Source of the DNA: an uncultured Parvularculaceae bacterium
Lineage (GTDB): Bacteria; Pseudomonadota; Alphaproteobacteria; Caulobacterales; Parvularculaceae
Direction of reading: 5' to 3'
NCBI GenBank assembly: GCA_947259375.1
Contig: CAMYLZ010000025.1
Coordinates: 434,001 to 498,000, forward strand
DNA: 64,000 nt
Shown: piece after piece, positions 1-64,000 of the stretch
How the letters are laid out: every line of letters starts with the position of its first letter
Position numbering within the stretch: the first letter of the stretch is position 1
Translations under genes and position numbers: made by a program
The notes under the pieces: model-generated
What the model was told of the DNA's origin: nothing
The model's database searches: none
The model's input: the letters and a program-made list of their open reading frames with translations, nothing else

Positions 1-2
1 CC

Positions 3-86
3 GCCACAGCATATCATGCGGCAAGGGCGATCAGAAAACCGCAAGCGCTGAGCCGTTTGATCACGTCAAACCTGTGGAAAAAATAA
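3..86 (+). CDS. Possible C-terminal end of a gene entering from the left
   Basis: Frame 3 is open from the window edge to a TAA at 84-86, which overlaps the first bases of a strong terminator stem. The 27 visible residues (ending LSRLITSNLWKK) are basic and could be a C-terminal helix. The other forward frames are also open for a while, so only the fit of stop codon and terminator favours this one. The product cannot be told from so short a tail. Confidence 0.3.
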   Translation, partial: ATAYHAARAIRKPQALSRLITSNLWKK

Positions 87-114
87 AGCCCCGGCAATGC
101 GCGCCGGGGCTTTT
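85..114. terminator. Bidirectional rho-independent terminator
   Basis: An 11-bp perfect stem (AAAGCCCCGGC at 85-95 pairing with 103-113) closes a 7-nt loop and runs into TTTT on the plus strand. On the minus strand it is followed by a T-rich tract (complement of 77-87). It can end both the gene entering from the left and the leftward histone-like gene. Confidence 0.85.
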
Positions 115-115
115 G

Positions 116-333
116 ATGAATTCGTTTGCGGAATTCCAGTGTCGTAAAACGCTTTGGGCGTTTTGATCTCGTCTTGTTGCGGAATACCCCCGCCTGTCAT
201 CGGCCCGATTACCGCCGGCCCGATGAAAAGCCCTCTTTTTACGCAAGTGATGCTTCTATACATCACTTTTTTGAGCGGCGATTGATCAAAACAGACATGT
301 TTCAGAACATTTGCGCCTGAAACACGGCGCCGA
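116..333. other. Intergenic stretch, no gene recognised
   Basis: This lies between the terminator and the stop codon of the histone-like gene. Short ORFs exist on both strands, but none has a convincing ribosome site or a recognisable product. It is probably the 3' untranslated region of the leftward gene. Confidence 0.4.
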
Positions 334-735
334 TTACCGGCGCTTGGTTGCGCGTTTCGCCGTCTTGCGCTTGGTCGTTTTACGCTTGGCGGTTTTGCGT
401 TTCACCGCTTTCTTCGCCGTCTTGCGCTTGGTCGTTTTCTTCTTCGCGGCCTTGCGCTTGGCAGGCGCTTTACGCTTCACGGCTTTCTTCGCCGTTTTGC
501 GCTTTGCAGTTTTGCGCTTTGTCGTCTTGCGCTTAACCGCCTTGCGTTTCACGGCTTTTTTCGCCGTTTTACGCTTGGTCGCTTTCTTCTTCGTCGCTTT
601 GCGCTTGGTTGTTTTGCGCTTGGCTGGCGCCTTACGCTTCACAGCCTTCTTCGCTGTCGACTTACGCTTGGTCGTTTTACGTTTCGCGGTTTTCTTCGCC
701 GCTTTTCTCTTGGTCGTTTTTCTCTTGACCGCCAT
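334..735 (-). CDS. Histone H1-like Lys/Arg/Ala/Thr repeat protein
   Basis: The 133-residue protein is almost entirely Lys, Arg, Ala and Thr, in degenerate repeats such as KRKTTKRKTAKRK and KKAVKRKAPAKRK. It has no acidic residues and no predicted fold. This resembles the C-terminal tail of eukaryotic histone H1 and bacterial H1-like proteins (HC2 or AlgP type), which bind DNA nonspecifically and compact the nucleoid; that role is inferred from composition. The start is secure: GGAGGTGAACC directly precedes the ATG. The gene is monocistronic, with a bidirectional terminator about 220 bp downstream. The repeats are visible in the DNA too, so the length probably varies between strains. Confidence 0.8.
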   Translation of the reverse strand: MAVKRKTTKRKAAKKTAKRKTTKRKSTAKKAVKRKAPAKRKTTKRKATKKKATKRKTAKKAVKRKAVKRKTTKRKTAKRKTAKKAVKRKAPAKRKAAKKKTTKRKTAKKAVKRKTAKRKTTKRKTAKRATKRR

Positions 736-860
736 GGTTCACCTCCGAATCATGATTCGAAAGCTGAACAATAACCGAATTTACTAAAAAAGTATTGTAT
801 GCGCGCAACGTCATGCGCGCGCATCAAACATTTTTTGGATTTTTTGATTCGTTTTGCGAA

Positions 861-1319
861 TTAAAACGGAATGTCGTCGTCCAACTCATAACTTTGTCCG
901 CCAGAAGAACGGCCTTGTTCTGACATTCCGTTGTCGTCGCGTTGGTAACCGCCGCCACCGCCGCCGCTTCTTCCATCGAGCATCACCATCGATGAATTGA
1001 AATTACGCAAGACAACTTCGGTCGTATAACGGTCATTACCGTTTTGATCCTGCCACTTGCGCGTTTCGAGCTGGCCTTCGAGATAAACCTTCGAGCCCTT
1101 TTTCAGATATTGCTCGGCGACGCGCACCAGACCTTCGGAAAAGATCGCAACGGAGTGCCATTCGGTTTTCTCGCGCCGCTCGCCGGTATTTCTGTCTTTC
1201 CAGTTTTCTGACGTCGCCACGCGCAAATTGCAGACGGATCCGCCGTTCTGAAACTTGCGTACTTCCGGGTCGGCGCCCAGATTGCCGACCAAGATGACTT
1301 TGTTGACGCTGCCAGCCAT
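861..1319 (-). CDS. ssb: Single-stranded DNA-binding protein SSB
   Basis: The 152-residue protein has an N-terminal OB fold (starting [19 protein letters not shown]), a Gly-rich linker and the acidic tail DDDIPF, which recruits partners such as RecO, RecQ and PriA. SSB covers single-stranded DNA in replication, recombination and repair. An in-frame ATG 60 bp upstream exists, but AGGAGA lies just before 1319 and homologues begin at MAGS, so the shorter start is chosen. It is divergent from uvrA with a LexA box in the shared 223-bp interval, the classical SOS arrangement. Confidence 0.97.
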
Positions 1320-1422
1320 GAAATATCTCCTGAAATACCGTTCGGATAAGCTAATCGCGCGGATTCGCGCTGCATTCAACGATTGGTTCTCCCCAATCGC
1401 ACAGGCGCGGGGGCGACAAAAT

Positions 1423-1437
1423 GTTCACAGCTTGTTC
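1423..1437. promoter_or_regulatory. LexA (SOS) box, alphaproteobacterial type
   Basis: GTTCACAGCTTGTTC is an exact match to GTTC-N7-GTTC, the LexA operator known from alphaproteobacteria. It lies between divergent ssb and uvrA, about 100 bp from each start. LexA control of one or both genes is an inference from the site and the position. Confidence 0.85.
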
Positions 1438-1542
1438 TTCATGTCAACGGCGATATAAAGGCGCTTTGAGCCAAGTCGCCTAGCGCGGCACGGTCCAAAG
1501 CAGCCTGCCGTATTCTGCGTATAAAAGAGACGAAAGCCCCAG

Positions 1543-4467
<2,925 letters not shown>

Positions 4468-4575
4468 GGTCCAGATTCATAACCAGTAGCATACGGTCGC
4501 GGTGAGTTGAACGGCGGCGAGGAAGTCGCATTTGCGCAACAAAACCCGACGCAGAAACTAGACTACCTCTTGTTT

Positions 4576-5019
4576 TCATCGCCTTACGTGCCAAGCGACC
4601 GTCATCTGTGCGACTGTCCGGCTCTCCTCATCCGTGAGATCGACGAGAACGTCAAACTGGACTTTTCCCTCGTCCTGCAATTCTTTGAGAAGGTCGCGGC
4701 TGGGACGCGACGTCTTCGCATGCGCCTTGATTGTTCCTTTTGCGATACGCTTGTAATCAATCGTCGCGTTGGCGGCCACCGGCTTTACCGACATAAGAAC
4801 GGAGTAAAGAGCGCCCGCCATCGCGCCGCCTGATGCAGTTTCTCCAAGCGTAAACAGCGCGCCAGCATGCTGCGATTTTAAATGATTGATGCTGGAATCT
4901 GTCTGTTCTAACTGCGCCTCCGCCACGCCGTCATCAATCGAAAGCAATTCGACCCCTGCATGTTTTGCGAACGGCACCATATGGCCGAGTTGGGTTTTAA
5001 TCATTTCGTAGTGAGACAC
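4576..5019 (-). CDS. PaaI/DUF4442-type hotdog-fold thioesterase
   Basis: The 147-residue single-domain protein has the look of a hotdog-fold acyl-CoA thioesterase: a central LKSQHAGALFTLGETASG segment, where the long hotdog helix begins, and strands such as AEAQLEQTDSSINHL and ATIDYKRIAKGTIKAHA. Family members hydrolyse acyl-CoA esters in the cytoplasm; the substrate here is unknown. It converges with uvrA, and its 5' side faces the repeat island at 5.0-5.8 kb. No operon partner is seen. Confidence 0.7.
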   Translation of the reverse strand: MSHYEMIKTQLGHMVPFAKHAGVELLSIDDGVAEAQLEQTDSSINHLKSQHAGALFTLGETASGGAMAGALYSVLMSVKPVAANATIDYKRIAKGTIKAHAKTSRPSRDLLKELQDEGKVQFDVLVDLTDEESRTVAQMTVAWHVRR

Positions 5020-5044
5020 ATTATTCTCCGGTCTTGCTTGGCTT

Positions 5045-5070
5045 TAAATCCGGCTGAACGCCCGGATTTA
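5045..5070. repeat. Perfect 9-bp inverted repeat upstream of the thioesterase gene
   Basis: TAAATCCGG (5045-5053) and CCGGATTTA (5062-5070) form a perfect stem with an 8-nt loop, followed on the plus strand by a run of G. It sits 26 bp upstream of the leftward thioesterase start, so it could be an operator or a leader hairpin. There is no T tract, so it is not a clear terminator. Confidence 0.5.
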
Positions 5071-5210
5071 GGGGGGGCGCAACAAAAGATCAGAGCAACA
5101 GAATATGTCAATCAATCAACTCAGTTCATGAGGCAACCACGCCGCTGCGCGTCCTACAGGTCTCACAAACCCTCACCACCCGCGGTTCCGCACGGGCCCG
5201 GTGCCCCGCC

Positions 5211-5270
5211 CACAGCCCAGGCGGTTGGTTTTGAAGATGGACGCCACGATCAAGTCGTGGCGAGTCGGCG
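5211..5270 (+). repeat. 60-bp direct repeat, copy 1, with palindromic core
   Basis: This block recurs at 5412-5471 with only a few differences. Its core (5238-5266) is a 29-nt palindromic element with arms CGCCACGA and TCGTGGCG around TCAAG. The two copies are about 200 bp apart. No gene is evident here; the open frames across the block are probably shadows. Confidence 0.8.
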
Positions 5271-5362
5271 CGTGCGGAAAGGGCGCGCCATGGGTCCCGG
5301 GTCGGCGCCCAGAATCACGCGGGAGGATAAGTATCAACTACATCGCCAGCCTTTCCTCTCGC

Positions 5363-5391
5363 GACTCCCCACGCTTTAAGCGTGGGGTCCA
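5363..5391 (-). repeat. REP-like palindrome, inverted and diverged copy
   Basis: The stem is CCCCACGC (5367-5374) with GCGTGGGG (5380-5387) around TTTAA, flanked by GACTC and GTCCA. Read in reverse, the cores at 5238-5266 and 5439-5467 have the same length, the same flanks and the same stem, with paired changes at two stem positions. It is therefore a third member of the same element in the opposite orientation. Confidence 0.75.
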
Positions 5392-5411
5392 GCTCACGCC
5401 CTTTCCGCGAC

Positions 5412-5471
5412 CACAGCGTAGGCGGTTGGTTTTAGAGATGGACGCCACGATCAAGTCGTGGCGAGTCGGCG
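5412..5471 (+). repeat. 60-bp direct repeat, copy 2, with palindromic core
   Basis: This is the second copy of the 5211-5270 block, with core 5439-5467 (arms CGCCACGA and TCGTGGCG). The core is identical to copy 1, while the flanks differ at a handful of positions. Confidence 0.8.
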
Positions 5472-5523
5472 GCGGGCAGGCAGTGCTTCTCTCCGAGCCA
5501 ATGCGAAAGCCCCTTCCGCTGTC

Positions 5524-5566
5524 ATCCCGTGCGCGGCGCGGCATGTTAATGCTGCGCGTCCGGGAT
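5524..5566. repeat. Imperfect long palindrome, second REP type
   Basis: Outer arms ATCCCG (5524) and CGGGAT (ending 5566) enclose inner arms GCGCGGCAT and ATGCTGCGC around GTTA. The shape, and the reverse-strand ending GGGATGACA, resemble dispersed intergenic palindromes common in alphaproteobacteria. Family membership would need a genome scan. Confidence 0.55.
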
Positions 5567-5587
5567 AACCAACACCCCAAAACCACC

Positions 5588-5677
5588 CACACGCATGGCG
5601 CGCATACCCCATGAAAAAATACAACTTATGTGATGAAAACAGCCATGAATCCCGCCTTTGGTGGATAGTTATCCACC
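5588..5677 (+). repeat. 90-bp dispersed repeat, copy 1
   Basis: This block matches the reverse strand of 62904-62993 without gaps at about 73 of 90 positions by hand count. It ends in the palindrome GGTGGATAGTTATCCACC (5660-5677), whose right arm TTATCCACC is one base off the DnaA box TTATCCACA. The last part can be read as the short peptide KNTTYVMKTAMNPAFGG. Weaker similarity continues to about 5702 (CCTTATAGTG here, CCTTATGATG in the other copy). Confidence 0.8.
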
Positions 5678-5821
5678 CCCTTGCCGGCGCCCTTATAGTG
5701 TCAACATGCCGGATGCCGACAGTTGCGGCGCGGGACGCACCGTTGATTGCCGCTCCCCGGAAACAGGGCTAGCGTCGCCGCTACGGCAGGCCAAATAGAA
5801 CGGCGAAGAAAGGGATGACCA

Positions 5822-6667
5822 ATGCGGATGACGAGAAAACATACAGGCCAGGTTTTCACCCTAATTGCCGCGCTCGCGCTTACCGCCTGCGGACCGCAAA
5901 CCAGCGCCCCGCACGCCGAAGGCCAGGCGCTCACGACTGACGGCATCGACCTTTCCCGTTATGACATTGTCGATCTCAGCCATGCATTCGGGCCCGATAC
6001 CGTCTATTGGCCGACCGCGCCGTTGCGCTTTGAGCAGGAAACCGTGTTCGAAGGCGAACGCGAGGACGGCATGTTCTATTCCGCCTTCACTTTCGCCGGG
6101 CCGGAGCATGGCGGCACGCATCTCGACGCGCCCTATCACTTCCATCCGAAAGGCGACAAGGCCGCCGCCGTGCCGCTGTCGCGGCTGGTCGCGCCGGCGG
6201 TCGTCATCGATGTCAGTGAACAGGCCGGGGACGATCCGCTTTACCGCCTGACGCCGCGAGACCTCACCGCATTCGAAACGGCGCATGGCGAGATCGCGCC
6301 CGGAACCATCGTGCTGTTGCGCACCGGCTGGTCGCGTTTCTGGCCGGACGCGGAACGCTATCTCGGCGGGACGGACCCGGCGGCCCTCGCCTTTCCGAGT
6401 TTTGGCGAAGACGCCGCACGCATGCTCGTGGAGGAGCGTAAAGTCGCCGCCATGGGCGTCGATACCGGCTCCACCGATTACGGACCGTCGACGGATTTTC
6501 CCGTGCACCGCATCATGGGCGCGGCCAATGTGCCCGGATTTGAGAACCTCACCGCGCTCGACCGGCTGCCGGCAACCGGCGCGTTGATGATCGCTCTGCC
6601 AATGAAGATCGAAGGCGGCTCGGGCGGGCCCTTGCGCGCCATCGCACTTGTTCCGAAGGCTGAGTGA
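5822..6667 (+). CDS. Cyclase-family (kynurenine formamidase-like) lipoprotein
   Basis: The 281-residue protein has a lipoprotein signal peptide (LIAALALTAC, lipobox Cys near residue 23), so it is probably anchored in the envelope. The metal-binding motif HGGTHLDAPYHFHP is characteristic of the cyclase/KynB family of metal-dependent hydrolases, which open amide or lactone bonds; the actual substrate is unknown. Conserved blocks IVDLSHAFGPDTVYWP and GVDTGSTDYGP also fit. It starts at the first of two ATGs, after AAAGGGA. The gene ends directly against the convergent sdaA stop. Nothing nearby suggests tryptophan catabolism, so a kynurenine role should not be assumed. Confidence 0.85.
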   Translation: MRMTRKHTGQVFTLIAALALTACGPQTSAPHAEGQALTTDGIDLSRYDIVDLSHAFGPDTVYWPTAPLRFEQETVFEGEREDGMFYSAFTFAGPEHGGTHLDAPYHFHPKGDKAAAVPLSRLVAPAVVIDVSEQAGDDPLYRLTPRDLTAFETAHGEIAPGTIVLLRTGWSRFWPDAERYLGGTDPAALAFPSFGEDAARMLVEERKVAAMGVDTGSTDYGPSTDFPVHRIMGAANVPGFENLTALDRLPATGALMIALPMKIEGGSGGPLRAIALVPKAE

Positions 6668-8047
6668 TCAGCACTCGACGACATTGACAGCCAGCCCGCC
6701 CTCAGAGGTTTCCTTATATTTACGCGACATGTCGAGGCCGGTCTGACGCATGGTTTCGATCACCTGATCGAGGGAGACTTTATGCTCTTCGGACGCCCGC
6801 AAGGCGAGCCGCGCGGCATTGACCGCTTTCACCGCGCCGATGGCGTTCCGCTCGATGCATGGGATCTGCACGAGGCCGCCAACAGGGTCGCAGGTAAGGC
6901 CGAGATTATGCTCCATGCCGATCTCGGCGGCGTGCTCGACCTGCGCCGGCGTTCCGCCCCAGACGGCGGCGAGGCCGCCCGCCGCCATGGAACAGGCGAC
7001 GCCCACCTCGCCCTGGCAGCCCATCTCCGCGCCCGAAATCGATGCGCGCTGCTTGTAGAGAATGCCGATGCCGGCGGCGGTAAGAAGGAAGGTGCGGATA
7101 TGACCGAGATTTTCCTCACCATCGACGACGCAATAATGTCGGAGGACGGAAGGAATAATTCCCGCCGCGCCATTGGTGGGCGCCGTCACCACGCGCCCGC
7201 CGGCCGCGTTTTCCTCATTCACCGCCATGGCGTAGACATTCAGCCAGTCGAACAATTGCTCGCGCTCATTGGCCAGCGGCGCCTCGGCCAGCTTGGCGTA
7301 AAGCGCCGGCGCGCGGCGTTTGACTTTAAGCCCGCCCGGCAACTCGCCTCGGGTCTTCAGCCCGCGATCAACGCAATCGCGCATCGCGAACCAGATGCGG
7401 TCAAGCATCGCTTGGGTTTCGTCGCGCGGGCGGTGTTCGTCCTCATTTTCAAGGACAATATCGGAGATCGACAAGCCGCCATCACGACACAGCGCCAAAA
7501 GCTCCCGCGCGGAAGCGAATGCATGACGCCCGGCGCGCGCGCCAACGATCAAATCATCCTCCGCCGGCGCGGTCAGTTGTTTTTCACTGGCGATGAACCC
7601 GCCGCCGACGGAATAATAGACTTGCGAGAAAAGCTCGGCGCCGCTGCTGTCAAAAAGCGTGAGACGCATTTCATTGGGATGCAGGCTCGGCGTGATGTCG
7701 CCGCGCAAATCAATGTCGGTTTTCGGGTCAAAGGCGATTTCCGGGCCATCGAAAAGCGTCAACCGACCGCCGGAATGCAACGCCGCGACAGCCTTGTCCG
7801 CCGCATCCGGGTCGGTCTCGTCCGGTTTGAACCCCATCAGGCCGAGCATGACGGCTTTGTCCGTGCCATGACCGATGCCGGTGAGCGCCAGCGACCCATG
7901 AAGGTCGGCCTTGACTCTTGCCGCGCTTGCAAGCACGCCGGCGCGCGCTGCCTCCTCCAGAAAGCGTACGCCAATGCGCATCGGCCCGACCGTATGCGAC
8001 GAGGACGGGCCGATGCCCACCTTGAATATCTCGAAGACGCCAAGCAC
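6668..8047 (-). CDS. sdaA: L-serine ammonia-lyase (L-serine dehydratase), single-chain
   Basis: The 459-residue enzyme deaminates L-serine to pyruvate and ammonia using a 4Fe-4S cluster. Motif [11 protein letters not shown] near the N-terminus belongs to the beta part. The cluster cysteines are in the alpha part ([22 protein letters not shown]). Alpha and beta domains are fused in one chain, as in E. coli SdaA. The start is GTG at 8045-8047, matching the usual N-terminus ([17 protein letters not shown]). It appears monocistronic; the next leftward gene upstream ends 111 bp away. Confidence 0.97.
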
Positions 8048-8158
8048 GCCCGCGCTCCCTGTTCATTTTTGTTATATCGCGACATCACGCGCCGCGCGCC
8101 CATCGCCTACATCAAAGCCGGGGATTCGTCGATGGGCGCCGCCCGCCCGCAGGCGCGC

Positions 8159-8917
8159 TCAGCGCCGGTCCTTCAGTTCCGGCTCGAAACCGAGGGCGCG
8201 CATAGCGTTGCAGACAGCGTCGATCGCTTGTTGGGCGGCGTCGGCATTTACCGCGCGCGCCACCACGGTCACGCCCTTGACGTCGCCGTCTATCGGATAG
8301 CTGCCGATTGCGACGCCGTCGCAGGCCGCCTGAATTTCGCGCAAATGATCGGCGATCATCGACTCCGGCAGGTTACGCGCGGTCGCCGCAAGCGAATGAA
8401 TGATTTCGCCGCGCGCGATCTCCTTGTCGAGCGCATCGAGCATCGCCTGGAATATGCGCGGCACGCCGGCCATGACGAATATATTGCCGATCTTGACGCC
8501 GGGCGCGCCGGATACCGGGTTTTCAATCAATTCCGCCCCTTCCGGCGTGCGCGCCATGCGCAACCGCGCCGGCGTCGCCTCGACATTGCGCGCGGCATAA
8601 AATGCGCGGATCATCGCCGCCGCTTGCGGGTGTTCGATCACCGGCACATCCAGCGCGGCGGCAATCGCATCAACGGTGATATCGTCATGGGTCGGACCGA
8701 TGCCGCCAGAGGTGAAGACATAGTCATAGGCGCCGCGCAACGCGTTCAGCGCCGCTGCGATATCCAGGATTTCATCGCCAACGACGCGCGCTTCCTTGAG
8801 GGCGACGCCGCGCTCGGTCAGCCAGCCCGCGAGAAAGTGCATATTCGCATCGCGCGTCCGGCCGGACAGCAACTCATCGCCAATCGCCAGGATCGCCGCA
8901 GTTTTCTGCTTCGCCAT
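8159..8917 (-). CDS. CinA N-terminal (MoaB/MogA-like) domain protein
   Basis: The 252-residue protein begins MAKQKTAAILAIGDELLSGR and contains the molybdopterin-binding fold motif TSGGIGPTHDDIT, the hallmark of the competence/damage-inducible CinA N-terminal domain. It lacks the C-terminal nicotinamide-nucleotide amidase domain, which is encoded separately at 44.2 kb (pncC). The open frame extends 34 codons upstream, but the ATG at 8917 has GGAAGCGAG in front and matches homologues. The activity of the stand-alone domain (possibly ADP-ribose or NAD-derivative pyrophosphatase) is uncertain. It is divergent from the S9 peptidase gene. Confidence 0.9.
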   Translation of the reverse strand: MAKQKTAAILAIGDELLSGRTRDANMHFLAGWLTERGVALKEARVVGDEILDIAAALNALRGAYDYVFTSGGIGPTHDDITVDAIAAALDVPVIEHPQAAAMIRAFYAARNVEATPARLRMARTPEGAELIENPVSGAPGVKIGNIFVMAGVPRIFQAMLDALDKEIARGEIIHSLAATARNLPESMIADHLREIQAACDGVAIGSYPIDGDVKGVTVVARAVNADAAQQAIDAVCNAMRALGFEPELKDRR

Positions 8918-9008
8918 GATTTTCTCGCTTCCGACGTCAGGAATTCGTGGTTGTCGCATAGCCGAAAGCTTTCCTATAGTCGACCACAGCAATAATTTGA
9001 GGGTGACC

Positions 9009-10916
9009 ATGAAACTCAACGGATTTACGCTCGCCGCCTTGGTTGCATTTGCGCCTGCGACGGCGATGGCGGAAGCGCCGCCGATCTATTCAGCCGAGGC
9101 GTTCTACAAGACCACGGATATCGGCATCGCCGGCGGCGAATATGCGTTCTCAGCGGGCGATGGCGGATTGTTGATCACATCCGATGAAAGCGGGGTTTAT
9201 AATGCATATTTGCTGAACCTCGAAACCAATGAACGCACGCCGCTGACCGCGTCCGAGACCAGCGCAACCTACGCCATTTCGTTTTTCCCCGACGGCGCCC
9301 GTTTCCTTTACACTTCGGACAATGGCGGCGACGAGCTCAATCACGTTTTTGCGGACGGGCCGGATATGGCGCCGCGCGACCTCACCCCCGGCGACAACCT
9401 CAAGGCCGGCTTTGTCGGCTGGGTCGATGACGGCGCCGGCTTCATCCTCCAGACCAATGAACGGGACAACCGCTTTTTCGACCTTTATCGCTATGACGCA
9501 TCGACCTTTGAACGCGAGATGATTTTCGCCAACGACCTTGGCCTTGGCGGCGTCACGGTCTCTCGCGACGGCGCTTATGCGGCCGGCGTCAAATCACGCA
9601 CTTCCGCCGATGACGATATTTATCTGATCGACCTCGCTGGCGGCGGCGCGCCGGCAAACATCACCGCCCATCAGGGCAACATCTCGCACGCGGTCTATGA
9701 CTTTACGCCTGAAGGCGACAAGCTGGTCTATGGCACGGATGAGCATGGCGAGTTTACGCAAGCCTGGACCCACGATCTTAAAACCGGCGAGAAAAAAGTC
9801 CTGATCACTGACGACTGGGATATTTCCTTTGTGTCATTCTCGCCGTCGGGCCGGTACCAGGTGCACGGCGCCAATGTCGATGCCTCGACCGCGGTGACAA
9901 TCACGGACCGCAAGCGCGGCAAGGCGCTGAAATTGCCGAAAGGCCTGCCGGAAGGCGATCTGCGCAATGTGCGCTTTACGTCGGACGAAAAGACAATTGC
10001 GTTTCTCGTAAACGCGTCAACGTCGCCGTCAAATGCCTTCACCGCTGATATAAACGGCAAGAAATTCGCGCAGCATACGGAGGCGCTGAACCCGGAAATC
10101 AACCCGGCGCATCTCGTGGAGAGCGAAGTCGTCCGTTATGAGAGCTTTGACGGCCTGAAAATCCCGTCGATCCTCTACAAACCGAAGGGTGCGAGCGCCG
10201 ACAATCCGGCGCCGGCGCTGGTCTGGGTCCATGGCGGACCCGGCGGGCAAACACGCACTGGCTATTCGGCGACGATCCAGCATCTCGTCAATAACGGCTA
10301 CGCTGTTCTCGGCGCCAATAATCGTGGCTCCTCAGGCTACGGAAAGACTTTCTTTCATCTCGATGACAAAAAGCACGGCGACGTGGACTTGCAGGATATC
10401 GTCTATGGCCGGACCTATCTGGAAGGGCTCGACTGGGTCGATAGCGAGCGCATCGGGATCATTGGCGGGTCTTATGGCGGCTACATGGTCATGGCGGCGC
10501 TGGCGTTCGAACCGGAGGTGTTCGATGTCGGCATCAACATTTTCGGCGTCACCAACTGGGTGCGCACGCTGACCAGCATTCCGCCCTGGTGGGAATCCTT
10601 CAAGGAAGCGCTTTACGATGAAATGGGCGACCCTGAGACGGATGGCGAAAGGCACCGCCGTATCTCGCCGCTGTTCCATGCGGATAATGTGACGAAACCC
10701 GTCCTCGTGGTTCAAGGCGCCAATGATCCGCGCGTGTTGCAAGTCGAGAGCGACGAGATGGTGGCGGCACTGCGCGAGAATGGCGTTCCGGTGGAATATG
10801 TGCTGTTCCCGGATGAAGGTCATGGCTTCAGAAGCCGGGACAATCGCATCACCGCGTCGCAAGCCTATATCTCTTTCCTCGATGAATATCTGCGAGGCGA
10901 CGCCGCACCTGAATAA
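9009..10916 (+). CDS. Secreted S9-family serine peptidase (prolyl oligopeptidase type)
   Basis: The 635-residue protein has an N-terminal signal peptide ending near AMAEA, a beta-propeller-like region (about 30-375) and a C-terminal alpha/beta-hydrolase domain. The catalytic triad is visible: Ser488 in GGSYGG, Asp573 in GANDPRV, His605 in DEGHGF. The oxyanion region WVHGGPGGQ is present. Such enzymes cleave short peptides or acyl-peptides, probably in the periplasm. The start at 9009 follows GAGGGTGACC; the much longer open frame upstream is only antisense to cinA. A second S9 enzyme, of DPP-IV type, is at 26.2 kb. Confidence 0.93.
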   Translation: MKLNGFTLAALVAFAPATAMAEAPPIYSAEAFYKTTDIGIAGGEYAFSAGDGGLLITSDESGVYNAYLLNLETNERTPLTASETSATYAISFFPDGARFLYTSDNGGDELNHVFADGPDMAPRDLTPGDNLKAGFVGWVDDGAGFILQTNERDNRFFDLYRYDASTFEREMIFANDLGLGGVTVSRDGAYAAGVKSRTSADDDIYLIDLAGGGAPANITAHQGNISHAVYDFTPEGDKLVYGTDEHGEFTQAWTHDLKTGEKKVLITDDWDISFVSFSPSGRYQVHGANVDASTAVTITDRKRGKALKLPKGLPEGDLRNVRFTSDEKTIAFLVNASTSPSNAFTADINGKKFAQHTEALNPEINPAHLVESEVVRYESFDGLKIPSILYKPKGASADNPAPALVWVHGGPGGQTRTGYSATIQHLVNNGYAVLGANNRGSSGYGKTFFHLDDKKHGDVDLQDIVYGRTYLEGLDWVDSERIGIIGGSYGGYMVMAALAFEPEVFDVGINIFGVTNWVRTLTSIPPWWESFKEALYDEMGDPETDGERHRRISPLFHADNVTKPVLVVQGANDPRVLQVESDEMVAALRENGVPVEYVLFPDEGHGFRSRDNRITASQAYISFLDEYLRGDAAPE

Positions 10917-11013
10917 CTAATCCGCACCTGACACCAATGGGGCGGCGCTGGCGACAGCGCCGCTTCGCCTCTGCCGAATAAAATGAATAATGTGAAACGA
11001 AACACGCCGGAAC

Positions 11014-11727
11014 ATGCGCCTCCCACAACCTCTCCTGCCCGGCAGGCTGGTCAAAAGATACAAGCGCTTTCTCGCCGATATTGCGCTTGATGACGGGCGG
11101 GAGGTCACCGCCCATTGCGCCAATCCGGGCTCCATGCTGGGAGTCGCGATTGAGGGCGCGCGGGTCTGGGCGCATGAACACGGGAACCCGAACCGCAAGC
11201 TTGGCTTTTCCTGGGAGATGGTCGAGGCCGACGACACGCTCATTCCCATCAACACCGCCAACCCCAATCACATCGCCCTTGAGGCCATAGAGGCCGGCGT
11301 CATTCCGGAATTGACTGGATATGCGCAGATCCGCCGTGAAGTGAAATACGGCGATGCCAGCCGGATCGATCTCTATCTGGAGGGCGGCCGGCGCGGTAAA
11401 CCCTGCTATGTGGAAGTCAAGAACGTCCACCTTTCCCGCGCGCCCCGCTTGGCGGAATTTCCGGACAGCGTGACCGCACGCGGCATGAAGCACCTCAAAG
11501 AGCTTGAGGCTGTCGTCGCCGCCGGCCGTCGCGCGGTAATGCTGTTCATCGTCCAACGCAGCGATTGCGCTCGCTTCACGACCGCCGCCGACCTCGACCC
11601 CGGCTACGCCAGGGCCCTCAATTCCGCCGCCGCAGCAGGGGTTGAACTCCTGTGCTATGATTGCGAAGTAACGACAAGTGAAATTGTGCTGCGCAAGCCG
11701 CTCGACATTCAATTGGACCGGACATGA
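11014..11727 (+). CDS. sfsA: DNA/RNA nuclease SfsA
   Basis: The 237-residue protein has the SfsA OB-like N-terminus (LLPGRLVKRYKRFLADI) and a PD-(D/E)XK-like nuclease core (SRIDLYLEGG, CYVEVKNVHL). E. coli SfsA was first described as a sugar-fermentation stimulator and later as a nuclease. Length is normal. It overlaps map by 4 bp (ATGA), so the two are translationally coupled. Confidence 0.95.
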   Translation: MRLPQPLLPGRLVKRYKRFLADIALDDGREVTAHCANPGSMLGVAIEGARVWAHEHGNPNRKLGFSWEMVEADDTLIPINTANPNHIALEAIEAGVIPELTGYAQIRREVKYGDASRIDLYLEGGRRGKPCYVEVKNVHLSRAPRLAEFPDSVTARGMKHLKELEAVVAAGRRAVMLFIVQRSDCARFTTAADLDPGYARALNSAAAAGVELLCYDCEVTTSEIVLRKPLDIQLDRT

Positions 11728-12569
11728 CCGAAGCCGCCCTCGAAGATGAAACAGAAATCCGCACCGGCGCCATCAAATTGCACCGGCCGGAAAATTTCGA
11801 AGGCATGCGCAAAGCCGGCCAATTGGCGGCGTCCTGCCTCGATATGCTTACCGAACATGTCGAGCCGGGCATAGAGACAATCGCCCTCGACAAGTTGGCG
11901 CGTGAATTCATGCTCGATCATGGCGGCGTTCCGGCGACCGTCGGTTACAAAGGCTATCGCCACTCAAGCTGCATCTCGCTCAATCACGTCATCTGTCACG
12001 GCATTCCGGGCCCGAAAGCGCTGCGCAAGGGCGATATTTTGAATATCGACGTGACGGTTATCCTCGATGGCTGGCATGGCGACACCAGCCGCATGTTCTT
12101 TGCCGGCGAACCGAAAGTGAAAGCCCGGCGTCTCGTCGATGCGACTTATGACGCCATGATGGCCGGCATCAACGCCGTCAAGCCGGGCGCCACGCTTCGC
12201 GATATCGGCGCCGCCATCCAGACGCTGGCGGAAGGGCAAGGTTTTTCCGTCGTGCGCGATTTCTGCGGGCACGGGCTCGGCCGCGTGTTTCACGACGCGC
12301 CGAATGTCGTTCATTATGCGGAATATAAAGATCGCTGGGGCGGCGTGCACCGCGCGCCGGATACGGAATTGCGCCCTGGTATGTTTTTCACTGTCGAGCC
12401 GATGATCAATGACGGCAAGCCGGAGGTAAAACTGCTGAAAGACGGCTGGACCGCGGTTTCGCGCGACAGGTCGCTGTCGGCCCAGTTCGAACATTCGATC
12501 GGCGTGACCGAAGACGGCGTTGAGATTTTCACCAAGTCTCCCAAGGGCCTCGACAGGCCGCCATATTGA
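11724..12569 (+). CDS. map: Methionine aminopeptidase, type I
   Basis: The 281-residue enzyme removes the initiator methionine from nascent proteins. Metal ligands are visible in [17 protein letters not shown] (two Asp), GHGLGRVFH (His), FTVEPM (Glu) and FEHSIGV (Glu), as in E. coli Map. The N-terminal extension of about 25 residues is common in alphaproteobacteria. It follows sfsA with a 4-bp overlap and runs into radC. Confidence 0.98.
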
Positions 12570-13285
12570 CGTCGCCCCGGATGGATGCGCCAGCCAAAAC
12601 CGCCCCCAAAGGCAACCACGCCGCAGGCCATCGCGATCGACTGCGCGAACGTTTCATGAAAGCCGGCGCCGACGCCGTTCAGGATTACGAGCTTCTTGAA
12701 CTTGTCCTTTTCCGCGCTATTCCGCGCCGCGACGTCAAGCCCCTTGCGAAAGAGCTGATCGCCGCGTTTGGCGGTTTCCCCCAGGTTGTCGCGGCGCCGG
12801 CCGATCGTTTGACGGAAATCAAAGGCGTTTCGGAACGGGTCGTACAGGAACTGAAAATTCTCCAGGTGGCCGCCGTCAAGCTCTCACAGGCGCGCATCCT
12901 GAAACGGCCTGTCATCTCCTCATGGGATGCGCTCCTTTCCTATTGTCGCGCAGCCATGGCCGATGAGAAAACAGAGCTTTTCCGCATCCTGTTTCTCGAT
13001 CGGAAAAACATTCTGATTGCGGATGAAGTGCAACAGCGCGGCACCGTCGATCATACGCCCGTCTATCCGCGCGAAGTCGTCAAGCGCGCGCTGGAGCTCG
13101 GCGCCTCGGCGATTATTCTCGTCCACAACCATCCCTCCGGAGACCCGACCCCGTCGCGCGCCGACATCGAAATGACCAATCAGATCGTCAAGGCCGCGGC
13201 GGCGCTTAACATTCGCGTGCATGATCACCTCGTCATCGGCCATGACCGGCACGCCAGTTTTAAATCATTGGGCCTATTGTCGTGA
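12566..13285 (+). CDS. radC: RadC-family JAB/MPN-domain protein
   Basis: The 239-residue protein has an N-terminal helix-hairpin-helix-like region ([30 protein letters not shown]) and a C-terminal JAMM metalloprotease-like motif, [18 protein letters not shown]. The RadC name is historical and a direct repair role is doubtful; the real substrate is unknown. The start is uncertain: a TTG at 12566 overlaps the map stop by 4 bp, while an ATG at 12581 gives a product five residues shorter. It overlaps the next gene by 4 bp. Confidence 0.93.
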
Positions 13286-14199
13286 ACCGCATCATCACCC
13301 TGACGCCTAACCCGGCGCTTGATTACGCGGTCGAAGCTGATTTCGTCGAACCGAACCGCAAATTGCGCTGCCATGATCCGAAAATGCATCCCGGCGGCGG
13401 CGGCGTGAATGTTGCGCGCGCTGTGTCGCGCCTCGGCGCGCACACGCTCGCCATTTTCACCGCCGGCGGCGTTTATGGCGATGCGTTGATCAAGTCCGTC
13501 GCGGCTGAGGGCGTTCCCATGCGGATGATCCCGATTTCCGGCGACAGCCGCCTCGCCTTTCATGTTCAAAACAAAGCGACCGGCGACGAATACCGTTTCA
13601 ACCTGCCGGGCGCCGTGATGACAAAAGAAGAGGCGGACCGATTCTTGAATGCGATTGCGGAAGAAGCGGAACCGGGCGATTTCGTCGTCGCCAGCGGCAG
13701 CCTGCCGCCGGACGCGCCGGCCGACTACTGGGCGCAGGCGGCGCGCGTCGCCAAAGCACAAGGCGCGCGCTTCGTCCTCGATTCCATTCACGGTCTAGAT
13801 GCAGCGCTCGAAGAGGGCGTCTATATGCTTCGCCAGAATGAACATGAATATCCGGCGCTCGCCGGCCGCACGCTTCAATGGCGCGATGAGATCGAAGTTT
13901 TCGCGCGTGACTGCGTCGCGCAAGGAAAAGCCGAATGCATGGTGATTAGCCATGGCGGCGACGGCTCGCTCATGGCGACCAAAGACAATGTTGCTTTCGC
14001 GCCGTCCTACAAAATCAAGGCGACCAGCGCGGTCGGCGCAGGCGATTCATTCGTAGCCGGACTACTAACAGGGCTTGTTCAAGACTGGAGCAATGAAAAG
14101 GCGTTGCGCTATGGCATGGCGGCGGCCGGCGCAACGCGCATGTCGGAAGGAACAGCGCTGTTCAAACGCGACGATGTAGAGCGGTTATTTCACTCGTGA
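13282..14199 (+). CDS. pfkB: PfkB-family sugar-phosphate kinase, likely 6-phosphofructokinase II
   Basis: The 305-residue kinase has both ribokinase-family signatures: [17 protein letters not shown] near residues 36-52 and the anion hole/catalytic base [10 protein letters not shown] near 250. Segments [14 protein letters not shown] and SGSLPP resemble E. coli PfkB more than FruK, so phosphorylation of fructose 6-phosphate is likely, though 1-phosphofructokinase or tagatose-phosphate activity cannot be excluded. The start is GTG, overlapping radC by 4 bp. It is the last gene of the sfsA-map-radC-pfkB run. Confidence 0.88.
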
Positions 14200-14216
14200 C
14201 CCGGCGTGCGGCACGC

Positions 14217-15215
14217 TTACTCGCCGTAGATTGCAATCCGTGATTCATCGGCGTTTTTCACGCCGCGGAACATGCCCGCTGTGTTGAAGGTCATGGCGTA
14301 GGCGCCATCCGGGCCGAGCACAATAACGCCGCCATCGCCGCCGAGAGATTGCAACCGTTTGTGAATGACGTCGCTGGCCGCATCCGCAATGCTGGCGCCG
14401 CCATATTCAACCTGCGCACAAATGTCCCGCGCGATGGTTAGGCGCATGAAATACTCGCCCCAGCCGGTCGATGAAACCGCACAGGATTTATTGTCGGCGA
14501 ACGTTCCCGCACCAATGATCGGCGCGTCGCCGACGCGGCCATAACGCTTCAAAGTCATGCCGCCAGTGGAGGTGCCCGCCGCGAGATTGCCATGCGCATC
14601 AAGCGCGACAGCGCCAACGGTTCCGTATTTGAAGTCAGCGGGCGCCGCGCCTTGTTCCTTCAGTTCTTCACGCTCAAGCGCGTTCCGGTAGCTTTGCCAG
14701 CGATGCTCCGTATAAAAATAGCCACGATCAACCAGCTCAAGTTGCTGCTCTTTTGCGAACGCCTCTGCCCCCTCCCGCGCAAACATGACATGCTCGGAAT
14801 TTTCCATGACGGCGCGCGCTAGCCTAATTGGATTCTTGACTGTTTTGACGCCGGCGATGGCGCCCGCATTCAATGTCGCGCCATCCATCACGGAAGCGTC
14901 CAGTTCGTTCGCGCCATCGCGCGTGAAGACCGCGCCTTTACCAGCGTTAAAAAGCGGCGAGTCTTCCATCAGCACGATGGCCGCTTCGATCGCTTCCAAC
15001 GCCGCGCCGCCTTCTTCCAACACGGCGTATCCGGCATCAAGCGCTTCGGTGAGCTTGGCTTTGAACGCGGCCTCTTCCTCTGGGGTATAGCGGCCAGGTT
15101 CGAGCGCGCCGGCGCCGCCATGAATGACGATGGTGACAGGCGCGCCCGCACGGTCCTCGGCCAGAACCGAAGACCCCATCGCTAGCACCGCCGCAAAAGA
15201 AATCAGGAATTTCAT
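14217..15215 (-). CDS. Secreted isoaspartyl peptidase/L-asparaginase (Ntn-hydrolase)
   Basis: The 332-residue precursor has an N-terminal signal peptide (FLISFAAVLAMGSSVLAE). The family autocleaves before a catalytic Thr, here Thr199 in KYGTVGAVALD, with partner motifs GTSTGG and GRVGDAPIIGAGT. It hydrolyses beta-aspartyl dipeptides and asparagine, probably in the periplasm. The ATG at 15215 has GGAGGCGATAGC in front and is chosen over an upstream frame extension. It is convergent with pfkB. Confidence 0.95.
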   Translation of the reverse strand: MKFLISFAAVLAMGSSVLAEDRAGAPVTIVIHGGAGALEPGRYTPEEEAAFKAKLTEALDAGYAVLEEGGAALEAIEAAIVLMEDSPLFNAGKGAVFTRDGANELDASVMDGATLNAGAIAGVKTVKNPIRLARAVMENSEHVMFAREGAEAFAKEQQLELVDRGYFYTEHRWQSYRNALEREELKEQGAAPADFKYGTVGAVALDAHGNLAAGTSTGGMTLKRYGRVGDAPIIGAGTFADNKSCAVSSTGWGEYFMRLTIARDICAQVEYGGASIADAASDVIHKRLQSLGGDGGVIVLGPDGAYAMTFNTAGMFRGVKNADESRIAIYGE

Positions 15216-15307
15216 GCTATCGCCTCCGTTTGCGGCTATTGTGACGACCACGCGCCGCGGATCAAGAGGCAGTCAAGGCGCTAATTCCAATCTCTCTTTG
15301 TCTGATG

Positions 15308-17023
15308 CTATTCGATTTCTGGGGTTAGCATGCGCTGGGCGCGCCATTGCTCGACAATCCGGTCGATGAAGCTGTTATCTTCGATCTCTACTGACCAACC
15401 ATCGGTGAAACAGGCATTGATACTGCGCGGCACCGCCTGGCTCGGCAGCGCATCGAAACGGATCCGTGTCGGCATGGGTACGCCTTCGCCGATGGCGATC
15501 GCTTCGCCAAGCCCCAATGACGGCAAGCAGCTCAAAAGGCTGGTCGATGCATCGGGCGCTGCTGCGCGCAACGCTTCCTGATCGGCCTGGTTCGCGAGGC
15601 GCATGGCGAATATCGTGTTGCATTGTGAAAGGATTGTCGGATCGAGCTCCGTCGGCCGCTGGGATGCGATCCATAAGGAAACGCCCGTCTTGCGGCCTTC
15701 CTTGGCGATGCGCACCAGCGAACGCCGCGTCGGCGCAAAGCCTTCGCTAGGATCCGCCGGGGCGTAGCGATGCGCATCCTCGCAAACGAGGGCGATCGGC
15801 GCCGCGCCCTTGCTCCACATGCCGAACTCGAACGCCAGGCGCGACACGACGGAGACAACGACCTGCACCACATCGGCAGGCAGCCCGCCAAGCTCGATGA
15901 CGCTTACCGGCTTTCCGTCTGCGGGTATCCGGAACAGCTCGCTCAACATCCCCTTTAACGTGTCTTGTACGCTCAGGCCGCCAAACATGAATGCGTAGCG
16001 CGCATCCTGACTAATCGTATAGATGCGGCTGCGCAGGCGTTTGTAAGGCGCGACATTACGCGAACTATCGAGCCCCCCTAATGCCTTGTCGATCAAACCG
16101 AGCAAGTCCGAAATACGATAGGGTATTGGCGTGTCTACAGTGATTGCCGACACATCCGCCCGTAACCGCCCAACCCGCGCCGACCCGGAAAGGTTCGACT
16201 TTTTGGCCGCCGGCAAGAGGTCGGCGAGAATTTCGATTTCTTCTGAATCGCGCGCCCGCCCCGGATAGAGCACCTCAACCAGCTCATCGAAAGTAAGGGT
16301 CCAATAAGGCAGCGAGAACGTCGATGGATCGAACACGACGGCGCGATTATCGAAGCTCTTCGCATACTCATTGTGCGGATCGAGAACCACGATATGCGCG
16401 TGAGGAAACCGTTGCAGGACAGCGCGCAATAACAGGGCGATCGCGCATGACTTGCCCGCACCCGTTGTACCGAGCACGGCGCAATGGCGGGCGAAGATCT
16501 CATCGACATTCACTGTGGCCGGAATTTGCGTGTCCTGCTTGACCACCCCGACGCGCACGCTCGCAGCGCCATTAACCGAAAACAGCGCCGTCAACTCATC
16601 CCGGGTCGCCACATGCACATTATCGCCGAGCGTCGGATAGGCGGAAACACCCCTGCGGAAGCGCGCCGGCGCATTGATGGTCGGTTTCGTGAACTCCCCA
16701 ATCAATTCAATTTCGATAATCCGCATTTCCGCCGCGCCGGTATCGAGGCTCGGCGCCGGGTTGCTCATTGCAGATACCAGCCCCAGCACAATCGAGTGAC
16801 CGGCATCAACGCTCATAATGGCGCCGAGTTGCGGGCGTGAAGCGCGATCTGCGCCGGGCTTGTCTTCATCAAGCAATACAAGCGCATGCGAACCGGTCAC
16901 CGAAACGACAGTGCCGACCCGCGGCTTGTCGCGAAACGCCATATCGAACGCTTCCGCTGTGGGCGCCGCCGCGCCCTTGCGAGAGACGAGCGGTTTTCTT
17001 GCCTGTGACTTATGCGGCGCCAT
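15308..17023 (-). CDS. HerA/DUF87-type ATPase
   Basis: The 571-residue ATPase has an N-terminal HAS-barrel-like region (about 30-170), then Walker A GTTGAGKS, the segment IVVLDPHNEYAKSF typical of HerA, Walker B ALVCEDAHRYAP and the sensor region WIASQRPTELDPTILSQCN. Archaeal HerA works with the nuclease NurA in end resection. Bacterial relatives translocate DNA and sometimes pair with nucleases or SIR2 proteins in defence. No nuclease is adjacent here. The gene overlaps the upstream histidine kinase by 14 bp. The ATG at 17023 is preferred because GGAGAAACAGC precedes it. Confidence 0.9.
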   Translation of the reverse strand: MAPHKSQARKPLVSRKGAAAPTAEAFDMAFRDKPRVGTVVSVTGSHALVLLDEDKPGADRASRPQLGAIMSVDAGHSIVLGLVSAMSNPAPSLDTGAAEMRIIEIELIGEFTKPTINAPARFRRGVSAYPTLGDNVHVATRDELTALFSVNGAASVRVGVVKQDTQIPATVNVDEIFARHCAVLGTTGAGKSCAIALLLRAVLQRFPHAHIVVLDPHNEYAKSFDNRAVVFDPSTFSLPYWTLTFDELVEVLYPGRARDSEEIEILADLLPAAKKSNLSGSARVGRLRADVSAITVDTPIPYRISDLLGLIDKALGGLDSSRNVAPYKRLRSRIYTISQDARYAFMFGGLSVQDTLKGMLSELFRIPADGKPVSVIELGGLPADVVQVVVSVVSRLAFEFGMWSKGAAPIALVCEDAHRYAPADPSEGFAPTRRSLVRIAKEGRKTGVSLWIASQRPTELDPTILSQCNTIFAMRLANQADQEALRAAAPDASTSLLSCLPSLGLGEAIAIGEGVPMPTRIRFDALPSQAVPRSINACFTDGWSVEIEDNSFIDRIVEQWRAQRMLTPEIE

Positions 17024-17942
17024 GCTGTTTCTCCGCAGGCTGTTCATGCCCATCGTGACTTTCTGTTTCTTCGCTTCCTCGGGTCACCGCCGCTGCCGGC
17101 GGCAATGAAATCTGCACAAGCGTCCCCTCGCCGACCCGGCTGTCAATGCTGAAACAACCACCCTGCATTTCCAGGAAAGTTTTTGCGATCGCATAACCAA
17201 CGCCTGGCCCCATCCATGAACGGTCAAGGCCGCGCAATGTTTCCTTGAATATGTCGAGCGCGCCATAGAGCGCCTCCTTGTCGAGCCCGTCGCCCTCGTC
17301 ACGAATGGCGATTTCGGCCCAATCCGATTTTGCAGTGGCGGCGCGCACCAATATGCGGCCGCCTTTGCTGCTCATCTTAATCGCTGTCTGCAAAAGGTGA
17401 TCGATCGCCTGCCCTAGCCTTTGCGGGTCGCCCCAGCCATGCACCGGACCGCATTCATCAAGCCGCTCGATAGACACTTCTGCAGCGCTTGCGCGCGTTC
17501 GCGCCCGGTCGATCGCCTCGGCGAGGATGGCGCTCACATCTATCGCCTCGTCCTCGATTTCCACTTTTCCGCTTTCGAGCGCCGCGACGTCAAGAAGCGT
17601 GTTGATATGCCCAAGCAATAAGTCCGCTGACTGTAAAATATATTCCGCGTAGCTGCGCCGTTGTTCCTCGCCAAGTTCAAACTCCTCACCATCGCGCAAC
17701 ATCGTCGCGAAGCCTATGATTGCATTTAACGGCGTGCGCAGTTCGTGATTCATGTTGGCCAGAAACTCAGAGCGTGACTTGATCGCAATTTCCGCCTCGG
17801 CGCGCGCAGCGCGCGCCTCAAGGTCCGCGCGTTGACGCGCCAGCGCATCACCCAATCGGGACGCGTAGTCCGCAAGGCCCGACCCTTGCGACGTCATGAA
17901 AGGTTTCAATGCGCGCATGTTCTCCATATCCAGCGGAAACAC
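17010..17942 (-). CDS. Soluble histidine kinase with degenerate ATP-binding N box
   Basis: The 310-residue protein has no membrane segment or recognisable sensor domain. A coiled-coil-like stretch (about 20-60) leads into a good H box (FLANMNHELRTPLNAIIGFA). The ATPase half is unusual: the N box, normally NLLxNA, reads HLLQTAIK, so the Mg-binding Asn is absent, while G1 (DEGDG) and G2 (GPGVGYAIAK) remain in altered form. It may be a phosphotransfer partner or pseudokinase rather than an active kinase. The start is uncertain: GTG at 17942, or ATG at 17927 or 17918. Its end overlaps the HerA-type gene, implying co-expression. Confidence 0.85.
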   Translation of the reverse strand: MFPLDMENMRALKPFMTSQGSGLADYASRLGDALARQRADLEARAARAEAEIAIKSRSEFLANMNHELRTPLNAIIGFATMLRDGEEFELGEEQRRSYAEYILQSADLLLGHINTLLDVAALESGKVEIEDEAIDVSAILAEAIDRARTRASAAEVSIERLDECGPVHGWGDPQRLGQAIDHLLQTAIKMSSKGGRILVRAATAKSDWAEIAIRDEGDGLDKEALYGALDIFKETLRGLDRSWMGPGVGYAIAKTFLEMQGGCFSIDSRVGEGTLVQISLPPAAAVTRGSEETESHDGHEQPAEKQHGAA

Positions 17943-18019
17943 TAGCGCGCAAGCGCTAATGCGCCGTTAAGGATTGGTCGGAGAATAGGCGTATACGGTT
18001 GGTTAAGAAACCAGTCTAT

Positions 18020-19903
18020 TCAGGCCGGTTCGTGATCTCGTTCACCCGCATCCCTCGACGCGGATCTGGATCGCTCGGCATTCGTTTCCTCAGGTTTGGG
18101 AATATAGGCCAGCACTGTATCGCCTATCTCGAATGACACCGGCGCCTCGCGTGATGCAAAAACCAGCGCCCCTTTGCGCATGACCAGAATGATTTCGTGA
18201 TCCGCGCCGAGATCCGCCTTATACTGCTCCGGCGGATACTCTTCCGACAGCCTCGTGCGCTGAAAACCCCATCCTCCGTAATGCCGGCGCAACAGCTCAT
18301 CAAGCGCCGCGCCCGAATGCAGAAATGTTCGTCCTTGCAGCGTATAAGACAGCGCCTTGCGGTCATCTTCATCCTTGCCGCGCGCATTTACCTGAAAGAT
18401 CGCAGCGCGCCCCAATTCCGGCGCAAGGTCAGTGGCCACCAGCGCGTTATGTGCTTCATTGCCGCCAAGCGCCAAAAGATAGCCGAACCGGTTGAGATCA
18501 ACATGATGCTCGGTCACCTCAGAAAGTATCTCGCCGTAATATGTTTCCACATTAGCGAGCCGTGCCGGCTTCAACCGTCGCCAGCTCGTATCCGCGACCA
18601 TTGCGGGTGTTCCCATTTCTTTCAGTTTCGCCGCCAGCGCCACTGAAAATGGCGAGGCGCCGACAATCAAGACGCCGGGACGCTGCCGCGACGCTAATCC
18701 CAAGGCTTTTGCTAACGGCCCGATCGTAAAGCCGTGCAACACGACTGTCGCAAACACCATACCGAAGGCTAGCGGAATAAGCTTGCCGCCATCCACATAG
18801 CCAGCCTCCAATAACGATGCGCCGAAGAAACTCGACACAGCAACCGCGACGATACCGCGCGGCGCAACCCAGCCGACAAGCAAGCGTTCTTTCCATGGCA
18901 GACCGGCGCCGATGGTAGAAACCAAAACAGTCAGCGGTCGAACCACAAAAAGCATGGCGGCGAGAAACCAAAACACGGACCAGTCAAGCGCGCCAATGGA
19001 TTGCGCCGTAAGATTGGCCGTGAGGATTACGAAAACACCGGAAACCAGCAGCACCGCGATATTTTCCTTGAACAGGCGCAATTCGTTTATGCTGGCGATT
19101 TTTGAATTCGCGAGCGTCACGCCCATAGCGGTTACCGACAACAGCCCCGCCTCTTCCTGAAGTAGGTTCGCCAGTTCAAAACAGGTCAGCACCAGCACCA
19201 GAAGCAGGGGCGGCTTCAAATACTCCGGGACGAAACCCCGCCGGAACGATGTCGCTACAAATCGTCCGATCGCGAAACCCAAACCAGCCGAAAGCGATGC
19301 TGCAAGGATGAGCGAGCTGACAATCTCTCCGGATGTGGCGCCATGCTCGCCGATCACGAGAAATTCGTAAACCAGCACCGCGAGCAGTGCGCCAATCGGA
19401 TCATTGACGATGCCCTCCCATTTCAACAGCGTCGCTGGCCGCGCATTGAGCTTGGATTGACGCAAAAGCGGGATGATCACCGTCGGACCGGTCACCACCA
19501 TGATACCGCCAAAAAGCAGGGCGATCGGCCAGGACAACCCAGCAATAAGATAGGCCGCCGCCGCGCCCAGAAACCAGGCGATCGGCACGCCGGGAAACAC
19601 CAGCCGCTGCACGCCGCGGGTCAATCCGCGCAATTCAGAAAAATTAAGCTGCAAACCGCCTTCAAAAAGGATTACCGCCACGGCGACTGCGATCACCGGG
19701 CGGTAAAACTCGCCGAACATCGCCTCCATCGGCGGCGTGCCGGGCGCCGCGCCCGGCGCGGCGAAAATATTGAATACCGGCCCGGCCAAAACTCCGGCGA
19801 TCGCCATCAAGACAATCGCGGGGAAATTAAAGCGCCAGGCAAGCCATTGCGCCCCGACCCCCAGAAAACCGATGATCGTAAAGGCGAGTACGAGATTTTC
19901 CAT
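18020..19903 (-). CDS. CPA-family cation/proton antiporter with TrkA-N/TrkA-C domains
   Basis: The 627-residue inner-membrane protein has about twelve hydrophobic segments in residues 1-400, a Rossmann-like TrkA-N region (RPGVLIVGASPFSVALAAKL onward, about 405-520), and a TrkA-C region near the end. It resembles NhaP/KefB-type sodium or potassium/proton antiporters whose nucleotide-binding domain gates transport. The ion cannot be told from sequence. It has a polar, charged C-terminal tail. It stands alone, with intergenic gaps on both sides. Confidence 0.9.
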   Translation of the reverse strand: MENLVLAFTIIGFLGVGAQWLAWRFNFPAIVLMAIAGVLAGPVFNIFAAPGAAPGTPPMEAMFGEFYRPVIAVAVAVILFEGGLQLNFSELRGLTRGVQRLVFPGVPIAWFLGAAAAYLIAGLSWPIALLFGGIMVVTGPTVIIPLLRQSKLNARPATLLKWEGIVNDPIGALLAVLVYEFLVIGEHGATSGEIVSSLILAASLSAGLGFAIGRFVATSFRRGFVPEYLKPPLLLVLVLTCFELANLLQEEAGLLSVTAMGVTLANSKIASINELRLFKENIAVLLVSGVFVILTANLTAQSIGALDWSVFWFLAAMLFVVRPLTVLVSTIGAGLPWKERLLVGWVAPRGIVAVAVSSFFGASLLEAGYVDGGKLIPLAFGMVFATVVLHGFTIGPLAKALGLASRQRPGVLIVGASPFSVALAAKLKEMGTPAMVADTSWRRLKPARLANVETYYGEILSEVTEHHVDLNRFGYLLALGGNEAHNALVATDLAPELGRAAIFQVNARGKDEDDRKALSYTLQGRTFLHSGAALDELLRRHYGGWGFQRTRLSEEYPPEQYKADLGADHEIILVMRKGALVFASREAPVSFEIGDTVLAYIPKPEETNAERSRSASRDAGERDHEPA

Positions 19904-19943
19904 CCTTGCGCGGACCTCCCCTGTCCGAGCCGCCTAACCGCGC

Positions 19944-20720
19944 CTAACGGTTTTTGAAGACTGGTTTTCGTTTTTCATTGAAAGCAGCCATGCCCTCTTT
20001 TTGATCCTCAAAAGCGAACACCGAATGAAAAACACGGCGCTCGAACCGCACGCCTTCAGTAAGCGTCATTTCATATGCACGGTTTACAGACTCTTTGGTC
20101 AGCATAGCGATCGGGCGAGAAAAGCCGGCAATCTGTTTGGCGACACGGATCGCTTCATCGCGCAACTCGCCCTTTGGTACAATTCGGCTGACGAGACCGC
20201 AGCGTTCAGCCTCTTCCGCATCCATCATGCGGCCGGTAAGGCACATTTCCATGGCTTTGGATTTGCCGATAAAGCGCGCAAGGCGCTGCGTACCGCCGGC
20301 GCCTGGCATGGCGCCGATTGAAATCTCGGGCTGACCGAACTTTGCGTTATCCGCAGCGATAATAAAATCACACATCAGGGCGAGTTCGCAGCCGCCGCCA
20401 AGAGCATAACCACTCACCGCAGCAATGACCGGCTTTCTTGCCCGCGTCACCTCTTCCCAGTTCGCAGTGATGAATTCTTCCCTGTAGACATCGATATAAT
20501 CTTTCGACGCCATCTCCTTGATGTCAGCGCCCGCGGCGAACGCTTTTTCCGATCCAGTTACAATGAGGCAACCAATAGCGTCGTCCGCTTCAAATGCGCG
20601 AACCGCCTCCGTCACCTCGTCCATAAGCTGCTTGTTGAATGCATTTAGGGCATCCGGCCGGTTGAGCGTGATGATGCCGACATTCCCGTCGGTTTCGGTG
20701 AGGATGCAATCGTAAGCCAT
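19944..20720 (-). CDS. Enoyl-CoA hydratase
   Basis: This 258-residue crotonase-fold enzyme has the oxyanion-hole segment [11 protein letters not shown] and the catalytic Glu region [17 protein letters not shown] and [17 protein letters not shown], with both catalytic glutamates in place. It hydrates trans-2-enoyl-CoA in fatty-acid or related acyl-CoA breakdown. It lies 23 bp downstream of folE and may be the last gene of the prpD-prpB-prpC-folE run. A role in branched-chain or propionyl-CoA-yielding catabolism would fit that context but is inference. Confidence 0.95.
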
Positions 20721-20743
20721 AAGTGACCTCGTTGGCTGAAATG

Positions 20744-21337
20744 TTATGAAATTCCGATGAGCTTCAAGACTTCCGAACGCGCTTTGTCATCGTTGCGGAA
20801 CACGCCCATCATCCGGCTGGTTGTCATGATGACGCCCGGCGTTTCAACACCGCGGCAAGTCATGCAGGCATGGGTCGCTTCAATAATCACAGCGACGCCT
20901 TGCGGTTGCAATACGTCCTGAATGCAATCGGCGACCTCCGCCGTCAAACGTTCCTGCACCTGCATCCGCTTGGCGAACGTCTGAACGACGCGGGCGAGTT
21001 TTGAAATGCCGACAACACGGTCAGTCGGCAGGTAAGCCACATGCGCCTTGCCCATGATTGGCGCGAGGTGATGCTCGCAATGGGAATGAAACGGAATATC
21101 GCGCAACAGTACGATCTCGTCATATCCGCCCACCTGTTCGAAAGTGCGTTCGAGATATTCCGCGGGGTTTTGCTCATAGCCCTGAAAATATTCCAGAAAC
21201 GCATCGGCCACACGGCGCGGCGTATCTTTCAGGCCCTCGCGCTCAGGGTCATCGCCAACCCAACGAATAAGCTCGCGCACGGCCTCTTCGGCGCGCGCGC
21301 GTTCTGCATCGGTTCTAACCCGTTGCTGGCCAGGCAT
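20744..21337 (-). CDS. folE: GTP cyclohydrolase I
   Basis: The 197-residue enzyme converts GTP to 7,8-dihydroneopterin triphosphate, the first step of tetrahydrofolate synthesis. The zinc site is visible (HCEHHLAPI and MTCRGVE), as are the family segments FLEYFQGYE and [10 protein letters not shown]. Only 8 bp separate it from prpC, so it probably shares the prp transcript although the pathways are unrelated. Confidence 0.97.
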
Positions 21338-21345
21338 TCCCGCTC

Positions 21346-22482
21346 CTATCGATCGCCCATTGGCGGAACATCGCGCTGCGCCGGACCTGTATAGTTTGAC
21401 AACGGCCGGATCAACTTATTATCGCCAAGTTGTTCCATAATATGCGCTGTCCAGCCAGTAATCCGGCTCATCACAAATATTGGCGTGAACATGGGAATTT
21501 CAAAGCCCATCAGATAGTAAGCTGGACCCGCCGGGAAATCGAGATTGGGATAAATGCCTTTTTCCGCGACCATGGTCTCATCGAGAATCCGGCTCATATC
21601 CCAATACATTTTGGCTTCATCGGTTCCGATAATATCTACCATCTTCTGATAGGCGTCGGTCATGGTCGGCACACGGCTGTCTCCCGAGCGATAGACCCGG
21701 TGTCCGAAACCCATGATCTTCTTCTTCGTGGCGAGCGCATCCAGCATCCATGCCTTTGCATTTTCAGCCGTACCAACCTCTTTCAGCATATGCATTACGG
21801 CTTCGTTGGCGCCGCCATGAAGCGGGCCTTTCAGCGACCCGATCGCGCCGGTGACAGCGGAGTAAACTCCCGAAAGCGAGGATGCGATAACCCGGGCCGT
21901 AAACGTTGAGGCGTTAAACGAATGCTCGGCGTAAAGCGTCATCGAGATATCGAAACATTTCACGATTTCCGGTGCGGGCACTTCACCGAAGCACATATGG
22001 AAAAAATTCTCCGAGAAGCCAAGATCGTCGCGTGGCGCAATCGGCTCTTTGCCATTACGCAAGCGGAAGTCCGCCGCAACGATTTCCGGAATCTTCGCAT
22101 AAAGACTTACTGAGCGATCATACAGATTATCCGTTGCATGGTCTTCGATTTCCGTATCTTCCAGCCCGAGAAAACTCACAGCCGTACGCAGCGTCGCCAT
22201 CGGGTGTGCGCCCTTTGGGAATTTACGCATGACTTCCAAAAGATCCTTGGAAATTCCGCGCTGGCTACGTTCTTTCGCGATGAAGGCATCGAGTTGGTCA
22301 TTGGTGGGAAGCTCGCCATTCCAGATGAGATACGCAGTTTCTTCAAACCGGCATTGGGTCGCGAGATCTTGCACCGCATATCCGCGATATGTCAGTGAAT
22401 TCGACTCCGGCATCACTTTCGAAACTGCCGTGTCATCCGTCACCACGCCGGCTAGGCCGTATTTGATTTGCGTGTCCGTCAT
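21346..22482 (-). CDS. prpC: 2-methylcitrate synthase
   Basis: The 378-residue citrate-synthase-fold enzyme has active-site blocks GPLHGGANEAV, MGFGHRVYRSGDSR and the N-terminal GLAGVVTDDTAVSKV, which are typical of methylcitrate synthases. It condenses propionyl-CoA with oxaloacetate. Its place downstream of prpB and prpD makes 2-methylcitrate synthase much more likely than the housekeeping citrate synthase. Confidence 0.95.
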   Translation of the reverse strand: MTDTQIKYGLAGVVTDDTAVSKVMPESNSLTYRGYAVQDLATQCRFEETAYLIWNGELPTNDQLDAFIAKERSQRGISKDLLEVMRKFPKGAHPMATLRTAVSFLGLEDTEIEDHATDNLYDRSVSLYAKIPEIVAADFRLRNGKEPIAPRDDLGFSENFFHMCFGEVPAPEIVKCFDISMTLYAEHSFNASTFTARVIASSLSGVYSAVTGAIGSLKGPLHGGANEAVMHMLKEVGTAENAKAWMLDALATKKKIMGFGHRVYRSGDSRVPTMTDAYQKMVDIIGTDEAKMYWDMSRILDETMVAEKGIYPNLDFPAGPAYYLMGFEIPMFTPIFVMSRITGWTAHIMEQLGDNKLIRPLSNYTGPAQRDVPPMGDR

Positions 22483-22541
22483 TTTGGGTTGTCTCCTACC
22501 TAAGTCTTTTCTGGCGCGCGGCCGCTTCCGGCCGATGGACG

Positions 22542-23453
22542 TTATTCAACCGGCGTGTCGCCAACCTGAAAGTTGTAAATCGACTCATCGAACTTGTTGT
22601 ATTCGTGATAGCGCAACAAGTCATAGAGATCACGGCGATGTTGCATCTGATCCAAAATGCCGTTCTGGTCGCCGTCGCGGAGAATGGCGTCGAGGCCGCG
22701 ATCACAAGCACCCATCGCGAGGCGCAATGTCGTGACCGGATAAATCACGACGTTGAAGCCGAGATCCTCAAGCTCTTTTTTGTTCAGCAATCGAGACTTT
22801 CCGAATTCCGTCATATTGGCGAGGATCGGCACGTCGAGCGCTTCCCTGACCGCTTCGAATTCCTTTTCCGACTTCATCGCTTCCGGGAAGATCATATCCG
22901 CACCGGCGTCAACGTAAGCCTTCATCCGGTCAATAGCGGCGTCGAGCCCCTCAACAGCCCGTGCATCGGACCGCGCGATCAAAACAAAATTCGGATCGCG
23001 TTTGGCTTCCGCAGCGGCTTTGACGCGCTGGATCATAATGTCGGTCGATACGATTTCCTTGCCGTCGAGGTGGCCGCAGCGCTTCGGCATCACTTGGTCT
23101 TCGATATGGCACCCGGCAAGGCCTGCCTCTTCCATTGATCGCACCGTGCGCGCCGCCGCCATCGGCTCGCCAAAGCCAGTATCAATATCGATAAAAGCCG
23201 GCAGATCCGTCACCCGCGCGATCTGCTGACCGCGATCGACGAACTCGGTCATCGTAGCAATGCCGATATCCGGCAGACACAGATCCGCGGACATGACGGC
23301 GCCCGAAATATAAACGCCATCAAACCCTTTTTGTTCTATCATCTGTGCGCAGAGCGGGTTGAACGCGCCCGGAAACTGAAGCAGCTTGCCCGAGGCGAGG
23401 CCTTTGCGGAATTCTGCGCGTTTTTCCGCAGCGGATTTTGAAGTGAAGAGCAT
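22542..23453 (-). CDS. prpB: 2-methylisocitrate lyase
   Basis: The 303-residue isocitrate-lyase-superfamily enzyme has the catalytic motif KRCGH (MPKRCGHLDGKE) and metal-binding DIDTGFGE. It splits 2-methylisocitrate into pyruvate and succinate. The ATG at 23453 follows GAGGAAAACGTA, so the 22 residues open upstream are not counted. It sits between prpD and prpC. Confidence 0.96.
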   Translation of the reverse strand: MLFTSKSAAEKRAEFRKGLASGKLLQFPGAFNPLCAQMIEQKGFDGVYISGAVMSADLCLPDIGIATMTEFVDRGQQIARVTDLPAFIDIDTGFGEPMAAARTVRSMEEAGLAGCHIEDQVMPKRCGHLDGKEIVSTDIMIQRVKAAAEAKRDPNFVLIARSDARAVEGLDAAIDRMKAYVDAGADMIFPEAMKSEKEFEAVREALDVPILANMTEFGKSRLLNKKELEDLGFNVVIYPVTTLRLAMGACDRGLDAILRDGDQNGILDQMQHRRDLYDLLRYHEYNKFDESIYNFQVGDTPVE

Positions 23454-23556
23454 TACGTTTTCCTCGTATTCATTAATGGCTGCATCGATCGCCGGGCGAC
23501 GGCGGCGCCCCCTTTGCACAGCGCATTCTCACCTGTCTCAATGGGGGCGCGCCAAA

Positions 23557-25098
23557 TCAGAATATCCCCTTTGCCTCATTCTCAACCAGATAGCCTCGCG
23601 GTGCGACAGGATTGAGCAAACGCACCTGCTCGGCTGAGAGATTCGGCAATTGCTGAACGAGATCAAGGAAGCGCGAAGATTCGGAGGCATCCACAATGTC
23701 GTCCGTAAGCGTCTTGAACTTGTTAATATATTCAGCTCGGCCAAAGGGACGCGCGCCAAATGGGTGTGCATTGGCGATGCCAAGCTCATCCTCGATCACG
23801 GTTCCGTCCTCCATGGTGACGACGACGCGTGCGCCAAAGGCTTTCTCATTCGGGTCGTGACTGTGATAACGGCGGGTCCATTCCGGATCTTCGATGGTCG
23901 AAATTTTGTGCCACAACCGCACCGTATCCGGGCGCTGGGCTCGTTCCGGCGCATATGAACGCACATGGTGCCATTCGCCATCCTGCAACGCCACCGCAAA
24001 AATATACATGATCGAATGGTCGAGCGTTTCCCGCGACGCATTCGGGTCCATTTTCTGCGGGTCGCCAGAGCCCGTGCCAATGACGTAATGGGTGTGGTGC
24101 GAGGTATGCAGAACGATTGACTTTACATTGTCGAAACCACCCTTGCCTTCGATCGCTTTGCCCATGCGGAAAGCAAGGTCGATCAGCGCCTGTGACTGAT
24201 ATTCTGCGGAGTGCTCTTTGGTATAGGTTTCAAGGATCGCCCGCTTGGCCTCGCCAGCGCCCGGAAGCGGTACGTGATAAGTCGGCTCATAAGGGCTCTC
24301 GCCCTTGTCGCGCGCGGTGCGGCCGTTGAGAATGTAAGCGATGACCGAATCTTCGCCTTCATAGATCGGCGACGGCGCGCCCTCGCCGCGCATGCAACGG
24401 TCCACCGCCTCAATGGCGAGCTTGCCCGCATAGGCCGGGGCAAAAGCTTTCCACGAAGAGATTTCGCCCTTTCGCGACTGGCGGGTCGTTACAGTTGTAT
24501 GCAATCCTTGTTGTACAGACTGATAGATCACTTCGGTCGGCAAGCTGAGCAGCGTCCCGACCGCAGCGCTTGCCGACGGGCCGATATGGGCGATGTGGTC
24601 GATCTTGTGCTCGTGCAGGCAAATCGCCTTCACAAGATTGACCTGAATTTCATATCCAGTCGCGATGCCGCGCACCAAATCGCGCCCGTCCCGTCCGCAT
24701 TGCTGTGCGACCGCAAGCACCGGGGGAATGTTGTCGCCGGGATGTGAATAATCCGCCGCCAGAAACGTATCGTGATAATCGAGCTCGCGCACCGCCGTGC
24801 CGTTCGCCCAGGCAGCCCATTCGGCGCAAACCGTATGATCGGCGGGAAGGCCAAACACCGTCGCGCCACCCGAACGCATATGCGCGTTCGCCATCGCCCG
24901 CGCCGATTTGATCGGGCCCCGATTGAGCGATGCGATCGCCACCGAAGCGTTATCGATAATACGGTTGATGATCATGTCGGTCGCTTCGGCGTCGACTTCC
25001 ACCGGGTCGGCGGCAACGTCGGCGATTTTCCAGGCGAGCTGGTCTTCGCGTTTCAGATTGTCTTTCGAACGGTGCGCGCGAACGTCATGGGTTTCCAT
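23557..25098 (-). CDS. prpD: 2-methylcitrate dehydratase
   Basis: The 513-residue MmgE/PrpD-family enzyme dehydrates 2-methylcitrate to 2-methyl-cis-aconitate. Family blocks include [35 protein letters not shown] and [20 protein letters not shown]. The ATG at 25098 has GAGGATAATTCC in front; the 29 codons open upstream are excluded. It is the first gene of the leftward prp operon. No prpR-type regulator is adjacent. Confidence 0.96.
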
Positions 25099-25243
25099 GG
25101 AATTATCCTCATTTTCGTGAACGGGCGGACGCTGACCGGCAGCGCCTCGATAATCGCAGGCCCTCATCTGCCGCGCCTGCGACAAGCTGTCAAAGGAAAG
25201 CCGTGAGGGAAATTGGCGGCATAACGCCTCTGGAAAAGTTTTT

Positions 25244-25987
25244 TCAGAAAAACAATAACTTAACCGCCATTGCCGCTAAGGCGACATAGAATACCTTCTT
25301 GATCAGCCCTTCCCCCCGTTTTACCGCCATATGCGCCCCGAGCCAGCCGCCGACGGCATATCCAGCGGCAAGCGCCAAGCCCAGCGCCCATTCGATTTCA
25401 ACCTTGGAAGCAAAGACTGCGAGCGCCACGAAGGAAAACACCAGCGCGACGAAAACCTTGTGCATATTGGTTCGAACAAGGTCGAGCCCCATGACACGGT
25501 TCAAAATAGGCATCATGATTAGTCCGACCCCAATTTGAATGAAGCCGCCCCAAAAGCCCGCGCCAATAAAAAGAATATGACCGATGAGGAGGTTCTTAAC
25601 CTTGCCTCCTGCAACGACCGGTTTTTGACCGGCCCCGGTCATTGTCACAACAATTACGGCGAGCATGATAAGCGCGAGCGTTCGCTCGAACCACACCCCC
25701 TCAAGCTGCACGCCGAGCGAGGCGCCGAAATATGCGCCGATCGATGCGCATGCCGCCAGCGAAGCGCTCAAACGGAAGTCCGAAAGACCGTTTCGAAAAA
25801 AGCCGCTCACCGCGGCAATATTTTGCGCGATGATGCCAATGCGGTTGGTTCCGTTAGCGACCGGGCCGGGCAAACCGACGAACACCATTACGGGAACTGC
25901 GAGGATTGATCCGCCGCCTGCGAGCACGTTGATCCACCCGGCCGCAACACCAGCAAGCGCCAGGATGGCCGCCATCCAAAAATCCAT
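25244..25987 (-). CDS. TauE/SafE (TSUP) family membrane transporter
   Basis: The 247-residue integral membrane protein has about eight hydrophobic segments and the TSUP repeats ([20 protein letters not shown] and [16 protein letters not shown]). The family exports sulfite, sulfoacetate or other sulfur compounds, or imports organic acids; the substrate here is unknown. GGAGGCGGC precedes the ATG at 25987, which is preferred over a start 8 codons upstream. Sulfate activation genes lie 2.6 kb away, but on the other strand. Confidence 0.88.
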
Positions 25988-26218
25988 GCCGCCTCCGACA
26001 GTCCGAATCACTTTTTCGGCGCATGGTTAGGCGCGATTGCGAAGCCATGCAATTGCGCTTTGCCTGTATGGCGGGTCTCGCGCGCTTTTTGGCGAAAATG
26101 AATGGGGGTCGCCAAGCTTGCCGGAGAAGTAACCCGCTCTCTATTGCATGCATGTACATATTCGCCCAATGTCCGGCCTCAAGGGGGCAGACCACGCCAA
26201 GTTAAGGGGCATTCGTTT

Positions 26219-28426
26219 ATGAGTTTTGCGATTATGTTGAGCGCGATGGCATTGGCCGTCGCGCCAGGTTCTGCTGACGCCAAACTGACGCCGGAAGTGT
26301 TGAACGCCAGCACTTCGCTCAACGGTCCATCATTGCGCGGCGCGGCTGTATCGCCAGACGGCAGCCTGGTGACTGTCCTCAAAGGCCGCGAAAGCGATTC
26401 CCGCCAATTGGACCTGTGGGCCTATGACATTGAAACAGGCGAACCGCGCCTGCTGGTCTCCTCTACTGATCTGGTTTCCGGCGACGTCGAGCTGTCCGAA
26501 GAGGAAAAAAATCGCCGCGAACGCCAGCGGATCTATGACAACGGCATCACATCTTACCAGTGGGACGAGCAAGGCCGGCGCATCTTGTTTCCGCTTGGCG
26601 GCGATGTTTTCGTCTATGATCTCGAGACCGGCGAACCACAACAACTGACTTCAACCGACGCGTTTGAGACGGACGCCAAGTTTTCACCCGATGGCGGCTA
26701 CGTCTCTTATGTTCGCGAAGACGAGCTTTATGTCTACGATCTAAAGGCGAAACGCGAACGTAAAGCCACATCCGGCGCAGGCGGCGCCATCCGAAATGCT
26801 GTTTCGGAATTCGTCTCACAGGAAGAACTTGACCGCGATACCGGTTATTGGTGGTCGCCGGACGACGCCCGCATCGCCTTTACGCAAATCGACGAGGCGC
26901 CGGTTCCGGTAGCTGAGCGGATAGACATCAATGCTGACGACGTTGTTACGATCCGCCAGCGCTACCCGTTCGCCGGCGCTGACAATGTCCGAATCAAACT
27001 TGGCGTGGTAAAAGCAAAAGGCGGCGAAACAGCTTGGGTGGATCTAGGCGACAATTCGGACATTTATCTCGCACGCGTGCATTGGTCCGCTGACGCCTCT
27101 ACGCTCTATGTGGAGCGCCTTTCCCGCGACCAAAAACGGTTGGACCTTCTCGCCGCCGACCCTGCCACAGGCAAAACGCGGCTTGTGCTTTCTGAAGCTG
27201 CCGAGACGTGGGTCAATCTCAACCATGATTTCCGGGCACTGTCGGAAGGCGGTTTTATCTGGGGCTCAGAACGTTCAGGCTTCAATCATCTTTATCGGTA
27301 TGGCGCTGACGGCGCGCTCGTCGGCCAGATCACTGGAGGGGCTGGTCTCGTCAACGGTCTATCTTGCGTTAACGAAGACGCCGGCCTTATTTATTACCGT
27401 GGCTGGCGCGAAACACCGCTTGAATCGCACCTGTTTTCAGTATCGATCGACGGCGGCGAGCCCACACAACTTTCGTCAAAGGCCGGCTCGCATTATGCAA
27501 ATTATTCCAGGAATTGCCAAACAGCGATCAGAACATTTTCGAGCCAATTGCAACCACCTCAAACTAGCGTTCATGACAAAGACGGGGCTTTTCGATTCTG
27601 GCTCAAGGAAAACGCTCTTGACGGTGCCCATCCGTACACGCCCTACCTGAGTTCTCATATTGAATGGGAGTATGGCCAGCTAGAGGCGGCCGACGGCACG
27701 CCCCTGGACTACAAGATATTGAAACCGACGAACCTCAAGCGTCGCCAGCGTGCGCCTGCAATCATCCTCGTTTATGGTGGTCCGCATGCACAGCTCGTCC
27801 GCAATTCATGGGGCGACCTTTTTGCACAAATGCTTGCAGATGAAGGATATGTCGTATTCAAACTCGATAATCGCGGCGCGTATAATCGCGGTACGGCGTT
27901 TGAAAACACGCTCTATCGCGCCATGGGTACAACAGAAGTCGAAGACCAGGCTGTCGGCGCGCGATTCTTGAAATCGCTCTCCTTCGTCGATCCAGATCGG
28001 ATCGGCGTATATGGCTGGTCCTATGGCGGCTATATGACCATGCGCATGCTGACGGCAACGCCCGACCTTTTTGCAGCCGGCGTATCCGGCGCTCCGGTCA
28101 CCGACTGGTCGCTCTATGATACAGCCTATACCGAACGCTATATGGGAAAGCCGCAGGAAGAGGCCGAGGCCTATGCGCGCGGGTCCGTCTTTACCGACCT
28201 TGACGGCTTGACCGCCGACCTTCTCGTCATCCATGGCATGGCGGACGACAATGTCGTCTTCCAGAATTCGGTCAAATTAATGAATGCACTGCAAAGTCAG
28301 GGCGCCTCATTTGAACTCATGACCTATCCCGGCGAAAAGCACGGCTTCCGCTCTAGGGCCAACCGCATCCATCGTGATCGGCTGATCCTCGATTTCTTCA
28401 ACCGTCGCCTTAAAGGCGTGAAATAG
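26219..28426 (+). CDS. Secreted DPP-IV-like S9 peptidase
   Basis: The 735-residue protein has a signal peptide (about 1-21), a beta-propeller domain and a C-terminal hydrolase domain. The double-Glu motif that grips the peptide N-terminus in dipeptidyl peptidase IV is present (SQEELDRDTGYWWSPD). The triad is Ser601 in GWSYGG, Asp in GMADDN and His708 in EKHGFR. It should release Xaa-Pro dipeptides, probably in the periplasm. The start at 26219 follows TTAAGGGGCATTCGTTT. An imperfect hairpin follows the stop. Confidence 0.94.
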   Translation: MSFAIMLSAMALAVAPGSADAKLTPEVLNASTSLNGPSLRGAAVSPDGSLVTVLKGRESDSRQLDLWAYDIETGEPRLLVSSTDLVSGDVELSEEEKNRRERQRIYDNGITSYQWDEQGRRILFPLGGDVFVYDLETGEPQQLTSTDAFETDAKFSPDGGYVSYVREDELYVYDLKAKRERKATSGAGGAIRNAVSEFVSQEELDRDTGYWWSPDDARIAFTQIDEAPVPVAERIDINADDVVTIRQRYPFAGADNVRIKLGVVKAKGGETAWVDLGDNSDIYLARVHWSADASTLYVERLSRDQKRLDLLAADPATGKTRLVLSEAAETWVNLNHDFRALSEGGFIWGSERSGFNHLYRYGADGALVGQITGGAGLVNGLSCVNEDAGLIYYRGWRETPLESHLFSVSIDGGEPTQLSSKAGSHYANYSRNCQTAIRTFSSQLQPPQTSVHDKDGAFRFWLKENALDGAHPYTPYLSSHIEWEYGQLEAADGTPLDYKILKPTNLKRRQRAPAIILVYGGPHAQLVRNSWGDLFAQMLADEGYVVFKLDNRGAYNRGTAFENTLYRAMGTTEVEDQAVGARFLKSLSFVDPDRIGVYGWSYGGYMTMRMLTATPDLFAAGVSGAPVTDWSLYDTAYTERYMGKPQEEAEAYARGSVFTDLDGLTADLLVIHGMADDNVVFQNSVKLMNALQSQGASFELMTYPGEKHGFRSRANRIHRDRLILDFFNRRLKGVK

Positions 28427-28435
28427 CCCAATGAT

Positions 28436-28462
28436 CAGGTGCGGCGATGAACGCCGTACCTG
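28436..28462 (+). terminator. Hairpin after the DPP-IV-like gene, possible terminator
   Basis: CAGGTGCGGCG and CGCCGTACCTG form an 11-bp stem with one mismatch and a 5-nt loop, 10 bp after the stop codon. It is followed by pyrimidine-rich sequence rather than a clean T run, so termination strength is uncertain. Confidence 0.55.
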
Positions 28463-28480
28463 CCTTCCCTCATTAAGACC

Positions 28481-28620
28481 TGGGATTGGGATCGTTCCCA
28501 CTTTGATCACATTTTCTATTGACCGATTAAAAGATTCTTCGTGGGATTAGTGTTGAGTTTCCCCTCTGAATGGTGTTAACCCCTATCGTTGGAACACCAA
28601 AGAGGGGATTTATCCCACAA
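28481..28620 (+). promoter_or_regulatory. Candidate promoter/operator region with repeated GTGGGA motifs
   Basis: A TTGACC box (about 28519) lies 17 bp from TGGGAT, a possible promoter. GTGGGAT occurs at 28541, its complement ATCCCAC at 28612 just before the start codon, and TGGGA-TCGT-TCCCA forms an inverted repeat at 28487-28500. Between the outer motifs, CCCCTCT...GGTGTT and AACACC...AGAGGGG (28561-28607) form a nested stem. The motifs may bind the HTH-like domain of the gene that follows; this is inference. Confidence 0.45.
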
Positions 28621-29774
28621 TGTCCGAATCGCAGATTCTTGAGCTTGTCCGCCGCGCCGAGAGGCTTTCGGACCAAAGCGGCCTTTCCATTTCGACCATC
28701 TCACGCAAATTATTGAACGACGGAAAAGGACTTGCGCGCCTGAAATCTGGCGGGCAATGCACCTTGAAGACGCTGGAGACGGCCCGCACGCGCCTAACTG
28801 AACTGGAAGCTTCAAACACCGCGACGCATGATTTAACGACACGATCAACGAAAAAAGACGATGCGCTCATCTCCGCGACGGCGATGACCCATCTCGACCG
28901 GCTGGAAGCGGAAGCCATCCACATTATGCGCGAGGTTGCCGCGGAAGCGGAAAACCCCGTGATGCTCTATTCTGTCGGCAAAGACTCCGCAGTAATGCTG
29001 CACCTAGCGCTAAAGGCGTTCTATCCGTCCAAACCGCCCTTCCCATTGTTGCATGTCGACACCACCTGGAAATTCAACGAGATGATCCGGTTCCGGGATG
29101 AAACTGCGGCGCGACTTGGCCTTGATCTCATTGTCCATGTTAATCGGGAAGGGGTCGACCAGGGCGTTGGTCCGTTCAGCCACGGCAGCCAGGTTCATAC
29201 GGACATTATGAAGACCCAGGCGCTAAAACAGGCCCTCGACAAATACAAGTTTGATGCGGCATTCGGCGGCGCGCGGCGCGACGAGGAAAAATCCCGCGCC
29301 AAGGAGCGCATTTTTTCCTTCCGTTCCGCCGGCCATCGCTGGGATCCGAAAAATCAGCGCCCGGAACTTTGGAACATCTACAACACACAAATCGCAAACG
29401 GAGAGTCAATCCGCGTTTTCCCGCTCTCAAACTGGACCGAGCTCGATATCTGGCAGTATATCTACCGGGAGAACATCCCTATCGTCCCGCTCTATTTCGC
29501 AGCAAAACGCCCGGTGGTCGAACGTGACGGCACGTTGATCATGGTTGACGATGATCGCATGCCGCTCAATGGCGACGCGCCGCGCGAAGAGATGGTCCGC
29601 TTCCGGACTCTGGGCTGCTACCCGCTTACCGGCGCCATTGAGTCAAGCGCAACAACTTTGCCGGAAATCATTCAGGAAATGCTGCTCGCGCGGACGTCTG
29701 AACGGCAGGGCCGGATCATCGATCACGACCAGTCAGCCTCCATGGAAAAGAAAAAACAGGAGGGGTATTTCTAA
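28620..29774 (+). CDS. cysD: Sulfate adenylyltransferase subunit 2 with N-terminal HTH-like domain
   Basis: Residues 89-384 are a complete Cys[18 protein letters not shown], the PP-loop [29 protein letters not shown] and the C-terminal QEGYF. CysD makes adenylyl sulfate from ATP and sulfate, helped by the CysN GTPase. Residues 1-88 are extra. Residues 1-65, with [19 protein letters not shown], look like the short HTH proteins common in alphaproteobacteria. The whole reads in one frame. The ATG at 28620 has AGAGGGG about 12 nt upstream, while Met89 has no ribosome site, so the fusion start is favoured. Usual CysD length is about 300. cysNC follows directly. Confidence 0.9.
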
Positions 29775-31679
29775 ATGTCCGTATCCACCCTCACCGCTTC
29801 CGACGACGTCGTCGAATATCTCGCCGCTCATGAGAAAAAATCGATGCTGCGCTTCATTACCTGCGGCAGCGTCGATGATGGCAAGTCCACATTAATCGGA
29901 CGCCTGCTTTATGATTCAAAGCTGCTCTATGATGATCAGCTTTCGGCGCTCGAAAGCGACACCAAGAAACACGGCACGCAGGGCGATAAAATCGACTTCG
30001 CCCTATTAGTTGACGGCCTTGCCGCAGAACGCGAACAAGGCATCACCATTGATGTCGCTTATCGATTCTTCTCGACGGACAAGCGCAAGTTCATCGTGGC
30101 CGACACGCCAGGCCATGAACAGTACACGCGCAATATGGCGACGGGCGCCTCTACTGCCGATCTCGCCGTTATACTCATTGACGCGCGCAAGGGCGTACTG
30201 ACGCAAACTCGGCGACATAGCTATATCGCGTCATTGCTGGGCATTCGTCATATCGCCGTTGCGGTCAACAAGATGGACCTGGTCGGATATTCCGAAGGCA
30301 CATTTGAAAAAATTGAGACAGATTACCGCGAATTCGCGAAAGACCTCGGCTTTGAATCAATTACCTGCATCCCAATGTCCGCGCTCGACGGCGTCAATGT
30401 CACGGGAAAAAGCCGCGAAACCCCATGGTACAATGGCTGCGCGCTCCTGCAATTCCTTGAGACGGTCAAAGTGCGCGGCGGGTTATCGGAAAAACCGCTG
30501 CGCCTACCGGTACAATGGGTGAACCGTCCTGACCTCGACTTTCGTGGTTTTTCCGGCACGATCGCCAGCGGCGTTGTCCGGCCGGGCGACCACATAGTCG
30601 TCTTGCCCTCCGCAAAACGTTCGAAAGTCAAGTCAATCGTCACTATGGACGGAACGCTCGCCGAAGCGACGCCTGACATGGCCGTGACCCTGACGCTGGA
30701 AGACGAAATCGACATCTCACGAGGCGACGTGATTTGCGCAGGCAAGGCGCCGGCCGAACAGACCGACCAGTTTGCTGCACATCTTTTATGGATGGCCGAA
30801 GACGCACTCTTTCCCGGCCGCCAGTATCTCCTCAAGACCGCCAACCGAATTGTCCCAGCAACGATCACTGAACTTAAGCACAAGGTCAATGTCAATACGC
30901 TGGAGCATTTGTCTGGCAAAACCTTGGAATTAAATGAAGTTGGTTTCTGCAATTTCAATCTGGCGCAACCTATTGCATTTGATTCCTACAAGGACAATCG
31001 CCGAACTGGCTCGTTTATCCTGATCGACAAACGCACCAATGCGACGATCGGCGCCGGCATGATCGACTTTTCGCTGCGTCGCGCGAAAAACGTCCATTGG
31101 CAGGATCTCGACGTCAATAAAGCCGCCCGCGCAAGCGCCAAGCACCAGCGACCATGCGTGCTTTGGTTTACCGGGCTTTCCGGCTCCGGAAAGTCGACCG
31201 TTGCCAACCTGGTCGAAAAACGGCTGCATGATCTCGGTCGGCACACTTACACGCTTGATGGCGATAATGTCCGCCACGGCTTGAACAAAGATCTCGGCTT
31301 TTCGGATGCGGACCGGGTTGAAAACATACGCCGTGTGGGTGAAACGGGGCGATTGATGGCAGACGCTGGACTGATCGTACTCGTTTCCTTCATCTCGCCG
31401 TTCCAGAGCGAACGGCGAATGGCGCGCGAACTAATGGAGGACGGCGAGTTCATCGAAGTCTATATCTCAACACCGCTTGAAGTGTGCGAACAGCGAGACA
31501 TCAAAGGCCTGTACGCAAAAGCGCGGCGCGGCGAAATCAAAAACTTTACGGGAATTGACTCCGCTTATGAAGCGCCGGAACTTGCCGAAATCGATATCGA
31601 CACATCTGAAGTCCAAGCGGCTAACGCCGCGGATCAGATCGTCATGTATCTGAAAGACAACGGCTATCTCGAAGGTTGA
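29775..31679 (+). CDS. cysNC: Bifunctional sulfate adenylyltransferase subunit 1 / adenylylsulfate kinase
   Basis: The 634-residue fusion has a CysN GTPase (about 1-440: G1 [10 protein letters not shown]3 [18 protein letters not shown]4 NKMD) followed by a CysC APS kinase (about 450-634: P-loop GLSGSGKST, then [17 protein letters not shown]). Together with CysD it turns sulfate into adenylyl sulfate and then PAPS. The start codon follows the cysD stop with no gap, so the two are one operon. The fusion is common in proteobacteria. Confidence 0.98.
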
Positions 31680-31695
31680 TGCAGCCGCAAACGCG

Positions 31696-32499
31696 TCAAC
31701 GCAGCAATGTTTCGCAAACGCACGACCAAACCGCGTCATTACCCGCGACCAACATCGGGCGCCCAAATGTAGCACGCGGCATATATGGCTGGCGATCGTC
31801 AAGATATTCAGCACGCCCGCCCACTTCGCGCAGCGAGACGACGCCAGCGGCATGATCCCACGGACTACAACGCGAAGATACCGCGAAATCGTACCGTCCA
31901 GTGATAAGGTTGATATAGGCGTATGCGGAACAACGCGCCGGCTCGGTTTTAAAGTGCCTGCGCAACACCGGCATAATGCGGTTTCGCCATTCATCCGAAA
32001 GCGCCCCCACAGCACGATAGCCAGCCAATGGCTCATGAACTGAGGTCGAGCCTTGCAACCGCTCACCCCGCCAAGTAGCGCCAGCGCCATTTTCGCCGAT
32101 GAGGAATGCTTGATCAGGTATAGCGTAAATCCAACCTTGACGGATTTGACCATTCTCGACCAGCGCGACAATCGAACCGAACTCACGCACGCCCTGAACG
32201 AAATTGCGGGTTCCGTCCAATGGATCGACAATCCAAAACGGGCCCGATCCATCGAGCTGCTCGAGGGTCGATGGATCCTGGGCGGCAGCTTCTTCGCCGA
32301 TAAACCCGGCGCCCGGATAGAGCCCGGCAAGCGCCTTCTTTAGGCGCGCTTCCGCCGCATGATCCGCCGCGGTCACAAAATCATTGGGTCCAGACTTCGT
32401 GTCGATATCTCCTGCGCTAAGCGCACCAAAACGCGGAGCGATTTCTTCTTCAGCGACTTCCTGAATTACCGCAGCGACTTTTACCGGATCTATGATCAT
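31696..32499 (-). CDS. hisN: Inositol-monophosphatase-family phosphatase, probably histidinol-phosphatase
   Basis: The 267-residue protein has the three metal-binding motifs of the family: FIGEEAA, DPLDGTRNFV and SPWDHAAGV. In alphaproteobacteria lacking the HisB phosphatase, this family supplies histidinol-phosphatase (HisN). The segment RCSAYAYINLITGRYDF supports that, but 3'-phosphoadenosine 5'-phosphate or inositol phosphate activity is possible, and the sulfate-activating cysNC gene is immediately convergent. It overlaps hflX by 4 bp. Confidence 0.8.
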   Translation of the reverse strand: MIIDPVKVAAVIQEVAEEEIAPRFGALSAGDIDTKSGPNDFVTAADHAAEARLKKALAGLYPGAGFIGEEAAAQDPSTLEQLDGSGPFWIVDPLDGTRNFVQGVREFGSIVALVENGQIRQGWIYAIPDQAFLIGENGAGATWRGERLQGSTSVHEPLAGYRAVGALSDEWRNRIMPVLRRHFKTEPARCSAYAYINLITGRYDFAVSSRCSPWDHAAGVVSLREVGGRAEYLDDRQPYMPRATFGRPMLVAGNDAVWSCVCETLLR

Positions 32500-33839
32500 G
32501 CGCCGCCCAAGGCCGCCGCGTGTTCGGACGCAAGGCGCGCCGACGGAAATAATTTCAAAAACTGTCCTTCCGCCTTTTTAGAAAGTCGCGTCGTTACCAC
32601 AAGATCGACGCCGCTTGCCGTCTCATTCAAGACTTCCGTACGCTGATGCAGCCAGGCGCGTGCAGCACCAAAAGGCGCTGGCAGCAACAACGCGGTAGTC
32701 TCATGAGCCGCCGTCAATGCCCCCTCAATAGCGTCAAACAGGTTCTTGACGCCCTCACCTGTCGTCGCTGAAATGGGTATCCGCTGAAGCGCCCCCTCGG
32801 CGTTCAATCGATCCACACTCGCTATCGCGCGCACGTCCATCAGCTCGTCGTCAGAAAGCTGGTCAACCTTGTTTAGCGCTTCAATTACCGGCCGTTCATC
32901 GTCCTCCGCGATACCGAGTGTTCGCAATACCGAAATAACGTCGCTTCGTTGCGCATCGGTGTCAGGATGAGAAACGTCACGCACATGCACAATGACATCC
33001 GCTTCAAGGACTTCTTCCAAGGTCGCACGAAACGCAGCGACAAGCTCGGTCGGCAAGTCGGAAATAAATCCCACCGTATCGGAAAGGATCGCCCGAACCC
33101 CCGATGGCAAATCAATCGCCCTCATCGTGGGATCCAGCGTTGCAAACAACAAATCTTGCGCTTTGACGCTGGCTTTTGTCATCCGATTGAACAAGGTCGA
33201 TTTACCAGCATTGGTATATCCGACAAGCGCGATTACCGGGTGCGGCGCTTTCTTTCTTTTTGCGCGCTGCAATGTTCGGGTACGCCTGACATCTTCCAGT
33301 TTTTTCTTGAGACGAACGATCTGGTCATCAAGCGCGCGGCGGTCGGATTCTATTTGGCGCTCTCCCGGACCGCCGAGAAACCCGGCGCCGCCTCTCTGGC
33401 GTTCTAGGTGCGTCCATGATCGCACTAGCCGCGAGCGCTGATAAGCAAGATGTGCAAGATCGACCTGCAGCCGTCCCTCAGCCGTCTGTGCACGCTCTCC
33501 AAAAATCTCAAGGATTAGCGCAGTACGGTCAAGCACCTTGGCATTCCATGCCTTTTCAAGATTCCGGTGCTGCACTGGCGATAATGCGCTATCGACAATC
33601 ACTAATTCCGGACGCGGCGATATAGCGTCAAGCGCATGGCCAATTTCTTCAACTTTACCTACACCGATTTGCGTCGCCGGACGCGGGTGCGCCACCGATG
33701 CAACCTCCGCCTTAACGATTTTAAGATTGATGGCCGCTGCGAGGCCAACAGCTTCCTCAAGGCGCGCATTTGGCGCACGCGCGCTCTCCTGCCCTCGTAT
33801 CGCAGGATGAATGACAATCGCAGAAATAGCGTCGGTCAA
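32496..33839 (-). CDS. hflX: Ribosome-associated GTPase HflX
   Basis: The 447-residue GTPase has the N-terminal HflX domain (about 1-150), a coiled linker (RRALDDQIVRLKKKLEDVRR) and a G domain (G1 GYTNAGKST, G3 DTVGF, G4 NKVD). HflX splits stalled ribosomes under stress. A GTG at 33878 would add 13 residues but lies inside the terminator stem that follows hfq. The TTG at 33839 has AGGA six bases upstream and is preferred. This is the usual hfq-hflX neighbourhood, but here a terminator separates the two. Confidence 0.93.
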   Translation of the reverse strand: MTDAISAIVIHPAIRGQESARAPNARLEEAVGLAAAINLKIVKAEVASVAHPRPATQIGVGKVEEIGHALDAISPRPELVIVDSALSPVQHRNLEKAWNAKVLDRTALILEIFGERAQTAEGRLQVDLAHLAYQRSRLVRSWTHLERQRGGAGFLGGPGERQIESDRRALDDQIVRLKKKLEDVRRTRTLQRAKRKKAPHPVIALVGYTNAGKSTLFNRMTKASVKAQDLLFATLDPTMRAIDLPSGVRAILSDTVGFISDLPTELVAAFRATLEEVLEADVIVHVRDVSHPDTDAQRSDVISVLRTLGIAEDDERPVIEALNKVDQLSDDELMDVRAIASVDRLNAEGALQRIPISATTGEGVKNLFDAIEGALTAAHETTALLLPAPFGAARAWLHQRTEVLNETASGVDLVVTTRLSKKAEGQFLKLFPSARLASEHAAALGGA

Positions 33840-33865
33840 TGGATATCCTGATTTCAGTCTGTCGC

Positions 33866-33899
33866 AAAAATTGCGCACCGTTTGTCTTTCAAACGGTGC
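33866..33899 (-). terminator. Rho-independent terminator between hfq and hflX
   Basis: Read leftward, GCACCGTTTG and CAAACGGTGC form a perfect 10-bp stem around AAAGA, followed by GCAATTTTT. It lies 31 bp after the hfq stop and should end or attenuate transcription before hflX. Confidence 0.85.
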
Positions 33900-33930
33900 C
33901 CCCGCTCAGCCACGCAATCTTTGGGAATTT

Positions 33931-34170
33931 CTATTCAGCTTCTTCGCCATCCCAGAGTGTTATCGGCCCCTGCGGCATGACCGTCGATATGGCATGTTTA
34001 TAGACCAGTTGCGCATGGCCGTCGCGCTTCAACAAGACGCAAAAATTGTCGAACCAACTGACAATTCCCTGCAGCTTTACGCCGTTCACGAGAAATATCG
34101 TTACGGGAACCTTGGTTTTGCGTACATGGTTCAGGAAGGTGTCTTGTAAGTTTTGCTTTTTTTCGCTCAT
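33931..34170 (-). CDS. hfq: RNA chaperone Hfq
   Basis: The 79-residue Sm-like protein has the Sm1 part ([20 protein letters not shown]) and Sm2 motif YKHAIST. It forms a hexamer that pairs small RNAs with mRNAs. Length is typical for alphaproteobacteria. The leftward 145-bp interval before it should hold its promoter. It is followed by a strong terminator. Confidence 0.98.
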
Positions 34171-34315
34171 TTTTCCCGCTTCTCCGAGTCGGTTGATCGT
34201 TTGTGGCTAATTTGCTGCGGTGCAAAATCATTCTGGCTTGGAAATGCGCGACGCGCAACCGCTTTTGGCTTCCGAAGGAGCCTGAAATTCTAATTATATG
34301 TTAATTTACAATGAA

Positions 34316-35170
34316 TTAGGCACTGCAAACCTTCGCCTTATAAGCCTCGCGCAGGCGCATGGCCACCGGCCCAGGCTGCCCGTCAGCGATGGTCACATCG
34401 TCAATCTTGATAACCGGCATTACAAAAGACGTTGCAGAGGTGTAAAATGCCTCACCTGCGGCTTTCGCTTCCTCAAGAGTAAAGGCCCGTTCTTCAACCT
34501 TAATATGTAATTCTGCGGCGCAGGCAATTGTTGTCTCACGTGTAATGCCGCCCAGAATAGAATTCCCTTTCGGATGGGTAATCAGCGTGCCCGCCTTATC
34601 GACAATCCAAGCATTAGAAGCGGAACACTCCGTCACCACGCGATCGCGCACCAACAATGCTTCAGCCGCGCCCGCTTCCGCCGCCGCCTGTTTTGCAAGC
34701 ACGTTTGGCAACAGTCCGACAGTCTTAATGTCGACCCGCCCCCATCGAATGTCATCTTGAGAGGCAAGCTTAACGCCTTTTCGTGCTTTTGCATCGCTCT
34801 CTTCAAGATTAAAACGACGCGCTGTCATTACCAGCACAGGTGGTGTTCCGGATATCGGAAAGAGGTGATTTCGAGGCGCAACGCCACGCGTAACCTGAAT
34901 GTAGACCAAGGCGGTGCGCAGCTTGTTGCGCTTCAATAACTCTCGAATTTTCAATTCCAATGCCGCGCGCCCAATCGGCGGTGAAATGCGCAATTCTCGC
35001 AAGGACCGCTGCATTCGAGCAAAGTGACCGTCAAAGTCGCAATAGCGTCCATTCACTATCGTGCAGACTTCATAAATGCCGTCGGCAAACTGATAACCGC
35101 GATCTTCAATATGCGTCACGGCGTTGCGGGCCTGCTTGAATTGGCCGTTCACATAGGCATATCGTGACAT
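34316..35170 (-). CDS. dat: D-amino acid aminotransferase (class IV)
   Basis: This 284-residue PLP enzyme of fold type IV begins MSRYAYVNGQF and has the motif EDRGYQFADGIYEV, the catalytic Lys in the segment VDIKTVGLLPNVLAKQ, and the PLP-binding block ECSASNAWIV. It makes D-glutamate or D-alanine from alpha-keto acids for peptidoglycan. Branched-chain aminotransferase activity is the main alternative, but the length and the usual place between trkA/trkH and hfq favour Dat. Confidence 0.9.
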   Translation of the reverse strand: MSRYAYVNGQFKQARNAVTHIEDRGYQFADGIYEVCTIVNGRYCDFDGHFARMQRSLRELRISPPIGRAALELKIRELLKRNKLRTALVYIQVTRGVAPRNHLFPISGTPPVLVMTARRFNLEESDAKARKGVKLASQDDIRWGRVDIKTVGLLPNVLAKQAAAEAGAAEALLVRDRVVTECSASNAWIVDKAGTLITHPKGNSILGGITRETTIACAAELHIKVEERAFTLEEAKAAGEAFYTSATSFVMPVIKIDDVTIADGQPGPVAMRLREAYKAKVCSA

Positions 35171-35174
35171 GAGT

Positions 35175-36566
35175 TCACCATCTCCAGAAAGCGCGGTTGA
35201 TCAGCGCCAATGCAACTGCTGCTTCAAGGCGGCCCAACACCATTCCCGCCAAAAGCAGCCATCGAAGCGCGGGCTGAAAAACTGCGTAGCCTTCCGTGCC
35301 GTCTGCGGCAAGCCCAATCAATGGGCCGGTATTACTAAGGGCAGCGGTCGCCGCGGCCGCCGCCAATTCAAAGGAATGTCCGCCAAAACTGACAGCAACC
35401 AAAAGTCCGGAAAGAGTGAGGGTGAATACAAGAAAATGCATCCACACGCCAAGTTCGTTGGCTACCTGACGAGCGCCAAAAATACGACTAGGCATGATCA
35501 AACGCCGTAACTCCTCGCGACCCCGCCGCATAATCACAAGCCAACGCAATATCTTGAAGCCGCCTGCCGTCGAAACCGCCGCCGCGCCGATTATAGCTGT
35601 CACGAGCACCGTCAGGAGGGGCGGCGCTTTACCTACAATGTAGCCATTTGTCGTTACCAGCGAAGCCGCGTTGAACAATTGCGGCGCAAATAACACAACA
35701 TCTCCCGCGCCGGCGGTCACCCAGAAAAGCACCGCAGCCCACAAAACAATGATCAAAAAGGCGCCGGTTTCGATATCGCGCAATCGTTCTTGCTGTCCCC
35801 GCACAACCCGGGCGATCAATACGAAATTTACGCCGCCGAGAAGCGTGAAAATAAAAATTCCGAACAGCACCCCCGAGCCATACGCATTCACCCCGTCCGT
35901 GTTCGGAATAAACCCTCCAGAAGCCGTCGTCGTCATGGCCAGAATTAATGCGTCAAAGGTATCTGCGCCAGCAACGGCAATGGTTGAGAACGCCGCCAGC
36001 GTAACGAGCGTGTAAACGCCAATGAACGCTGAAACAGCATTCCGTAACGGGCGCAAAAAGGAATCATGTTCGCCGCGCGAGAATGGCGGCAGCAGCGTAT
36101 CAATGCCTATGAAAGCTGGCCGGATGAAAATCGCGGCCGCAATTGCAAGCGACGCCAAGCCGCCCAGCCATTGCAGCTCAGCCCGCCACAAGGCGCCAGA
36201 CCTTAACGCAACGGCGCCCTCCTGAGAGAGCCAGCCACCGGTTGTCGTCATGGCCGATACGGTTTCAAAATAAGCGTCGGCGAAGGTCATCCCTTCCGCC
36301 ATGACCGGCACCACGCCAAATAGCGGAATCACCACCCACCACAAAAGCACAACACTTAACGCGCCGCGGAAACCCGATGGCTTGCGCCGACCTGAACTGG
36401 CTGCATAGGCCGCCGCGCCGACCATCGCCGTCATGGCGCTCGCAAAAACATATGCGCCGAGCGTCGCCTCGCCCGTCGCCAAGGCCGTCAAGGCCGGCGG
36501 GATTAGCGCTACCGCCATGATGATTAACATGGCTGCAAAAGTACGAAGGATGCCTGTCCACGCCAT
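35175..36566 (-). CDS. trkH: Trk potassium uptake membrane subunit TrkH
   Basis: The 463-residue polytopic membrane protein has the P-loop selectivity-filter segment SAMTTTGGWLS and further pore segments such as MTTTASGGFIP and LVTTNGYIV. It forms the potassium channel of the Trk system gated by TrkA. The gene is 26 bp downstream of trkA on the same strand and 4 bp from dat, so the three are probably co-transcribed. Confidence 0.95.
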   Translation of the reverse strand: MAWTGILRTFAAMLIIMAVALIPPALTALATGEATLGAYVFASAMTAMVGAAAYAASSGRRKPSGFRGALSVVLLWWVVIPLFGVVPVMAEGMTFADAYFETVSAMTTTGGWLSQEGAVALRSGALWRAELQWLGGLASLAIAAAIFIRPAFIGIDTLLPPFSRGEHDSFLRPLRNAVSAFIGVYTLVTLAAFSTIAVAGADTFDALILAMTTTASGGFIPNTDGVNAYGSGVLFGIFIFTLLGGVNFVLIARVVRGQQERLRDIETGAFLIIVLWAAVLFWVTAGAGDVVLFAPQLFNAASLVTTNGYIVGKAPPLLTVLVTAIIGAAAVSTAGGFKILRWLVIMRRGREELRRLIMPSRIFGARQVANELGVWMHFLVFTLTLSGLLVAVSFGGHSFELAAAAATAALSNTGPLIGLAADGTEGYAVFQPALRWLLLAGMVLGRLEAAVALALINRAFWRW

Positions 36567-36592
36567 GTCGCCGCCCGGCCGGTTTCAAGAAA

Positions 36593-37972
36593 TTAGAAAT
36601 ACTCGAGACTGACGCGGAACATCTGCTCTACGTCCTTCACGTTTTCACGCATCGATAAAAGTACGACGCGATCGCCAGCATTAATGATCGTATCGCCGGT
36701 CGGCATTTGAACACCGTTATCGCGATAAACCGCGCCAATCATTACGCCTTCCGGCAAGCTCGCTTCACGCAATGGTTTATTCACGAGCGGCGAAGTTTCA
36801 AGCGCAACCGCATCGATCAATTCTGCCGCGCCGTCCGAAAGAGAATAAACGCCTTTAATGCGCCCGCGCCGCACATGTTGAAGTATGGTCGAGATAGTCG
36901 TCGCACGCGGATCCACATAGCGGTCCACGCCGACCGACTCTGAAATCGGACCATAATCGAGATCGTTAATGAGTGCTAGCGATCGCCGTGATCCTTCGCG
37001 TTTGGCGACAACGGAAGCGAGGATATTGACTTGATCATTGTCGGTTACGGAGACCACCGTTTCCGCCTCGGCAACTCCCGCCTCTTTCAATACCGCACGA
37101 TCAAGCGCATCGCCTTGAAGAACGATTGTTCGCTCGAGTTCCTCGGCAACAAACTCAGCACGCTTGCGATCACGTTCGATCATTCTGATTTTCATGGCGC
37201 CGAGCTTCTCAAGACCCTTAGCCACGAACAGGCCAATATTGCCACCGCCAATAATAATAACGCGCCGCGCTTGCCGCGCGCCTTCCCCCATTATCTCCAG
37301 CGCGCGCGTTACATCTTGGCGATCAGCAATAAAAAACACCCGATCCCCCGGATCCAGCTGGTCGCCGGAATGCGCGCGCCACATTTGCTCGCCCCGTTTT
37401 ATGGCGACAATCGTGATCTTGAGATCAGGGAATAATTCCGCCACCTGACGTAACGGCGTATTGATGATTGGGCAATCCTCTCTCAGCTTTACGCCGACAG
37501 CCCATACGCGTCCTTCGACGAATGATTTTATTTCAAACGCTCCGGGCGTTGACATCCGCTGGATGATTGCTTCGGAAACTTCCCGTTCAGGAGAGATAAC
37601 AACATCTATTGGCAAATGCGCGCGCGAGAACAGGTCGGAATATCGCGGATCAAGATACCCTTGCGCGCGTACGCGGGCGATCTTCGTTGGCACATCGAAC
37701 AAGGAGTGTGCAATCTGGCACGCCACCATGTTGACTTCGTCGGAAAACGTTACCGCGATGATCATGTCCGCTTCGCGCGCGCCAGCTTCCTCCAGCGTTT
37801 CGGGATAAGCGCCATTCCCGACCACGCCGCGCACATCGAGCCGCTCGACGACAGCGCGGATCAGTTCTTTTGACTGATCAACCACCGTTACTTCGTTGTT
37901 TTCACGGGAAAGGCGCCGGGCGATGCCGACACCAACACGGCCGGCGCCGCAGACGATCACGCGCATGGTCAA
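36593..37972 (-). CDS. trkA: Trk potassium uptake regulatory subunit TrkA
   Basis: The 459-residue cytoplasmic protein is built as two TrkA-N (NAD-binding)/TrkA-C units. The first Rossmann motif is CGAGRVGVGIARRL, the second IIGGGNIGLFVAKGLEKLG. It binds nucleotides and gates TrkH. Its position after ntrYX and before trkH is standard in alphaproteobacteria. Confidence 0.97.
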   Translation of the reverse strand: MTMRVIVCGAGRVGVGIARRLSRENNEVTVVDQSKELIRAVVERLDVRGVVGNGAYPETLEEAGAREADMIIAVTFSDEVNMVACQIAHSLFDVPTKIARVRAQGYLDPRYSDLFSRAHLPIDVVISPEREVSEAIIQRMSTPGAFEIKSFVEGRVWAVGVKLREDCPIINTPLRQVAELFPDLKITIVAIKRGEQMWRAHSGDQLDPGDRVFFIADRQDVTRALEIMGEGARQARRVIIIGGGNIGLFVAKGLEKLGAMKIRMIERDRKRAEFVAEELERTIVLQGDALDRAVLKEAGVAEAETVVSVTDNDQVNILASVVAKREGSRRSLALINDLDYGPISESVGVDRYVDPRATTISTILQHVRRGRIKGVYSLSDGAAELIDAVALETSPLVNKPLREASLPEGVMIGAVYRDNGVQMPTGDTIINAGDRVVLLSMRENVKDVEQMFRVSLEYF

Positions 37973-38021
37973 ATCAACCTTTGTTTGTTCGCCAGGGACA
38001 CAAAAATCCCTTCGGTTTTAT

Positions 38022-39410
38022 TTACGCGCTCTCCGCACGAGCCTGTCCGTTTACGCCCAACGCCTTGAGCTTCCTATGCAACGCAGACCTTTCCATACCG
38101 ATAAAAGACGCAGTACGGGAGATATTTCCGCCAAAGCGGTTAATCTGAGCAATCAGATATTCTCTTTCGAAGCGTTCTCTGGCGTCACGTAGAGGCAAGG
38201 TGATGATTTGTTCCAACCCCTCTCCCGCGGGAATCGTTAAACCGGAATCCATCACTTCCGTCGGCAGATGCTCACAAGTAATTTCAATTTCGGGATCACG
38301 CCCCATGAGGATCAGCGTTCGCTCTATGACATTGCGAAGCTGGCGCACATTGCCCGGCCACGCACAGGCCTGAAGCGCGGCGAGCGCCTCCACCGACAAA
38401 GGACGCTTCGGCAGGCCGGACGCCTTCGCAATACGATCGACAAAAAAGGCGGTGAGCGCCGGAATATCCTCGCGTCTCTCATCTAGGCCGGGCGCATTGA
38501 TAGAAACGACATTCAGCCGGTGATATAAATCCTCACGGAACTTTCCATCCGCCGCAAGCCCCAACAAATCGCGCGAGGTCGTTGAGACAATCCGCACATC
38601 CACTTCGACAGCCTTTTGACCGCCAACGCGCTTGAAGCGTTGCTCGACCAGAACCCGTAGGATCTTTCCCTGCGTCTCAAGCGGCATGTCGCTGACTTCG
38701 TCGAACATCAAAGTTCCGCCATGCGCCTTTTCCATTAGGCCAATCATCCGCGTCTCGCCGTCTTCGCCTTCGATCCCGAAGAGTTCTTCCTCCATCCGCT
38801 CCGGCGCGATAGATGCAGCGCTTACCACAACGAACGGTCGCGAATGACGGCTCGAACCGGAATGCAAGAGACGAGCGATCATTTCTTTGCCCGATCCGGG
38901 AGGGCCGGCAATCAAAACGCGCGAGCGTGCGTCCGACACCCGTTCAATAACATTGCGCAACGAAGAAATGACGGCAGAAGAGCCGATCAAACCCCAGTCC
39001 GGCGTACGTTCACGCAGTTCAGTAACCTCTCGGGTCAAGCGTGCAGCCTCAAGGGCGCGATTGACCGCAAGGATTAGCCGGTCAGCATTGAATGGTTTTT
39101 CAACGAAGTCATAGGCGCCCTTCTTGATCGCCGCGACTGCCGTTTCTATTGTTCCGTGTCCAGAAATAATAACAACCGGCAGGCCTGGGTGCAGTTTTTT
39201 CAGCGTCTCAAGAATTTCTATACCGTCAAGCTCTGAATTTTGCAGCCAGACATCCAATATCACCAGCGACGGGCACCGGTCGCGAACAGCCGCCAACGCA
39301 GAGGCGGAGTCTGACGCCGTACGCGGGTTAAAGCCCTCATCTTCAAGAATGCCCGAAATGAGCTCGCGAATATCAGCTTCGTCATCAACGACCAGGACAT
39401 CAATACTCAT
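38022..39410 (-). CDS. ntrX: Response regulator NtrX
   Basis: The 462-residue protein has a receiver domain (phosphoacceptor Asp in LVILDVWLQN), an AAA+ domain (Walker A variant GPPGSGKE; Walker B GGTLMFDEV) and a C-terminal Fis-type HTH (ISRTASFIGMERSALHRKL). The GAFTGA loop that contacts sigma-54 is missing: the sequence goes from EELFGIEGEDGETRMIGL straight to MEKAHGG. It therefore probably regulates sigma-70 promoters, as known for alphaproteobacterial NtrX. It is the partner of NtrY, encoded 32 bp upstream, with roles in nitrogen, redox and envelope control. Confidence 0.95.
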   Translation of the reverse strand: MSIDVLVVDDEADIRELISGILEDEGFNPRTASDSASALAAVRDRCPSLVILDVWLQNSELDGIEILETLKKLHPGLPVVIISGHGTIETAVAAIKKGAYDFVEKPFNADRLILAVNRALEAARLTREVTELRERTPDWGLIGSSAVISSLRNVIERVSDARSRVLIAGPPGSGKEMIARLLHSGSSRHSRPFVVVSAASIAPERMEEELFGIEGEDGETRMIGLMEKAHGGTLMFDEVSDMPLETQGKILRVLVEQRFKRVGGQKAVEVDVRIVSTTSRDLLGLAADGKFREDLYHRLNVVSINAPGLDERREDIPALTAFFVDRIAKASGLPKRPLSVEALAALQACAWPGNVRQLRNVIERTLILMGRDPEIEITCEHLPTEVMDSGLTIPAGEGLEQIITLPLRDARERFEREYLIAQINRFGGNISRTASFIGMERSALHRKLKALGVNGQARAESA

Positions 39411-39442
39411 AGATTACTCACCGTTTTCACCCTTTCTATCGT

Positions 39443-41728
39443 TCATTCCGCGGCTGTCGCGATTTGCGCCGCACTTTCATCGCGCGCTCGCGGTAGCGCT
39501 ATAGTCATCCGCGCGCCCGTTTCACCGAGCGTGTGATCATCACTAAACTCTAGAGAGCCGCCATGTTCCTCGGCGACCTTCTTAACGATAGCGAGCCCAA
39601 GCCCAGTACCTTTGGTCCGCGTTGTGATATAGGGTTCAGCCAGACGATGACGCTCCTCTTTCGGGAGGCCAACGCCATTGTCGATGATATGCACCTTCGA
39701 CATTGCTTCGTCGGTTTCGACCTGCACAAAAATTTTACCCGGCGCACTGCCATCGGCCTCATCAAGATCGGAGAGCCGCGCGCCAATTGATTCAGCGGCG
39801 TTTTTCAGCAAGTTCGACAAGGCCTGAACGATCAGCCGGCCATCACACTGGACCGTTACGGGATCTGTCGGCGAAGCCAGCGTAAACTCAATATCCGAGA
39901 ATGCGACCTTTTGCGGGAAGACTGCCGCCTTCACGAGTTCGCGCACGTCCTCAGGTCCAATTACCGGTTTTGGCATGCGGGCAAAAGAGGAGAATTCATC
40001 CACCATACGACCAATATCACTGACTTGGCGAATAATCGTCTCCGTGCAGCGTTCGAAAACGTCCGGACTCGAATGAATCTCGCTAAGATATTTTCGCCGC
40101 AGGCGCTCTGCCGACAGTTGGATAGGCGTCAACGGGTTTTTAATTTCATGCGCGATGCGGCGCGCAACGTCACCCCAGGCGGCGTTGCGCTGAGCAGCAA
40201 TCAGCTGGGTAATGTCATCAAATGTCGCGACGTAATTGGCGCCGTCGCCAGCGGTATCCTTCACGATACGCACATTCAGCGTGCGCGTGCGCCCTTGACG
40301 CACGACATCAATCTGGTCGCCGACTTCCGGATAGGGTGATGCATCGGCGCGTTCAAGCACTTCCGATAGTTCCGGCATGAACATCGCAATATTCTGGCCC
40401 GTCAAGCTCTTCTTGCCGCCGCTCAGAAGTTCTGCAGCCGATTTGTTGGCGATCGTAATGCGACCGTCGGCGGCCAGGCCAATCACGCCAGCCGACACCC
40501 CTGACAAAACTGCTTCGGTAAAACGGCGGCGTTCGTCGAACTGACGGTTGGTGTCGATGAGATCATCTCGCTGAGTTTGCAACTGAGCCGTCATGTGGTT
40601 CATTGATCGCGCGAGCACGCCGAGCTCGCCGTCTTCCCCGTAGACTTCGACCCGCGCCCCCAAATCGCCGCCTGAAACCCGCTCGGCCATATTCACTAGC
40701 CGACCGATGGGTTGGACGATGCGCGTCGCCGCCCACAGCGCCAACCAGATCGCGCCAAACAGTATGATAATCGCCAGCACAATATACCCAGCGAGGAAAA
40801 CACGCTCGAGCCGGGAACGTCCGAGCTCAGCTTCCCGCCAGTCCTTTCGCACATCCTGGACCGCGAAGAGGTTTTGCGTGGTCGCCGGATCAATCGGCTC
40901 ATAGGCCACCAGGAAACCGCCGTCATAATAGCCAAGCCGCAAGGCGCCGCGGAAGGTATCGAAAGTCGCATCGTCATTGACGCCGAATATAAACAACTCA
41001 CCCGGCGCGCTATTGCGCAAGTCCGACAACTTGTCGGCCGCAGGCAGCTTATAAGGCCCGGGTTCGATTTCTGCACGGATGATAATCCGCCCTTCTCCGT
41101 CAACAAGGTAAAGAGCCGACAGGCCTCTTACTTGCGCTTGTGCATAAAGATAGCGCCGGAAACTGATGGGTGTTTCTTCAAAACCAACGCCAGCTTCTTC
41201 CTGCCGTGAAATATCCTGTGCAATCAAACGCATGCTTTGCTGCATTTGCGCGCCATTGATGTTAACGAGCGCGTTTGCAAGGTCGCGTGCAGTGTTCTGA
41301 TATTTCTCGATCCGTTCGCTGAAAACGTCGTTAAGGCTAGTGCGCAAAATCGTAAATGCGAACAAAAAGGCGATGAATGCCGGCACGACGGCGATCAGCG
41401 AGAAAACACCAACAAGCTGCATATGTGTGCGCGAACCCGCAAGCTGGTTCCGACGCCCCGACCAGACATGGTAAAGTCGCACGCCCACTAGAAGCGCAAA
41501 CCCGGCTGCGATCACCACATTGCCGATGATCATCGCCCTCAGAAAGGCGCGATCGACCGACTCGACTAATGGCGACATCAAGAACCACGTCGTCAAGAAC
41601 GCCACCGCTCCGGCGCCGATCAGCGCCGCCGCCGCCGTGGTGTTGGAAAACACCCATTCGGGCGCGAAACGCCGCGTGGCGCTGCTCGCGTTGTCAGCGG
41701 TTTCGTCAAGCTGAAATTGGTCACTCAA
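39443..41728 (-). CDS. ntrY: Sensor histidine kinase NtrY
   Basis: The 761-residue membrane kinase has several N-terminal transmembrane segments with a periplasmic region (about 30-320), HAMP (LVNMAERVSGGDLGARVEV), PAS, HisKA (AHEIKNPLTPIQLSAERL) and HATPase (N box NLLKNAAES, G1 DNGVGLP, G2 GTGLGLAIVK). It phosphorylates NtrX. In many relatives ntrBC lies directly upstream; here the next gene is dusB, 201 bp away. Confidence 0.96.
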   Translation of the reverse strand: MSDQFQLDETADNASSATRRFAPEWVFSNTTAAAALIGAGAVAFLTTWFLMSPLVESVDRAFLRAMIIGNVVIAAGFALLVGVRLYHVWSGRRNQLAGSRTHMQLVGVFSLIAVVPAFIAFLFAFTILRTSLNDVFSERIEKYQNTARDLANALVNINGAQMQQSMRLIAQDISRQEEAGVGFEETPISFRRYLYAQAQVRGLSALYLVDGEGRIIIRAEIEPGPYKLPAADKLSDLRNSAPGELFIFGVNDDATFDTFRGALRLGYYDGGFLVAYEPIDPATTQNLFAVQDVRKDWREAELGRSRLERVFLAGYIVLAIIILFGAIWLALWAATRIVQPIGRLVNMAERVSGGDLGARVEVYGEDGELGVLARSMNHMTAQLQTQRDDLIDTNRQFDERRRFTEAVLSGVSAGVIGLAADGRITIANKSAAELLSGGKKSLTGQNIAMFMPELSEVLERADASPYPEVGDQIDVVRQGRTRTLNVRIVKDTAGDGANYVATFDDITQLIAAQRNAAWGDVARRIAHEIKNPLTPIQLSAERLRRKYLSEIHSSPDVFERCTETIIRQVSDIGRMVDEFSSFARMPKPVIGPEDVRELVKAAVFPQKVAFSDIEFTLASPTDPVTVQCDGRLIVQALSNLLKNAAESIGARLSDLDEADGSAPGKIFVQVETDEAMSKVHIIDNGVGLPKEERHRLAEPYITTRTKGTGLGLAIVKKVAEEHGGSLEFSDDHTLGETGARMTIALPRARDESAAQIATAAE

Positions 41729-41929
41729 CCTACGCCATCCCGGTGGGTGTCATCACCCGAATCCTCAATACCCTGCCGTTGCGGGCGTGCTATCTGAGCC
41801 CGTCCGCGGATCTGGCCCTCGGCGGCAATCGCCTGCAATCATTGAACCAATCCGGACAGTGCGACCGTTGTTGCAGAAAATCAACACATTTGTTGCTAAA
41901 ATGAAACAGCAAAAACAGTCGCCAGAAAT

Positions 41930-42940
41930 CTATGCGACAGCTTTGTCAACATTGCCGTAATCGCCCGCATAAAAGGCAATGAGGGCGGCCTCGACCCTTT
42001 CTGGTGAGGAAAGGCGGCAAATCATGCCGCGCAAACTGCGGCGCAGCACCGGATCGATCAAGATCGGTGCATAATCAATATACGCTGCAAGATGTTTACG
42101 CGCCATGCGCACGCCAAGCGGCGCGCCATAGTGAGCAATGCTCTCACGGTAATGGGTAAGGACGGTATCCCGCTGCGCGTCTATCGCAGGAAGTGCGAGC
42201 GCAGCGCCCGACCGGAGCGCGGCGGCAATGCAGCCTGGCAACCATGGCCGCCCCGTTGCAGCGCGGCCGACCATAACGCCGTCAGCACCGGATTGGCTCA
42301 AAGCGTTTCGCGCCGACGCAAGGTCAACAATATCGCCATTGACGATCACAGGTATGGCGACAGACTCCTTGACGGCGCGAACCGCCGCCCAATTCGCTGT
42401 TCCCGTATAAAAGTCGTTGCGCGTCCGACCATGCACCGTAATCATATGGACGCCCGCGTTATCGGCGCGGCTCGCGAGTTCCGGTGCATTAAGACAGTCC
42501 CAGTCCCAGCCGAGGCGCATTTTCAGTGTCACCGGCTTCGATGTCGCCGAGACCGTCGCCTCGATCAACGTCATGGCGTGATCGAGATTACGCATCAGTG
42601 CGGAACCGGAGAGCGCGCCGGTCACCTGCCGCGACGGGCAACCCATATTGATATCGATGATATCCGCACCCGCTTTTTCGGCGAGCCGCGCGCCTTCCGC
42701 CATCCAATCAGCCTCACGTCCGGCAAGCTGTATGACAAATGGGAAAATCTCGCCATCGCCCTCAGCTCGACGCACCACATCCGGCCGGCCGCGCGCAAGC
42801 TCTTCCGACGCAGTCATCTCCGACACCACCAGCCCAACGCCGAAGCGCGTCGCCGCCCGCCGAAACGGCAAGTCGGACACGCCCGACATGGGCGCCAGCG
42901 CAACGTTGTTTTTCAACGTAATGTCGGCAATCTGAAGCAT
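41930..42940 (-). CDS. dusB: tRNA-dihydrouridine synthase B
   Basis: The 336-residue flavoenzyme reduces specific uridines in tRNA to dihydrouridine. Family blocks are APMSGVSDLPFRRAA, DINMGCPSRQVTGALSGSAL (catalytic Cys), VTLKMRLGWD, TVHGRTR and GVMVGRAATGRPWL. In alphaproteobacteria it typically precedes ntrBC-ntrYX. It is divergent from ispDF. Confidence 0.97.
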   Translation of the reverse strand: MLQIADITLKNNVALAPMSGVSDLPFRRAATRFGVGLVVSEMTASEELARGRPDVVRRAEGDGEIFPFVIQLAGREADWMAEGARLAEKAGADIIDINMGCPSRQVTGALSGSALMRNLDHAMTLIEATVSATSKPVTLKMRLGWDWDCLNAPELASRADNAGVHMITVHGRTRNDFYTGTANWAAVRAVKESVAIPVIVNGDIVDLASARNALSQSGADGVMVGRAATGRPWLPGCIAAALRSGAALALPAIDAQRDTVLTHYRESIAHYGAPLGVRMARKHLAAYIDYAPILIDPVLRRSLRGMICRLSSPERVEAALIAFYAGDYGNVDKAVA

Positions 42941-43027
42941 TCAACTCACGGTTTATTGCGCAAGGGTTCTTGGCTTGGCCTCCATTTACCCGTTAAAGCA
43001 GCAACGCACAAATGAGCTCGGATCAAT

Positions 43028-44215
43028 ATGGTCAAGTTTAATACCATCGCCATCATCGTCGCCGCCGGGCGCGGCACGCGCGCCGGCCCGGGCGGGCCGA
43101 AGCAATATCGCGATCTGGCGGGCCGATCGGTCATTGCCAGGACAGCCGAGGCTTTCTTGAACCACGCCCAGATCGACGCCGTCAGAGTGATCATTCACCG
43201 CGACGACCGTGCTGAATACGACGCGGCGATGAGTGCGCTTCTGCCCCACCCGAAACTCCTCGAACCCGTCTTCGGCGGCGCCGAGCGTCAGGATTCCGTT
43301 CAGCTTGGGATTGAAAGCATCAAGGAAAGCAAGCCGAAAGCCGTTCTAATCCACGATGCGGCAAGGCCCTTCATCGACGCGGCAACCATCGCCCGTGTCA
43401 TCGGCGCGCTCGAAAACAACGACGGCGCCATTGCCGCGCTCCCAGTGCATGACACAATCAAACGCGCTGAAGGGCGCCAGATCGAAGCGACTGTGCCGCG
43501 CAACGCACTCTGGCGAGCGCAAACGCCGCAAGGGTTCCGTTTTGAGAATATCCTCACCGCACACCGCGCGGCCAAAGGCCAACAACTCACCGATGACGCC
43601 GCCGTTGCAGAAGCAGCGGGCTTGTCCGTCGCGTTGGTCGCCGGTTCGCCCGATAATATGAAAATCACCCAAGCCGACGATTTCGGTATGGCCGAAACGC
43701 TCCTTGGCCGAAAGGCGAAACAGATGGAATACCGCAACGGACATGGTTTCGACGTTCACGCCTTTGAAAACGGCAATACCGTCATTCTCTGCGGCGTCAA
43801 AATTCCGCATGAGAAAAAGCTCAAAGGTCATTCTGACGCCGATGTCGGTATGCATGCGCTTACGGACGCTATTTTCGGCGCAATCGGCGAAGGCGATATC
43901 GGCGATCATTTTCCGCCCTCCGATCCACAATGGAAAGGCGCCGCCAGCCATGTTTTCCTGGAGAAAGCGCGCGATCTCGTTATCGAACGCGGTGGAAGAA
44001 TAACCCATTGCGACGTGACGCTGATGTGCGAAGCGCCGAAAATCGGACCGCACCGGACAAAGATGCAGGACGCGCTCGCGGAAATCCTCCAGATCGACCG
44101 ACAGCGCGTCTCCGTCAAAGCAACGACCACAGAACAACTTGGCTTTACCGGGCGGCGTGAAGGCATCGCCGCGATGGCGACGGCGACCGTGGCCTTGCCG
44201 GCGGAAAGACTATAA
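43028..44215 (+). CDS. ispDF: Bifunctional IspD/IspF of the MEP isoprenoid pathway
   Basis: The 395-residue fusion has MEP cytidylyltransferase (about 1-230: AAGRGTRAGPGGPKQY, HDAARPF, and further blocks to TQADDFGMAE) followed by MECDP synthase (about 235-395: GHGFDVHAF, GHSDADVGMHALTDAIFGA, TTTEQLGFTGR). It catalyses two steps leading to isopentenyl diphosphate. The fusion is typical of alpha- and epsilonproteobacteria. Its stop overlaps the pncC start. Confidence 0.98.
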   Translation: MVKFNTIAIIVAAGRGTRAGPGGPKQYRDLAGRSVIARTAEAFLNHAQIDAVRVIIHRDDRAEYDAAMSALLPHPKLLEPVFGGAERQDSVQLGIESIKESKPKAVLIHDAARPFIDAATIARVIGALENNDGAIAALPVHDTIKRAEGRQIEATVPRNALWRAQTPQGFRFENILTAHRAAKGQQLTDDAAVAEAAGLSVALVAGSPDNMKITQADDFGMAETLLGRKAKQMEYRNGHGFDVHAFENGNTVILCGVKIPHEKKLKGHSDADVGMHALTDAIFGAIGEGDIGDHFPPSDPQWKGAASHVFLEKARDLVIERGGRITHCDVTLMCEAPKIGPHRTKMQDALAEILQIDRQRVSVKATTTEQLGFTGRREGIAAMATATVALPAERL

Positions 44216-44721
44216 TGACCCAAACCCATCGCATCTGGTCGCTCGCCCAGGCGATCGTCGACAAAGCCGGCGCCAAAGGCATGATGGTCGCCACTGCTGA
44301 GTCCTGTACAGGCGGGATGGTTGCCGCCGCACTCACGGACGTGCCCGGGTCGTCTGCCGTGGCCGAGCGCGGTTTCGTCACTTATTCGAATGAAGCAAAA
44401 GTTGACATGCTCGGCGTGCCGATGGAATTAATCGATCTGCACGGCGCAGTTAGCGCACCGGTTGCTCGCCTAATGGCGATCGGCGCGCTGATCAATTCTC
44501 GTGCTGACATCGCCGTTTCCGTTACCGGCATTGCCGGGCCTGACGGCGGCTCGGACAGCAAGCCCGTCGGCCTCGTCTGGTTCGGCCTCGCTGACCGCGA
44601 CGGCAAGACCCGCATTGAGCGGCGTGTTTTTGCTGAGGGCTCCCGTGATTTCGTCCGCACGAAAGCAACCGAAACCGCCTTGCATCTTATTTTGACACGC
44701 CTTAACTCCGAAACATCTTAA
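44215..44721 (+). CDS. pncC: Nicotinamide-nucleotide amidohydrolase (CinA C-terminal domain)
   Basis: The 168-residue protein has the active-site motif TAESCTGGMVAAALTDVPGSS and SVTGIAGPDGGSD of the PncC/CinA-C family, which deamidates nicotinamide mononucleotide to nicotinate mononucleotide for NAD recycling. It starts on the last base of ispDF (1-bp overlap). The N-terminal CinA domain is a separate gene at 8.2 kb. Confidence 0.96.
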   Translation: MTQTHRIWSLAQAIVDKAGAKGMMVATAESCTGGMVAAALTDVPGSSAVAERGFVTYSNEAKVDMLGVPMELIDLHGAVSAPVARLMAIGALINSRADIAVSVTGIAGPDGGSDSKPVGLVWFGLADRDGKTRIERRVFAEGSRDFVRTKATETALHLILTRLNSETS

Positions 44722-44759
44722 GCCAGTCAGATATCAAGGCGCATCAACTCTCACATCTG

Positions 44760-45308
44760 TCACGCGCGTCCGCGACGATCGCGCATCCATGCAAGCGTCA
44801 TGCTGGAAAGCACTGCCAGCGCGCTAGCAAGAATATTGAATGCTATATCGCGCAGGTCAAAAACCCGGTTTGGCAGCCAAGCTTGGATCAGCTCATCCGC
44901 TACACCTATAGCGCTTGCAAGGATGATCGCCGAAAAAGACGGCGTTAACGCGTAGCGGTCATTCTTCGCTCGCTCTGCAAATGCTTCAAATAGTAGAATA
45001 GCAAGCACGCCATATTCGACAATGTGCGTTCGCTCTTCCGGGCTTTCGATCCGCACCAGGACCAGCAAATAGACTGCCAACACGCTCAATAGGAAAACCA
45101 CTCCGGCGCCGTTCGACTTCAGTCCGTGAATAACCACTACCAGCGCCACGAGGCCGGCGCCGGCGGCGAATGCAAGCTCCAACAGACCATTCTCGCGCAA
45201 AACGCCGGAAATGGCCGGAGTAAAACCGAGCGTTGCATAGATCGCCATGACTATCGCAAGAACCATTAGCCAAAGGCGGCGTTCCCGGCGCGAAGAAAAC
45301 AGGCTCAT
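44760..45308 (-). CDS. VanZ-like membrane protein
   Basis: The 182-residue protein has four to five membrane segments and the VanZ-family pattern of EERTHIVEYGVLAILL followed by DELIQAWLPNRVFDLRDIAFN. The family's biochemical role is unknown apart from teicoplanin resistance linked to VanZ itself. A GTG at 45362 with GGTGA in front could add 18 residues; the ATG at 45308 is chosen because it begins shortly before the first membrane segment. The start is therefore uncertain. Confidence 0.75.
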   Translation of the reverse strand: MSLFSSRRERRLWLMVLAIVMAIYATLGFTPAISGVLRENGLLELAFAAGAGLVALVVVIHGLKSNGAGVVFLLSVLAVYLLVLVRIESPEERTHIVEYGVLAILLFEAFAERAKNDRYALTPSFSAIILASAIGVADELIQAWLPNRVFDLRDIAFNILASALAVLSSMTLAWMRDRRGRA

Positions 45309-45404
45309 GACGCATTGTAGCGCGAAACGCCGCGAAGGGTTAATACCGGCGGTTTTCGGCACTGCTCACCATAATCGTAAAGAGACCATGCCGGATAGCT
45401 CGGC

Positions 45405-45489
45405 CTAACGGCGCCCGTAAACCGCTTCCGCTCTTTTCGCAAACGCCTCAGACATGCGCAAACGCCTTAAAGACGCTGCCGTGTGCCAT
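45405..45489 (-). pseudogene. Decayed duplicate of the 3' end of the COQ10/RatA gene
   Basis: The reverse strand encodes RMSEAFAKRAEAVYG and then a stop, matching RMAEAFVKRAKAVYG at the end of the intact gene at 46803-47249. Immediately before it, in another frame, MAHGSVFKAFAH resembles TAHAVFDKAFAR of the same gene. A 2-bp loss (TTTGCGCATG here, TTCGCACGCATG there) accounts for the frame change. The fragment lies just beyond the stop of the S41 peptidase gene, so that gene sits between the intact COQ10 gene and this remnant. Confidence 0.7.
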
Positions 45490-45507
45490 CCGGCATCACT
45501 AAGAAAA

Positions 45508-46779
45508 TTACGGCCGCTGCAAGTATTCCAGCGCCGCCGTCATCGCCGGATCGCCGCCTTCGGCGTCGCGATCAGCGTTTCTCAACGCCGTCGCCGCAAC
45601 GAAATCTTCCCGCGGCGTCCCATCCACATGGAACAATGCCTCATCGCCGATGTCCACGATCGCGCCTGACGCGTTCAACGAGTAATTGCTGACCGCGCCT
45701 AATAGGTCGCCCATGTCCGATGCAACGACATGCGCGCGCGTCGCCGCATCCATGCCGATGACAATCCCTTCGCCCATGCTGCCGGTCCAATGGCCGCCAA
45801 GCACCACCACGGGATTTGCGTAATATGGCACACGCGGCGCGACCTGTTCGATAAACCGTCTAGGCACGCCGAACTCCCGGTCGAAAGACGGAATTTCGTG
45901 AACCTGATATGATCGGATGTCGGTGATGAAATGGCCGATAATGCTTCGTGCGACTTCCGTGTTGCCGCCGCTCGGCGTATTTCTCAAATCAATGACCAGC
46001 CCGCTCGTGTCAAGAAGAGCGTTCAACGCGCGATCGAACTCCTCTATCATGGCGTTATCGCCGAGCGCATTATTGATCCGGATAATTCCAAACTCACCAC
46101 GACGCGTCGTTTCCAGAATCGGCGCATTGCTCACATCTATGGCGAATTCGCGCGGCGATGTCAGTGTAATCGTAATTCTTTCGCCTGCCGCTGAAAATTC
46201 GATGACGCGCTCCCCGGCGCGCCGCCCGTTTACAGCGAGATTTGCCGCATAGTTTTTCTGTATAAGGGTTGGGTTCGCCATGAGGTCCGCGAACGGCGCC
46301 AGCGCCGCCGCCATCGCCGCTTCGCCGTTGATTTTTTCAATGATCCATCCCGGCCGAATCCCAGCCCTATCGGCCGCCGAACCCGCACGCACGTCCACCA
46401 CCTCGAGTGCGTCCGCGTTAAAGGCAACCTTAATATCGGAGCTCGTGGGGACTATGTTGTAGTCGTCGTCGCTAAACGGCCCGACAATGAAATGTGGATC
46501 TGAGAACGCATAAGACGTGCGCTGAAGTATGTCTCGAAATTCATCGGCATTGCGGCTGTCGAAAGCTATTTGTCGCGAACGGCTCAGTAGTTCATCGACG
46601 TCGAAATCTTCGCGCTCGATATAGGCGTAGCGGAAACGCAGCGTGGTTTCAAATTCCTCCCAGGCAATTTGCGGATCAAATTCTGCGCCCAGCCGCGACA
46701 ACGCATCGTCCGAAACGCCATCACATGACGCACAAAGAGCAGCTACGCTTGCTACCACAGATACCCGCACAAACTTCAT
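45508..46779 (-). CDS. S41-family peptidase-like lipoprotein
   Basis: The 423-residue protein has a lipoprotein-type signal (VASVAALCASC), a PDZ-like stretch around GSAADRAGIRPGWIIEKINGEA, and the S41 (C-terminal processing peptidase/tricorn core) domain with LVIDLRNTPSGGNTEVARS and the Ser motif HWTGSMGEGIVIGMDA. It is probably a periplasmic, membrane-anchored protease; the substrate is unknown. It interrupts the usual pncC/COQ10 adjacency and is followed by a decayed COQ10 3' end, which suggests insertion. ATG at 46779 with GGACGG upstream is chosen; GTG at 46785 is possible. Confidence 0.85.
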   Translation of the reverse strand: MKFVRVSVVASVAALCASCDGVSDDALSRLGAEFDPQIAWEEFETTLRFRYAYIEREDFDVDELLSRSRQIAFDSRNADEFRDILQRTSYAFSDPHFIVGPFSDDDYNIVPTSSDIKVAFNADALEVVDVRAGSAADRAGIRPGWIIEKINGEAAMAAALAPFADLMANPTLIQKNYAANLAVNGRRAGERVIEFSAAGERITITLTSPREFAIDVSNAPILETTRRGEFGIIRINNALGDNAMIEEFDRALNALLDTSGLVIDLRNTPSGGNTEVARSIIGHFITDIRSYQVHEIPSFDREFGVPRRFIEQVAPRVPYYANPVVVLGGHWTGSMGEGIVIGMDAATRAHVVASDMGDLLGAVSNYSLNASGAIVDIGDEALFHVDGTPREDFVAATALRNADRDAEGGDPAMTAALEYLQRP

Positions 46780-46802
46780 ACTCACCGTCCGCTACCATGC
46801 TG

Positions 46803-47249
46803 TTACCCGTAAACCGCCTTGGCGCGCTTTACGAACGCTTCCGCCATGCGTGCGAACGCCTTGTCGAAGACAGCGTGCGCCGTCGCCTGCAGGAGAACGT
46901 TTTTGAACTCGAAGGCGATTTCAAAATCGATAATCGAGCCGCCGTCTGGCTTGTCGACAAAATGCCAGCGATTTTGCAAATTACGAAACGGTCCATCCAC
47001 ATACGTCGCTTCGATCCGCCCTTCGCCCTGATGCAGGCTCACGCGACTACGAAACCGCTCGCGAAAAACCTTGTAGGCGACAATCATGTCGGCGACCAAT
47101 TCGCCATCGCCGTCACAAACGCCCTTTTCAACGATGCGCAACGCCGTACACCAGGGTAGGAACTCGGGATAGCGTTCAACATCCGCGACAAGATCAAACA
47201 TCTCATTCGCCGTATAAGGAACTTCTGTCTGCGTACGTTTTACCGTCAC
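46803..47249 (-). CDS. COQ10/RatA-family START-domain protein
   Basis: The 148-residue single-domain protein starts TVKRTQTEVPYTANEMFDLV and has the family's DVERYPEFLPWCTALR. Eukaryotic COQ10 binds ubiquinone and supports respiration; E. coli RatA is a homologue. In alphaproteobacteria it commonly lies near lipA and pncC, as here with extra genes between. It overlaps the upstream GST gene by 4 bp. Its last about 25 codons have a decayed duplicate at 45405-45489. Confidence 0.9.
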   Translation of the reverse strand: MTVKRTQTEVPYTANEMFDLVADVERYPEFLPWCTALRIVEKGVCDGDGELVADMIVAYKVFRERFRSRVSLHQGEGRIEATYVDGPFRNLQNRWHFVDKPDGGSIIDFEIAFEFKNVLLQATAHAVFDKAFARMAEAFVKRAKAVYG

Positions 47250-47932
47250 GAAACGCGCTTGACTTTGCGGCCATATTCGTCGAACAGATCAAGCATTCGC
47301 TCTTGCCAGGCCGCTACAGCCTGTGGCGCTTCAAATAACTCATCACTCGCAATGCTACGCGCCCACATAAACACGCTGAACACATTGTAGTCGCTTAGAT
47401 TCGCCTGTTCTCCCCCAAGGAAACGGTGGCGCACAAGCGGCGCAGCCAATGTTTGCAGCGCTTCCTCGGTTTGATCTCTCAAGCCAGGCGTTGCAGCCGC
47501 CTCTTCAAGCGTTTTGCCGAGGCGTTTCTCGCGCGTCTGGCGGAAATACGCCTTGTCGTCTTCATGAGCGGCGGCATGCACATGCACAAGGAGCATAGGC
47601 GCGAGCGCCGGAAACAGCGATGCGCCTAACCACGCATTGTAGAATTCAGCCGCCGCGCGCTCGCCTGACGTTCTCACTAGCGGTTCGCCATCGAAAGTTT
47701 TTTCCAAATAGGCGCAGATATTGGCGCTATCGCAGATGATATCATCGCCATTCACGAGAATTGGCAACCGCTTGTGATCGGAATGCGGATAATTATCCTT
47801 ATCCGTAAACCGTAACGGCACTGCCTCAAATGGCGCGCCCACATGTAGCAGCGCAAATTTTGCGCGCCAACAAAACGGGCTTGGCCGCACTTCCTGATCA
47901 GCCAGGGCAAGGTCATAAAGCTTCAGCGTCAT
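47246..47932 (-). CDS. Glutathione S-transferase family protein
   Basis: The 228-residue protein has an N-terminal thioredoxin-like domain (LYDLALADQEVRPSPFCWRA, with SPFCW near the usual active site; KRLPILVNGDDIICDSANIC is the glutathione-binding segment) and an all-helical C-terminal domain. The substrate is unknown. The open frame extends 44 codons upstream, but GAGGAAA precedes the ATG at 47932, and homologues begin near there. It overlaps the COQ10-type gene by 4 bp. Confidence 0.88.
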   Translation of the reverse strand: MTLKLYDLALADQEVRPSPFCWRAKFALLHVGAPFEAVPLRFTDKDNYPHSDHKRLPILVNGDDIICDSANICAYLEKTFDGEPLVRTSGERAAAEFYNAWLGASLFPALAPMLLVHVHAAAHEDDKAYFRQTREKRLGKTLEEAAATPGLRDQTEEALQTLAAPLVRHRFLGGEQANLSDYNVFSVFMWARSIASDELFEAPQAVAAWQERMLDLFDEYGRKVKRVS

Positions 47933-48126
47933 CACGCGGGTTTCCTCATCGCCGCGCGAAAAAGCCAATTCGCGCAATGCGTTAGATAAGCGCGCCGTTG
48001 AGTCGTCGCAAGTCGCGGATTTCCCCAGCAGAATTTTGAATGAGCTATATGGACAATGCACCACCTATAGTTGTATATCGGCTTCTATTCTATCTACACT
48101 TGCATTGCTCGGGGGGAGCCGAAATC

Positions 48127-48360
48127 ATGCAACCCAACAAGCAGTTTCACGATATTGCGATATTCGACCTGCGCCGGGATAGCCCGCCCGCCGATGACGG
48201 CAAAAAGCCCTGCCTATGCATGCGTATCGCCGCAGCCATATTGATTGCGCTGATTTTCGTCACGCTCGGCTATTTCGTCGGCTGGCGCGCCGGCTTTCTC
48301 GCCCCGCCGCGGGCATGTTGCACTGGCATGATCACGCTTGATTTCGACTTCCGACTTTGA
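48127..48360 (+). CDS. Small single-pass membrane protein, unknown
   Basis: The 77-residue protein has a polar N-terminal half and one hydrophobic segment (RIAAAILIALIFVTLGYFVG), with Cys pairs on both sides (CLC before, CC after). GGGGGGAG lies 9 bp before the ATG at 48127. I do not recognise a family. The next gene encodes a Cys-rich lipoprotein 45 bp downstream, possibly on the same transcript. Confidence 0.6.
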   Translation: MQPNKQFHDIAIFDLRRDSPPADDGKKPCLCMRIAAAILIALIFVTLGYFVGWRAGFLAPPRACCTGMITLDFDFRL

Positions 48361-48405
48361 TCGCCCATTCGCTGACTCGCACTCGCAAACTATAAGGGGA
48401 TACAA

Positions 48406-49074
48406 ATGAACCGATCGACGATGACCATTATCGCCGTTGCGCTCGCACTCTCAGGCTGTGCCGACGGAAAATCAAAGTCGGTGAGCAAATATTCCTGGCG
48501 CGGCGTCACGCCGCCAGCGGCCGCCTCCCGAACCAGCGTCGCGGACGCGACTTGCGAAGCGCAATTTGCAGGCGACAGGCAGAACTACCTTTCAGCCGTG
48601 CAAATGATTATCGCCACGCGCGGCAATGCGCCGAATGTCAACGCCGCGCCGCTCGAAACGTTTCGCGAAGAAGTCAACGCTGCTTACAACTCAGTGGTCA
48701 TGCGCTGCAAAGCGCATATGCATTGTCTTGAAATGCGGTTCTATGACGAAGCTGCCTGTTACATGTCAGCGTCGGATTACAAGGACGCCGAACGCCGATT
48801 TGCCAACCTTTCGGAAGACTTGCGCCGCCTTGAAAGGGATTCGGAACAACGCATCGCCGCCGCTCGCAACAATCGCGTGCGCGTTACGACTATTGTCGGA
48901 CAGACCTCAATCCAGGCACAAAAACAGAGGCAACGACAAAACCAGCGGCAAAAGGCCGCCGCGCGCAATGGCGACACGATCGAAGACCAGGACGTCCTGG
49001 TGCTGTGCGGCGAGGCGCGTAATCTGCTCGACCGCCGCTGCCGGGAAGGCTGCCGCCGGGATTGTCGGCAATGA
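48406..49074 (+). CDS. Cys-rich predicted lipoprotein, unknown
   Basis: The 222-residue protein has a lipoprotein signal (IIAVALALSGC, lipobox Cys near 18). It contains several further cysteines (MRCKAHMHC, AACYM, VLCGEA, CREGCRRDC) and a long basic, Gln-rich coiled stretch (QKQRQRQNQRQKAAARNG). It is probably an envelope protein with disulfides. I do not recognise a family. Confidence 0.65.
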   Translation: MNRSTMTIIAVALALSGCADGKSKSVSKYSWRGVTPPAAASRTSVADATCEAQFAGDRQNYLSAVQMIIATRGNAPNVNAAPLETFREEVNAAYNSVVMRCKAHMHCLEMRFYDEAACYMSASDYKDAERRFANLSEDLRRLERDSEQRIAAARNNRVRVTTIVGQTSIQAQKQRQRQNQRQKAAARNGDTIEDQDVLVLCGEARNLLDRRCREGCRRDCRQ

Positions 49075-49078
49075 TTTC

Positions 49079-50047
49079 TTACCGCTTCGCCGCGCGTGCT
49101 GCTCGCAGCTTGGCGAAGTCTTCGCCGGCATGATGAGATGAGCGCGTCAAAGGTGAAGCGGCCACCATCAAGAAGCCTTTTGCACGGGCTATGGTCTCGT
49201 AAGATTTGAATTCATCCGGATGTACGAAACGGTCGATGGCGGCATGCTTGCGCGTCGGCTGGAGATATTGGCCGATAGTAATGAAGTCGATGCCTGCCGA
49301 TCGCATGTCGTCCATTACCTGCATCACTTCCTCTCTGGTTTCGCCAAGGCCAACCATTATCCCGGATTTGGTAAACATCTGCGGATCGCGCTCTTTCACG
49401 CGTTCAAGCAACCGCAAGGAATGATAGTAACGCGCGCCGGGACGGATCGAGAGATAAAGGCGCGGCACCGTCTCGAGGTTGTGGTTAAAAACATCCGGCC
49501 CGGAATCGATGACGGTTTCCGCCGCACCGTTCTTGCGCAAAAAGTCGGGGGTCAGAATTTCAATCGTTGTCTTCGGCGCCGCATTCCGAATCGCTCGCAC
49601 GACACGCGCGAAATGATTCGCACCGCCATCCTCCAGATCATCACGATCGACCGAGGTGATGACAACATGCTTGAGGCCCATCTCGGCGACAGCTTCGGCC
49701 ACATGCGACGGCTCTTGCGTATCCAATGGCGCCGGCAGCCCGGTCCTTATATTGCAGAAAGCGCAAGCGCGCGTGCAAGTGTCACCCATGATCATCATGG
49801 TTGCGTGCCGCTTGTCCCAGCACTCGCCGATATTCGGGCAGGCTGCTTCTTCGCACACCGTATGCAAATTCTTGGACCGAACGATGTCGCGGGTTTGAGA
49901 AAACCCCTTCGAAATCGGCGCTTTCACGCGAATCCATTCGGGCTTGCGCAAGACCGGTGTCTCCGCTCGGTTCTGCTTTTCCGGGTGGCGCGGCCGCTCC
50001 GGCTTTTCTGGGAGCGCGGCGCCGACTTTGTCTATTAGCGTCGCCAT
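49079..50047 (-). CDS. lipA: Lipoyl synthase
   Basis: The 322-residue radical-SAM enzyme inserts two sulfur atoms into protein-bound octanoyl groups. It has the auxiliary cluster motif C-x4-C-x5-C in [13 protein letters not shown], the radical-SAM motif [10 protein letters not shown] and the C-terminal [12 protein letters not shown]. An ATG at 50056 would add three residues; 50047 is preferred because GGGGCGA lies in front of it. It is convergent with the Cys-rich lipoprotein gene. Confidence 0.97.
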
Positions 50048-50114
50048 TCGCCCCATGTAGCAGTGACGTCGAGCAATTGTAAGGGGGGTGAAATTGTTGT
50101 CGACGCCGCCCCCG

Positions 50115-50843
50115 TCAATACATCATCAGGCGATGGATATTGTCGGCTACCTCGTCAAATTGCTGGTGAATGATCGCCCCGTCCATAGGCTCGCCAAGCG
50201 CCACGTTGATCGCCTCCCAAGCCTCGATGGATTGAATATGCGGCGTCTCAGCGTGACCGGCCAACCGTGCGCCTTCGGTCGTGAATTTTACAACCTCGCG
50301 TGAGATCGGCAATCTGAGCCAACGCCAGACCCGGCGGCGGATCTCGCCATTTTCATACATCTCCCATCGCGGGTCGCACCCGTCATTGGAAATATCAAAA
50401 AACAACGTTTTGAAGTCCCCGGCATCGGCAATCACCAGTACGCCATTGTCATGGTCGTAAAATTTCGGCGCGCGGCCATTGCTCAGAAAAGACGATTCAC
50501 CGAAACCGCAACGCAAGTCGGCAATGGCCTTCTTTTTGGCCATGGCGTTAGTCTGAAATTTCGCCACAATATTCGGCCATTCCTGCCGGCCCACCACGAC
50601 AATACCCCCGGCCGCAATCAGCAAAATCGCACCCGCCGCTTGCGCCGCCAGCACCATCCCGCCCCCATGGAAAGCGATTGCAATCGTCAGCGGCGCGAGC
50701 AGCGCAAAAGTCGCGGCAATTGGCCGGTTGAAGCCGATCAGGTCTTCCCGGGCGTAATCATTCACATTATCGGAATAATCCGCAGCCGATTTGAGCCGAG
50801 CCGCAATCGGCGCAGGAATGTCAACACGCGCAGTGGTCAGCAT
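50115..50843 (-). CDS. Membrane protein of unknown function
   Basis: The 242-residue protein has two adjacent hydrophobic segments (about 46-66 and 68-86, [15 protein letters not shown] and [17 protein letters not shown]) and a long soluble C-terminal part ([39 protein letters not shown]). The ATG at 50843 has AGGACG in front. I do not recognise a family. It is probably an inner-membrane protein with a cytoplasmic domain. There are no operon partners. Confidence 0.65.
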
Positions 50844-50963
50844 CGCTTTATCGTCCTTTCACTTTAGGCATAGTGGACGAAGAAGCTTTTCCGTGCATTT
50901 AAACCGCAAATTGCAACTTTATTCGTATTTTCAGTGAACGTACGGTAATGTTGACAAACATGG

Positions 50964-51434
50964 TTAAATCGGCACAGCCGTGCGCCGTAGCACATTGCGA
51001 ATGGCGAAATTGGTGATGACGCGATCGACACCCGGCAATTGCGTCAATATCTCTGTATGGATACGCTCATAATCGGCGCCGTCGCGGCACAAAATACGCA
51101 GCAAGTAATCCGACAATCCCGCCATCAGGTAACACTCCATGATTTCCCGATGCATCGCCACGGCCTTTTCAAAGGCGGTAAGCGTCGTCTGGTGCTGGTT
51201 TTTCAGCGTCGCCTGAACGAATACGGAAGTCTCCAGACCGGCGCGGCGCTCATCAACCAAGGCGACCTGCTGCGTGATGACTCCGGACCGCCAAAGCGCT
51301 TTGACCCGTTTGTGACAAGCTGACGGCGATAATCCGACCCGCTCGCTCAGCTCGGCGAATGAACATTGTCCATCATGCTGCAGTATCTCGAGAATAGCGG
51401 TATCGAACCTGTCCAGTTCCGAAATGTCATCCAT
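50964..51434 (-). CDS. Lrp/AsnC-family transcriptional regulator
   Basis: The 156-residue protein has an N-terminal winged HTH (LDRFDTAILEILQHDGQCSF, ELSERVGLSPSACHKRVKAL) and a C-terminal RAM ligand-binding domain. It is divergent from alanine dehydrogenase, and such pairs usually mean that the regulator controls the dehydrogenase in response to alanine or another amino acid. The start at 51434 lacks a clear Shine-Dalgarno but matches the family N-terminus. Confidence 0.93.
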   Translation of the reverse strand: MDDISELDRFDTAILEILQHDGQCSFAELSERVGLSPSACHKRVKALWRSGVITQQVALVDERRAGLETSVFVQATLKNQHQTTLTAFEKAVAMHREIMECYLMAGLSDYLLRILCRDGADYERIHTEILTQLPGVDRVITNFAIRNVLRRTAVPI

Positions 51435-51552
51435 ATTTTTATGCCATTTATTGAATTTCCTTCCCCGCAAACTCTACATATTGGAAAAATATCAAAAATC
51501 TACGCGAAAAAATGAATATAATCCGCGCCAAATCATTGGCTGGAGGTCCAAA
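51435..51552. promoter_or_regulatory. Shared A+T-rich promoter region of the Lrp-type gene and ald
   Basis: This 118-bp divergent interval is much more A+T-rich than its surroundings, with A/T tracts around 51470-51520. Lrp-type regulators bind such degenerate A+T-rich sites cooperatively. I cannot define individual operator boxes by eye. Confidence 0.5.
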
Positions 51553-52671
51553 ATGCTGATCGGCGTTCCCAAGGAAATCAAAGTTCACGAATATCGCGTC
51601 GGTCTCGTCCCCGGCAGCGTGCGTGAATATGTTCAAAATGGTCATGAGGTTCTGATCGAAAGCGGCGCCGGCGCCGGCATTAAAGCCGCTGACGAGGATT
51701 ACATCGCTGCCGGCGCAAAAATCGCGCCCGACGCCAAGTCCGTCTTTGAAGCGGCTGACATGATCGTCAAGGTCAAGGAACCGCAACCAAGCGAATGGAC
51801 GCAATTGCGCAAGGGACAAATTCTTTACACCTATCTTCATCTTGCGCCGGATCCGGAACAGGCACGCGGCCTGATCGATTCAGGCGTCACTGCGGTCGCC
51901 TACGAAACAGTGACGGACCCCCATGGCGGCTTGCCCCTGCTTGCGCCCATGAGCGAAGTCGCTGGACGATTGTCGATCCAGGCCGCCGCCTATGCGCTGA
52001 CGGCCCATCAGGGCGGCCGCGGTCTGCTGATGGGCGGCGTGCCAGGCGTGCTGCCCGCGAAAGTGCTGGTGATCGGCGGCGGCGTCGTCGGAACCCACGC
52101 CGCGCGAATGGCTGTGGGTCTTGGCGCGGATGTTACCATTCTCGACCGCTCGCAAAGGCGGCTTGCGGAGCTCGATGAGCTGTTCAATGGACGGGCGAAA
52201 ACCCGCTATTCGACTTTTGAGGCGCTGGATGAAGAAACCGACGGCGCCGATGTAGTCGTCGGCGCAGTATTGATTCCAGGCGCCAGCGCGCCGAAGCTTG
52301 TTACGCGCGAGATGCTGAAAGGGATGAAGGAAGGCTCCGTTCTTGTTGACGTCGCGATCGATCAGGGCGGCTGCTTCGAAACTTCAAAGCCCACAACGCA
52401 CGAGAATCCGACCTATGTGGTGGACGGCGTTATTCATTACTGCGTCGCCAATATGCCAGGCGCTGTGCCGCTGACATCGTCTCACGCGCTCAATAATGCG
52501 ACGCTTGCGCATGGTCTGACCTTGGCGAACCAAGGGTTGGACGCCCTGCGTGAAAACGAGCATCTACGCGCCGGACTGAATGTCCATCACGGCCTCGTGA
52601 CCTACAAGGCGGTCGCGGACGCCCTGGGATCGCCATTTACGCCGCCGCTGGAAGCGCTCGCTTCAGCCTGA
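51553..52671 (+). CDS. ald: Alanine dehydrogenase
   Basis: The 372-residue NAD enzyme interconverts L-alanine and pyruvate plus ammonia. Blocks include [20 protein letters not shown], the Rossmann motif [17 protein letters not shown] and [20 protein letters not shown]. The ATG at 51553 follows TGGAGGTCCAAA. It is divergent from an Lrp-type regulator that probably controls it. Confidence 0.98.
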
Positions 52672-52699
52672 GCCGAGTAAACGGGCGAAAGCTCTAACC

Positions 52700-52730
52700 C
52701 GCTGGTTTTGTTTATAATTCCAAACCAGCG
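52700..52730 (+). terminator. Hairpin after ald, candidate terminator
   Basis: CGCTGGTTT (52700-52708) and AAACCAGCG (52722-52730) form a perfect 9-bp stem with a 13-nt T-rich loop, 29 bp after the ald stop. No T run follows, so it may act only as a transcript-end stabiliser. Confidence 0.5.
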
Positions 52731-52853
52731 TGTAAAGCCTCAAGGCCATGGAAAAACTTACCGTATCGTAAGGTTTTGCCATTCGCATACGACGCTTGCG
52801 GGCTTGCCGTTGCAGCCGTTTCATGGGCATAGTTTGCGCTCGGGAGGTCCATC

Positions 52854-53207
52854 ATGCGCAGATCAGTGCTTCTACTAACAGCGTTGACGCTGCCTGCATT
52901 TGCAGCGTCTAACGCCCATGCTGTAAGTCCGGGCGATGTCTCGTTTTCGGTATTTTCACGAACCACTCTCGACGAGGGCGACAAGCACAGCGCGTCGAAA
53001 TCGCTCTTCGCAGAGATTGTAGCGAAATTCATCGGCAGAGCTGAAACGGAACGTTCGGTCGTTGTAGCGTCAACGTCGCACGATCATTCGAACGCTGAAG
53101 AAGGGTGTCCGGAATCAGCCGAGAATGCGCCGGCCGGCGCTGCGGGCGAGGACGACGAAGCGAAAAAGCAGCTCGCGGGCCCCGAGCCGATTTATTTCGC
53201 TTTTTAA
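52854..53207 (+). CDS. Small secreted protein, unknown
   Basis: The 117-residue protein has a clear signal peptide (VLLLTALTLPAFAASNAHA) and a polar, acidic mature part ending PEPIYFAF. GGGAGGTCCATC precedes the ATG. I do not recognise a family. A good terminator follows, so it is likely expressed alone. Confidence 0.6.
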   Translation: MRRSVLLLTALTLPAFAASNAHAVSPGDVSFSVFSRTTLDEGDKHSASKSLFAEIVAKFIGRAETERSVVVASTSHDHSNAEEGCPESAENAPAGAAGEDDEAKKQLAGPEPIYFAF

Positions 53208-53236
53208 ACAGGCGATACAATCCTTACTGGTTAAGG

Positions 53237-53268
53237 CGCGCTGAGCAATGGTCAGCGCGTTTTGTTTT
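53237..53268 (+). terminator. Rho-independent terminator
   Basis: CGCGCTGA and TCAGCGCG form a perfect 8-bp stem around a 7-nt loop, followed by TTTTGTTTT. It ends the small secreted-protein gene and overlaps the 3' end of the convergent PepSY gene. Confidence 0.88.
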
Positions 53269-54019
53269 GCGCACGCCCCTCAACGCCATTGCGCCTTTTT
53301 CCGCCGCCGGTCGCAAGTTCCAGATCGTTCATGTAACGCCGGCGCCGCAGGCGATAGGCGACAATGATCATTCCCGACAGCGCGAAAACCAAACCAGCCG
53401 CGGACGCCGCCATAATCAACGGATTATTATAATCCTCGCGTTCTTCGTAATCCATGATGTGCAGCATCCAGAAGAAGTCATATATCCGCCAGATATCATT
53501 GCGGCGCGCACGTACAGCCCCGCTCGTCGGAGATATGTAAAGCCGCGTATGCAAGCGATCATTATAATCAATGCGCCAAACCGGCCGCTCGCCGCGATAC
53601 TCCTGGGGCGGAAATGAAATGAGCGCCGCGCTGACAATCCCACCACCGCCCAAATAGTCTTTTTCTGCGACTTTGCGGGCGTTCGCTTCAGACAATGGCG
53701 ACAGGCGCTCGCCGGTGGCGGCGTCATAAAGCCCCGCCGCGCCGCCCGGCCCGCGCGTTATATAGACAGGGCGTCCGAGCCAGTGGGTCAATTGCAGCGA
53801 CGTTGCGCCACCCGCCTGCGCTAACACGCCGCCGGGCGATGCGTAAGTCGCCGGCTCCAGCACCGCCGGCGGCGCCGCATAAGCATTCGTTTCGCCCCGT
53901 ACAAGCTCGATCGGAAACCAGCTCATGACAACGCCGCTCGCCATCCACAGCAGTACTTGCAGGCCGAGCACCAAACCCGCCCAAAGGTGAATGCGCTGAA
54001 TAATTGCCTTGAATGTCAC
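53252..54019 (-). CDS. PepSY-domain membrane protein
   Basis: The 255-residue protein has a first membrane segment (IHLWAGLVLGLQVLLWMASG), a periplasmic region with PepSY-like sequence (PVWRIDYNDRLHTRLYISPTSGAV) and a C-terminal membrane segment (MAASAAGLVFALSGMIIVAY). It resembles PepSY-TM proteins linked to iron uptake or flavin reduction. The start codon is GTG, 9 bp after the stop of the DUF885-like gene, so the two are probably co-transcribed. Confidence 0.8.
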   Translation of the reverse strand: MTFKAIIQRIHLWAGLVLGLQVLLWMASGVVMSWFPIELVRGETNAYAAPPAVLEPATYASPGGVLAQAGGATSLQLTHWLGRPVYITRGPGGAAGLYDAATGERLSPLSEANARKVAEKDYLGGGGIVSAALISFPPQEYRGERPVWRIDYNDRLHTRLYISPTSGAVRARRNDIWRIYDFFWMLHIMDYEEREDYNNPLIMAASAAGLVFALSGMIIVAYRLRRRRYMNDLELATGGGKRRNGVEGRAQNKTR

Positions 54020-54028
54020 TTCGTTTCG

Positions 54029-55366
54029 TTATCCAGGGCCGGCAAGGTCAGACGCCGAGAGCGGCGTCGTCAGCAGCGTTTCAAACGCCGCCCAGCGCCC
54101 TTCTTCACCGCCGGCGTTCCTTTCCACATAATCGGCGATGATATCGCGCCCAATCGTGTAATTCAAAACATAGCCGCGATAGGTTTCCACGAACCGTATG
54201 GACTGTTCCGCACGCGCTTCGGACTCAAGGCGATATTTGGCCATCATGGCGATCGCCGTGTGTCGGTCGATGCGTCCATCAAGATAGTCGCGCGCAATCA
54301 TATTACGCGCATGGGAAAGCTCGCCCTGCAGCGCATTCAATTCGGCGAGCTTCGCGGCGTCCTCCGGATCAAGCCCCGCCAGCGGAAACAGGACATCGCG
54401 CTCGAATTCAATCTTTTCATCGCCCGGAAAAGCGAGCTCGATGCCGTAATTGGCGGAGCCCTCGGCCGTCACCGATAAAGGCGAGAATAGCGGGTAAACG
54501 GAATATTCGATCCATCCTTCGCGCCCGAGCACGTCCCGCTCCAATAGCGAGTTCCAGACATGATGCCCGGGATATCCTTCATGACAGCCTAGATCGACTG
54601 CGCGGTCGATAATAATCGGGAAATCCGTATTGACCTGGATCAGGCTTTCATAATCGCCCTGATACCAGTTATAGCCGCTCCATGGTTTGTCGTTCACATA
54701 TTCGACGCTGAAACGCTCGCCTTCAGGCAAGTCATAATGAGCGAGCGTACGCGCTTTGCATTCGGCGATTGCCGCGTCGAAGACCGGTTGCAGCTTGTCT
54801 TCAGGGATTGCAAGGCGATTGCGGAAAGAGTCGACACGTTCATTGAGCGGCCCCTCGCCTGGCAAAAGCGCATCAATGTTCTCGAGCGCCGCATCAAACA
54901 CCGCGACATCATATTCCGGCGCCACGGCGTCATAGAGAAGGCGCGTTTCTTCATCGAACGAAAATGTCTGCCCACGCACCATTTGAATGCGCGTCAGCGC
55001 GGCGCGGATTAGTTTCTCAAGCATCGCGCCGCGAATGTCCGGCGCATCGCCATTTACGCTTTCAATAGCGGTGAGAAGCGCGTGTGCATCCGCTTCAAGC
55101 GCTTCAAGCGAGCGTTGTTCGCTTTCGGCCGCGGCGACCCATTCTGCTGGCCCATGGTAAGCATCTACGAACGCGGCATCATGCTGGCCGACGCCAAGCG
55201 CCAGCTTGACGAAATCTTCGGCGATCGAATCAGTCGAAGGCGCCGTTTCCGACGCGGCCGCGGCTGACGCCTCTGGCGCAGCCAGCTTTTCTGATTGCGA
55301 TACAGGCTCGCCGCCGCAAGCAGCAAGCGCAATGGAAGCGGCGACGGCGGCGGCGATCCTGATCAT
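54029..55366 (-). CDS. DUF885-like putative metallopeptidase, lipoprotein
   Basis: The 445-residue protein has a lipoprotein signal (AAAVAASIALAAC). The HEGYPGHHVWN motif resembles the HExxPGHH zinc site of DUF885 peptidases, and further segments (EYVNDKPWSGYNWYQGDY) fit the same group. Activity is inferred from the motif only. The start at 55366 matches the signal peptide but has no clear Shine-Dalgarno; the frame is open 36 codons further. It is followed closely by the PepSY gene and preceded by a 98-residue gene 13 bp away. Confidence 0.8.
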   Translation of the reverse strand: MIRIAAAVAASIALAACGGEPVSQSEKLAAPEASAAAASETAPSTDSIAEDFVKLALGVGQHDAAFVDAYHGPAEWVAAAESEQRSLEALEADAHALLTAIESVNGDAPDIRGAMLEKLIRAALTRIQMVRGQTFSFDEETRLLYDAVAPEYDVAVFDAALENIDALLPGEGPLNERVDSFRNRLAIPEDKLQPVFDAAIAECKARTLAHYDLPEGERFSVEYVNDKPWSGYNWYQGDYESLIQVNTDFPIIIDRAVDLGCHEGYPGHHVWNSLLERDVLGREGWIEYSVYPLFSPLSVTAEGSANYGIELAFPGDEKIEFERDVLFPLAGLDPEDAAKLAELNALQGELSHARNMIARDYLDGRIDRHTAIAMMAKYRLESEARAEQSIRFVETYRGYVLNYTIGRDIIADYVERNAGGEEGRWAAFETLLTTPLSASDLAGPG

Positions 55367-55379
55367 GCTGGCGGACCGT

Positions 55380-55676
55380 TTACGCAGCAACGCCGGAGAA
55401 GGTCGAATTGCCGAAGGCGCCAAGCTTGACGCTGCCGGACAAGTTGTCGCCATCCTGCTTGCCTTCAAATTCAAGCGTGATCGGCATCGGCGAGGTCACC
55501 TTAGCGTGCCATTTCAGAACGTCGCCTTCGACGGCGCCGTTTTCAATCGGCGTCGCGCCAGCCGGACCGGTCATCTCGCCGGTGAGTGCGTCGCCTTCCT
55601 GCTTCAATGTAAGGACGCCTGTCTGATCACCCATGGGGGTTTTGATCGTGAGGTTCCATTTGCCGTCAATCGCCAT
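55380..55676 (-). CDS. Small beta-rich protein, conserved hypothetical
   Basis: The 98-residue protein begins AIDGKWNLTIKTPMGDQTG and consists of alternating short strands (LTLKQEGDALTGEMTG, LEFEGKQDGDNLSGSVKL), suggesting a small beta-barrel or lipocalin-like sandwich. Similar proteins are common in proteobacteria without known function. It is 13 bp upstream of the DUF885-like gene on the same strand. No signal peptide is seen. Confidence 0.75.
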   Translation of the reverse strand: MAIDGKWNLTIKTPMGDQTGVLTLKQEGDALTGEMTGPAGATPIENGAVEGDVLKWHAKVTSPMPITLEFEGKQDGDNLSGSVKLGAFGNSTFSGVAA

Positions 55677-55791
55677 TTTTAAAGCTCCCTAATCGTCCCC
55701 GGCCGCGCCGGTGAACAGGCGTTAATCTCGTCGCGGACCTTAGCGCTTGCCGCGCCCCGTGCAAGGCTGCGATGCAGATGGCGCGATGCGT

Positions 55792-56082
55792 TTAACGCTT
55801 CGACTGGCGCCAGCTTTCCATGGCCTGCGAAATGGCGAAAGTTTCGCGATATTTCGGCGAATCCGATGGTCGTGGCGGACGGTCGCGCGTCAGCTCCATG
55901 ATTTCGGCGAGCTTGTTATGCGCCGCGCCCGATTGCCCGGCGCCGATATAAGCGTGCAATTCAATCAACGCGTCCGACAACGGGTCGTCCGCGCGAATAA
56001 CAAAATAGGGCTCGTCTTCAGCAAGGTCGTTATAGCAGTCAAATTGCGACGGATTGGCTTTCGAGCCGACGGGTGAGGACAT
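55792..56082 (-). CDS. Small hypothetical protein
   Basis: The 96-residue protein starts MSSPVGSKANPSQFDCYND; GGAGTATCCC precedes the ATG at 56082, so the 16 residues open upstream are left out. The middle part (DDPLSDALIELHAYIGAGQ, AAHNKLAEIMELTRDRP) is helical. I do not recognise a family. No close partners. Confidence 0.65.
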   Translation of the reverse strand: MSSPVGSKANPSQFDCYNDLAEDEPYFVIRADDPLSDALIELHAYIGAGQSGAAHNKLAEIMELTRDRPPRPSDSPKYRETFAISQAMESWRQSKR

Positions 56083-56240
56083 GGGATACTCCGATTTATC
56101 GCTACTCTTTTCTTGTGATTCGCTGAGCAAAGCCGAGTGTTAATCAATTCCACCCCCCGCTTCGCGCTACGCCCAAGACGCCGCATCATCTGGCGCGATG
56201 CAAGACGGACCGGACGGCTGGCGTTACCAAGGAATTTAGC

Positions 56241-56792
56241 ATGCCCAATCCAGGATCAACGCAAGACCAGCGCTTGGCGCTGCCACACATCATTATTGGC
56301 TGGGCGACGATAGTCGGCGCCGTTTTGCGGATGGGAATGAGCTTTGTTCCGTGGCGAGATGAAGACGCTGTACTTGAAATACTGGCCTTTTATATTGACG
56401 TGTCGATCCTGCTCGGATTGGCGACGTTTTATTTTGCACATTCGTCACGGCTCGGCATTGTCGGTGTCATAGGATTCGTCATTGCAGCGGCCGGATTAGC
56501 GCTGATCACTGGGCCTGACAGCATCGCATTCGGAAGAGATTCATATCAATCAGGCATCGCCGTCATTGCAATCGGATTACTGACGCTTTCACTTGTGATG
56601 TTGAAACGCAAAATCGCTCCAATCGCTGCCGGTTGCTGGCTTACCTCGTTAATAGCAAATATCCTGGGCGGTCTCCTCGCCCAGGCAGAAATCGGGTTCG
56701 CCATTGCAGGCGTTTTATATTCGGCTGGCTTCGCTTTGATCGGCCGCACCCTCTTGCTCGGCCAGAACCGCGCTTTACAGCCCGAGCGCTAA
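56241..56792 (+). CDS. Polytopic membrane protein, unknown
   Basis: The 183-residue protein has about six hydrophobic segments (for example [51 protein letters not shown]) with short loops and polar ends. It is convergent with rpoD, 13 bp away. I do not recognise a family; its base composition looks slightly richer in A+T than neighbouring genes. Confidence 0.65.
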
Positions 56793-56805
56793 AACATGCT
56801 ACGCG

Positions 56806-58788
<1,983 letters not shown>

Positions 58789-58802
58789 GTTTTTTGAAAT
58801 CC

Positions 58803-60776
58803 TTACCGACCGAATTTTTTGTCGACTGTCCGTTTCATCTGCTCGAGCGCATCTGCGAAGTTTTGGGGGGAATCGCCTTCGCCGCCATCATCCTCATGCT
58901 TGCTGGAATTAACCAGTTCCTCGCGCGCCGCCGCCGCCGCCTTCCAAGCGTCATCGCCATCCGTGAAAATCTGAGACGCCGAGCGCGCCACCTCCTGTTT
59001 CAAGGTCGATTCGAACAGGTGATGGGCAAGGGCGTTCGTGAACCCTTGTTCTACCTCGTCGATCTCAGCGTCGGGGCGCAGGAATTTGTGTTTCGAGAGC
59101 TGGGTGTCATGAATGACCCGCTCCAAGCTTCCTGCCGCACCGGTTTGCGTGAGATGGCTTTTCAACGCAGGACTGTCAAGGGCCGGATCAGTTGAAAACG
59201 CGGACAGAACCTCGCTTAGCAGTAATTTGAGCGCTGAATCGGCGATTTCAAGCTCAAGAAAGGCAGTTTCCTGACGTTCGATCAGTGCCGGATGGTTGAT
59301 GGCGGAGAGAATCAAAGAGGCCTCGCGCACCCATTGCGACGGCTGGCGCAGGCCCGGCGATGGGCGCGCCGGCACAGCAAAGCGAAAGCCCTGCCCTTTG
59401 CGGTCACGCCGGAAGCCGCCGCCGCCGCCATGCCCCCGCGCCGCGCCCCAACCGCCTTCGCGGCCGCCGCCGGCCTGGCCTTCTCCTGATTTTTGCGATT
59501 GCGGGCGAAAATAGGCGTCGAGCCGCTGACTGAGCTCCGCGCCATAAGCATCGCGCACATCTTTATCGGCGATTTCCTTAACGAGGCTGCGCAAATGCGC
59601 GCGCAATTTCGCCCGGCGCTCAGGCGTGTCGAGTGGTTGCGCCCCGGTTTCGCGCTCCCACAAAACATCGACCAACGGGCGCGCCGCATTGAGCACCGTC
59701 ATCATCGCCCCCGGCCCTTCGGCGCGAAGGAGGTCGTCCGGGTCTTTTCCTTCCGGCAGGAACGCAAAACGCAGGGATTTGCCTGGTTTCAGCATTGCCA
59801 GCGCGCGATCGACAGCGCGATGGGCCGCCCCGAGCCCGGCCCGGTCGCCGTCAAAGCACAGGACCGGCTCGTCGGAGGCGCGCCACAATAACGACAATTG
59901 GTCTTCGGTCAGCGCCGTGCCGAGCGGCGCCACCGCGCGTTTGATGCCGGCGCCCCACAGCGCGATAACATCCATATAGCCTTCGGCGACGATCAATGCG
60001 CCCTTGTCGGCGGCGGCGGCCATCCGCGCGGGCGCGTAATTGTAAAGCACCGAGCTCTTGTGAAAAAGCGGCGTTTCCGGCGAGTTCAGATATTTCGCCC
60101 GGGCATCCGGGTCGAGCGCCCGCCCGCCAAAGGCGATCACCCGATCGCGCGTGCCGAGGATCGGGAACATCACCCGGTTGCGAAAGCGATCAAAACTCGC
60201 CGAGCCGTCGTCCGGCTTTATCAACAGCCCCGACTCGATCAGCACGCCCTCCGTAAATCCCTTATTGAGGAGGTAGTCTTTCAGCGCATTGCGGCCGCGT
60301 GGGGCATAGCCAACCTGAAAGGCGGCGATCTGCTCATCCGTCACCTCGCGCCCGCGCAAATAGTCTAACGCGTGACGCCCATCGGCCCGGTGCAACATTG
60401 CGGCGAAAAATTTCGCCGCCGCCGCGGAAGCTTCCGCGAGACCCTTGGCCTTTTCCGCCCGCGCCGCCTCGCCCGGGCTTTCGGTGGGCAGCGGCATCCC
60501 GGCCTCTTCCGCGAGACCCTCCACCGCCTCGTAGAAACTCATCTGCTGAGTTTCCTGCAGGAACGAGATCACGTCGCCATGCTTGCCCGAAGAAAAGCAG
60601 TGATAAAAACCCTTCTGGTCGTTGACGAAAAAGCTCGGCGTCTTTTCCTTGGTGAAAGGCGACAGGCCGGCCCATTCATTGCCTTGCTTTTTGAGCTTCA
60701 CATAGCGCCCGATGACGTCGGACGGGCGCAGCCGCGACTTCAGCTCATCCAGAAAATCAGGCGTGAAACGGACCAT
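58803..60776 (-). CDS. dnaG: DNA primase DnaG
   Basis: The 657-residue primase has an N-terminal zinc-binding-type domain, the TOPRIM catalytic core ([21 protein letters not shown]) and a C-terminal DnaB-interacting domain. Three of the four usual zinc ligands are replaced: Ser39 for Cys, Thr42 for His and Ser63 for Cys ([24 protein letters not shown]); only Cys60 remains. The domain is otherwise well conserved. A Gly-rich linker (about 430-450) precedes the helicase-binding domain. It is transcribed with rpoD and is divergent from typA. Confidence 0.97.
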
Positions 60777-60915
60777 CGAGCTCTCAATTACGCAAAAACG
60801 AGAAGAAGCAAGAGATATAAGCGTAACCGGCGCGCCCGCATAGCAAGCCGGTTAACCGCTTTTCCCCATGCCGCCCCCTTGCCAAACCGTCAGAAAACGC
60901 GCAGAGGCGGCGGCC

Positions 60916-62772
60916 ATGACGCAAAGCAACATTCCGCTCCGCAATATCGCCATCATCGCCCACGTCGATCATGGCAAAACCACGCTCGTCGATGAGATGC
61001 TGCGCCAGTCCGGCGCCGTGCGCGACAATGCCGAAATGGCTGAACGCGCGATGGACTCCAACGACATTGAGCGCGAGCGGGGCATCACCATCCTCGCCAA
61101 ATGCACCAGCGTCGTCTGGGAAAAGGGCGCAACGCCGGTGCGGCTCAACATCGTCGACACGCCAGGCCACGCCGATTTCGGCGGCGAGGTGGAGCGCATC
61201 CTGTCCATGGTCGATGGCTGCCTGTTGCTGATCGACGCCGCCGAAGGCCCGATGCCGCAGACCAAATTCGTCCTGTCGAAAGCGCTGGCGCTGGGGCTGA
61301 AGCCTGTCGTCGTCCTCAACAAGGTCGACCGGCCGAGCGCCGATCCGGACAAGGCGCTCGACGCTGCTTTCGACCTTTTCGCCGCGCTTGGCGCCAATGA
61401 CGAGCAGCTTGATTTCCCCGTGCTTTACGCCGCCGGGCGCGATGGCTGGGCCGACGAGAGCCTTGACGGGCCGCGTCAAAATCTCGACGCGCTGTTCAAG
61501 ACCGTTCTCGCCCATGTGCCGGAGCCCGACATTGCGGCGGACGCCAACGGCGCGCCCTTCGCGATGCTGGCGACGACTCTTGAGGCGGACCCTTATCTCG
61601 GCCGGCTGTTGACAGGCCGCGTCGTTTCCGGCGTCGCCAAGCCGGGCGTCACCATGAAAGCGCTCTCGCGCGACGGCAAAACCATCGAACAGGCGCGCGT
61701 CACCAAAGTTCTCGCCTTTCGCGGCCTCAAGCGCCAGCCAGTGGATGAAGCCTTTCCCGGCGACATTGTCGCGATAGCCGGATTTTCCAAAGCCTCGGTT
61801 TCCGACACGATCTGCGATCTCCCGGTCACCGACGCCCTTCCCGCCCAGCCGATCGACCCGCCGACCCTTTCCGTCACCATTGCGGCGAATGATTCGCCGC
61901 TCGCCGGCCGTGAAGGCGACAAGGTACAGTCCCGCGTCATTCGCGAAAGGCTGCTCCGCCAGGCGGAAGGCGATGTGGCGATCTCCGTCACCGAAACAGA
62001 ATCGAAAGACGCCTTCGAAGTCGCCGGCCGCGGCGAGTTGCAGCTTGGCGTCCTGATCGAGAATATGCGCCGCGAAGGCTTCGAGATGGCGGTCTCTCGC
62101 CCGCGCGTCGTCACCCGCACCGACGATGCGGGACAGGTGCTCGAACCCATCGAGGAAGTGGTGATCGATGTCGATGACGATTATTCCGGCGTCGTCATCG
62201 AAAAGCTCTCCATGAAAAAGGCCGAGCTCGCGGAGATGAAGCCCGCCGGCGCCGGCAAGACCCGACTTGTCATGCATGCGCCGTCGCGCGCTCTGATCGG
62301 CTATCACGGCGAGTTCCTCACCGATACGCGCGGCACCGGCGTCATGAACCGCTCCTATCTCGAACATGCGCCGCATAAGGGCGCGATCGAGGGCCGCCGC
62401 AATGGCGTCCTGATTTCCAACGGCGACGGCGCCGCGGTGCCTTACGCCATCTGGAACCTTGAAGAGCGTGGGATCATGTTCATCGCGCCGGGCGATCAGG
62501 TTTATGAAGGCATGATTGTCGGCGAAAACGCCAAGCCCGACGACCTCGACGTCAATCCGTTGAAGGCCAAGCAACTCACAAACATCCGCGCCGCCGGCAA
62601 GGACGAAGCCGTAAGACTGACGCCGCCCAAGCGGCTGACGCTGGAACAGGCGATCTCTTATATTGACGAAGACGAGCTGGTCGAAGTGACGCCCAAGACC
62701 ATCCGGCTGCGTAAAATCGCTTTGAAGCCGCATTTGCGCAAACGCCGCGCAAAAGAGAACGCTCAGGCATAA
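60916..62772 (+). CDS. typA: Ribosome-associated GTPase TypA/BipA
   Basis: The 618-residue translational GTPase has G1 [11 protein letters not shown]2 ERERGITI, G3 [11 protein letters not shown] and G4 NKVDRPSA, followed by the EF-G-like domains and the TypA-specific C-terminus ([38 protein letters not shown]). It helps 50S ribosome assembly and growth under stress or cold. The ATG at 60916 has AGAGGCGGCGGCC upstream; 16 codons open further upstream are excluded. Confidence 0.98.
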
Positions 62773-62818
62773 TAATAACGTCGCCGCTCGCAAGAATTCC
62801 CAGACCATTATTCCTCCG

Positions 62819-62856
62819 CCGCCGCATATTGCCGGCAAAGCGGCGCGATGCGGCGG
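62819..62856 (+). terminator. Hairpin after typA, candidate terminator
   Basis: CCGCCGCAT (62819-62827) and ATGCGGCGG (62848-62856) form a 9-bp stem, with an inner GCCG/CGGC pair in the loop, 46 bp after the typA stop. There is no T run, so intrinsic termination would be weak. Confidence 0.4.
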
Positions 62857-62903
62857 TCACGTGTTATTCAACTTGAGAGGCATCATAAGGCCGCCTGAAA
62901 ACT

Positions 62904-62993
62904 GGTGGATAACTATCCACCGAAAGCGGGATTCATGAAGATTTTCATCAGATAAGTTGTATTTTTGACTATGCCTTGCGCGTCATGCGTGTA
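62904..62993 (-). repeat. 90-bp dispersed repeat, copy 2 (inverted relative to copy 1)
   Basis: Read leftward, this block matches 5588-5677 without gaps at about 73 of 90 positions. It carries the same palindrome (complement of GGTGGATAGTTATCCACC, 62904-62921) and the same short reading frame, here KNTTYLMKIFMNPAFGG. The best-conserved parts are the central AATACAACTTAT and the last 34 bp. Confidence 0.8.
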
Positions 62994-63194
62994 TGGCATT
63001 TTTTCCCTGAAAGCGCGCCGGCGCCTCATCATGCGCCCGGCAGGATGTGCAACTTCCTTTGTCGCAAACGCGGCTACGAAGCGGCTCAACACGCCCGCCG
63101 TCTGGCCGCGCAAAGAGCGAAAAAACGCCGCCCGACGACGCGCGCGGAGCCAGGCCGCCGCGCGCCGTTAATGTAAAGGCCCCTGCTTCAATCG

Positions 63195-64000
63195 CTAACT
63201 TTTCTTTTTATATTCAGCCTCGGCGTCTCCCTGTTTCAACACAAGGCGCTCGCCATCTTCCGAGAATGTAAAAATGATCGCCGGCGCATAGGATTGATCG
63301 AATAGAAAACTATTGTTTCCTCGGTACGCCAACTGTTCCCTGAATTCTCCGTTTATAACCAATATGAGCTCGCTTTCGCTGCGTTCGAATTCCACGATAT
63401 CATTATCATCCGTTTCGAGCGCCTCGTATTTTCCGACAAATTTTTCCAACTCTTCCACGGAAATTGGGGGATTTTCTCCATCAAAATATGCATTCAATAT
63501 ATCCTTCACGATCTCCGGCGCTTCATTGAAGCTGGAATTGTCTATAACCGCCAGGCTAATGCGCTCTTCCGGGTTGTACAGAGCAATTGAGTTGAACTCA
63601 TCAACGCGCCCTCTGTGTCCGTAGCTGAGCTTTCCCGCGAAGGTGAATTTTTCAACGCCCAATCCATAAGTATCTTTAATAGCGATCATTTTCCGCAAGC
63701 TGTCTTCATTGATGAGCTTGCCCGTGAACACCGCATCGAAAACCTTCGCCAAATCTGTCGGCGTAGAAACAAGCCCGCCAGCGCCGCGCAATACAGAGTG
63801 GTCGGCTATGTCGGCCCGGTTCATTCCGGATTCATTATGATATGAATACGCCTCGCCCCTCGCAGCAGAAAGCTCTTCCGCATAATATGTATTTGCAAGC
63901 GCCAGCGGTTTTGTAATCTTGCTTTCAATCAGCTTTGCATAAGGTTGCTCGTAAATGCGTTCCAGAATCAACGTTAACAAATAGGCTTTCGAGTTGCTGT
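63195..64000 (-). CDS. Serine beta-lactamase-like hydrolase, C-terminal part (cut by window edge)
   Basis: The leftward frame is open through the right edge; the visible part begins SNSKAYLLTLILERIYEQPY, where YSN-type sequence corresponds to the second active-site motif of class C beta-lactamase/esterase-like proteins. The catalytic SxxK must lie outside the window. Later blocks GAGGLVSTPTDLAKVFDA and YGHRGRVDEFNSI (the region of the third motif) fit the family. A C-terminal domain of about 90 residues (EELEKFVGKYEALE onward) resembles the tail found in beta-lactamase-related hydrolases. It is probably a secreted esterase or peptidase rather than a resistance enzyme. The true start is not visible. 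Confidence 0.85.
   Translation of the reverse strand, partial: SNSKAYLLTLILERIYEQPYAKLIESKITKPLALANTYYAEELSAARGEAYSYHNESGMNRADIADHSVLRGAGGLVSTPTDLAKVFDAVFTGKLINEDSLRKMIAIKDTYGLGVEKFTFAGKLSYGHRGRVDEFNSIALYNPEERISLAVIDNSSFNEAPEIVKDILNAYFDGENPPISVEELEKFVGKYEALETDDNDIVEFERSESELILVINGEFREQLAYRGNNSFLFDQSYAPAIIFTFSEDGERLVLKQGDAEAEYKKKS

What the first reader, a model, noticed from the sequence alone, without database searches (positions are those of the whole stretch)
28620..29774. CysD with an N-terminal DNA-binding-like (HTH) domain
The sulfate adenylyltransferase small subunit carries 88 extra residues in frame. Residues 1-65 ([19 protein letters not shown] and the following Gly-containing turn) resemble the short HTH proteins widespread in alphaproteobacteria. 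Met89, where a normal CysD would begin, has no ribosome site. This would be a metabolic enzyme fused to a possible DNA-binding module, a layout that could let CysD sense sulfate activation and control its own operon. I know of no described CysD of this kind, but I could not search for one.
Basis: partly seen in the sequence, partly recalled or inferred. Interest (0 to 1): 0.75.

Follow-up and report, generated by a model that had tools for sequence, protein, structure and literature searches.

The report
CysD enzyme fused to DNA-binding domain
In some alphaproteobacteria the enzyme that activates sulfate carries a small DNA-binding-like domain, and matching DNA palindromes stand in front of the enzyme's own gene, so the enzyme very probably controls its own production.

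Summary
The ORF at 28620-29774 encodes a complete CysD (from about Met89) with an in-frame N-terminal domain. AlphaFold models residues 1-65 with confidence as four helices (pLDDT 92.6); the nearest PDB folds are repressor-like HTH domains, at weak E-values. The fusion occurs in 75 of 398 genomes searched in the order and in further orders of the class. The HTH domain is under purifying selection (dN/dS 0.2); the linker hardly is (0.7).

The new result is the operator. GTGGGA-N4-TCCCAC, with at most 2 mismatches, lies upstream of 76 of 81 fused cysD genes (33 of 36 held out) and of 0 of 94 unfused ones. In 39 whole genomes 18 of 20 exact KTGGGANNNNTCCCAM sites lie upstream of fused cysD; the window's genome has one, and it does. 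Where a gene has several sites, 51 of 59 outer distances fall near whole DNA turns (7 to 12), which points to cooperative or looped binding.

Best explanation: CysD is a self-regulating "trigger enzyme", probably an autorepressor of cysDN. Its signal is unknown. The same HTH family is fused to NAD synthase, AMP nucleosidase, fumarase and an unknown enzyme. Nine searches of the held library gave no description.

The parts
28620..29774 (+). cysD fused gene (384 aa, stop included)
28620..28814 (+). N-terminal HTH domain, residues 1-65 (helices 3-20, 24-32, 37-42, 49-64)
   Evidence: AlphaFold pLDDT 92.6; alignment A1; selection
28815..28883 (+). variable linker, residues 66-88
   Evidence: 18% mean pairwise identity and dN/dS 0.70 for residues 63-87; pLDDT below 50 at 71-84
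28884..29771 (+). CysD catalytic core, Met89 to Phe384
   Evidence: TIGR02039 519.6 bits from residue 92; 1zun_A E 1.6e-148, residues 88-384
28486..28501 (.). distal operator O1 TTGGGATCGTTCCCAC (1 mismatch to GTGGGA-N4-TCCCAC); the one exact KTGGGANNNNTCCCAM in the 3.2 Mb genome
28540..28546 (+). single half-site CGTGGGA between the two palindromes
   Evidence: read by eye from the sequence
28603..28618 (.). proximal operator O3 AGGGGATTTATCCCAC (2 mismatches), ending one base before the ATG; starts 117 bp after O1, about 11 turns
29775..31679 (+). cysN-cysC fusion (sulfate adenylyltransferase subunit 1 + APS kinase), directly after cysD, presumably the same operon
   Evidence: NF004035 1059.2 bits

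Best explanation
The protein is a bifunctional CysD: an ATP-sulfurylase subunit whose N-terminal HTH binds GTGGGA-N4-TCCCAC palindromes in the promoter and start region of its own cysD-cysNC operon. Two HTH domains, brought together by a CysD oligomer, would occupy one palindrome: the half-site centres are 10 bp apart, one DNA turn. Oligomers on the distal and proximal sites would act together on the same DNA face, probably by looping, and block transcription from the region in between. High levels of CysD, or of CysD not engaged in catalysis with CysN, would thus shut down the operon. Shown: the fusion, its conservation, the predicted fold, the palindromes, their link to the fusion, the near-confinement of their exact form to this promoter, and their helical phasing. 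Inferred: that this HTH is what binds them, that the effect is repression, that looping occurs. Unknown: the effector (APS, ATP, sulfate, or CysN occupancy).
For: Operator with at most 2 mismatches within 200 bp upstream: 37 of 39 fused loci (the motif was spotted in these), 33 of 36 held-out fused loci, 19 of 36 exact (dinucleotide shuffles mean 0.26 and 0.00), 5 of 5 in other orders, and L285; recount. Unfused cysD: 0 of 78 and 0 of 16 from the same order. Only the 4-bp spacer is enriched. In 39 whole genomes, 36 of them with the fusion: 20 exact KTGGGANNNNTCCCAM sites, 18 of them (in 17 genomes) upstream of fused cysD, the other 2 inside ORFs; reversed control pattern 14 sites. Outer-site distances cluster near 7-12 helical turns in 51 of 59 loci; R 0.53, best period 10.5 bp, permutation p 5e-5, the floor of that test. 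Three unfused relatives, one of the same genus (L115, L117, L119), lack both domain and palindrome. HTH dN/dS 0.2. Confident fold with repressor-like neighbours. Other genes with this HTH have more 4-bp-spaced inverted repeats upstream than shuffles (10 of 37 exact 6-mers, shuffles 2.1, sd 1.3).
Against: No binding or expression data. Foldseek E-values are weak (best 0.52) and no Pfam or NCBIfam HTH model matches residues 1-88. Five of 81 fused loci lack the palindrome at 2 mismatches (L220, L022, L106, L230, L234); the last four have two direct TCCCACG half-sites instead. With 1 mismatch allowed the specificity genome-wide is lost: 85 sites in 39 genomes against 134 for the reversed control (my sums), and at 2 mismatches 27 against 53 in the window's genome. 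The proximal window site has 2 mismatches, and two such sites in 64 kb are no more than chance (mean 1.4). No promoter-like match in the window region; in relatives such matches (21 of 74) do not fall at one place. Eight of 59 distances fall outside the clusters (52, 56, 58, 58, 67, 67, 112, 144), and 18 of 80 loci have one site only. Loci are related by descent, so p-values overstate certainty.
Confidence: 0.8

Rival explanations
1. The HTH-CysD binds its own promoter but acts as an activator, or as both by site occupancy, with the distal site as activating site.
For: In the 59 loci with several sites the outermost lies 89-161 bp before the start codon, a usual place for activators (recalled).
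Against: The proximal site starts 15-18 bp before the start codon in 32 of 75 loci with a site, and loci such as L118, L235, L236, L237 and L239 have only a site at -16, a position expected to block.
Confidence: 0.12
2. Another transcription factor binds the palindromes; the HTH on CysD has another role such as oligomerisation or tethering to DNA.
For: Binding by the HTH is not shown directly.
Against: Palindromes and fusion go together (76 of 81 against 0 of 94), with loss of both in L115, L117 and L119. At E 0.001 the window's genome has one match to the HTH profile, CysD itself (15 and 16 candidates scored). Some other genes with this HTH also have such palindromes upstream (L261, L269, L286 exact; L241 AAGGGATTTGTCCCTT).
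Confidence: 0.06
3. The palindromes work as RNA hairpins at the start codon (translational control), with the HTH or another factor binding RNA.
For: A 6-bp stem with a 4-base loop could fold in RNA, and the proximal copy sits near the start codon.
Against: Helical phasing at 10.5 bp between copies, distal copies 89 bp or more upstream, and direct single half-sites in the Parvularcula-type loci fit duplex DNA. No RNA folding was computed.
Confidence: 0.04
4. Translation starts at Met89, and the HTH region is untranslated or made only in part.
For: Met stands directly before the core in 53 of 78 fused proteins in which the core start was found, so internal starts cannot be excluded.
Against: Low dN/dS over residues 6-62, no Met directly before the core in 25 of 78, open frames (L227 holds a run of N), start codon at an aligned place in most.
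Confidence: 0.03

Closest known systems
Trigger enzymes, above all PutA of E. coli (passages of PMC8249747 seen)
   Same: Metabolic enzyme with an added DNA-binding domain; a single target, its own promoter region.
   Different: Another enzyme (CysD, sulfate activation), another HTH family, another operator. CysD is not among the five E. coli trigger enzymes named there (BirA, NadR, PepA, PutA, PyrH).
BirA, biotin ligase and repressor (named as trigger enzyme in PMC8249747; details recalled)
   Same: N-terminal HTH on an enzyme that makes an adenylate; control of a biosynthetic operon (recalled).
   Different: Unrelated catalytic domain and operon; nothing here shows that APS is a co-repressor.
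CysD (TIGR02039, PDB 1zun_A)
   Same: Complete catalytic subunit, 498.4 bits to 1zun_A over residues 88-384.
   Different: Extra HTH domain and linker; operators upstream.
Repressor-like HTH proteins (DdrO, C.AhdI, HipB, C.Esp1396I, SinR)
   Same: Best fold neighbours, TM about 0.5-0.6.
   Different: No significant structure E-value and no sequence match; fused to an enzyme.
PHROG 7669 and unfused short HTH proteins of Alphaproteobacteria
   Same: Sequence relatives, part of them with upstream inverted repeats.
   Different: Not fused; function unknown.

Membership tests
CysD, sulfate adenylyltransferase small subunit | Match to TIGR02039/PRK05253 above the cut-off | tested here: met
   519.6 bits against 396.6; 506.3 against 195
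CysD, sulfate adenylyltransferase small subunit | cysN next to it | tested here: met
   cysN-cysC starts at 29775, directly after the stop
Trigger enzyme | Intact enzyme domain | tested here: met
   Residues 88-384 align to 1zun_A 24-325 over the whole length; activity not testable here
Trigger enzyme | DNA-binding domain on the enzyme | tested here: inconclusive
   Predicted HTH-like fold, pLDDT 92.6, repressor-like neighbours at weak E; binding not measured
Trigger enzyme | Conserved operator at the regulated gene | tested here: met
   76 of 81 fused against 0 of 94 unfused; 18 of 20 exact genome-wide sites
Trigger enzyme | Changes transcription in response to metabolic state | not testable with these tools
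   needs reporter and metabolite experiments
Pfam HTH families (HTH_3/XRE and others) | Match of residues 1-88 to a Pfam HTH model | tested here: not met
   only Cgl0159-like, E 0.061, below its cut-off
Lambda-repressor/XRE-like fold | Structural similarity | tested here: inconclusive

The most novel reading that the evidence does not exclude
A small alphaproteobacterial HTH cassette has been fused repeatedly to the N-termini of unrelated metabolic enzymes (CysD in many lineages; NAD synthase L241, AMP nucleosidase L266, fumarase L267, and an unknown enzyme L248-L253, L261-L265, L286-L296), each with its operator, so that each enzyme becomes the single-target, looping regulator of its own gene. 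This would be a modular route by which enzymes acquire feedback control.
Probability: 0.45. Interest if true: 0.85.

Novelty: new variant of a known kind. Interest (0 to 1): 0.78.

Why it matters
Few enzymes are known to double as regulators of their own genes (five are named for E. coli in PMC8249747), and how such proteins arise is open. Here enzyme, DNA-binding domain and operator can be followed together through about 80 genomes, with relatives that lack both, lineages with direct half-sites in place of palindromes, and helical phasing. That makes a concrete, cheap bench test possible. It would also give these bacteria a dedicated control of sulfate activation, and it suggests that one small HTH has been reused on several other enzymes.

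Tried and rejected
Rejected: chance extension or wrong start. A wide sulfur regulon: exact sites occur almost only at cysD; the two exceptions lie inside ORFs that read like a desaturase and a hydrolase (names from reading the translations, not tested). The other 1-mismatch site of the window's genome (G000:C29:79265, L121) was seen only as an ORF list; no gene was assigned. At 1 mismatch many other sites appear in the 39 genomes, not above the reversed control, and were not looked into.

Led nowhere: viral contigs with A1, 5 pattern matches and no relative. Phage records no match, plasmids one partial match in Thioclava. Promoter scan of the window region, nothing. PDB sequence search of the HTH, one useless match, and of the unknown fused enzyme L261, none. 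Matches of the HTH profile over about positions 9-38 only, in frames of about 342-412 aa, look like LacI-family regulators; that label is recalled, not tested, and they were not used.

Of 80 unfused loci 78 were used; L065 and L089 have too little upstream DNA. L021, L227 and seven unfused rows dropped out of the tree. For dN/dS 311 of 741 pairs were used (core dS under 1.6), fewer for the short regions (294, 287, 191). Start codons of relatives were chosen by script.

The tree of CysD cores (151 rows, 78 fused, quick method) needs at least 3 changes between fused and unfused; one gain with losses or transfers was not told apart from several gains.

Full report
What is there. The frame 28620-29774 (+) is open for 384 aa. 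From residue 92 it matches CysD (TIGR02039, 519.6 bits), and residues 88-384 align to the solved CysD 1zun_A (E 1.6e-148). The stop codon is directly followed by the ATG of a cysN-cysC fusion (29775-31679). Residues 1-88 match no NCBIfam model and only one Pfam model below its cut-off (Cgl0159-like, E 0.061). Residues 1-63 find no useful PDB sequence and match PHROG 7669, unknown function, E 2.3e-6. Named relatives of the same family are Parvularculaceae (G128 and Parvularcula maris share a contig of 499,732 bases), so the window is alphaproteobacterial.

The extension is real and conserved. Of 60 related genomes 58 have a match to the whole protein at E 0.001. In the genus of the window 27 of 28 carry the extended form; G014 does not. 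With a profile of the HTH (A1) 75 of 398 genomes of the order have a match whose locus was read as a fused CysD, and further fused CysD appear in other orders of the class (L256-L260; L285). In the first 39 fused genes mean pairwise identity is 0.64 for the HTH, 0.18 for the linker and 0.82 for the core; median dN/dS is 0.205 for residues 6-62, 0.119 for 20-52, 0.704 for the linker and 0.102 for the core. So the HTH is translated and kept by selection, joined by a loose linker.

Fold. AlphaFold on residues 1-65 with four sequences gives pLDDT 92.6 and helices 3-20, 24-32, 37-42, 49-64. The full-length model (mean pLDDT 74.8) shows the same helices and a linker at 71-84 with pLDDT below 50. Foldseek against PDB gives 212 matches with E up to 10 and none at 0.001. 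The best are DdrO, C.AhdI, HipB, C.Esp1396I and SinR, with 434 Cro and repressor further down, TM about 0.5-0.6. This agrees in kind but is not a significant match. The residues invariant in 21 sequences are T26, S28, R29, K30, N33, D34, G35, K36, R40, G44, G45, T48, T51 and L59; most lie in helices 2-3 and the turns next to them.

Operators. Reading the upstream DNA of the fused genes showed a palindrome GTGGGA-N4-TCCCAC, often twice. Within 200 bp and at up to 2 mismatches it is found in 37 of 39 fused loci (66 sites; shuffles mean 0.17) and in 0 of 78 unfused cysD loci. As the motif came from those sequences, 36 further fused loci were fetched: 33 of 36 have it, 19 of 36 exactly; shuffles mean 0.26 and 0.00. 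Loci from other orders: 5 of 5 and L285. A closer control, 16 unfused cysD of the same order, gives 0 of 16. In all 76 of 81 fused and 0 of 94 unfused. Other spacer lengths are not enriched. The five misses are L220, with 3 mismatches at best, and L022, L106, L230 and L234 (Parvularcula type), which have two direct TCCCACG half-sites at -72/-73 and -40.

Genome-wide specificity. In 39 genomes (36 with the fusion) the exact pattern KTGGGANNNNTCCCAM occurs at 20 places. Eighteen, in 17 genomes, are upstream of fused cysD; the two others (G012, G018) lie inside ORFs; the reversed control pattern occurs 14 times. The strict form GTGGGANNNNTCCCAC occurs at 6 of these places, all 6 upstream of fused cysD. 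In the window's genome of 3.2 Mb the one exact site is 28486-28501. Against this, with 1 mismatch the 39 genomes hold 85 sites and the reversed control 134 (my sums), and with 2 mismatches the window's genome holds 27 against 53: weaker matches are background unless they stand upstream of cysD. In the 64 kb window alone two such sites are no more than chance. The claim therefore rests on relatives and on position.

Helical phasing. Of 80 fused loci 59 have two or more sites at up to 3 mismatches. The distance between outermost sites lies at 72-75, 83-85, 91-96, 103-106, 115-119 or 124-128 bp in 51 of 59; the other eight are 52, 56, 58, 58, 67, 67, 112 and 144. A period scan from 7 to 15 bp peaks at 10.5 bp (R 0.53, phase -0.6 bp). 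The effect stays with 53 loci after removal of similar upstream DNA (R 0.51) and at 2 mismatches (48 pairs, R 0.50). Shuffling distal against proximal positions gives mean R 0.172, p 5e-5, the floor of 20,000 trials. Distal and proximal positions are also each somewhat periodic relative to the start codon (R 0.33 and 0.45), and the loci are related by descent, so p is a guide only. In the window the distance is 117 bp, 11.1 turns. Same-face spacing fits cooperative or looped binding by an oligomer.

Mechanism. The last site starts 15-18 bp before the start codon in 32 of 75 loci with a site. In four loci (L118, L235, L237, L239) a TTGAC-like -35 box stands 18 bp before an AT-rich hexamer inside the operator, which would put the -10 box in the operator and make the transcript leaderless; this is inference. 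No promoter-like site was found in the window region, and promoter-like matches in relatives (21 of 74) are scattered. Blocking is the simplest reading. Which state of CysD binds DNA is unknown. By analogy with PutA, which represses in the absence of proline (passages of PMC8249747), free or idle CysD is my guess.

Evolution. On a tree of CysD cores (151 rows, 78 fused) fused and unfused differ by at least three changes. Fused sequences form one group of 30, one of 44 and the four Parvularcula-type ones; the unfused L115, L117 and L119 are sisters of the group of 30. Those three lack the palindrome even at 3 mismatches.

Wider family. All 29 genomes with a match in a 398-genome sample of the phylum are of this class. 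The same HTH family is fused to NAD synthase (L241, NF002730 1040.4 bits), AMP nucleosidase (L266, 610 bits) and class II fumarase (L267, 772.6 bits), each seen in one genome, and to an unknown enzyme in many genomes (L248-L253, L261-L265, L286-L296), with exact GTGGGA-N4-TCCCAC upstream of L261 and L286 but not of most others. Among 37 non-CysD genes with the HTH, 10 have an exact 6-mer inverted repeat with a 4-bp spacer within 150 bp against 2.1 (sd 1.3) in shuffles; spacers 2, 6, 8 and 10 are also raised, less so, perhaps through nested or second repeats.

Literature. Nine searches of the held library (listings only, and passages of PMC5343134 and PMC8249747) gave no description of a CysD with a DNA-binding domain. 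Most subscription papers are not in that library.

Verdict. A conserved HTH-CysD fusion with its own operators: by comparative evidence a new trigger enzyme, with binding and effect still to be shown.

Noticed in passing
L241:1987-4299: Same HTH family fused to NAD synthase; inverted repeat AAGGGATTTGTCCCTT starting 49 bp before the start.
   Followed up: partly
L266:1299-2972 and L267:1471-3111: HTH of this family fused to AMP nucleosidase and to class II fumarase, one genome each.
   Followed up: partly
L248-L253, L261-L265, L286-L296: HTH fused to an enzyme of about 450-490 aa (motifs FRF.(D/E)NRQKYL and in most TCSEK, FD.G.GDGT). L248 and L252 match no Pfam or NCBIfam model, L261 no NCBIfam model and no PDB sequence. 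Exact GTGGGA-N4-TCCCAC upstream of L261 and L286. A SAM methyltransferase is a guess from the motif.
   Followed up: partly
L269:1495-2031: 179-aa protein with this HTH and no NCBIfam match, preceded by exact GTGGGAACTTTCCCAC and, by eye, two weaker copies.
   Followed up: no
window 31696-32499 (-) and 25244-26011 (-): Neighbours read like a CysQ-type phosphatase (convergent with cysNC) and a TauE/SafE-type permease (labels from reading the translations, not tested); perhaps sulfur related.
   Followed up: no
L022, L106, L230, L234 upstream: Parvularcula-type loci have two direct TCCCACG half-sites 32-33 bp apart (about 3 turns) instead of a palindrome.
   Followed up: partly
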